Made by a program: the position numbers and the translations under genes
Source of the DNA: a virus
Virus record (IMG/VR): IMGVR_UViG_3300010354_000387
Span: 1-30,104 of that record
Reading direction: 5' to 3' (one strand)
Length of the DNA: 30,104 bases
Notes under the pieces: model-generated
The model's input: the letters and a program-made list of their open reading frames with translations, nothing else
What the model was told of the DNA's origin: nothing
Database searches by the model: none
Shown: piece by piece, positions 1 to 30,104 of the stretch
Layout of the letters: every line of letters starts with the position of its first letter
Position numbering within the stretch: the first letter of the stretch is position 1

Positions 1-52
1 ATATACAGCCCCCTCGTGCGCGCAGAATTCTGACCGCCCTCCCCTGGGCGCG
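1..52 (-). repeat. Conserved element after glycosyltransferase copy 1
   Basis: Matches 29861-29910 at about 91 percent over the first 46 bases. The promoter boxes seen in the other copy are weakened here (AGAATT in place of AATAAT, and no CTGACA at the right spacing). No gene or terminator is evident. Confidence 0.65.
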
Positions 53-1270
53 TTAGCGTCCGCGCTTTGTCGCGCGGCGCTGCTGTCGGTTCAACGGCGC
101 GGCCTGCGGCTGGCGTCGAGCAGTCATCTTCTCAATCAGCGGCTTCCACGAAGCCTCGTAGAGTTTCACCTGATCGTATCGCCACATCGATTCGGCAACC
201 TTTGCCCGATCGACCTTCCCCGCCTTCGTCTCCTCGTAAACCTCTTGCAGTGCAGTGACGATTGCGGCCACGTTTGGGATGGCAAAGAATGAAACCTGGA
301 ACTCATCCCACACTCGCTGAACTGGAACTGACTTGCCGTGTGGTCCGACGAGTTCAGGCTGCGCGCTGAAGTCCGACACGATCACTGGCGTGCCGCACGA
401 CTGACTCTCGACGGCTGGGATGCCGAAGCCTTCGCCCATCGAGGTCAGCAGTTGCACATCAGCGGCTGAGTAGAGCGAGGCGATTGCCTCCTGCGGGATG
501 CCATTGCGGAACTGGACTGGATGTGGATAACGCACGCGCTGACTGTCCACGCCAATAGATGCCATCAGGCGCGGGAGGTTCACGCCTTCGCTGTGTCCGT
601 TCGGCTCAGTGTGAATCATCCAGTAGACATCAGGTCGGTCGTACATAAACTTCTGCATTGCGTCAGCCATCTCGCCAAACGCCTTGCGGATCGGGATGCG
701 ACCACGGTTGGCGGCATTAGTCACCACCAAGAACGCGTCCTCTGGGATTCCCATCTGCGCTCGCGCGCCTTTGCCCTTGTCCACGAAGACCGTGCGGTCA
801 ATGCCGTGTGGGATGTAGGTGATCTCCTCTGGCGGAATGCCAGCGTCTGCCAGCCTCTTCTGTCCAAATCGGCTCATTGCAATAGCGTGATGTCCGCCTT
901 CCTTCAGGAACTGAGCGACGAGCGGTGGAACTGGATCGTGGTCAACTGGCACCCAACAGGCGAGATTCAAGTCCCTGAACCCCTGAATGCCAGTCAGCGG
1001 CCACAAGTCAAAGAGCGTCACACCGAATCCAGGTGCGTCGCCAAGCCACGCCCTGATGTTCTCTGGCGCAGCGTCCACGCTGTAGCGCATCAAGCCTTCA
1101 GGCATTATCGGATGACCGTGCGCGCAGTTCATCATCACCTGCGCGCCGTGATTAGCGGAGATGGCAACCTCGTGTCCATCCTTCACCATCTGATGTACGA
1201 CCTGAGCCGTCTGCATTCCGTAGCCAGACGGAACGTGGCAAGCGTTGGAATACCAGGCGATGCGACTCAT
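53..1270 (-). CDS. GT4-family glycosyltransferase (copy 1)
   Basis: Likely transfers a sugar from an activated nucleotide-sugar; the acceptor (phage DNA, virion protein or host wall) cannot be told from sequence. The 405-residue protein has the GT-B two-domain layout. The N-terminal half starts with IAWYSNACHVPSGYG, typical of an acceptor-side Rossmann fold. The C-terminal half has PHGID and the GT4 signature EGFGIPAVESQSCGTPVIVSD with its E-x7-E pair. The tail is very basic and ends in KRGR. I chose the ATG at 1270 because AGGAGG lies just upstream; an in-frame start at 1318 would run into the HNH gene. It follows the HNH gene in one operon. A paralogue with the same C-terminus lies at the right end of the window. 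The family assignment is firm, the substrate unknown. Confidence 0.87.
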   Translation of the reverse strand: MSRIAWYSNACHVPSGYGMQTAQVVHQMVKDGHEVAISANHGAQVMMNCAHGHPIMPEGLMRYSVDAAPENIRAWLGDAPGFGVTLFDLWPLTGIQGFRDLNLACWVPVDHDPVPPLVAQFLKEGGHHAIAMSRFGQKRLADAGIPPEEITYIPHGIDRTVFVDKGKGARAQMGIPEDAFLVVTNAANRGRIPIRKAFGEMADAMQKFMYDRPDVYWMIHTEPNGHSEGVNLPRLMASIGVDSQRVRYPHPVQFRNGIPQEAIASLYSAADVQLLTSMGEGFGIPAVESQSCGTPVIVSDFSAQPELVGPHGKSVPVQRVWDEFQVSFFAIPNVAAIVTALQEVYEETKAGKVDRAKVAESMWRYDQVKLYEASWKPLIEKMTARRQPQAAPLNRQQRRATKRGR

Positions 1271-1278
1271 TGCTCCTC

Positions 1279-1590
1279 CTATTTGTGTTTGGTCAGCCGA
1301 CCGTGGCACTGACGACATACTACCCGAAGCCGATGCTCTGGCGCAAGGAGCGGTCCGCCTTTGCTGATTGGATCAAGGTGGTCGACGGTCAGGTTGCGCG
1401 TACTGCCGCACACCTCACACCACGGCCGCTTGCTCCTGATCTGGCTGCTCAGTTTCTTCCAGGCTGGATCAAGATAAGGGTTCGGGCGCCCTTCCTTCCA
1501 CCTACTCATCGCGGCTGCGCGGTGCGTGGCGCATCGGTTGCCCACCGTGGTGAGCACGCCGCAGTCAAGACACGGTCGCTGGAACGTCAC
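1279..1590 (-). CDS. HNH endonuclease
   Basis: A 103-residue HNH nuclease that would cut DNA. An N-terminal CLDCG/CATH cluster is followed by the HNH core: WCEVCG, then TVDHLDP with the catalytic DH, then EHRLRVVCRQCHGRL. The two CxxC pairs form the usual structural zinc site around the beta-beta-alpha-metal fold. The GTG start overlaps the stop of the metalloprotease-like gene by 4 nt (GTGA). In many HK97-type phages a small HNH protein encoded next to the terminase genes assists packaging. Here it would sit close to terminase if the map is circular, so a packaging role is an inference; a homing endonuclease is the alternative. Confidence 0.9.
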   Translation of the reverse strand: MTFQRPCLDCGVLTTVGNRCATHRAAAMSRWKEGRPNPYLDPAWKKLSSQIRSKRPWCEVCGSTRNLTVDHLDPISKGGPLLAPEHRLRVVCRQCHGRLTKHK

Positions 1591-1994
1591 GCCTTCGGGA
1601 AGTCTGGCAATTGGATGGTCGGCGCAATGATCCGCGCCAGTTGATCCACGGTGCGCTCAGTGGCGTTCTCGTACTGCGGCTCAAAGACTGCCCAGAGCAC
1701 CTTGCCCATCGCATCCTCAAGCGCCTCAACCGTCTGATCGAGCCGAGCGGTGACCAGGTGCAGGATCTCGTGGACCAGCACCTCGCGCTGTTGCTCTGGC
1801 GTTTGCTTCCAGAAATCGTGAGAGACGCGCAGTTCCGCCGTATGATTCTGCTCGTGTGGGTTGATGTCAGCCCACGCCTCAACGTCCGACGCCTCACGCG
1901 CAATGCTGACCTTCCAATTGGCAACGTTGAGCGCAGCCTGCAGGTCGGCGATATACGCCTCAAGATCGTCCCATCGGTCGCGCTTCGTCGCCAT
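1587..1994 (-). CDS. Small HExxH zinc metalloprotease-like protein
   Basis: A 135-residue protein whose main visible motif is VLVHEILHLV, an HExxH zinc site on a predicted helix near residue 90. The N-terminal part (WDDLEAYIADLQAALNVANWKVSI) is helical, and the C-terminal part, rich in small helices, could give the third ligand. The layout resembles small SprT-like or gluzincin-type phage proteins. No signal peptide is seen, so it should act in the cytoplasm. The ATG at 1994 is preceded by AGGAGGTTTG; a TTG further up at 2054 lacks such a site. It is the first gene after a promoter candidate and is coupled to HNH by a GTGA overlap. Whether it is proteolytic is not shown. Confidence 0.75.
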   Translation of the reverse strand: MATKRDRWDDLEAYIADLQAALNVANWKVSIAREASDVEAWADINPHEQNHTAELRVSHDFWKQTPEQQREVLVHEILHLVTARLDQTVEALEDAMGKVLWAVFEPQYENATERTVDQLARIIAPTIQLPDFPKA

Positions 1995-1998
1995 CAAA

Positions 1999-2045
1999 CC
2001 TCCTGCTGTTGGGATGCCTACTGATGGGAGGACTCCACCAGCAGG
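1999..2045 (-). promoter_or_regulatory. 5' leader inverted repeat that overlaps the ribosome site
   Basis: In the leader of the HExxH gene, CCTGCTG (2039-2045) and CAGCAGG (2002-2008) form perfect 7-bp arms separated by 30 nt. The downstream arm shares bases 2002-2004 with the Shine-Dalgarno sequence AGGAGG (1999-2004). A CTCC stretch inside the loop could pair with the same site in another fold. The geometry would allow control of translation by folding, but this is inference from pairing by eye only. Confidence 0.35.
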
Positions 2046-2054
2046 CGTTGGCAA

Positions 2055-2063
2055 ATTGTATCA
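2055..2063 (-). promoter_or_regulatory. Extended -10 promoter candidate for the HExxH-HNH-GT operon
   Basis: On the minus strand the sequence reads TGATACAAT: a -10 box TACAAT (5 of 6 to TATAAT) preceded by TGn, the extended -10 element. No good -35 box lies 17 nt upstream, which is acceptable for extended -10 promoters. It lies in the 72-bp gap between the upstream DNA-binding gene and the HExxH gene, the largest gap in this part of the window. Confidence 0.5.
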
Positions 2064-2066
2064 GCG

Positions 2067-2693
2067 TTATTCGCTCACCAGGTACGAGTCGGTGCGACAC
2101 GTCACGCGAAAGACCATCCCATTGATCTCGCGCACGCTCGCATCGATTGCACCAATCAGCCCACAAGACTGGCAGACGGCCACAACGTCCTCAGACATTG
2201 CTAATGAGTCAAAGTTATTCGGATGCTTTCGCCGAGCCTCCTGCTCGTCTAGGCCCTCCTCAATCATTGCCACCTGGCCGTAGGTGATCGGGTTCTGTTG
2301 CCACTCAAGTGCGTGATCAAGCATCTCGTCTGCAAGCCGAGTGCCTGCAGTGACTGCGCGCTCAATCCAATCCGCCTTCTTCTCGGCGGCCTCAGCGACT
2401 GAACGGCCGCCGCCACGCCGCGTCTTCTTTGCTCGCTCCTTCAGCGGTCGGATGCGATATAGGTCGATGGTTCGCCAGCCGTCGTCAGGCACTTGCCCAA
2501 AGGCTTTGATGAATCGCTTCTCAACATCTTCTGGCACGCGCCTCTCTTCAGCGACGTATGCATAGCACGAGCGTCGGCTGATGCCGAGTGCGTCTGCAAG
2601 CGCCTCAATGCGAGCGCGCGGAGACTTGGTTGGATAAGCATTCTTTGCGACGACCTTCATCCAGTCGCCACGGATGCTGCGAACAGTAAACAC
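2067..2693 (-). CDS. Helix-turn-helix DNA-binding protein with C-terminal Cys motif
   Basis: A 208-residue protein with a probable N-terminal helix-turn-helix (about residues 25-70). It includes RIEALADALGISRRSCYAY, a fit to a Cro/lambda-repressor-like helix pair, followed by VPEDVEKRFIKAFG. The middle is basic (ERAKKTRRGGGR) and then helical. The C-terminal third has CQSCG and a later cysteine (VTCRTD), a possible metal site. The GTG at 2693 was chosen because GGGGAGGGCGC lies just upstream; an ATG at 2660 is possible but has a weaker site. It ends a long operon, just before the promoter candidate at 2055-2063. It might regulate that promoter; this is inference. Confidence 0.7.
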   Translation of the reverse strand: MFTVRSIRGDWMKVVAKNAYPTKSPRARIEALADALGISRRSCYAYVAEERRVPEDVEKRFIKAFGQVPDDGWRTIDLYRIRPLKERAKKTRRGGGRSVAEAAEKKADWIERAVTAGTRLADEMLDHALEWQQNPITYGQVAMIEEGLDEQEARRKHPNNFDSLAMSEDVVAVCQSCGLIGAIDASVREINGMVFRVTCRTDSYLVSE

Positions 2694-2705
2694 GCGCCCT
2701 CCCCT

Positions 2706-3128
2706 TTATGTCCCTGGTTTGATCTCCTCGATTATGACGCGAACGACGCCAAGATGCAAGCCGCGCAAGTATGAGAACGCGTGCGGACTCAAATCAATTG
2801 CTCGGCTGCGTGCTGTCCACGGCTTCTTCAAGTCTGCTCTACAGCGTGAGCAGCGGTCGACAACTGAAACGATCACGCAACGCCTCTTGTCGTCGGCGCG
2901 GCAGACGCGGAGAGAATATGGAGAGTCGTTCCACTTGAATGTGCCGACGGCTGCATAGAACTTGTAGCCAGCGCGCGTGTACCAGGTGCTCTGCGCGTCA
3001 TTGCCGTGTCCAGCGACGAACGTCGCGTTGTACCACGATGCGACGCCCCGAACTGGCACACCACTCTCTGTTCGGTTCGGAACGCTTGGATGAACTGCCA
3101 GCGCGATTGCCAGCAGGATGGAGATCAT
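2706..3128 (-). CDS. Secreted RlpA-like double-psi beta-barrel protein
   Basis: A 140-residue protein with a hydrophobic N-terminus (ISILLAIALAV) that looks like a short signal peptide or anchor, then a double-psi beta-barrel domain from about residue 27 on. Matching features are GVASWYN at the start, GTFKWN and YSLRVC in the middle, VSVVDRCSRC with the Asp equivalent to RlpA's, and SRAIDLSPHAFSYL followed by GVVRVII at the end. RlpA-family proteins are lytic transglycosylases or bind peptidoglycan, so a cell-wall role outside the membrane is likely. The ATG at 3128 overlaps the nuclease stop (ATGA). Four cysteines could form disulfides after export. Fold call good; enzymatic activity uncertain. 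Confidence 0.78.
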   Translation of the reverse strand: MISILLAIALAVHPSVPNRTESGVPVRGVASWYNATFVAGHGNDAQSTWYTRAGYKFYAAVGTFKWNDSPYSLRVCRADDKRRCVIVSVVDRCSRCRADLKKPWTARSRAIDLSPHAFSYLRGLHLGVVRVIIEEIKPGT

Positions 3129-3505
3129 CCCTCTGGCTCCTGATTCGGTGTCACAAACCAATCGCAGAAGTCATCAAGGTCGAGGATGATGACTGCGCGA
3201 CGGCGACCACCGCCAACGCCTGGACTGTCACCAATGACAAGGCCGCGCAACTGGTCGCCCTTCACTGGCACGCTTTGGAGCCATCCCCACTGGCGCTCGC
3301 TAAACGATCCGCCAACTTTGCACTGCACTGCCATCCACTCATTGGCAACGTCCTGCTTGCCGCCGAACTGCCCAACTCGCTGACCCTTCAGGCGCTTTGC
3401 AATCTCTCGCTCAAACGCATTCCCACGCGCGCGGCTGTTTTTACCCTTGCGACTCTTCTCAGGATCAATCATCTTCTGGATCGCCTGATCTTTGTAGTAG
3501 CCCAT
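3125..3505 (-). CDS. PD-(D/E)XK nuclease, Hjc/Mrr-like (putative Holliday junction resolvase)
   Basis: A 126-residue protein with the order of motifs seen in archaeal Hjc-type resolvases and small Mrr-like nucleases. SRARGNAFEREIAKRLKG gives the first acidic residue on a helix, GGKQDV gives the Asp, and WMAVQCKVG is the core strand, with Q-C-K in place of E-x-K. A Q-x-K core is known from Mrr-like nucleases, so the change does not by itself mean loss of activity. The C-terminal hydrophobic strands (RRAVIILDLDDFCDWF) close the fold. It would cut branched DNA during recombination or packaging. ATG at 3505 in a TGATG overlap with the upstream gene. Confidence 0.72.
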   Translation of the reverse strand: MGYYKDQAIQKMIDPEKSRKGKNSRARGNAFEREIAKRLKGQRVGQFGGKQDVANEWMAVQCKVGGSFSERQWGWLQSVPVKGDQLRGLVIGDSPGVGGGRRRAVIILDLDDFCDWFVTPNQEPEG

Positions 3506-3792
3506 CAGCGCAACCTTGCCAACAGTGCGGTGCCACCGTCGCTCAACGTGAAGCGCGATTCCTGAACCTCCATCACTCCGTGTTTGATCAGGTCCGCATT
3601 CGTCTTCCGATTGCCGATTCCTTCATACAGGAAAAACCATCCATCAGGCGCAATGGCATCGGCGAAGCGCTGGCTCAAATTGCACCACGGCCGCCCGACG
3701 TAGCCTGGTTCCTCACACCAGGCGTCTGAACCCTCCTGGACGGCAATCACCTTGTCGTCAAGGAACGGCGCTGGACGCTCGACGCGGATCAC
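3505..3792 (-). CDS. Hypothetical protein, 95 aa
   Basis: Not recognised. The GTG at 3792 overlaps the upstream stop (GTGA), which fixes the start; a longer frame upstream would cover the preceding gene. The protein is compact and mixed alpha/beta, with FADAIAPDGWFFLYEGIGNR near the middle, two cysteines (residues about 26 and 36) and a C-terminal ALLARLR. No transmembrane segment or signal peptide. It sits between a Cys-motif protein and the Hjc-like nuclease, so a DNA-metabolism role is possible but unproved. Confidence 0.62.
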   Translation of the reverse strand: MIRVERPAPFLDDKVIAVQEGSDAWCEEPGYVGRPWCNLSQRFADAIAPDGWFFLYEGIGNRKTNADLIKHGVMEVQESRFTLSDGGTALLARLR

Positions 3793-3974
3793 TTGACGCA
3801 CCCACGGTGATACCAGGCGAACCTCGTCTGGCGCTTGTTTGCGTTGAACGTGACGACCTTCACGCGCCAAGACTCCTTCAGCGTGTTCAAGACGCCTTCG
3901 CACGCGCCGCACGAGGTGACGGCGAAGACTGGCTCCTTGCGCGGTCCACCACGCTGCGCCTTTACTGCTGCCAT
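3789..3974 (-). CDS. Small protein with possible zinc knuckle, 61 aa
   Basis: A basic 61-residue protein with TSCGAC (Cys22, Cys25) and, near the end, WYHRGCVK (His56, Cys59). The C-x2-C ... H-x2-C spacing could bind one zinc. Ribosome site AGGCAGGTGCT precedes the ATG at 3974. It overlaps the upstream membrane-protein gene by 13 nt and the downstream gene by 4 nt (GTGA). Function unknown; small zinc-binding phage proteins often bind nucleic acid or inhibit a host enzyme. Confidence 0.6.
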   Translation of the reverse strand: MAAVKAQRGGPRKEPVFAVTSCGACEGVLNTLKESWRVKVVTFNANKRQTRFAWYHRGCVK

Positions 3975-4144
3975 AGCACCTGCCTTGTGATCCAGATGAC
4001 CGTAGCGATAGCCAAGATCACATAGATGGTACCCGCAGCCGCATTGCCACGGCGTGCCGCCTCACCCAGACTGACGGCCACCAGGAACGCCAGCAGCAGA
4101 TGAATCGCTGCGATCAGAAGTCCGAACACCTCGAATCCGTTCAT
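3962..4144 (-). CDS. Small membrane protein with two transmembrane helices, 60 aa
   Basis: Sixty residues with two hydrophobic spans: FGLLIAAIHLLLAFLVAVSL, then TIYVILAIATVIWI, with a charged linker (GEAARRGN) between. This is a helical hairpin, the shape of class II holins, but it lies far from the lysis module and inside the DNA-metabolism operon. The start ATG overlaps the upstream stop (ATGA). It could also be an exclusion or membrane-anchoring protein; I cannot decide. Confidence 0.62.
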   Translation of the reverse strand: MNGFEVFGLLIAAIHLLLAFLVAVSLGEAARRGNAAAGTIYVILAIATVIWITRQVLWQQ

Positions 4145-4338
4145 CGCTCAAACCTGTTCAGGATGCGGACCAGATTCTCGATTGCCTTCTCCGCCGCCTC
4201 CTGCGGCGTCTTGCCAACATAAGAAATCTCGCCGTCCTCGTCGTCGAGAATGACGTGCCACTCGTCGCCAACCTTGACGGCCTCGGCGAATCGATAGCCA
4301 GCCTGTGCTGCAAGAACATCCAACTCCTTGAACATCAT
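4141..4338 (-). CDS. Hypothetical acidic protein, 65 aa
   Basis: Not recognised. A small protein with a beta-hairpin-like centre (WHVILDDEDGEISYVGKT) and a C-terminal helix (PQEAAEKAIENLVRILNRF). The pattern resembles small HicB-like or DUF1902-type beta-beta-alpha proteins, but I do not claim a match. Two adjacent ATGs (4338 and 4335) follow GGAGGG; the first gives an ATGA overlap with the kinase gene and is preferred. Confidence 0.55.
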   Translation of the reverse strand: MMFKELDVLAAQAGYRFAEAVKVGDEWHVILDDEDGEISYVGKTPQEAAEKAIENLVRILNRFER

Positions 4339-4892
4339 CCCTCCATTGCGTCGGTGATCCGCCGATACGCATCCTCTGGACTGAGGTGCGTGGTGTCCAG
4401 GGTAAGGTCCGACGTTGAGTCTGTCCAGCCCCTTTCGGTGATGTCGGCCGTCCCAATCAGCGCGCCACCCATCCGCTCTCGCCGAACATCCTCCGACGCG
4501 GCGAGCCTGACCACGAAGATGGTCGGATCGATGTTCCGCAGGTAGGTCACCTCAGCGTCTAGGCGCACGTCGTCCACCACCACGCCATAGCCGTGGCGCT
4601 GGATCTCAAGGTAATCCTGGTGCCAGAGTCTCAGCCAGAAGTGCGTGTCAACAGCCCTCATCGCTCCTCCAAGATCCTGAAGCAACTCTCGGCCAGTGAG
4701 CAGTGCGTCACCAAAGTGCCGCCTCACCTTCAGCGTGTCTGTCTTCTTGACTCCTGGATACGCCATATCCGCAATGTGCTTGATGGCGTCAGCGATTCCG
4801 TGTCGCTGGTAGCCACGATGCTCGACGAAGAGCGAAGCGATGGTGCTCTTTCCAGTCCCTTGTGGTCCAAGAATTGCAACGCTCCTACTCAT
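4335..4892 (-). CDS. Deoxynucleoside monophosphate kinase-like P-loop protein
   Basis: A 185-residue P-loop kinase that would phosphorylate dNMPs to dNDPs for phage DNA synthesis. Walker A is GPQGTGKS (residues 9-16) after the strand SVAILG. Next come HGIADAIKHIADMAYPG, a substrate-side helix seen in T4 gp1-like kinases, GRELLQDLGGAMRAVD and WLRLWHQ. The strand GVVVDDVRLDAEV gives the acidic DD-R motif, followed by TIFVVRLAAS. Arginines around residues 138-140 could form the lid. Length fits the family. It is translationally coupled to both neighbours (ATGA). A thymidylate-kinase-like role is the main alternative. Confidence 0.75.
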   Translation of the reverse strand: MSRSVAILGPQGTGKSTIASLFVEHRGYQRHGIADAIKHIADMAYPGVKKTDTLKVRRHFGDALLTGRELLQDLGGAMRAVDTHFWLRLWHQDYLEIQRHGYGVVVDDVRLDAEVTYLRNIDPTIFVVRLAASEDVRRERMGGALIGTADITERGWTDSTSDLTLDTTHLSPEDAYRRITDAMEG

Positions 4893-5329
4893 CTCGCTCC
4901 GCCTCTCAGAATTTCTCCAACGCTTTTTAGCGTTCCGTTAGTAAGAGTCTCTCTCTTCTCTCTCTCTGCTCTGCTCTCTCTCTGCTCTATAGCGTTGCTG
5001 AAACGTTGCACAACCCTATTCTGAGCACGATGCCTCGCCACTCGCAGACTTGAAGTCGGGTCGACCTGCCATCGAGACCAGTTCGAGACGGTCACGAGAC
5101 CGCTTCCAGACACGTCCAGGAGACCTTCGGCAATCAGTCGAGGCACTGCCCGACCAAGCCTCGGCCCAATGACTGCGGCAAGGTGCGCGCGGTCGCGGAA
5201 CTCTCCGCCTTTCCGCATCTCCTTTGCCACTTCCAGGATGGTGATGAACGCTCGGAACTGCGTGTCAGTCAGGCTGGCGATCACCGCGTCTCGGTGCGCT
5301 CCTGCTGACCACTTGATCCATAGACTCAT
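4889..5329 (-). CDS. Winged-helix replication initiator candidate
   Basis: A 146-residue protein whose N-terminal 100 residues resemble the winged-helix domain of phage replisome organisers: MSLWIKWSAGAHRDAVI, then TQFRAFITILEVAKEM, FRDRAHLAAVIG, and AVPRLIAEGLLDVSGSGLVTVSNWSRWQ, the recognition helix and wing. The C-terminus is charged and probably disordered, encoded by a purine-only tract. The ribosome site GGAGGAC precedes the ATG at 5329. It follows the Rad52-like gene and precedes dNMP kinase, a position typical for an origin-binding protein. There is no helicase loader or primase domain. Role inferred from fold and place. Confidence 0.55.
   Translation of the reverse strand: MSLWIKWSAGAHRDAVIASLTDTQFRAFITILEVAKEMRKGGEFRDRAHLAAVIGPRLGRAVPRLIAEGLLDVSGSGLVTVSNWSRWQVDPTSSLRVARHRAQNRVVQRFSNAIEQRESRAEREKRETLTNGTLKSVGEILRGGAR
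4919..4934. repeat. Perfect inverted repeat AACGCT-TTTT-AGCGTT
   Basis: Six-base arms around a TTTT/AAAA loop, inside the 3' part of the winged-helix gene. AGCGTT recurs at 4991-4996 and a related AACGTT lies at 5002-5007, so the word may be a binding-site half. It could be an origin element, as lambda's iterons lie inside gene O; this is inference. Confidence 0.45.
4946..4988. repeat. Polypyrimidine/polypurine tract
   Basis: The plus strand is almost entirely C and T, with tandem CT steps and two TGCTCT interruptions; the minus (coding) strand is thus nearly pure A/G. Parts are mirror-symmetric (CTCTCTTCTCTC), the kind of sequence that can form triplex DNA. It encodes a charged Arg/Glu-rich linker of the winged-helix protein. 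Confidence 0.6.
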
Positions 5330-5348
5330 TTCGTCCTCCTCTCAGCCG

Positions 5349-6071
5349 TTAGAACGGCAACTCCTCGAGACTGTCTTCAGGAACAAACTTCGGCGCCGCT
5401 GGCGCTTGCTTGGCTAGGAACTCGCGGCTCGGCTTCTCGCGGCACCAGGAGCCATCAGGCGCCTTGTGTGAGGCCGCCCAGAACGGCTGATACGGCTTGC
5501 CAGTCGTCTTGCTCACGCCACCAGGCTTGAGCGTCCAGGCTTCGCCGTGGCTGCAGAACTCGCCGCCGACGTTCTCGGCAAAGAGCATTGCAGCCTTCGC
5601 TGCGAGGATTGCGTCGTCCGAAGCGGTCCCAGACCCCTCCGTAGAATCAACGGAGAGAGGTGTAGGAGCCACGGAGAGGCGCGAAACCCGCCCAAGTGGT
5701 ACTGGGACACCTTTCTCTGGTGAATACAGGCTCCGCCCGACTCCAAGTTGAGCAGCGCAGCGACGGAGTGCGTCGCTCGCGGCGCTCTTTAGCGGTTCGT
5801 CATCCTGGGCGGAATTTGGGTACCCGAAGTCTTGACGAATCGTTGTCTTGCCTTCTACCACCACCACCAGTGAACCGTGGACCACGCCGCGAATTGGGTC
5901 GGCCACCTTTACCTCAAACTGCCAGTTCTCAATGCCAAGCACGTCGTCTAGTCGCTGCGCGACTGCACGAGCGTCGGCATATGTGAACACTAGTCCAGCC
6001 CTCCCAGGACGATGCTTCAGGTCTTTCTCGTCAAATGGCGCCAACAGCGCCTCGCTGATCTTCTTGCTCAT
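5349..6071 (-). CDS. Rad52/22-like single-strand annealing protein with SSB-like tail
   Basis: A 240-residue recombinase that anneals complementary single strands, partner of the YqaJ exonuclease two genes upstream. Residues 15-120 match the Rad52/Rad22 core: LKHRPGRAGLVFTYADAR, RLDDVLGIENWQFEV, GVVHGSLVVVVEGK, then DDEPLKSAASDALRRCAAQLGVGR and LY, the helix-strand end of the annealing fold. The linker 121-170 is flexible. Residues 173-210 carry C-x-H ... H-x7-C (Cys173, His175, His202, Cys210), a possible zinc site. The last residues, EDSLEELPF, resemble the acidic DDDIPF tip of bacterial SSB. The start ATG overlaps the upstream stop (ATGA). Confident in the fold. Confidence 0.85.
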   Translation of the reverse strand: MSKKISEALLAPFDEKDLKHRPGRAGLVFTYADARAVAQRLDDVLGIENWQFEVKVADPIRGVVHGSLVVVVEGKTTIRQDFGYPNSAQDDEPLKSAASDALRRCAAQLGVGRSLYSPEKGVPVPLGRVSRLSVAPTPLSVDSTEGSGTASDDAILAAKAAMLFAENVGGEFCSHGEAWTLKPGGVSKTTGKPYQPFWAASHKAPDGSWCREKPSREFLAKQAPAAPKFVPEDSLEELPF

Positions 6072-6628
6072 TGAACCTCCTCTCCTAGCGGACTCAGTTC
6101 CGCGTAGGTCACGTTATGGCTGACGAACTGCGCCTTCTGGCCGTTCGGGAGTGGATCGCCAATCTCCACCCGCTTCGCTTTGCGAGCCAAATCATCGCCG
6201 CTGATGACGCCGCAGACCCAGCCCACGTCGTAGCGGTGAAGTTTCGGTTCGCTCGACTTCGTATGTCCAGGAGCCAGCCGCAGGCTGACGAACGCATAAT
6301 GCTCTGCGTTCTGCCTTTGGCTGTTGTAGTCGTAGACACTCGCCTCATATTCAGGCCGAGGATCAACGGCTCGCTCCTTCGTCTTGACTTCAACCGTCCC
6401 GCGGTCGGTGTCGTAGTCGTAAAAGATTGACGCTACAAACTCAAACCCGACGCCAAGATTCTCAAGTGCGCGCTCGAAGACCGCCTGACCAACGGCGCCC
6501 TCCCAGACGGCCGCCCTTCCCTTCTGCGAGAGGCTCTTGTCCACCTTCCCAGGCGGGAGAATGTCTTCTCGCTTTGCGATCTCAACCGCACGCTTCAGGA
6601 TCTGATCGTCGATCTGAATGCGTGTCAC
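6068..6628 (-). CDS. PD-(D/E)XK nuclease-like protein
   Basis: A 186-residue protein with motifs of the PD-(D/E)XK superfamily. GAVGQAVFERALENLGV is the first helix with its Glu, YDYDTDRGTVEVKTK gives the Asp and the E-x-K core (Glu80, Lys82), and a long helix-rich C-terminal part contains EHYAFVSLRLA. The family includes restriction enzymes, RecB-like domains and resolvases, and the substrate cannot be read here. Its place between YqaJ exonuclease and the annealase points to recombination or host-DNA breakdown. The GTG start overlaps the exonuclease stop (GTGA). Confidence 0.72.
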   Translation of the reverse strand: MTRIQIDDQILKRAVEIAKREDILPPGKVDKSLSQKGRAAVWEGAVGQAVFERALENLGVGFEFVASIFYDYDTDRGTVEVKTKERAVDPRPEYEASVYDYNSQRQNAEHYAFVSLRLAPGHTKSSEPKLHRYDVGWVCGVISGDDLARKAKRVEIGDPLPNGQKAQFVSHNVTYAELSPLGEEVQ

Positions 6629-7581
6629 GCGCCATCGCCCATCTTGAACCTGAAGACTCTTGCCCCAGCCTTCTCCGCCGTGTGCCGCTTGACGGCCTCG
6701 GCGTAAGTCTCTGGAGCGACTGCCTTCAGCGCATCCGCAACCTTCTCCCAGTCCGTCTTCGCAGAAGCCCGATTCTGTTTCCAGGTTGCTGACCAGCCAG
6801 CGCCCACAAGACCAGCCTTCTCGCCAATCGCCTCCTTGAACCCAATGGCGAGGTTCTGCAACTCCTGATCCAGCAGCCTGGACTCGTACTGCTTCTCCGA
6901 GTAAAGCGACGCCAGCCGCTCAAGTCCAGCATCAGCCTGATTCCACTCTTCGCTCGTCTGCGGCACAACCGCAGCCAGCGCGTCGCTGTCCTCGCCGCTC
7001 AGCGTTGGTGGCGTCTGCGTTGCGAGCAGGTTGCGGAACTCCACCGCCTTGCGATACAGGTTCGTCTGGTATTCCAGATCCGCCTCTACTCGCTCAATGC
7101 GGAAGACCAGGCCACCGAGTAGCGCCGCGACGTCGCACCACGGTGCGCCAGTCACGAACATTTGCCATTGGACTTGTGCCTCAACCTCTGGCGGCACTGG
7201 ATACAGGCTCCAACGCGGTGACGTGCTCGTCTTGATTTCCACCAAGCCGTCCTCGCCCACGATGGTGCGGTCGAGCGACGCCATCACCCACGGCATCTCC
7301 TTGAGTCGGACGATGCCATTGCTGCGACGCAACTCGCGGCCAGTCTCCATCTCGTAGAACTCAGCCACCGTGTTCTCCAGGAGGATGCCCCGAATCGCAG
7401 CAGCGCCCACTGGCTCTGGCGTGTACTTGCCCAACTTCTCTGCGTAAAGTTGATACGGCGTCTTGTACGGCGACAAGCCTGCAATGACTGCAGCCTCCGT
7501 CGCCGTGATGCCTTCCTTGCGAAGCGCGTGCCATTCTGCACTGCGCTGTTCTGCCTTGATGAACTCGTATTGCTTGCTCAC
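6625..7581 (-). CDS. YqaJ-family phage exonuclease/recombinase
   Basis: A 318-residue lambda-exonuclease-type nuclease that resects double-stranded ends to give single strands for annealing. Visible motifs are SAEWHALRKEGITATEAAVIAG and SPYKTPYQLYAEKLG at residues 14-50, RGILLENTVAEFYE with the helix Glu (64-77), then ASLDRTI (Asp104) and GLVEIKTST (Glu115, Lys117), the D-x(n)-E-x-K core, and QVQWQMFVTG with the Gln of the last motif. The C-terminal 120 residues are helical. The GTG start overlaps the zinc-ribbon stop, and its Shine-Dalgarno GGAGG is encoded in that gene's last codons. With the Rad52-like gene it forms a standard two-component recombination pair. Confidence 0.93.
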   Translation of the reverse strand: MSKQYEFIKAEQRSAEWHALRKEGITATEAAVIAGLSPYKTPYQLYAEKLGKYTPEPVGAAAIRGILLENTVAEFYEMETGRELRRSNGIVRLKEMPWVMASLDRTIVGEDGLVEIKTSTSPRWSLYPVPPEVEAQVQWQMFVTGAPWCDVAALLGGLVFRIERVEADLEYQTNLYRKAVEFRNLLATQTPPTLSGEDSDALAAVVPQTSEEWNQADAGLERLASLYSEKQYESRLLDQELQNLAIGFKEAIGEKAGLVGAGWSATWKQNRASAKTDWEKVADALKAVAPETYAEAVKRHTAEKAGARVFRFKMGDGA

Positions 7582-7766
7582 TTGCCCTCCTTCTTACGGT
7601 CTTTCTTTGCGAATCCTTCGCCCTTGTAAACCACTGCCGCTGGCGAATAGATCATCCGCATCCAGCGGCCACACTTCTCGCAACGCGGGTTATAGACCTG
7701 CGTCATCGAGTGCGTGTGCTCTTCACGGTGTCCGCAGTCGCCACAGCGGTACTGGTACGTCGGCAT
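7578..7766 (-). CDS. FmdB-type zinc-ribbon protein, 62 aa
   Basis: A 62-residue protein starting MPTYQYRCGDCGHREE, the hallmark of the FmdB/CxxC-CxxC small zinc-ribbon family. A second pair, CEKCGRWM, completes one zinc site. The tail is basic (FAKKDRKKEGK), partly because it encodes the ribosome site of the next gene. FmdB was named as a putative regulator; the function of phage copies is not established. ATG in a TGATG overlap with the upstream membrane-protein gene. Confidence 0.88.
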   Translation of the reverse strand: MPTYQYRCGDCGHREEHTHSMTQVYNPRCEKCGRWMRMIYSPAAVVYKGEGFAKKDRKKEGK

Positions 7767-7927
7767 CAGCCAGCGACCACAAAGATCACCACCAGCAACC
7801 AGAACCCCAGGACGCCAATGGCAATGTCCGTCAATCGATCAGCACGCTCGCTCTGCTCACCAAGAAACTGCGTCCTGATGCCAACTCGCTTATAGACCTT
7901 TGGCTCGGTCTTTCTGTTGAGTTTCAT
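7766..7927 (-). CDS. Small C-terminally anchored membrane protein, 53 aa
   Basis: Basic and polar N-terminal half (KLNRKTEPKVYKRVGIRTQ, then GEQSERADRL), then one hydrophobic span, IAIGVLGFWLLVVIFVVAG, at the very end. This is a tail-anchored layout with the soluble part likely cytoplasmic. I start it at the ATG at 7927 because that codon overlaps the stop of the preceding 28-codon gene as ATGA; the open frame extends further up but would cover that gene. Function unknown. Confidence 0.6.
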   Translation of the reverse strand: MKLNRKTEPKVYKRVGIRTQFLGEQSERADRLTDIAIGVLGFWLLVVIFVVAG

Positions 7928-8010
7928 CGCATCGACCCCAGTGCCAAGAGCAGCACCATCGCTGCAATGAACGTTGCGACGGCCAAGCCGTCCAGAATGT
8001 ATGCCTTCAC
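7924..8010 (-). CDS. Membrane micropeptide, 28 aa
   Basis: A very short gene starting with GTG at 8010, which overlaps the upstream stop as GTGA, and ending in TGA that overlaps the next ATG as ATGA. Shine-Dalgarno AAGGAGG lies 7 nt before the start. The peptide is one hydrophobic helix with Lys near the start and Arg at the end (YILDGLAVATFIAAMVLLLA at its centre). Perfect fit between two coupled neighbours plus a strong ribosome site make it credible despite its size. It may work with the 53-residue membrane protein encoded next. Confidence 0.6.
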   Translation of the reverse strand: MKAYILDGLAVATFIAAMVLLLALGSMR

Positions 8011-8201
8011 TTTGCAACCTCCTTCTTCTTGAAGGCCACCGCCACGTCCCAGTGACCTTGCTTTGTCAATCTATTGGCGTGCAATTTGCACACAAATAGC
8101 GGCGAGCCAAACGGTTTTGCGACAGTGCCAAACTGCCACGTTCCGATTGCTTGCCGTCCGCACGCATCACGCCAAGTTGCAGTCACAATCTCGCAATTCA
8201 C
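8007..8201 (-). CDS. Small Cys/His zinc-binding protein, 64 aa
   Basis: A protein with Cys3, Cys14 (DACGRQAIG), Cys38 and His41 (FVCKLHANRL), consistent with one zinc site of C...C-x2-H type common in small phage proteins. The GTG at 8201 overlaps the stop of the 35-residue gene (GTGA) and is preceded by AAGGAGG at 7 nt, so it is preferred over an in-frame codon at 8222. The C-terminal KKKEVAK is read from the bases forming the next gene's ribosome site. Function unknown. Confidence 0.62.
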   Translation of the reverse strand: MNCEIVTATWRDACGRQAIGTWQFGTVAKPFGSPLFVCKLHANRLTKQGHWDVAVAFKKKEVAK

Positions 8202-8305
8202 TTTGCAACCTCCTTCGCGCACTTGGCGCAGATTCTCGTGTAGATGTTTGAGTTGTCTTTCGCAACGCGGACAACCTTTCCGCAGTTCCAGCAGTTCGCC
8301 TTCAT
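8198..8305 (-). CDS. Mini zinc-ribbon protein, 35 aa
   Basis: Thirty-five residues with CWNC at 5-8 and CAKC at 26-29, a minimal zinc ribbon of two knuckles and little else. The ATG at 8305 overlaps the upstream stop as TGATG, and the stop overlaps the next GTG as GTGA. Codons for its C-terminal KEVAK also supply the Shine-Dalgarno of the following gene. It is short, but the four cysteines in exact C-x2-C pairs and the tiling support it. Confidence 0.65.
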   Translation of the reverse strand: MKANCWNCGKVVRVAKDNSNIYTRICAKCAKEVAK

Positions 8306-8535
8306 CAGCGCACCGCCTTTCGCACGCAAGGTGCGTAAGTGGCTGGGAAGCCAGTCACAAACTTGCCGTCCGCAACCGTTCCACCCATTCCCTCAGCCGC
8401 AATCTTGGCGCGCAGGGGAGTTGCAAACTCTTCTGTTGGATACTCGCCCTTCGCAATCTCGCTGCAACCTGCGAGATGCACCTGCGCCAGTGACTTGTCT
8501 GACTTTGCCGAGAAGACCGCTACATACCTTTGCAT
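8305..8535 (-). CDS. Hypothetical protein, 76 aa, first gene of the early operon
   Basis: Not recognised. It starts MQRYVAVFSAKSDKSLAQVH and has two cysteines (SGCSE-like AGCSEI and APCVRK) and a Gly-rich segment (GMGGTVADGKF). Predicted soluble. Strong ribosome site TAGGAGGAAACG before the ATG at 8535, about 50 nt after the TTGACA promoter, so it should be the first and most strongly expressed early product. Such first genes in phage operons often act on host functions; that is only inference. Confidence 0.65.
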   Translation of the reverse strand: MQRYVAVFSAKSDKSLAQVHLAGCSEIAKGEYPTEEFATPLRAKIAAEGMGGTVADGKFVTGFPATYAPCVRKAVR

Positions 8536-8590
8536 CGTTTCCTCCTACTTATCGGCCCTGCCGTCTGGCTGGGTTCCTCCCGATGCAACG

Positions 8591-8620
8591 ATCTTACGCC
8601 GTTTCGCAACGGCTTGTCAA
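8591..8620 (-). promoter_or_regulatory. Sigma70-type promoter P1 with overlapping palindromes
   Basis: Minus strand: -35 TTGACA (8615-8620, perfect), 18-nt spacer, -10 TAAGAT (8591-8596). The -35 box is the centre of a perfect 13-nt palindrome GGCTTG-A-CAAGCC (8611-8623). The spacer holds a second inverted repeat GCCGTT-gcga-AACGGC (8598-8613) that abuts it. These look like operator sites for a repressor. It drives the early micro-gene and recombination operon. Confidence 0.75.
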
Positions 8621-8638
8621 GCCCCTAATTTGAGCACG

Positions 8639-8672
8639 AAAACCCCCAGGCTGGAGGAGGTCAGCCTGGGGG
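8639..8672 (-). terminator. Rho-independent terminator
   Basis: A perfect 11-bp stem CCCCCAGGCTG/CAGCCTGGGGG (8643-8653 with 8662-8672) with an 8-nt loop, followed on the minus strand by TTTT (8639-8642). It ends the HTH-phosphoesterase-zinc ribbon operon. The stop codon of the zinc-ribbon gene lies within the hairpin. The T tract is short, but the stem is very strong. Confidence 0.8.
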
Positions 8673-8891
8673 GTCGCTGGCTGGGCCAGCGTAGTCATCG
8701 TCCTCGCCTGCGAGGTCCAGGACCACCTCTAGGCAGTCTCGGCAGATCGCGTAGGACAGAACCGCAGAATAGCCTAGCGTCAGGCTGACTTCCTGCTCAC
8801 AGAACTTCCAGACGCGTGCCTCCTCCCCGCACACGGTGCAGATCCCAATCTGCTCTGGCTTGGGAGCAGGAGGACCTGAGAGGAACGGCAT
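8661..8891 (-). CDS. Zinc-ribbon protein, 76 aa
   Basis: Contains CTVC (Cys18, Cys21), a lone Cys31, and CRDC (Cys50, Cys53): two C-x2-C knuckles 28 residues apart, a probable zinc ribbon. The first 16 residues are Pro-rich and the C-terminus acidic (GEDDDYAGPAS). ATG at 8891 in a TGATG overlap with the phosphoesterase gene. Its last codons form one arm of the terminator. Function unknown. Confidence 0.72.
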   Translation of the reverse strand: MPFLSGPPAPKPEQIGICTVCGEEARVWKFCEQEVSLTLGYSAVLSYAICRDCLEVVLDLAGEDDDYAGPASDPPG

Positions 8892-9916
8892 CAGCGCAAT
8901 CGGATCAGGTACTCAGCCGAGACCTCTCCCTCGTTATCGAAAAATTGGAGCCACTGTCCAGGCTCCCCTGAGGCGCCGACGATCTCCTGCGCGAATCGAT
9001 TGCTTGACTCTAATGACGGACTGCACCACGTTGTGATCTTGCCGTCAGCCAAGACAAGGCGCGCTGGCTGGTGCCAGTGCCCGAACCAAAGATAGTCAAA
9101 CGGCGCGACGCTCAAGCGCCAGCCGCTCGCCTTCTTTGCGACTCCGTACCACGGCATCCCAAGTCCGCCTCGGAATTGATCACCGTGGACAATCATCCCA
9201 ATCTTTCCGCCTGGAAGTTCGAGCGTGTCGTACCAGTGACGGCCGCCAACAGTCAGACTTTCCTTCCAGTTGACGCGCTTCTCTGTCTGCACGAGTGAAC
9301 GCGCAATGTTGTAAAGAATCGCATCGCTGTTGCTCTCTGGCGAGTGATCGTTGAATCGTCCCAATCGTCCGTGATTCCCGATGGCGCCATAAACCTCGAC
9401 GTTCGGGAACAACGCGGCCATCGCGCGCACGAACTGCGCGAGCATCTCCGCACCTCGGAAGATCTGGACGTACAAGCCGCCAGCCTCAACCTCATACGCT
9501 TGCCCTGGAAAGATGTTGCCGTCTGACTCCACGAGGTCGCCAGTGAGCAAGATCTTCAGGTCATCGACTGGATGATCTTTACGCTGGATCTCGACCACGC
9601 GCTTCACTTTCTCGGCGAGCAACTGCAGCCGCTTCGCCGCAGTGTCAATGTCGTAGTCCACGCTCTTCTTGCCCAACTGCCAGTCGCTCAGTTGCACCAC
9701 GGCAACCTCGCGCTTGCCCTTGCGCTTGTCTGGCTTCGGAGCAGGAACGGCTGGAATCTTCATTCCGACCGCCGCATCCTTCGCAGCGCGGTACACAGCG
9801 TCCACGAGTTCCTCAGTCTGCTGTTCCTTCTTTGCCAGTGCTCGCAGCGCACGTCGGTGCGCCGACTTCAGTTCATTCAGTTCATCGTCTTGGTGGAACT
9901 CCTTGAAGTCCGTCAT
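8891..9916 (-). CDS. Calcineurin-like metallophosphoesterase
   Basis: A 341-residue two-metal phosphoesterase. The first 75 residues are a charged helical segment. Then come the family motifs in order: LSDWQLG (D-x-Q, with Gln80 in place of the usual His), LLTGDLVES (GD), AIGNHGR (GNH), MIVHGD (H) and FGHWHQP (G-H-x-H). Members include nucleases of the SbcD/Mre11 type and phosphodiesterases; the phage substrate is not known. The ATG at 9916 is preceded by GGAGGGAAAT and overlaps the HTH gene stop (ATGA). The D-x-Q variant occurs in other family members, so activity is likely kept. Confidence 0.88.
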   Translation of the reverse strand: MTDFKEFHQDDELNELKSAHRRALRALAKKEQQTEELVDAVYRAAKDAAVGMKIPAVPAPKPDKRKGKREVAVVQLSDWQLGKKSVDYDIDTAAKRLQLLAEKVKRVVEIQRKDHPVDDLKILLTGDLVESDGNIFPGQAYEVEAGGLYVQIFRGAEMLAQFVRAMAALFPNVEVYGAIGNHGRLGRFNDHSPESNSDAILYNIARSLVQTEKRVNWKESLTVGGRHWYDTLELPGGKIGMIVHGDQFRGGLGMPWYGVAKKASGWRLSVAPFDYLWFGHWHQPARLVLADGKITTWCSPSLESSNRFAQEIVGASGEPGQWLQFFDNEGEVSAEYLIRLR

Positions 9917-10122
9917 ATTTCCCTCCTGCAATAGCACTCGCCTCTGCGGTGCCGCTTCACGGTGTCAATCCCGACATCAACGCTCTTCTTGTCGAGCCAT
10001 CGCCAGATTGACGATGTTGCAATCTCAGGCGCCTTGAGAGCGGCACGCAGCCGCTCCAGGTCCTCCGCATCTAGCGGAGGCGCGTACATCGCGCAGCGCG
10101 GACCCCTTCTAACTTTGTCCAT
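9913..10122 (-). CDS. Small helix-turn-helix protein
   Basis: A 69-residue protein with helices DAEDLERLRAALKAPEIATS and then IWRWLDKKSVDVGIDTVKRH, followed by RRGECYC. The layout (a helix pair that ends in TVxRHRRGxCxC) resembles small DNA-binding proteins common in actinobacterial phages. The ATG at 10122 is preceded by GGGGAGGTCT. It is the first gene after promoter P2 and could regulate P2 and P1, which share the word GGGGCTTGACA; the regulatory role is inference. Confidence 0.65.
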   Translation of the reverse strand: MDKVRRGPRCAMYAPPLDAEDLERLRAALKAPEIATSSIWRWLDKKSVDVGIDTVKRHRRGECYCRREI

Positions 10123-10139
10123 AGACCTCCCCTCTCTGG

Positions 10140-10156
10140 CGTGGCTACACGCCACG
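10140..10156 (-). promoter_or_regulatory. Inverted repeat CGTGGC-5-GCCACG in the P2 leader
   Basis: Perfect 6-bp arms around a 5-nt loop (TACAC on the plus strand), starting about 5 nt after the -10 box of P2. It may be an operator over the transcription start or an RNA hairpin at the 5' end. No T tract follows, so it is not a standard terminator. Confidence 0.5.
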
Positions 10157-10160
10157 GATC

Positions 10161-10189
10161 AGAATGAAGCCGCCTCAGGAGACTGTCAA
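10161..10189 (-). promoter_or_regulatory. Promoter P2 candidate
   Basis: Minus strand: -35 TTGACA (10184-10189), 17-nt spacer, weak -10 CATTCT (10161-10166). The -35 overlaps the stop of the holin gene. It shares the extended word GGGGCTTGACA with P1, which supports a common regulator or sigma contact. The poor -10 suggests a weak or activator-dependent promoter. Confidence 0.55.
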
Positions 10190-10515
10190 GCCCCCAGTTT
10201 CGCGCGATACACGGCCGCCTCGACCGCGTTGCTGATCTCCTCTTCGTTCAACTTGATCCCACGCTTGGCGCACTCGGCGCGCACCAGGGCAATGGCGGCC
10301 GCCTTCTTCTCCTCGCCAGCCTTCGAGTTCAGCGTCTGGCTGACCGCAGCCACGGTCGCGGAGGCAATCTTCTCCAACATCGCGTAGTGCTCCGTGGCCA
10401 TCCGAGCCTTCAAGTAATTGATCAAGGCATTGGCAAGCCAGCCGAAGGCCCCGATTGCCACTGGCACGAGTGCCACAATAAACGCGTTTACGAGGTCGCT
10501 GTAGAACTGATCCAT
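10186..10515 (-). CDS. LLH-type holin
   Basis: A 109-residue protein with one N-terminal transmembrane helix (FIVALVPVAIGAFGWLANAL) followed by a long charged helical region (YLKARMATEHYAMLEKIASA, then AVAAVSQTL, NSKAGEEKKAAAIALVRAE) and a short C-terminal helix ending KLGA. This matches the layout of phage LL-H holins: one TM plus a coiled-coil-like tail with the GxKKxxA pattern. It would form the membrane hole that lets the endolysin out. Located just after the cysteine peptidase gene, 6 nt away. Confidence 0.8.
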   Translation of the reverse strand: MDQFYSDLVNAFIVALVPVAIGAFGWLANALINYLKARMATEHYAMLEKIASATVAAVSQTLNSKAGEEKKAAAIALVRAECAKRGIKLNEEEISNAVEAAVYRAKLGA

Positions 10516-10521
10516 CTCTCC

Positions 10522-11088
10522 CTACTTTCTATGCACGAGGATCATCGCTGGAGGCGTCGGGAATCCCGCGTTCCCCTTCGAGTCTCGTAGCACCTTTACT
10601 TCTCCAGGCGTAGCAGCCCTTCCAGGCTTGCCCTCCTGCATTGTCGGACAAGCATAGAGCCAGCCGCCGTTCTGATATGCCAACACAACGTAGTGGCCGT
10701 AGGTGGCGAGCGGCTGCTTCTTCCAGTAGCCGCGTTGCCACTTGGAGCGCAGGTGGTCTGGCACAACTTTCTGACTCGCCTGGATGTTGAGGATCAGCGC
10801 CGCGCCATTCTTCACCTGGTTGCTCGCCTCGCTCCAGTCGTAAACCGAACGCGTGTTCAGTCCGAGGATCTTGCCAGCCTTCACCAACTGCGCGGCGGAT
10901 GTCCCCTCGGCGCCAGTCGGCGTGTCCACACGGCCAGCCTGAGCGCAGGCTGAATGCCCCTGCTTCGTAGTCGTCGGGAGTCCGAGGTAGGTTGCAGCCG
11001 TTGCGAGGCTTGCAGGACCGCAGTCGTCCATTGCCTTCACGCCGAGGCGCTCGGCGAGTCCAAGTTGCGAGCGGACGATCAGGTTCAC
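10522..11088 (-). CDS. C39-like cysteine peptidase, putative endolysin
   Basis: A 188-residue papain-fold peptidase candidate that would cut peptide bonds in peptidoglycan. DDCGPASLATAATYLG carries the nucleophile Cys23 on its helix, after a short N-terminal segment as in C39-like proteins. TSAAQLVKAGKILGLNTR fits the second helix-strand pair. YGHYVVLAYQNGGWLYACP carries His132. The third residue, usually Asp in a DP pair, is not evident: the place reads ACPT. There is no cell-wall-binding domain. It lies between an XhlA-like protein and the holin, which supports the lysis role. The GTG start overlaps the stop upstream (GTGA). Confidence 0.75.
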   Translation of the reverse strand: MNLIVRSQLGLAERLGVKAMDDCGPASLATAATYLGLPTTTKQGHSACAQAGRVDTPTGAEGTSAAQLVKAGKILGLNTRSVYDWSEASNQVKNGAALILNIQASQKVVPDHLRSKWQRGYWKKQPLATYGHYVVLAYQNGGWLYACPTMQEGKPGRAATPGEVKVLRDSKGNAGFPTPPAMILVHRK

Positions 11089-11297
11089 TTCGACTGCTGG
11101 ATCATCCAGGTCAGAAGAGCGCCTAGCCCACCCACGCCAAGTAGTCCACCTATGGCGCGAAGCACAGATAGCCCACCCTTCATCTGGTCAATGTCGCGTG
11201 TCAGCGCGTCAATCTTGTCTGATTGCGCGTTCAGGCGCGTGTTCATCAGGTCGAGGCGCTTGAGGATCTCCGCGTTCTGGCTCGTGCGTGGACTCAT
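11085..11297 (-). CDS. XhlA-like coiled-coil membrane protein
   Basis: Seventy residues: a heptad-like amphipathic helix (ILKRLDLMNTRLNAQSDKID, then ALTRDIDQMKG) followed by one transmembrane helix (AIGGLLGVGGLGALLTWMI) and QQSK. This is the layout of XhlA/haemolysin-like phage proteins that cooperate with holins. The ATG at 11297 overlaps the tail gene stop (ATGA). First gene of the lysis module. Confidence 0.72.
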   Translation of the reverse strand: MSPRTSQNAEILKRLDLMNTRLNAQSDKIDALTRDIDQMKGGLSVLRAIGGLLGVGGLGALLTWMIQQSK

Positions 11298-12811
11298 TCT
11301 GCTGTCTCCAGCGCCGTCAGGCGCGCTTCGAGATCATTGACACGGTGCCAGAGTGCGGCAATCAGCGCAATGTGATCAAGCGTTTCTGGCTGTCCGTCCT
11401 CATTGTATCCGACCGCGTGTGTCAGCCCAGCCTCGTGGATCTCTTCCGCAATGAAGCCCAGGCGCGTCTTGCCGAGTTCCTCTGGATTGTCAATCGTGGA
11501 CTCAAAGTGCTTCGGCGTGATCTGTCGCGCCGCATTCAAGACGATCTCATCGGCTGGCACGATGTTGGTCTTGTATCGGGCGGACGAGGTATTGCGACGG
11601 ATCTGATACTGAGTGCCAGAGAGCAGCACAAATTGACAGGTGTTTGTCGCAGCCGTGGTTGTATTTGGACCGTCGGCGTTGAAGTTTCCGTTGCCAGCAC
11701 TGACGCTCAGCGTCGCGCTCAGGATGTCAGCGGCAAACGCATCGTCAGTTCGGAGTGTGGTGCTGGACGAGCGATACAGGTTGACATCTCGTGCTGATGA
11801 TCCGCTGCCCCAGAACATCCCTCCATCGGCCTCAATCAAGAATCTGTTTACAGAATCGCCATCAACCTTTGCAAGAAACGCGTCATTGGTTGCTGCCGCT
11901 CTTGTGACGTTGATTCGCTCGGTTAGGCTTGTCACGCCAGCAACGTCAAGCGTCCCGCTGAGTGAGAGATCGGTCAGCCCAAGCGTGCCGTCAATATTGA
12001 CTGTTCCAGAGCCGCCGAGGTTTGGCGTGATGCTCAACGTTCCGCTTACTTGGCGAATTCGAGCAGGTCCATAACTTCCAGGCTGACTGTTCTCGGCAAT
12101 GTAGAGATCCGATCCGCCTGCGATCAGGCGCACCTCGGCGAGCGAGATGTCTGCCTGCGACGAGACGGTGCCAGTCGTTGAGATGGTGATCTTGACGAGG
12201 ATGTACGCGGCGTCTGATGGAATCGCCAGACGCGTGTAGTTGCTTGCAATGCGTAGCGTGTCTGCACTGCCAATTTCGGCAAAGGTTCGCTCGCGGTTGT
12301 CGCCAGTGCCTGTCGTCGTGGACTGGTCGTTCTCGTAATACTGGTACGACAGCACTACCTTCGCGTTGGATGTTGACGAGGCGTTGATGCAGTAGATCTC
12401 AGGCGTGAACACAAACGAACGATTGCGCGTACCAGGTACAGGCACAAAGCGTTCAATCGAGACGCTGTTGCCAGATCCAGTGCCACCAGCAATGCGGAAT
12501 CGCAGCACGTTGCCTGAGCCAGCGGTCAGATCCTCAATCACGCGAGCCGTAATCGCCCCACCGCTGTTGTCGGTGAAGGTGAAATACGGCAGCGGGTTCT
12601 CGTCGCTGATGTCCGTGTCTGGATCGTCAGGCGCGCTGGCAAAGTCGCCGTTTGCCACGCCAGCCTGAATCTCTCGCAGCGCGGCTGGTCCGAAGAGGAG
12701 CGCGCCGCCGCCGTCTGAGTCGTTCGTGATCAGCGTCTCGCCGCTGTCTGCGGTCAGGTCGCCTTCGTAACCTGCAAGCCCGACGAGGTTCGTTCCGTAC
12801 TGCTCAGCCAT
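11294..12811 (-). CDS. Tail protein with C-terminal S74 intramolecular chaperone
   Basis: A 505-residue virion protein, probably a trimeric tail spike or fibre. The N-terminal 250 residues are beta-rich; from about 255 there is a fibre-like region with short beta repeats (LSITPNLGGSGTVNIDGTLG, then LTDLSLSGTLDVAGVTSL). The last 100 residues are an S74 peptidase domain: SSARYKTNI, LGFIAEEI and DHIALIAALWHRVNDLEARL. Ser409 and Lys414 have the S-x4-K spacing of the self-cleaving dyad, so the chaperone is expected to fold the trimer and then cut itself off. It is the last tail gene before lysis and starts one base after the hub gene's stop. Confidence 0.83.
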   Translation of the reverse strand: MAEQYGTNLVGLAGYEGDLTADSGETLITNDSDGGGALLFGPAALREIQAGVANGDFASAPDDPDTDISDENPLPYFTFTDNSGGAITARVIEDLTAGSGNVLRFRIAGGTGSGNSVSIERFVPVPGTRNRSFVFTPEIYCINASSTSNAKVVLSYQYYENDQSTTTGTGDNRERTFAEIGSADTLRIASNYTRLAIPSDAAYILVKITISTTGTVSSQADISLAEVRLIAGGSDLYIAENSQPGSYGPARIRQVSGTLSITPNLGGSGTVNIDGTLGLTDLSLSGTLDVAGVTSLTERINVTRAAATNDAFLAKVDGDSVNRFLIEADGGMFWGSGSSARDVNLYRSSSTTLRTDDAFAADILSATLSVSAGNGNFNADGPNTTTAATNTCQFVLLSGTQYQIRRNTSSARYKTNIVPADEIVLNAARQITPKHFESTIDNPEELGKTRLGFIAEEIHEAGLTHAVGYNEDGQPETLDHIALIAALWHRVNDLEARLTALETAE

Positions 12812-14227
12812 TTATTCCCCCACCAAGATGCGCCTCAGCGCCTTGCCAAGTTTGCGTCGTCGGAACTCCGCCTCAACGTCATAGCGGACCTGGTATGTGC
12901 TACCAGACTCGAATGACATCGTGACCGACGCGATCCGCAAGATGGTAGCGGAAAGGTCAAGCGCAGGTGCTGTCAACTTGACGTACTGATTTGGGAGCCA
13001 CGCCTTCACGAGCGACCAGGTGCTCGCCCCAGTCTGCGCGTAGCCTTGCGAGTATCCGTAGGACCAGTCAGGCGACGAGGTCTGCGTCAAGTTTGATCCA
13101 GCAACGGTGAATGAGACGGTGCGAACAGGCTTGCCACGCGTCTGCATTGTGGCTCGTGCAAGCCGTCCAATCTGCGTTCCGCGATCTGGCTTGATCTTGA
13201 TCTTTGGCGCAGAGAAGACTTCCATTGGAAGCGGTCCATTGCGCGAGGCGAGACCAGCGCCGTTGCGCGAGTAGGTCCCAGTGTAGGAGCGGAAGTACGG
13301 ATCGTTGGTCGGCGGGTTTGCGTTGGAGTCCCATCGAGCGCGAGTGTTCGCCGCCTGCACGAATATGCCCTTCACGATCTGATCGTGATCCAGGTTGACC
13401 TCAACGCTGCGCGCAAGGATCTTGGTTGCGGCGCTTGATGAGCCGACTGCAACATCAGCGGGATCGGTCACGATCTCGGCTGGTGCCGTCGCGTAGGACG
13501 GCGCGGCAGTCACTGGCCCATAGTTCAGGCGTCCATCGCCGTCAACGTAATAGCGGTAGGCGGCATTGGATTGCCCTGACGAGAGTTCAGAGATTTGATC
13601 AAGCGCGTTCGTCAGGTTTCCAGCCTTGAACGTCTGACGGCCAACGGTCTGCGCGGAGCCAGTAAATATGGCGCGTGTCGTGCCGCTGATCACGCTCGTG
13701 TCCAGCAGTTGGCGCGTTGTCGAATCGCTGACTTGGTCATAGATCTTCTTGAGCAGCGCGTTTACAAGATCTCGATCAGTGGTGTTCAGATTGCCGCGCG
13801 TGAATGGTCCGACCATCTGCTTCCAGTTGGTGCCAATGAAGCCCTTGCGGACGATGGTCTTGTCGAGCCACGCATCGGCATCAGCGACGGTGACGGTGCA
13901 TACGCTCCCCAGTCCATTTCCAAGAAGCCGAGCAGATACGTTTGTGACGAAGCCAAGAAATACTGGAGTTGTGGCACTATAGCGCGAGTCAAAGAATTGA
14001 ACCCGCGCATTGTCATATACGCCGCCAGACTTCCACCACGGACCGCCGACTGGCGTCTTTGGCTGGATGACGTCAAAGACCATCTGCCCGCCACCATCGC
14101 CAGACATCGTGATCGAGAGCGTTGACAGATCAACGCGCGGCGTCGTATTCGCGCTTGGCGATGGTAGATCTAGGAGGTTTGCTCCTCCGTCAACGCCAGC
14201 GACAATAAGGCTGAATGGATTTGCCAC
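12812..14227 (-). CDS. Minor tail protein, baseplate hub-like
   Basis: A 471-residue beta-rich protein encoded directly after the tape measure, the usual place for distal tail or tail-associated hub proteins. It starts with a domain like siphovirus hub N-termini (FSLIVAGVDGGANLLDLP) and has FLGFVTNVSARLLG near residue 92, typical of the gp27-like fold where GxVtdv strands recur, then VCTVTVADADAWLDK. Near residue 225, YRYYVDGDGRLNYGP is the YVDxxGxl pattern common in hub proteins. No peptidase motif is seen. The GTG start is at 14227. Role by position and fold pattern. Confidence 0.72.
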   Translation of the reverse strand: MANPFSLIVAGVDGGANLLDLPSPSANTTPRVDLSTLSITMSGDGGGQMVFDVIQPKTPVGGPWWKSGGVYDNARVQFFDSRYSATTPVFLGFVTNVSARLLGNGLGSVCTVTVADADAWLDKTIVRKGFIGTNWKQMVGPFTRGNLNTTDRDLVNALLKKIYDQVSDSTTRQLLDTSVISGTTRAIFTGSAQTVGRQTFKAGNLTNALDQISELSSGQSNAAYRYYVDGDGRLNYGPVTAAPSYATAPAEIVTDPADVAVGSSSAATKILARSVEVNLDHDQIVKGIFVQAANTRARWDSNANPPTNDPYFRSYTGTYSRNGAGLASRNGPLPMEVFSAPKIKIKPDRGTQIGRLARATMQTRGKPVRTVSFTVAGSNLTQTSSPDWSYGYSQGYAQTGASTWSLVKAWLPNQYVKLTAPALDLSATILRIASVTMSFESGSTYQVRYDVEAEFRRRKLGKALRRILVGE

Positions 14228-14230
14228 GGC

Positions 14231-15385
14231 TTAGTAGGTTGGGCGACGGCCTGGCGCCATCCTTTGCAGAGCGCCAGAGACCAACTGATCCTGCTTCTGC
14301 GTGCCGATGCTCAACTGAACGTTTGTCTGCAGGTACCCCGACATCTCGCTGGTTGGAGTGGAGACGCCGAGATTGCCGCCAGTCAGATACTGCGTGCGCG
14401 CATTGCCAGCGATAAGCGCGCCAGTCTCGCTGCTCGAGAGCGAGTTGAGCAACTTGATTGCCGTAGTAATGCCGTCCACAATGCCTTTGACGACGGCGGC
14501 GATTACCTGCAACGGAATCAACGCAACTTTGATTGACTCCAATAGCAACCCAAAGCCATCCTCAAAGCCCAGCGCTTTGGCAAGGTCATCAAATGACGTG
14601 ATGAGCGGTCCGATTGTGTTGTCAATAAACCCGTTGATGATGGGACCAAGATCTTCAAGAAACTTCTGAAACCCTGGCAAGATGTCTTCCGTTAGGACTT
14701 CCAGCGCATCATTGATTCTTGGAAGAAGCGCAAGCCCAAACTCGTCCATTGCGCCATTGAACTTTTCTTGTGCCGCGAGCATTTTGCCGCCTGTGCTTTT
14801 GGCAAGTTCGTCTGCAAGCCCTGCGTACTTCTCATCTGCGGCGATCAAAATGTCCTTGAGTTTTGCGCCCTCTTCAACTTCAATGCCGAGGGTCTTCAGT
14901 CCTCGCGTCTGTCCTTGAGCAGCCTTGCCAAAGATCTTCATTACTGTTGCAAGATCCTGCTCAGTGACTGCGGCAATGTTTGCTGCCGATGCATTTGCCT
15001 TGAGCAAGTTGTTCTGATTCTTGAAGAATCGGCTGCCTGCCTCGATGCCAGACCGCACGTTCTCGCCCTCTAGTCCGTACCGCTCAAACGCCTTGACCTG
15101 AGCCTCCACCTTCGGAGCAAGCGCATCTAGGTCAAATCCTCGCTGACGCAGCGCGGCATTTGTCAGGAGGATGGATCGCTCTTCGCTGATCGCGCCCCTC
15201 ACCGCGTTAGTTGTAAAGGCAGCAACTGCACCTGCGGCAACAACAGAAGCCGTAGCGATGGCTTTCAAGGCCCTGGTGCCGTTGCGCTTCAGGCTGCCAA
15301 AAGACTTCCCGACATTGCCGAGCGTCTTCGTCGCGGCGTCTTTTGCGACGACTGCGAATACTGCCTGACCTGTTGAGGTGACCAT
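14231..15385 (-). CDS. Tail tape measure protein
   Basis: A 384-residue helical protein with hydrophobic segments (ATASVVAAGAVAAFTTNAV near residue 45; ALIPLQVIAAVVKGIVDGIT near 300) and alanine/lysine-rich helices, as in tape measures. It lies just after the chaperone and gp10-like genes. At about 0.15 nm per residue the length predicts a tail near 58 nm, short for a siphovirus. Residues 150-230 (LKTLGIEVEEGAKLKDIL and ALLPRINDALEVLTEDILPG) are typical of this class. GGAGAGGG precedes the ATG at 15385. Confidence 0.88.
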   Translation of the reverse strand: MVTSTGQAVFAVVAKDAATKTLGNVGKSFGSLKRNGTRALKAIATASVVAAGAVAAFTTNAVRGAISEERSILLTNAALRQRGFDLDALAPKVEAQVKAFERYGLEGENVRSGIEAGSRFFKNQNNLLKANASAANIAAVTEQDLATVMKIFGKAAQGQTRGLKTLGIEVEEGAKLKDILIAADEKYAGLADELAKSTGGKMLAAQEKFNGAMDEFGLALLPRINDALEVLTEDILPGFQKFLEDLGPIINGFIDNTIGPLITSFDDLAKALGFEDGFGLLLESIKVALIPLQVIAAVVKGIVDGITTAIKLLNSLSSSETGALIAGNARTQYLTGGNLGVSTPTSEMSGYLQTNVQLSIGTQKQDQLVSGALQRMAPGRRPTY

Positions 15386-15388
15386 TTA

Positions 15389-15904
15389 TTACCCTCTCCG
15401 CTTGAACTTCGTGATGCGATCACGGAAGAGTTTGTCATCAAAGAACTTTCCGATTGTATCCCAGTAGGCGTTCATTGCTGTCTTTTGCACGTCGCTCTTG
15501 TTTGCTACCTGCGTGACGAACGGTCGCCCCTGCACCCCCTTCACTGCCTTAGGACCGTTTTTGGTCTGGCGAATCGGCTTGACGCCTGTCGTCACAAACC
15601 AGCGATACCACGCGCCATTTCGGTCGCCACGGCTGCGCCCAGGTCGAGGACCGACGGTGGCAGACGGTCGCTGATACTGACCGCGCTTGGCGTTGATGGA
15701 CTTGCGAAGGCGCCCAGTGCGAACTGGTGCTTCTGCCTGCATCGGCTTGACCATCGTGCGCGCAGCGTTGATTGCCGCAATCGTCAGCAGTCGCCCAAAC
15801 GCCTTCGGGTTGGAACCCTGCAAGAAGCCGCGTTGAAACTGGTTGTAGGACTCCTCAAACTTCAACTCAAACTCAGCGACCGACTTGGCTGGACTGCTTG
15901 GCAC
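15389..15904 (-). CDS. HK97-gp10-like tail/neck protein
   Basis: A 171-residue basic protein with the HK97 gp10 signature APVRTGRLRKSI (about residue 60), then WYRWFVTTGVKP and GRPFVTQV, the beta-strand and loop pattern of the family. Such proteins usually sit in the neck or help join head and tail and are encoded before the tail tube gene. Here the gene lies between the tail chaperones and the tape measure, so it may instead be a minor tail protein. The GTG start overlaps the stop of the frameshifted chaperone frame (TAGTG). Confidence 0.75.
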   Translation of the reverse strand: MPSSPAKSVAEFELKFEESYNQFQRGFLQGSNPKAFGRLLTIAAINAARTMVKPMQAEAPVRTGRLRKSINAKRGQYQRPSATVGPRPGRSRGDRNGAWYRWFVTTGVKPIRQTKNGPKAVKGVQGRPFVTQVANKSDVQKTAMNAYWDTIGKFFDDKLFRDRITKFKRRG

Positions 15905-16346
15905 TACTTGCGCTCCTTTGGTTGCATCTCAGCGTGGAGTTGCCACGCGCGCACCACCTCATTGACTGGCAGGCTCGCCACCTGCTCTGGCCACATCCCG
16001 AACTTCTCTCCGAGTATATGGAAGATAATTTCTGGCGGAGGTGCAACCGCTTGTCCGATTGACAACCGCCTAGCGGCGAGCCTTACTTGGGGTCCAGGTT
16101 ATTCCCTTCGGCCCACTTCTGGATCGTCGCCGTCAGCGCCTCGATTGGCGCATCCAGGACGTCTTCTACTGGCTCGCCGTCCAGCCCCTTGAAGTTGTGC
16201 GAGATCACAATCTGCGCGAACGCTGCAAGTGCACGCGACGGCTGTCCGCTCTCAAGTTCAAGCAAGATGCGAGCCGAGACTTGCGGTCTCAACTCGCACT
16301 GCCACCCAGCGAACTCGCCGTCTAGCGTGACGACCTTATTTGCCAT
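15904..16346 (-). CDS. Tail assembly chaperone, -1 frameshift product (gpGT-like)
   Basis: Predicted 147-residue fusion made when ribosomes slip back one base near the end of the first chaperone frame. The second frame is open from the slip region (16089) to TAG at 15904 and adds 61 residues that read like a gpT domain: APPPEIIFHILGEKFGMWPE, then QVASLPVNEVVRAWQLHAEM. A TAA in the -1 frame at about 16102 and the TAA of the zero frame at 16085 limit the slip to CTG GAC CCC AAG. The run C-CCC allows the P-site tRNA-Pro to re-pair perfectly. The site is not a textbook heptamer. Position before the tape measure fits the known lambda-type arrangement. Confidence 0.8.
16083..16346 (-). CDS. Tail assembly chaperone, zero-frame product (gpG-like)
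   Basis: An 87-residue protein that would coat the tape measure during tail assembly and leave before completion. It begins with beta strands (VVTLDGEFAGWQCELRPQVS), followed by helices (LLELESGQPSRALAAFAQIV, then PIEALTATIQKWAEG). AGGAGGTTCAG precedes the ATG at 16346. It is encoded between tube and tape measure as in lambda and HK97. It shares its N-terminus with the frameshift product. Confidence 0.82.
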   Translation of the reverse strand: MANKVVTLDGEFAGWQCELRPQVSARILLELESGQPSRALAAFAQIVISHNFKGLDGEPVEDVLDAPIEALTATIQKWAEGNNLDPK

Positions 16347-16365
16347 CTGAACCTCCTCTCACCGA

Positions 16366-17376
16366 TTACGGTGCTACATCAAGCGGTGAATCCACAATCA
16401 CCTCAAGCGACTTGCCTGAGGTCGCATCATATGCCAGTCGGAGCGAGACTTCGTTCACGATCAAGCCGTCCTGCTCTGCCGAGATCGGCGTCACCGACTC
16501 GATTACCCAAGAGCCAAGAATCCAAATCCCGAAGCCATCTGCAGTTGTGCCGTAGATGCGGAGGTAGCGCTGCTCGGCCTGCTCCGTAATGCCCCAGGCT
16601 CCGTTGGCGATTGCGTCGCTGTTGCTTGCAACCGTCAGCGTGAGCGTGGCATCAAGGGCCTGCGTGAATGCAGCGGTCGCCGCCGTGAGGCTGGCATCCA
16701 GCGCGTTCACCATCGCCATCCCAGTCGTCACCGAAAGGCTAAACGAAAGGAGGTGGTCGTAGTCAGTTGCACCAGTACCAGACTTGTCTGGGAAGTTGCT
16801 GTCGCTGCTCAACTTGAGCAGGCGGCCAGCCATCACTGGTTGCACTGGAAGCGCCGTTGGGAATGCAAGAGCCGAGGACGAGACGACCGTTGCGCCGAAT
16901 GTCGCGCCAGCCTGCATCAGCCCTGAGGCGTCAGCCGATAGCGTGATCTCAGTTGGCACCGCGTCGCGGACGAGATACTTCTGCACGCCGTCAGTGACGA
17001 GCATCGAGTAGAACACTGCCGTGTCCACGTCGCCCTGCGCTGGACTCCAGGTCCAGGTATACGGCGAAGCCGTCCCTGACGTTGTGGCGCCGATTGCATC
17101 AAAGAATAGTGGGAGCGTGCGGAGTGATGCTGGAGACTCGGCCAGCGTGATGACTGGATTCTTGCCAGTGATCGCAACGCGGCCAGCCTGGATCGCGGTG
17201 CGCTTGCCTACGCTTGTGTCTTCGCCAAGATCGACCGTGACGCCGAGATCAATCGTCCCGACGGCATCATTGAAGAGAATCTCGCCAGTCGCTGTCCCGA
17301 TGCTGGCCGCAGTTCCGAATCCGCTTTGCGAGGCTGCTGCAATTCGCGTCAGAGCCTTCGCGCCGTATGTTGCCAT
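16366..17376 (-). CDS. Major tail tube protein
   Basis: A 336-residue beta-rich protein that would stack in hexameric rings to form the tail tube. Supporting traits: start ATYGAKALTRIAAASQSGFG, conserved in tube proteins as an early strand, TGEILFNDAVGTIDLG, then alternating Thr/Ser/Val strands, SFSLSVTTGMAMV, and the late YLRIYGTTADGFG-IWILGSWV region. Length fits tubes with one extra domain. It follows the tail terminator gene and precedes the chaperones. GGAGAGCAAG precedes the ATG. Confidence 0.83.
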   Translation of the reverse strand: MATYGAKALTRIAAASQSGFGTAASIGTATGEILFNDAVGTIDLGVTVDLGEDTSVGKRTAIQAGRVAITGKNPVITLAESPASLRTLPLFFDAIGATTSGTASPYTWTWSPAQGDVDTAVFYSMLVTDGVQKYLVRDAVPTEITLSADASGLMQAGATFGATVVSSSALAFPTALPVQPVMAGRLLKLSSDSNFPDKSGTGATDYDHLLSFSLSVTTGMAMVNALDASLTAATAAFTQALDATLTLTVASNSDAIANGAWGITEQAEQRYLRIYGTTADGFGIWILGSWVIESVTPISAEQDGLIVNEVSLRLAYDATSGKSLEVIVDSPLDVAP

Positions 17377-17391
17377 CTTGCTCTCCTTGCT

Positions 17392-17823
17392 CTACGCGGT
17401 GTAGGCAATGGTCTCGTAGACCGTCACCTCAGCCGTCGCTGTCACCGTCAGATAATCCTGATCGGCATAAGTATCGGTCCCCATCGTCGTCCCAGTGACG
17501 GCAACCTGGACCGCTTGACCATCAATCGTCACCGCGCCGTTGAACGCGTCGCGGAGCCAACTGCGGAAAGTATAGAGGTCGCGGTACTTCTGCTCCATTC
17601 GTGGGATCGGCAGAAGATAGGCGACGACGTTCACCGTCAGCACCACGGTGCGATTTCCAGACCCGACAGAGATCGTATCGTTGCCAGGCATCAGCAAGAT
17701 GGCTGGTACCGCTGGCAGCGACTCTGGAGGAGTCGAATGCACGCCACGGATGGCGTAGCCAAGTGGCGGCTCAACTGACTTGAGCCGCTCGGCCATCGCG
17801 TCAAGGATGTCTAGGTCGTTCAT
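17392..17823 (-). CDS. Tail terminator / completion protein
   Basis: A 143-residue alpha/beta protein with the gpU-like layout: N-terminal helix (DILDAMAERLKSVEP), ESLPAVPAILLMPG, the strand NRTVVLTVNVVAYLL, helices YRDLYTFRSWLRDAF, and a final beta pair (YLTVTATAEVTVYETI). It would cap the tail tube and join it to the head. Its position right before the tube gene supports this. ATGA overlap with the small companion protein gene upstream is in the reading direction 18089 to 17820. Confidence 0.75.
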   Translation of the reverse strand: MNDLDILDAMAERLKSVEPPLGYAIRGVHSTPPESLPAVPAILLMPGNDTISVGSGNRTVVLTVNVVAYLLPIPRMEQKYRDLYTFRSWLRDAFNGAVTIDGQAVQVAVTGTTMGTDTYADQDYLTVTATAEVTVYETIAYTA

Positions 17824-18089
17824 CCGACGAGTGCCGCAATCTCTTCTTCAGTCAGCCCAAGCGCAGCAAGTTTGGCGCGCGCGCTCACCTTCAGGGGATC
17901 TTCTGCTGGAGGCGGAGGTGCTGGTGCAATCAACACTTGGGTGCCATCCCAGGAATCACCTGGGCTGATGACTGTTGATTCATCAACCCCCACAAGTGAA
18001 ATTCCGTCGCCTGGATCATAGGGAGAAACTCCATCCCAGGCCACAACGTTATGAACCAATCCATCCTGATCAACTGCAAGATATTTCAT
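17820..18089 (-). CDS. Fibre companion protein, copy 2, 89 aa
   Basis: A small protein with N-terminal beta strands (MKYLAVDQDGLVHNVVAWDG) and a proline-rich linker (APAPPPPAEDPLK), ending in a helix motif SARAKLAALGLTEEEIAALV. It is a paralogue of the product of 19299..19568, sharing the start pattern and the C-terminal motif. Each copy directly follows a glycine-rich fibre gene, so it could be a fibre assembly factor or a small virion protein. AAGGAGAGACA precedes the ATG. Not a recognised named family. Confidence 0.72.
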   Translation of the reverse strand: MKYLAVDQDGLVHNVVAWDGVSPYDPGDGISLVGVDESTVISPGDSWDGTQVLIAPAPPPPAEDPLKVSARAKLAALGLTEEEIAALVG

Positions 18090-18098
18090 TGTCTCTCC

Positions 18099-19298
18099 TT
18101 AGATCGAGATGACGAGCACATAGCCAGTTCCACCAGCGCCCCCTGCGCCAGACAGAACTCCAAGTGGATATGCACGGCCGCCGCCGCCACCGCCGCCGCC
18201 CATATACCCAGCGCCGCCTGCTGTCGGAGTTCCACCTGATCCTCCTCCGCCACCGCCGTACCCTAGAACTGTCCCCGCCCCAGGAGCAGTTGACGCAGAC
18301 CCGCCAGATGCGTTTGTATAATTTTGTCCAAATGCTTTTGCGCCAGCGCCGCCAACGACGTTGGTTATGGCGTCGCCAGCACCGCCGCCTCCTCCGCCCG
18401 TACCAATCAAAGAATCTTGTGCAGCATATCCCGATGCGCCAGTTGTTCGCGCCCCGCCTGGAAGTCCGCTACTGATCCGAGCAAGTGTCAAACTTCCTGT
18501 TTGGTAATCAAATACGTTTGTAAGAGCAGTTCCTTCAGACGAATCGGTCTGAGACTCTCTTGACACATATTGACCATATTCAATTGGCCTGCCAGCAAAC
18601 GGAATGTACCAAGAAGCATTGACATTTCTGCCGCGGCGCCCACCTTTCGCAATGAGCGCTGATCCAAAACTTGTTGTAGAGCCGTCTGATCCCTCATTGG
18701 AACCTGTTGACGTTGTGCCAGCGCCGCCTGCGCCGCCAGCGCCAATTGTGACAGTGACAGTTCCTGCCAGAGACGCTGCAGGGAACCACATCATCGAATG
18801 ATTCCCTCCCCATCCACCGCCGCCGCCGACACGAGTTGTAGTTTCAGATGAGTTTCCGCCACCACCACCGCCACCACCACCAACGGCAAAGACAAAGACT
18901 GCGCTCTTCCCAGCAGGTTTTACCCACGATCCGCTGCTTGTAAACTCTTGAACGTCTGCGCCTGCTGCAGCAAGTGTTTGCCACGAGGGGACGCCAGAAA
19001 TAACTTGAAGCACCTGATTTGCTGTTCCAATCGCCAAGCGAGTTGGCGTCGCAGATCCTGACGCGTAAATGATGTCGCCAGCCGCCGTGACCGTATCCTT
19101 TGGGATCGCAGTTCCAGCCAAGTCATAGGCTGACTTGACGCTGTTCGGCGTGGCTGCAGTCGTTGTGCTCGTGCTGCTCGTGGAGTCTGTCAGTTGCACG
19201 ATGCCAGCAGTCGTGGTCGAGGCAGCAGGCGGAACCGTGGCCGCAGCCTCCAGTTCAACGAACTGCGTTCCGTTCCAGACCTTTGGGATGTTTGCCAT
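18099..19298 (-). CDS. Glycine-rich tail fibre/adhesin, copy 2
   Basis: A 399-residue fibre. Residues 1-30 are an adapter (ANIPKVWNGTQFVELEAAAT), 32-61 one copy of the phage tail-fibre repeat (LTDSTSSTSTTTAATPNSVK then SAYDLA), and 118-399 a Gly-rich C-terminal domain beginning FTSSGSWVKPAGKSAVFVFA with runs of up to nine Gly. Such domains in other phages form polyglycine-helix adhesins whose loops bind the receptor. The loops here differ from copy 1, while both proteins end GYVLVISI. The ribosome site AGGAGG is encoded in the last Gly codons of the preceding gene. A higher A/T share in the loops hints at separate ancestry. Confidence 0.82.
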   Translation of the reverse strand: MANIPKVWNGTQFVELEAAATVPPAASTTTAGIVQLTDSTSSTSTTTAATPNSVKSAYDLAGTAIPKDTVTAAGDIIYASGSATPTRLAIGTANQVLQVISGVPSWQTLAAAGADVQEFTSSGSWVKPAGKSAVFVFAVGGGGGGGGGNSSETTTRVGGGGGWGGNHSMMWFPAASLAGTVTVTIGAGGAGGAGTTSTGSNEGSDGSTTSFGSALIAKGGRRGRNVNASWYIPFAGRPIEYGQYVSRESQTDSSEGTALTNVFDYQTGSLTLARISSGLPGGARTTGASGYAAQDSLIGTGGGGGGAGDAITNVVGGAGAKAFGQNYTNASGGSASTAPGAGTVLGYGGGGGGSGGTPTAGGAGYMGGGGGGGGRAYPLGVLSGAGGAGGTGYVLVISI

Positions 19299-19568
19299 TT
19301 AGCCTCCTACGATTGCGCTGATCTCTTCGTCAGTAAGACCAAGAGCAGATAGTTTAGCGCGTGCAGATGCCTTGAGTGGATCTTCTGCTGGCGGAGCAGG
19401 AGGCTCAGGAGAAACCCAGTTGCCGTTGACGCGAATCCAGCCAATGCCAACGCCTTCAGGCGCAAGTTCTACAGTTGCGTTATCAGGCGCAACCCAGTCT
19501 GATACGCCGTCCCAAAGCACTACGTTGACGACCTGATCATCTTTGATTACAAGATACGAGTTCATCAT
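19299..19568 (-). CDS. Fibre companion protein, copy 1, 89 aa
   Basis: Paralogue of the product of 17820..18089. It starts NSYLVIKDDQVVNVVLWDGV, has an EGVGIGWIRVNGNW strand pair typical of small fibre-associated phage proteins, a Pro-rich linker and the conserved tail DPLKASARAKLSALGLTDEE. It follows fibre copy 1 and precedes fibre copy 2. Two adjacent ATGs (19568, 19565) follow AGGAG; either may be used. The likely role is fibre assembly or attachment, from position only. Confidence 0.72.
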   Translation of the reverse strand: MMNSYLVIKDDQVVNVVLWDGVSDWVAPDNATVELAPEGVGIGWIRVNGNWVSPEPPAPPAEDPLKASARAKLSALGLTDEEISAIVGG

Positions 19569-19574
19569 TTTCTC

Positions 19575-22448
19575 CTAGATTGAGATGACGAGAACATAGC
19601 CGCCGCCGCCATTTCCACCTGCTCCAGATGTGACGGTCCCAGCAGTTCGCGTTGGGCCACCGCCACCACCGCCACCACCGCCAAGATAGCCATTGCCTCC
19701 GTTCCCAGCATCGGCGTTCACCGCGCCGCCGCCGCCACCGCCGCCAGCGCCAAGTCCATCAGTCGCAGAAGATGCTGCGCCACCCCCTGCAGTCCCGCCA
19801 GAAGCCACGGTGCTGTCAATCCCGAAACCTCGAGCACCAGCACCTCCGACGTATGAGGCCCCCGTGTCGGAGAGACCACCACCGCCACCGCCACCAGTTC
19901 TAGTCATCGCGCGGATTGCTGCGTATCCAGCGATAGAACCCCGCCCAACGGAGAGGTGATTTGAGTAGTTTGCTGCTGTTGTAGCAGAGAAGATTTTTGC
20001 GGTGCCTGGCTCATCTGACGTGCGAATCCCAGAATCGGCAGTGTCGTCAAGTGATCTTTGACCCCACTCGGCAACCCCAATGCCAGTTTGAGCGTTTCCT
20101 GATGTCCACCCAGCCCCATACCCTCCAAGCGCAACGGCTGCAGTTCCAAACGAAGTCTGACCACCATTAGCACCAGCCAGTCCGCTTAGGTTCGCGGAGT
20201 CAGAAGTCACTGCACTTCCGCCTACTCCGCCGCTTCCGATGGTCACCGTCACTGTCCCTGGGAGCGCCGAGGCGTTGATCCATCTCCAGACGTGAGCACC
20301 GCCGCCACCACCAGCACCACCAATTGTGTTGCTAGTCGTGATCTGTCCGCTTGCACCGCCGCCACCAGCGCCGATTGCTAGAACGTAAACCGCGCTCTTT
20401 CCAGCAGGCTTGATCCAAGATCCGCTACTAGTGAACTCCTGGAAATCAGCCGCAGCAGCCGTCAATGTTGTCCAGGATGGAAGGCCAGCAGACACTGAGA
20501 GAACTTGGCCTGCTGTTCCGATTGAGAGCGTGGAAGCAGTGCCGACTCCACCGCCGTATAGGATTGAGCCAGTGCTTGTGAACGCAGCGAGCGGCACTGC
20601 GTTGATTGCGGTTGCCGTTCCAGCCGTATCAACCCAGACATCGCCAGTATTTGGCGTGCTCGGCTGCGCCGTTCCGACAGTGACTTGCGCCTTTGATCCT
20701 GCAAGGTCGTAGGTTGTCTTGACTGAGTTCGGCACTGCGGCCGTCGTCGTAGAGGTCGAGGAGGTTGAATCCTCAAGCGTGGTGACGCCGTACACGCCAG
20801 CCGTTGTTGCGGTTCCAACTGCGGCAACTGGAGTTGTCCACTCAGGCACGCCGCCTGCTGAGACGCTCAAGACCTGCGCGGCTGTACCAATGCCGAGACG
20901 CGTGATCGTGGCTGACCCGCTTGCGTACAGGATGTCACCTGCTGCTGTCGCTGTTGCCTTTGGAATCGCCGTCCCTGCGGTTGTGTTTGCAGTGTTGGCA
21001 AGATCGTAGGCAGACTTGACCGAGTTTGGAACAGCAGCCGTTGTGGTGCTCGTGCTGGAGGTTGAATCCTCAAGTTGAACTGCGCCCCTGACCAGATTTG
21101 TCGCGTCGGCAACTGAGATGACTGGAGCCGTGCCGCCTGTTGACGAGATCGCGCCAGTCCCTGCAACCGACGCCACCTTGCCAGCAGCAAGGTCGTATGC
21201 CGACTTCACGCTCGCAGGTGTCGCCGCAGTCGTTGTGCTCGTGGACGAAGTCGAGTCGGTGAGTGTGGTGACACCGTAGGTGCCAGTCGTATTCGCCGTC
21301 CCGATTGCGGCTGGCGTCGTCCACTCAGGAGCGCCGAGCGCGCTCACGCTGAGGATCTGCGCCGCAGTCCCGATGCCGAGTCGCGTGACGGTTGCCGAGC
21401 CTGACGCGTAGATCAGGTCTCCTGCGGCAGTCACCGTATTCTTCGGGATGGCAGTGCCAGCCGTGGTGTTAGCCGTATTCGCCAAGTCGTATGCCGACTT
21501 CACTGAGTTCGGAACCGCCGCCGTGGTTGTGCTTGTGCTAGATGTCGAGTCTTCCAACTGCACCGCGCCGACCACGCTTGTGGTGGCTGCAGCCACTGAG
21601 ATAACAGGCGCAGTTCCGCCAGTAGAGGAGATGGCACCAGTGCCAGCGACAGAGGCGACCTTGCCTGCGGCGAGGTCATACGCGCTCTTGACGCTGTTCG
21701 GTGTTGCCGCCTTCGTCGTAGACGTTGACGAGGTTGAGTCCTCAAGTTGCACGGCACCGCTCTGCGTGGTGCTGGCTGCGTCAATGGAGACTGTTGCCGT
21801 GCCGCTCGTCGTAGACGCGTTGATCGGTGACGTGCCGACGACTACGGTTGCAGTGCCACCGCCGCCAGTCTGATCAACCCACTGCGTGTTGTAGTTGGTC
21901 GAGTCAATCTTGGCGAGGACTTGCCCAGCGGTTCCGCCAGTCGGAACGCCAGTCCCTGCTGGCCCAGTTGCTCCAGTGGCGCCAGTCGCACCAGTCTCGC
22001 CTGTATCGCCGCGCGGAATCGAGAAGTCAAAGATTGCGGCGCCAGATGTGCCAACGTTTGTGACGGTGGCATTTGAGCCAGCCGTCCCAGTGGTGACAGT
22101 GCCGACGGTGATTGTCGCGGCTGATCCAGCAGCACCAGTGGCGCCAGTTGCGCCTGTGTCGCCAGTGTCGCCCTTATCGCCCTTGTCTCCCTTGACAAGC
22201 ACAAAGTCAAAGACTGCTGCAGAGGATGAGCCACTGTTTGTGACCGAGACGGCAGTTCCTTGCGTGACCGTTCCAACAGCAATCGTCGCAGCCGAACCCG
22301 CTGGACCTGCTGAACCTGCTGGACCTGTTGCACCTGCTGGACCTGTTGGACCTTGCGCGCCCGCAGGCCCTGGTGCCTGCACCGTGATCTCGGTGCGCGT
22401 ATCGTTGATCGCAATGATCTGCGTGGTCAGTTCAACCTCAACGCTCAT
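19575..22448 (-). CDS. Large collagen-like and glycine-rich tail fibre, copy 1
   Basis: A 957-residue fibre, the largest gene here. Residues 1-25 are the N-terminal adapter. Collagen-like Gly-x-y stretches occupy about 27-52, 87-109 and 147-166 (for example GPAGAQGPTGPAGATGPAG). Between them are strand-rich spacers that share an AxxFDFxxxxGD pattern. Residues 235-585 hold five copies of the tail-fibre repeat LxDSTSSTSTTTAAxPxSVK, two of which belong to a 161-residue tandem duplication. Residues 665-957 are the Gly-rich adhesin domain, starting FQEFTSSGSWIKPAGKSAVY and ending GYVLVISI. A trimeric fibre with a receptor-binding tip is likely. ATGA overlap with the upstream gene. Confidence 0.85.
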   Translation of the reverse strand: MSVEVELTTQIIAINDTRTEITVQAPGPAGAQGPTGPAGATGPAGSAGPAGSAATIAVGTVTQGTAVSVTNSGSSSAAVFDFVLVKGDKGDKGDTGDTGATGATGAAGSAATITVGTVTTGTAGSNATVTNVGTSGAAIFDFSIPRGDTGETGATGATGATGPAGTGVPTGGTAGQVLAKIDSTNYNTQWVDQTGGGGTATVVVGTSPINASTTSGTATVSIDAASTTQSGAVQLEDSTSSTSTTKAATPNSVKSAYDLAAGKVASVAGTGAISSTGGTAPVISVAAATTSVVGAVQLEDSTSSTSTTTAAVPNSVKSAYDLANTANTTAGTAIPKNTVTAAGDLIYASGSATVTRLGIGTAAQILSVSALGAPEWTTPAAIGTANTTGTYGVTTLTDSTSSTSTTTAATPASVKSAYDLAAGKVASVAGTGAISSTGGTAPVISVADATNLVRGAVQLEDSTSSTSTTTAAVPNSVKSAYDLANTANTTAGTAIPKATATAAGDILYASGSATITRLGIGTAAQVLSVSAGGVPEWTTPVAAVGTATTAGVYGVTTLEDSTSSTSTTTAAVPNSVKTTYDLAGSKAQVTVGTAQPSTPNTGDVWVDTAGTATAINAVPLAAFTSTGSILYGGGVGTASTLSIGTAGQVLSVSAGLPSWTTLTAAAADFQEFTSSGSWIKPAGKSAVYVLAIGAGGGGASGQITTSNTIGGAGGGGGAHVWRWINASALPGTVTVTIGSGGVGGSAVTSDSANLSGLAGANGGQTSFGTAAVALGGYGAGWTSGNAQTGIGVAEWGQRSLDDTADSGIRTSDEPGTAKIFSATTAANYSNHLSVGRGSIAGYAAIRAMTRTGGGGGGGLSDTGASYVGGAGARGFGIDSTVASGGTAGGGAASSATDGLGAGGGGGGGAVNADAGNGGNGYLGGGGGGGGGPTRTAGTVTSGAGGNGGGGYVLVISI
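20776..21747 (-). repeat. 161-codon tandem repeat inside the fibre gene
   Basis: Two tandem units of about 483 nt, each containing two tail-fibre repeats, a VASVAGTGAISSTGGTAPVI block and an AIPKxTxTAAGDxxYASGSA block. Repeat starts fall near residues 235, 396 and 558 (and 298, 459). The proteins are almost identical between units, but codons differ at many third positions. Confidence 0.75.
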
Positions 22449-22798
22449 CGCGTCACCTCTGGCGAGACGGTCGCGGCTCCTTGTAGCAATCGAGTCACTA
22501 CGCCACCAGCGCTTACAAGTTCAAGGTCATACACGCCGCTGAACGGCGCAGTGAGCGCCGCCGTGGTCGTTGCCGAGATGACAATGGCAATCGTTCCAGC
22601 AGATCCGCCGAGCGTGATGCCAGAGCCATCGGTGAGGCTGAGGACGCTGCTCGTGGAAGAGTAAGTCTCACGCACCTGCATCCGCGCGCTGTAGTCAGTC
22701 AGGTTGATTGCGGTGCCCGCAGAATCCTTCCAGGTGACCGTCAACTCAAACGTTGCGCCCTGATTGATCGTGATGTTGAACGTATTGCCAAGCGCCAT
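22445..22798 (-). CDS. Beta-sandwich virion-associated protein
   Basis: A 117-residue protein of a type found in many phages near fibre genes: NITINQGATFELTVTWKDS, INLTDYSARMQVRETYSS, a TITL-like GSAGTIAIVISATTTAAL segment and the characteristic end GGVVTRLLQGAATVSPEVTR. The fold is probably an immunoglobulin-like or BppU-N-like sandwich that docks fibres. It lies between the head-tail connector and fibre 1 and overlaps both by 1-4 nt. Named role not established. Confidence 0.72.
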   Translation of the reverse strand: MALGNTFNITINQGATFELTVTWKDSAGTAINLTDYSARMQVRETYSSTSSVLSLTDGSGITLGGSAGTIAIVISATTTAALTAPFSGVYDLELVSAGGVVTRLLQGAATVSPEVTR

Positions 22799-23397
22799 TA
22801 TCGACTCAACCCTTCACGCTTGCGGTATGCCTCAAGCAAGATCTGTGCTTCTGGATGCAATGCGCGTGTCTGGCGAATGATGCCGCCAAGATCCTGCGAA
22901 CCGATCACGCCGAAGGGGGACGTCCTTGATGACCACACTGCACCAGCCTGAATGATTGCCGCCTGCTTGACTGCGCTTGGCACGGCTGGCCAGCCGAAGA
23001 CGCCAGCAACCTTCACGCCACGATAGACGTCGCGCGGGAAGTTGCGCGGCCAGTTCACCGATACATCGATTTCGTTGTACGGCCAGCCGTCAAGTGCTGC
23101 ATTGCCTGGCGCGAGGTTGTAGTCAGTGCCAGCAGTCCAGGTTGTCTCGTAGGTGCCGTCGCCGTTGTCATCAGTCTGCAGCGTTGTGATGCTGACGAGA
23201 TCATCAGTCAAGACGTAGCGATAATCGTCGGCCGTGTAGTAGCGCGTCTCAGTCGCCGTTCCGAAGCCTTGCTTGCGGTCGGTGTAAAGATCAATCAGCG
23301 CATCGGTTGCGTCGAGCACCGACTGCAGCGCCTGGTCATCAGCGGAGTCGCTGATTCCGATCGCTGCCTTGAACTCTGCGAGCGTTGCGTACGACAT
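22798..23397 (-). CDS. Head-tail connector protein (HK97 gp6-like)
   Basis: A 199-residue mostly helical protein of the gp6/gp15 adaptor family, which forms the ring below the portal. Motifs are YATLAEFKAAIGISDSADDQ, LQSVLDATDALIDLYTDR, a beta insert with RYYTADDYRYVLTDDLVSIT and the strand GWPYNEIDVSVNWP. The C-terminal helices are AVKQAAIIQAGAVWSSRTSP and ALHPEAQILLEAYRK. Starts at an ATG in a TGATG overlap. Confidence 0.85.
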   Translation of the reverse strand: MSYATLAEFKAAIGISDSADDQALQSVLDATDALIDLYTDRKQGFGTATETRYYTADDYRYVLTDDLVSITTLQTDDNGDGTYETTWTAGTDYNLAPGNAALDGWPYNEIDVSVNWPRNFPRDVYRGVKVAGVFGWPAVPSAVKQAAIIQAGAVWSSRTSPFGVIGSQDLGGIIRQTRALHPEAQILLEAYRKREGLSR

Positions 23398-23672
23398 CAG
23401 ATGCCTCCGACTTCCAAGATTGTGAGCAGTTGTCCGTTCGTTTCAGCGACAGCATAGAGCGTCTGTCGCTCCATCAAGCGAATTGTGATGGCTGTGTCTT
23501 TCCTGAGGAGGTAGCCAGTCGTGATTGTCACGCCATCGGCGCCAAGAAAGATGTCCTTCGAGTTATTGCCTGAGGCATAGAGGTGCAGTTCTGTTCCTGC
23601 GACATAGCCTTCCGCGATAGACTCGTGCGCAGTCCCGACGCTCATCTGCCTGCTGCTCAGATGCTGAATCAC
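23397..23672 (-). CDS. Small beta-rich virion protein
   Basis: A 91-residue beta protein with the pattern SVGTAHESIAEGYVAGTELH, then LYASGNNSKDIFLGADGVTI and TTGYLLRKDTAITIRL, ending TLYAVAETNGQLLTILE. Proteins with this order (a YLG-like strand, VTxxxGyxL and LYAxxxxxxxxlxvle) are frequent in phage structural modules; position suggests a head decoration or stabilising protein. The GTG start overlaps the stop of the 55-codon gene (GTGA). Confidence 0.65.
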   Translation of the reverse strand: MIQHLSSRQMSVGTAHESIAEGYVAGTELHLYASGNNSKDIFLGADGVTITTGYLLRKDTAITIRLMERQTLYAVAETNGQLLTILEVGGI

Positions 23673-23836
23673 TCGTCAATCCCTCTTTCCCGCTCTCTAA
23701 GCGGCGTTCTGATCAGGGTGGCTGTGCTGCCCCACCTCGTGATAATAGCGCGCTCTACGTGGCTCCTAGATGCCTCTGCGTTGATTTTACGAGGCGTCCG
23801 CCGAGCCAGTTCCTTGAGTTTCTTCAAGATGTCCAT
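23669..23836 (-). CDS. Small basic protein, 55 aa
   Basis: A 55-codon gene after the capsid gene, with ribosome site AGGAGGGGAA before the ATG at 23836 and a stop overlapping the next GTG start (GTGA). The protein is rich in Arg and Lys: MDILKKLKELARRTPRKI near the start and TPLRERERGIDE at the end. No recognised domain. Charge and place (after the capsid hairpin) would fit a DNA- or capsid-binding role, but nothing more can be said. Confidence 0.62.
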   Translation of the reverse strand: MDILKKLKELARRTPRKINAEASRSHVERAIITRWGSTATLIRTPLRERERGIDE

Positions 23837-23850
23837 TTCCCCTCCTGATG

Positions 23851-23890
23851 CGAGCGGGGCGCCGAGCCGAAGCCCGACACCCCGCCGCTC
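23851..23890 (-). promoter_or_regulatory. RNA hairpin with UUCG tetraloop after the capsid gene
   Basis: On the minus strand, GCGGGG pairs with CCCCGC outside, and CGGGC-UUCG-GCUCG forms a 5-bp stem (one G-U pair) capped by the very stable C(UUCG)G tetraloop. It lies between the capsid stop and the ribosome site of the next gene. No T tract follows, so it is likely an RNA stabiliser, processing site or partial terminator. Confidence 0.65.
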
Positions 23891-23907
23891 AACCTAGTGC
23901 CTACTGA

Positions 23908-25065
23908 TTAGGCGACGTTGGCTGACTGATACGACTTGACTGCGCTTGCCTGAGCAAGACCAGTCGCGCCGCGAACTTCAACCTTGTAGGAGATCAGGCC
24001 GAGGTTCCACGCGAACTCGCGGGAAACTTCAACTCGCACGCCGCCCACGAGGACGGTGTAGATCTGTCCGAGGTCACCGAAAAGGATCGCCCCTGCGGTG
24101 TTGTCCGTCAGGTCGATAAGCGCTGCGCTGTAGACAGGTGCTCCGAGGAGTCGGTCTGCAACGTTCGCATCGCCTGGTCGGAAGATTGGCTGGCCGCTCG
24201 TGTCAACGAGACCAGTCACAACGCCGAGCGTTGTGTCGTTCATCAACCAACCCGCCTTCGGTGCCCGACGATAGGCCTGATTGCAGGACGCCTTCAACTT
24301 GGCTAGATCGGTAAACGTAGGATTTACGGAAACCGTTCCAGAACCAGTTGCGCCAACCTGCGCTGCAGCGGCAACAGCGGTACCAGCGAAGGCCCCGTGT
24401 GCTACTGCGACTTCTGCACCGCACTTGTCCGCGATCATCGCACTCAAATCATAGGCTGCGTCTTCAGCAAGTTCCTCTGTGATTTGAATGATCGTCGCGT
24501 ACTTCACTGGCGTCAGGCTGAGCGCGTTGAGCGTTCCGTCGGACTCACCAATCGTTCCAGCCTCAGCAACGGAGCCAGCGGTTCCAAGAGCCGTGACTCG
24601 TGGGAACTGGATGTTGTTGCCAGTGCTGGTGCGGAGCACCGTCACGATGGCTGGGTCAATGAATGGGTTGAACTGAGCCGCAACAACGTTCACGCGATCA
24701 GCAATGGTGACTGGGTTGCCCAGGCCAGTGCTGCGTGAGACATCGCGGTACTCGAACACCTGCGCGCCGCCTGTTCGGGCAAGTGCGCGGAGTTCATCGT
24801 TCGATCCGTCGGCCTTCTCAGCCTTCGGAGCAATCGCCGTTGCGAACTCGGCTCGCACTGCATCAGCAGCGGAGCGCGCTTCGGCGGCTTCCTTCTCCGA
24901 ACGAATCGCGGCCGCAACGGTTGCAGCCTCTGAAGTAAGTTTCTCGAAGCGAGCCTGTGACTCGCCCTCAAGCGCTTCGCCCTTCGACGCGAGGTCGGTC
25001 ACGATGGACTGAGCCTCGGTCAGAAGTGCTGCACGCTTCTCGTGCAGGTTTCTTACGTCTGACAT
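23908..25065 (-). CDS. Major capsid protein, HK97 fold
   Basis: A 385-residue capsid subunit. Residues 1-95 form a charged helical segment (LHEKRAALLTEAQSIVTDLA; RSEKEAAEARSAADAV) like the HK97 delta domain, which acts as an internal scaffold and is removed by the protease. The mature part has FEYRDVSRSTGLGNPV, the spine helix region LAEDAAYDLSAMIADKCGAE, GWLMNDTTLGVVTGLVD, LLGAPVYSA and GDLGQIYTVLVGGVRVEVSR, all standard for the family. I chose the ATG at 25065 with AAGGAGACAG upstream rather than 25095. A 107-nt gap to the protease gene holds this ribosome site and no other clear signal. Confidence 0.93.
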   Translation of the reverse strand: MSDVRNLHEKRAALLTEAQSIVTDLASKGEALEGESQARFEKLTSEAATVAAAIRSEKEAAEARSAADAVRAEFATAIAPKAEKADGSNDELRALARTGGAQVFEYRDVSRSTGLGNPVTIADRVNVVAAQFNPFIDPAIVTVLRTSTGNNIQFPRVTALGTAGSVAEAGTIGESDGTLNALSLTPVKYATIIQITEELAEDAAYDLSAMIADKCGAEVAVAHGAFAGTAVAAAAQVGATGSGTVSVNPTFTDLAKLKASCNQAYRRAPKAGWLMNDTTLGVVTGLVDTSGQPIFRPGDANVADRLLGAPVYSAALIDLTDNTAGAILFGDLGQIYTVLVGGVRVEVSREFAWNLGLISYKVEVRGATGLAQASAVKSYQSANVA

Positions 25066-25172
25066 TTCTGTCTCCTTGTCTTGATTGGCTTCCACAATGG
25101 TGCGGCTCGCCTAGCGGGATGGTCTTGCGTGGACTCGCGTACTAAGCGCGGTGGGACGCGACCTCGTGGCTG

Positions 25173-26630
25173 TTAGAGCAATTCCGATTCCATCTCGGCA
25201 AGCAGCAACTTCGCTTGTGCAATTGACGGATCAATTGCATCACGCTTCGGAGCCAACTTCTCCGTGACGGACTCGATCACCTCGACATCCTCAACGGTCA
25301 GCGGTTGCGCTGCCTTGATGGACTCGATGGCTGAGATAAGCCGATCACCGTCCACGCCCATTCGGGACGCGACCTTGCGAACGGAGGTAAGGCCCAGCGT
25401 GGCTGGGTAGGCTGGCGTCTGGCCTGCGCTTAGGACGCTGACCTCAAATAGATTGACTTCGCGCAGCGTGCGCGTGTCCTCGTCCCACTCGTCGCCATTC
25501 TTCGGAATCGTGAAGCCGAATGACATCCCCATTGCACGAGCCTCGTGCGTCAACTTGGAGATCACGCCTGCGGCGTCTGGATCGGATGGATCAAGTTTCG
25601 CCTCGACCTTCAGGCCGCGCTCGTCTTCAGTAAGGCTCAGGCGTCCGCTCGCGGTCGTCGCAAGTGCGCGAGTCTCATCGTGTCCGAACAGGAATGAAAC
25701 GATCTTCTTACCATCTGCAACGCGAGATAGCGTGCGACGGAATGCGCCTGGTGCGATTACTTCGGTGAATGGAAGACCAGCGGAAGGTGCGCCAAACAGG
25801 GCCGCATAGCCAGTGAATGTCTTCTGTCCGTCTTCGCCTTCGGTCACGGTGAAGTCGCCCATCGGGAGAGCGCGTGTCTCAAGTTCCTTCACGTCAAACC
25901 TCTCATCTTCAAGCAGCGGCGCGAGAACGCCGTCCGCCCATTCTAGGACTCGATCTGCACCATTCTCTGTTGTGGGATCAACGCCCCAAAGATATGCAGC
26001 GACCGCTCCTGGGCCTGGGAAGTCTTCGTTGTCTGGATCGTTATTGCGCGCAACATCTTCCCAATCAATGCGGTGGCGCAGAATCCAGGCACGCATTCTC
26101 GTCACCTTGTCGTCCTCAACTTGTCCAGCGCGCAACTGTCGCGCCTCTTCAATTGTCTGATCCGTCAATCCGTCTCCGCCGAAACCATTGCGCTGATAGG
26201 TCAGTCCCTTCTCGGCTGCAATCTGAATATATTCAGGCACGTCAATCAGCACGCGCATCTCGTCGCCATCGTCAGAGTCACCTGACTCGTTTGGCTCCCA
26301 CGCGTTGCAGTAATGGTCGCCGCGAACGTAATCGTCCCAACGCTCGCAGAACGCCTTGATGCCATCCTCATCCTCTTGCACGTTTGCCTCGTTGAAGAAT
26401 CGGCAATTGCCGCACGCGCGGCCATCAGGAACGTCAGGCGTCAGGGACGGTCGGTAGTTATCTGGCAACGCTCGCTCGCCGCCTGGCTCAATGCCCTCCG
26501 CAAGCGAGACGGCAACCATCTGCTCAATCGCCGCCTCTTTCGTCTCGTGGCATCCGATCACTTCGCCGTCGTCTTTGATCGTCGCCCAGCCAGCGCAGCC
26601 GTCAGCGCTGTCGGTGATGAAGTACGGCAT
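25173..26630 (-). CDS. Prohead protease with N-terminal four-cysteine (HiPIP-like) domain
   Basis: A 485-residue protein that would cleave the capsid delta domain during maturation. The protease (about 258-418) has TGYAALFG, VIAPGAFRRTL, FLFGHDETR with His317, ARAMGMSFGF with Ser370 and LFEVSVLSAGQTPAY with Glu396, the S78/U35-type triad. The N-terminus is unusual: residues 1-52 form a small domain, and 73-108 hold C-x2-C-x18-C-x12-C (CGNCRFF ... FCERW ... HYCNAWEP), close to high-potential iron-sulfur proteins. Residues 140-215 (GLTYQRNGFGGDG, WGVDPT) form a helical domain also seen fused to other phage proteases. ATG in TAATG overlap with the portal. Confidence 0.88.
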   Translation of the reverse strand: MPYFITDSADGCAGWATIKDDGEVIGCHETKEAAIEQMVAVSLAEGIEPGGERALPDNYRPSLTPDVPDGRACGNCRFFNEANVQEDEDGIKAFCERWDDYVRGDHYCNAWEPNESGDSDDGDEMRVLIDVPEYIQIAAEKGLTYQRNGFGGDGLTDQTIEEARQLRAGQVEDDKVTRMRAWILRHRIDWEDVARNNDPDNEDFPGPGAVAAYLWGVDPTTENGADRVLEWADGVLAPLLEDERFDVKELETRALPMGDFTVTEGEDGQKTFTGYAALFGAPSAGLPFTEVIAPGAFRRTLSRVADGKKIVSFLFGHDETRALATTASGRLSLTEDERGLKVEAKLDPSDPDAAGVISKLTHEARAMGMSFGFTIPKNGDEWDEDTRTLREVNLFEVSVLSAGQTPAYPATLGLTSVRKVASRMGVDGDRLISAIESIKAAQPLTVEDVEVIESVTEKLAPKRDAIDPSIAQAKLLLAEMESELL

Positions 26631-27820
26631 TACGGATTCTCCTGACCAATCGTCCCGATGTTGAGTGGCTTCCAGAACTCATCGCCACCATCTACAGGTG
26701 GTCTGTCTTCCAGTGCGCGCACTTCGTTCACCGACAAAAAGCCTGAAACCAATGCCGTGTTGTACGAGTTATAGCGTTCCTGTGTTGTCGCTCGGAGCAG
26801 ACCATCAAGCGTGAACTTGAGGAACGTCTGCTGGCTTCCTGGAATGATACGCTGGAACGAAGCCTCTAGGCGAGCAATTAGTGGGCCGAGTCCAAGCCGC
26901 AACCATTCGATTGAAATCACTTCGATGCTGCTATATGACGTGTTCCCGCCTGGATACTGAAGCATATGCAGCGGCACGCCGTAGATACGCGCAATGGCCT
27001 CCACGCCGTAGTGCATCGTCTCCACCAACTGCAGATCGCTGATCTTCGCGCCCAACTGCTGATAGTCGGCTCCGCCAGTCAGCACCGCGACGCGCCACGC
27101 CTTCTCCAGTCCGCCGTGGCGTCGCCCGAATCCATTGCGAAGTGCATCAGCCTGATCCTGCGTCAACTCACCTGGAACCTTGATCAGTCCGCCAACGCTT
27201 GCATTGTTCTCATAGAACTTTGCGCTGAATGCCTGCGTCGCGCTGGCCAGTCCAAGCGTCACCTTGTGATGCTCAATCGGCGAGAGGCCGCGATGGTTCT
27301 CGCCAGTTGCGAAGAGCGGGATGTGAATGACCTCATCCGCTGTTAGCGTGATGGCGCCTTCAATTGTCTCAACGTGGTAGAGCGGTTCGCCTTTGTCGCC
27401 AGTGTGAATCTCAACCTTCTGCGGATCTAGCACGCGCGTCTCAATCACATCGCCCTGAGAATCGCGCAAGCAAAGAATGAATGCGTTGCCGTCCAGGAGC
27501 AGTGAAGAGACGACGCGATGCTTGAACTCGAAGGATGTGTAATTTGGATTATTCGCAATCGGCGTGTCCATCCAGCGCGGTCGCGGTCGATATGGTCGGC
27601 GCGTTCCATCAACGCGGATGTAGGTGTCCCACGGCATTGCGGCAACCGTATCGGCGTACAACTTGACGGCCGCATACACTGCGCCAATTGATGTCGCGTT
27701 TTCTTGCGTCACCAGGACGCCAGCAGAACTGGACGTGGCTTCTTGGCTTAGCCACTGGCCACCAATGAATCGCTTCTCCTCAGGCTCAGTGCGTCCGAAG
27801 ACGCGATCAAGAATGCCCAT
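26630..27820 (-). CDS. Portal protein, HK97 family
   Basis: A 396-residue subunit of the dodecameric DNA entry ring. Family traits: MGILDRVFGR start, NATSIGAVYAAVKLYADTVA, the crown/wing strands ETRVLDPQKVEI and YHVETIEGAITLTADEVIHI, GLSPIEHHKVTLGLASATQA on the stem helix, YGVEAIARIYGVPLHML, and NTALVSGFLSVNEVRALEDR followed by PPVDGGDEFW at the end. Encoded 8 nt after terminase large subunit. Length is normal. Confidence 0.93.
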   Translation of the reverse strand: MGILDRVFGRTEPEEKRFIGGQWLSQEATSSSAGVLVTQENATSIGAVYAAVKLYADTVAAMPWDTYIRVDGTRRPYRPRPRWMDTPIANNPNYTSFEFKHRVVSSLLLDGNAFILCLRDSQGDVIETRVLDPQKVEIHTGDKGEPLYHVETIEGAITLTADEVIHIPLFATGENHRGLSPIEHHKVTLGLASATQAFSAKFYENNASVGGLIKVPGELTQDQADALRNGFGRRHGGLEKAWRVAVLTGGADYQQLGAKISDLQLVETMHYGVEAIARIYGVPLHMLQYPGGNTSYSSIEVISIEWLRLGLGPLIARLEASFQRIIPGSQQTFLKFTLDGLLRATTQERYNSYNTALVSGFLSVNEVRALEDRPPVDGGDEFWKPLNIGTIGQENP

Positions 27821-27828
27821 CAGTCTCC

Positions 27829-29451
27829 CTACAAGTCAATCCACTTCACTTCAGCGCGTGGCTTAGGCGCAGGCGCGCTTCCGAGTGTACCAGCACGACT
27901 ATGCGCCATCAGGCTGGCCACGAGTAAGTCTATGCGCTTCAATGATGTCTTCGATTCCTTGCGAATCATAAGACCATTGCGCGAATAATATGGCGTGGCA
28001 TTGGCTGCGTGGCGAGCCAGCGAAGGATCTCCATTGTGCTTCACCTGACCGTTGACGACCGCATCGTAGAAGGCCGCCGTCGCTGGCACCATTCGGCTCG
28101 GCGTCTGCGGGAACTCCACCACTGGCAGTCCCATCTGCGCCCAGGCTTCCATCGAGCGTTGCCAACGGAACGGATCGCAGACGATCTCTTTGACGTTGTG
28201 CGACTTGCAGATCTCCAGCATCTTTGCCTCGACCTCCTCGACTGGAACGCGCCAGTTGAGTTCAGCATCTAGCGGTCGCTCCCAGTGACCAAGCACGAAT
28301 AAGGCCTTGTCTGCGACGCGACAAGCCACAATCCCTGTTGTATCTAGCCGAAAAGAGCCATCAAACCCAAGCACAATTGGATCGTCCTTGCGCAGTTCAA
28401 TCTGGTCATCCTTGCACGCATCCCAGGTGCCAGTCGGTAGGAACGCCGTGGCGCTGCTGACCCACTGGTTCAGACGCTTCGTTCGGAACTCTGCCTCTGG
28501 CGTGCGCTTCTTGGCCGAGAGCAGGTCATCTAGCGACAAGATGGCTGGATCGCTTAGCAGTCCTGGGTTCGCCTCGCCCCACTTCTTCTCGTCAAGGTAG
28601 GCGTCGTCTGCCGCTTCCCACCACGCCATCCCAAGCGTTGAGTCGTCATTCTCGCCAGCGATGCGGCGGCGCGCCAACTGGTAGAGCGTGTAGGCGATGG
28701 AGTCAGTCCCAGTCGAATCCATCCGCTGACCTGCGGTCGTAATCGCCACAAAGAGCGGTGAGCGCCTTGCGCCCATTGAGAGCGAGAGCACGTCAAAGAG
28801 TTCGCGGCTCGGCCACGCGGCCAACTCGTCAGCAATGACCAGCGATGCACTCAGTCCCTCTTTCGTAAATGCCTCAGACGACAGTGCCTTGTAGACGGTG
28901 CCAGTTCCCTTGAACTCCATTGCGTCTCGGAACAGTTTGATCTGGCCGCCCAGTTCTGGACTCATCTCCACGGCTCGACGCGCGTGGCTCATCACAAGTT
29001 TCGCCTGGTCGCGGTCGGCTGCGGCTGAGTAGATTTCTCCACCCTTGTCGCCATAGAGTCCGAAGAAGAGCGGCAGAGTCGAAGCAAGCGCCGTCTTACC
29101 ATTCTTGCGCGCGATGCCAGTCAGGAAGAATCGGTGCGTGAAGGTGCCGTCATCCTTGCGAGCGAGCATCCTGCGGAGCAGGCGCCTTTGCCAGACGCGG
29201 AATTGCAGCGGTTCGCCTGATGCGCCAGCGATAGAGTCTTTGGCAATCGGGACAAGTTCTTCGGCGAAGTCGGCGACTATATCGCCCAGGCTTCGGCTCA
29301 GGTCAGCAGGCGCGACTGGCGTCAGCCAGCGTGGTGGCCAGCCTTCCGCTCCAGACGCTCCCTGAACTTGTCGATCTTGGACTGGCTCTCCACCATTGCG
29401 ATGCCTAATTTGGCCCGATCCGCTGGCGTCAGTCCGAGGTGATTCATCCAC
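27829..29451 (-). CDS. Terminase large subunit
   Basis: A 540-residue packaging motor with ATPase and nuclease parts. LQFRVWQRRLLRRML leads into the Walker A variant GIARKNGKT (residues 112-120); Walker B is SLVIADELAAW. Next come VAITTAGQRMDS, the coupling motif, and the nuclease strands VLGFDGSFRLDT (first Asp) and KEIVCDPFRW, with KRIDLLVASLMAH near the end. The GTG at 29451 has GGAGGAG 11 nt upstream and creates a 130-nt overlap with the small subunit. The alternative, a CTG at 29325 in a CTGA overlap, would lose 42 residues of low complexity. The enzyme is certain; the start is not. Confidence 0.93.
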   Translation of the reverse strand: MDESPRTDASGSGQIRHRNGGEPVQDRQVQGASGAEGWPPRWLTPVAPADLSRSLGDIVADFAEELVPIAKDSIAGASGEPLQFRVWQRRLLRRMLARKDDGTFTHRFFLTGIARKNGKTALASTLPLFFGLYGDKGGEIYSAAADRDQAKLVMSHARRAVEMSPELGGQIKLFRDAMEFKGTGTVYKALSSEAFTKEGLSASLVIADELAAWPSRELFDVLSLSMGARRSPLFVAITTAGQRMDSTGTDSIAYTLYQLARRRIAGENDDSTLGMAWWEAADDAYLDEKKWGEANPGLLSDPAILSLDDLLSAKKRTPEAEFRTKRLNQWVSSATAFLPTGTWDACKDDQIELRKDDPIVLGFDGSFRLDTTGIVACRVADKALFVLGHWERPLDAELNWRVPVEEVEAKMLEICKSHNVKEIVCDPFRWQRSMEAWAQMGLPVVEFPQTPSRMVPATAAFYDAVVNGQVKHNGDPSLARHAANATPYYSRNGLMIRKESKTSLKRIDLLVASLMAHSRAGTLGSAPAPKPRAEVKWIDL

Positions 29452-29810
29452 TTGCGAACACTCTCCTCCGCGCTTGTCCTCATCCCAACTGCGGGATGTG
29501 CGTAAGCATAGCCTTTGTCGGTGTAGAGCACTGGGCCATCGACCTGGATACGAGCCTCAAGCGTTGCGAGGAACTCGATGTCTTTGACAAGCATCGTGAG
29601 CGCGTCGCGGTCCGAGACTGCGATCCAGGCTCCAGCGTATTCGACGATCCGTTGCCAAGCCTCCGTCGCAATCGGCCCCAAACCATCAGGCACGCCCAGT
29701 TCGGACGCGCGCGGCAGACTGTTCTGCAAATGGACGACGACGGCCCGACTCGGCTTCAGCGTGCCGCGTCTGGCTTTTATTTCATTTGGAGTCTTGGCTG
29801 GTCCTGGCAT
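29322..29810 (-). CDS. Terminase small subunit, P27 family
   Basis: A 162-residue DNA-recognition subunit. P27-type traits: PGPAKTPNEIKARRGTLKPS at the start, PDGLGPIATEAWQRIVEY, DRDALTMLVKDIEFLATLE, and the signature NHLGLTPADRAKLG near the end. GGGGGG lies just upstream of the ATG. It is the first gene after the promoter at 29886-29914, so it opens the structural operon. Its 3' end overlaps the large-subunit gene. Confidence 0.9.
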   Translation of the reverse strand: MPGPAKTPNEIKARRGTLKPSRAVVVHLQNSLPRASELGVPDGLGPIATEAWQRIVEYAGAWIAVSDRDALTMLVKDIEFLATLEARIQVDGPVLYTDKGYAYAHPAVGMRTSAEESVRKWMNHLGLTPADRAKLGIAMVESQSKIDKFRERLERKAGHHAG

Positions 29811-29860
29811 AAATCCCCCCTAGCCTAACCCACACCTGTTTGCGAAGCATTCGGAGCTGG

Positions 29861-29910
29861 ATATACAGCACCCTCGTGCGCGCAGATTATTGACCGCCCT
29901 CCCCTGCGTG
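29861..29910 (-). repeat. Conserved element after glycosyltransferase copy 2 (pair with 1-52)
   Basis: About 46 nt here match the bases 1-46 with roughly four differences, both directly after the stop of a glycosyltransferase gene. The noncoding copies are more alike than the adjoining gene ends. The shared core includes TGCGCGCACGAGG and GCTGTATAT on the minus strand. Confidence 0.7.
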
Positions 29911-29914
29911 TCAG
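29886..29914 (-). promoter_or_regulatory. Promoter candidate for the structural operon
   Basis: Minus strand: -35 CTGACA (29909-29914, 5 of 6), 17-nt spacer, -10 AATAAT (29886-29891, 5 of 6). The -35 overlaps the stop of glycosyltransferase copy 2. The leader to the small terminase gene would be about 70 nt. Best sigma70 match at the right end of the window. Confidence 0.65.
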
Positions 29915-30104
29915 CGACCGCGCTTTGATGCACGTCGTGCCGCTCGGTTCGGTTGCACCGGCTGTCGCCGCGCCGTCATCCGCTCGATCAACGGCTTCCA
30001 GCTCGCTTCATACAGTTTGACCTGATCGTATCGCCACATCTCAGCAGCAACGGCCACCCTGTCCACCTTGCCTGCTTTCGTTTCTTCGTAGACTTCCTGC
30101 AAGG
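29911..30104 (-). CDS. Glycosyltransferase copy 2, C-terminal fragment (5' end outside window)
   Basis: Only the last 63 or so codons are present; the gene continues past the right edge. The sequence QEVYEETKAGKVDR, then MWRYDQVKLYEASWKPLIER, MTARRQP and the basic tail KRGR is nearly the same as the end of the GT4 protein at 53..1270. It should thus be a GT4 paralogue. The apparent Met start at 30102 is an internal codon. The nucleotide match is lower than the protein match, so the copies have diverged for some time. Confidence 0.82.
   Translation of the reverse strand, partial: LQEVYEETKAGKVDRVAVAAEMWRYDQVKLYEASWKPLIERMTARRQPVQPNRAARRASKRGR

Follow-up and report, generated by a model that had tools for sequence, protein, structure and literature searches.

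Overlapping micro-genes at the head of a phage recombination operon form a probable island of exchangeable cassettes

Layout of the micro-gene operon

The window analysed in this study, that is, the whole stretch of DNA, is a virus record of 30,104 bases. Its large terminase is nearest to that of Pontimonas phage phiPsal1 (MG835450; 45% identity), the closest cultured relative, so an actinobacterial host is likely; the source is an uncultured tailed phage, probably of actinobacteria. A DNA search of the micro-gene region against cultured phages gave no match. A scan of bacterial and archaeal genomes revealed no relatives of the exonuclease encoded downstream, and therefore no prophage or host can be named. 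A preliminary description had claimed a chain of five micro-genes of 76, 35, 64, 28 and 53 codons with 1- or 4-nt overlaps, preceded by a promoter. The chain was recovered as claimed, at 8535-7766 on the minus strand, and the promoter is present. The chain also extends past its fifth gene, with g6 and the exonuclease gene attached through 1- and 4-nt overlaps. The features, in the direction of transcription, are as follows.

8643-8672, minus strand: intrinsic terminator ending the upstream transcript; 11-pair stem (9 G-C), then TTTT
8591-8620, minus strand: promoter of the micro-gene operon, TTGACA-18-TAAGAT; 10/12 consensus match, adjoining the terminator
8551-8584, minus strand: structured 5' leader of 34 bases; stem ATCGG/CCGAT, internal loop GAGGAA, inner hairpin CCCAGCC-AGAC-GGCAGGG
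8305-8535, minus strand: g1, 76 aa; ATG start with AGGAGG 5 nt upstream
8303-8315, minus strand: joint J1, the 13-mer CGGTGCGCTGATG; degenerate Shine-Dalgarno, g1 stop and g2 start
8198-8305, minus strand: g2, 35 aa; TGATG joint with g1
8007-8201, minus strand: g3, 64 aa; GTG start
7924-8010, minus strand: g4, 28 aa; GTG start
7766-7927, minus strand: g5, 53 aa; ATGA joint
7578-7766, minus strand: g6, 62 aa; zinc ribbon of the FmdB family, sixth in the chain
6625-7581, minus strand: YqaJ/lambda-type recombination exonuclease, 318 aa; PF09588 1.1e-26, TIGR03033 1e-37, phrog_434 5e-62
6068-6628, minus strand: 186 aa protein, function unassigned; 4-nt overlap with the exonuclease gene
5349-6071, minus strand: Rad52/22-family single-strand annealing protein, 240 aa; PF04098 1.1e-11

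The promoter is the sole one of its type in the window, and nearly all relatives have such a promoter at the equivalent position; that of the window is presumably early in timing. The leader that follows the promoter has a single copy on the coding strand of the window, and in relatives it is virtually confined to the equivalent site, where the same shape is formed by 15 distinct outer-helix and 12 distinct inner-helix sequences. A MAFFT alignment did not bring the leader helices into register; for this reason, the leaders were scored singly against shuffles and not by column-wise covariation. The shape was matched by 0 or 1 of 60 shuffles for each fitting leader; z was -2.2 when the window leader was taken alone, and five other leaders scored between -1.7 and -4.1. 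Some divergent leaders, such as those of loci L019 and L049, have a different hairpin, and a comparison of the leader with Rfam gave no credible match. The simplest role for the element would be that of a 5'-end mRNA stabiliser; an antitermination signal or a protein site is also possible.

Conservation and variable content

Relatives from IMG/VR were collected through the exonuclease (66 loci) and through the neighbouring phosphoesterase (80 kept from 202 relatives), giving a comparison set of 82 distinct complete phosphoesterase-to-exonuclease regions. Genes in these regions were called by an automatic chain finder, which also reports some spurious ORFs in the leaders. Conservation of the short frames had been set beforehand as the refutation test of the preliminary description. 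Every frame proved to be intact in relatives, and silent changes are in excess, which denotes purifying selection. Between the window and named relatives, pN/pS was 0.32 for g1, 0.08-0.19 for g2, 0.16 for g3, 0.40-0.53 for g4, 0.09-0.12 for g5 and 0.10-0.14 for g6; the pooled dN/dS of unsaturated pairs was 0.48 for g2, 0.37 for g4, 0.42 for g5 and 0.17 for g6. The weakest single-pair case is g4 (third-position excess, p 0.06-0.15); its length holds at 27-28 codons over 41 different protein sequences, drawn from 69 of the 82 loci. By these comparisons, the description withstood the refutation test, and the five micro-genes are genuine coding genes. That they are spurious short ORFs within a non-coding leader region, an idea favoured by the lengths of g2 and g4, which lie below usual annotation limits, is extremely improbable and was dropped as refuted by the conservation tests, given the excess of silent changes, the fixed lengths across relatives and the strong ribosome-binding sites of g1, g3 and g4. 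The g6 copy of L065 appears to be frame-shifted (53 aa, 8-nt overlap) while that of its close relative L061 is intact, which may reflect decay or an assembly error.

The six genes fall into two classes of occupancy. The core genes are g4, g5 and g6, found in 69, 76 and 77 of the 82 loci; the accessory genes g1, g2 and g3 occur in 2, 8 and 3. The region lies between conserved flanks: the phosphoesterase is 94-96% identical to the window copy in many relatives, and across the whole locus set the distance from there to the exonuclease varies between 769 and 3522 bp. Accessory genes belong to 58 families and make up 53 distinct contents among 78 loci. Locus pairs whose phosphoesterase DNA is 93-97% identical have a mean Jaccard index of 0.19 for their accessory genes, and 62% of them share none. 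The other cassettes include many that encode cysteine-rich candidate zinc proteins, and a C5-cytosine methyltransferase (PF00145, 3.9e-56) is an alternative cassette in 16 loci. Read in this way across the relatives, the region is a modular cassette island, a point that the earlier reading had missed. The methyltransferase gene is added as a further cassette between g6 and the exonuclease gene (for example, L008 856-1986 and L010 3328-5004); its length is 319-558 aa, with the Pfam match limited to the N-terminal ~168 residues and a remainder that varies.

The traits claimed for the individual proteins fit the sequences. By motif pattern, the two proposed zinc-binding proteins are g2, which is zinc-knuckle-like (CxxC...CxxC, with all four cysteines kept in 5 of 5 distinct g2 sequences), and g3, whose C...C...CxxH pattern is invariant in 10 members and whose C-terminus, KEVAK followed by the stop, is a built-in AAGGAGG. 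Against known zinc-finger families, g2 stayed under the Pfam gathering threshold (best Zn_ribbon_3, 17.6 vs 27 bits). The two single-helix membrane proteins are g4, a peptide of 28 aa, and g5, which has a basic N-terminus and a C-terminal membrane helix. The presumed lysis genes, for an LL-H-type holin (PF09682) and a C39-like peptidase, lie elsewhere in the window (10186-10515 and 10522-11088, minus strand), so a holin role need not fall to g4 or g5. The g1 protein occupies a hypervariable first slot and has the pattern H-x3-C ... C ... AVR in common with other slot-1 proteins. The description of the genes as unrecognised mostly holds: g1, g3, g4 and g5 matched nothing in Pfam, PHROG or NCBIfam, and family searches with g1-g5 and 35 other cassettes gave almost nothing above noise. 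AlphaFold models of g1 and g3 were of low confidence (mean pLDDT 65 and 66) and had no Foldseek match at E<=0.001, and neither protein has sequence relatives in the PDB. The sixth protein, g6, belongs to the FmdB zinc-ribbon family (TIGR02605 6.5e-12, 45.3 bits vs a cut-off of 31.3) and also passes the cut-off of PF09723 (4.4e-10, 39.9 vs 34.4 bits).

Where g4 is absent, a non-homologous membrane peptide of 31-47 residues usually takes its place, and a short membrane peptide is present in 79 of the 82 loci; in L008, one of the three loci without one, a g4-like peptide is hidden by a wrong start call. The replacements are of four mutually non-homologous types: C14 (L058, L130, L237, L244 and L248), C29 (L054 and L055), C67 (L255) and C37 (L089). 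The presence of four unrelated peptides at the g4 position suggests a conserved role for a one-helix peptide there.

Joints between cassettes and their exchange

Among 423 joints, 406 are 4- or 1-nt overlaps. The ATGA/GTGA or TGATG overlaps and the internal Shine-Dalgarno sites have the arrangement of a ninR-type chain. Inner cassettes often close with KE[AGV]K and the stop, which in frame is AAGGAGG, and most inner joints contain AGGAGG or AAGGAGG; thus, each inner cassette supplies the ribosome-binding site of its successor within its own last codons. Joints of inner genes resemble AAGGAGGNNAARTGA. The joint at the end of the first slot, J1, is exact after 18 upstream and ahead of 10 downstream families, in 30 of the 82 loci (31 copies), and near-variants end several more families, raising the total to 24. 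No further copy was found on either strand of 650,676 bases, and the window holds one copy. A 15-base J1 pattern was also searched in viral contigs, where 21 of the 120 listed stretches carry a gene of the operon, as expected for a short pattern. The tail of J1 reads (A)-V-R-stop, and its invariance extends to the spacer CGC, a mismatched C and silent positions. Some of the 18 families that end in J1 may be distant homologues; g1, C17 and C49 share H-x3-C...C. First-slot genes can also be stacked, two in L031 and three in L089, each ending in J1 or a variant.

Exchanges of single cassettes can be read directly in pairs of relatives. The C28 gene is 97% identical between L040 and L216, and the identity begins at the start codon and ends at the joint ATG; the corresponding values are 0.59 for the leader, 0.52 for the next gene and 0.68 for the phosphoesterase. 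The C17 genes of L049, L053 and L222 are 90-94% identical with near-random flanks, and g2 of the window is 88% identical to that of L252 with unrelated neighbours on either side, marking it as a mobile cassette. Filled and empty sites were found in four pairs. In L023 vs L064, one cassette is inserted between two copies of AAGGAGGCA, which form direct repeats; in L042 vs L247, one is inserted at the start codon; a third pair is L212/L207; and in the fourth, L003 has the order g1-g3-g4-g5-g6, the same as the window but without g2. The short identical sequence expected of boundary sequences is present at junctions of exchanged unrelated genes, and the shared homology at the 5' edge of the swaps is short, about 6-15 bp. 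By genome comparison, these cases show single cassettes moving between divergent genomes, with edges at Shine-Dalgarno/start-stop joints.

We consider it likely that the region is an island of joint-bordered cassettes at the head of a recombination operon, most likely exchanged by short-homology annealing. The single promoter and the structured leader would drive the whole island, and each cassette would be one small ORF carrying the ribosome-binding site of the next gene in its last codons. The joints are standard, CGGTGCGCTGATG after first-slot genes and AAGGAGGNNAARTGA-like after inner genes; swap, insertion, loss and stacking of cassettes would therefore keep expression. Translation of the cassettes is probably strictly coupled, in view of the overlaps found here and of experiments on such pairs elsewhere, in which ATGA and TGATG gene pairs are usually strictly coupled (PMC6728339). 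Exchange most likely proceeds by short-homology strand annealing at the joints, and may be aided by the exonuclease and Rad52-family annealase that the phage itself encodes further down the operon. Annealing at ribosome-binding joints appears to be the best mechanism because these two enzymes share the operon. It is also suggested by the joint homology, together with published work showing that Rad52-like phage recombinases act in a relaxed manner, tolerating divergence and driving mosaicism (PMC3945230). The comparisons themselves do not directly distinguish the process, which could be annealing, RecA, or illegitimate recombination with selection.

The main rival explanation, which we regard as unlikely, is that selection alone accounts for the joints: these would be optimised reinitiation signals, and illegitimate arrivals would survive only if they are in frame and well coupled, so that the joints look standard without being recombination sites. 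J1 does hold a near-complete Shine-Dalgarno and a TGATG overlap, and its part AAGGCGGTG pairs at 8 of 9 positions with the anti-Shine-Dalgarno, so selection for translation could keep J1 without recombination there; the same reading suits the AGGAGG or AAGGAGG at most inner joints. Phage mosaicism is, moreover, usually put down to illegitimate recombination, since no boundary sequences are found at most mosaic junctions (PMC3029335). However, J1 is identical behind 18 unrelated genes even at bases outside the rRNA pairing and at the third positions of A-V-R. Coupling needs no exact tail copies, as the variants of L195 and L217 suggest, and the cassette inserted in L023/L064 is bordered by direct joint repeats. 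An integron-like, site-specific cassette system with J1 as the site of a dedicated integrase would account for the unit of one gene plus one identical 3' site, the tandem cassettes of L031 and L089 and the precision of filled and empty sites; it is nevertheless very improbable, as J1 lacks inverted-repeat arms, contains the coding start of the next gene and varies in some loci, the 5' edges are without J1, and no such recombinase is present among the operon genes searched. Membership among integrons was rejected, with no attC-type arms in J1 and no tyrosine integrase among the operon genes searched.

Possible functions and known systems

The preliminary description proposed a host-takeover or anti-defence role, in which the five proteins would act early against host defences; this proposal is compatible with the cassette reading and stands in part. 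It is a possible function, on balance doubtful. The chain sits directly behind the promoter, its first slot is hypervariable, and the methyltransferase is interchangeable as a cassette; this support is circumstantial. In contrast, the near-universal occupancy of g4, g5 and g6 resembles that of core functions and is unlike that of usual host-specific anti-defence genes, and the early timing is a presumption. Searches of the chain genes and other cassettes gave no matches to defence-related families, and PADLOC was unconvincing, with one weak match (E 0.013) among the 35 other cassettes. The hypervariable first slot could perhaps carry host-interaction functions, including anti-defence, and g4, g5 and g6 might perform a core membrane or transcription-linked role; both suggestions are of low confidence. 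More tentatively still than the cassette reading, the locus may be pictured as a dedicated plug-in expression site of uncultured actinophages, in which a promoter and RNA leader serve a fixed-flanked slot, the micro-genes supply their own coupling signal, the annealase and exonuclease from the same transcript swap cassettes at the joints during co-infection and the slot acts as a reservoir of small anti-host proteins.

Among known systems, the nearest in kind are the ninR region of lambda and the boundary sequences of lambdoid phages, reportedly described by Kroger and Hobom in 1982 and by Clark in 2001. Both systems share with the island a chain of small genes with start/stop overlaps and ribosome-binding sites inside the preceding gene, and exchange proposed at short conserved gene boundaries. 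The genes themselves are unrelated to those of ninR, and the present array heads a recombination operon; here, in addition, an exact 13-mer follows 18 unrelated genes and sharp-edged swaps are visible. The island appears to work like the ninR and boundary-sequence systems but differs in the recurrence of J1 and the visible swaps. The boundary-sequence idea is quoted in PMC3029335.

The start-associated sequence (SAS) of Cluster K mycobacteriophages is a 13-bp element, GGGATAGGAGCCC, with 11-19 copies per genome (PMC3203893). Like it, J1 is asymmetric and 13 bp long, overlaps a ribosome-binding site, adjoins the starts of non-structural genes and has some conserved bases that lie outside the rRNA pairing (PMC3203893). 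Unlike GGGATAGGAGCCC, J1 has another sequence, is usually present in one copy per locus and ends one interchangeable slot. J1 was rejected as a member of the SAS family on sequence (CGGTGCGCTGATG) and copy number and can be called SAS-like in action. The promoter early stem-loop (PeSL) cassettes of T4-type phages were reportedly described by Arbiol in 2010 and Comeau in 2014. PeSLs place an early promoter and a stem-loop beside small interchangeable genes and are dispersed and repeated. A promoter with a stem-loop lies beside small interchangeable genes here too; unlike PeSLs, the promoter and leader form a single unit in each genome, and the joints in common are translational ones that lie between genes. 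In phiPsal1 (L070 18869-19708), four small genes lie just before a lambda-type exonuclease gene; by eye, at least two of them have membrane helices. No copy of J1 was found in phiPsal1, and tblastn searches of g2, g3 and g5 against phage records found nothing.

Whether phage mosaics arise through boundary sequences or through blind illegitimate recombination is an old dispute. Since an exact 13-mer ends 18 unrelated genes and sharp swaps can be read, the dispute becomes directly testable at this locus. The island would offer a natural site for plugging in new viral functions in a phage group that is widespread and poorly cultured, and it provides a handle for mining, in that any ORF ending in J1 behind the leader is a candidate new small effector. 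It also argues that phage genes of 28-35 codons, which annotation omits, are real.

Two other genes of the window were noted. After the phosphoesterase gene, 8661-8891 (minus strand) encodes a 76-aa cysteine-containing protein that is conserved in relatives and shows a weak, sub-threshold resemblance to Gin, an anti-sigma-G family (E 0.0012; 19.2 vs 27 bits). At 19575-22448 (minus strand), a 957-aa tail-type protein contains collagen-like G-x-y stretches and long repeats.
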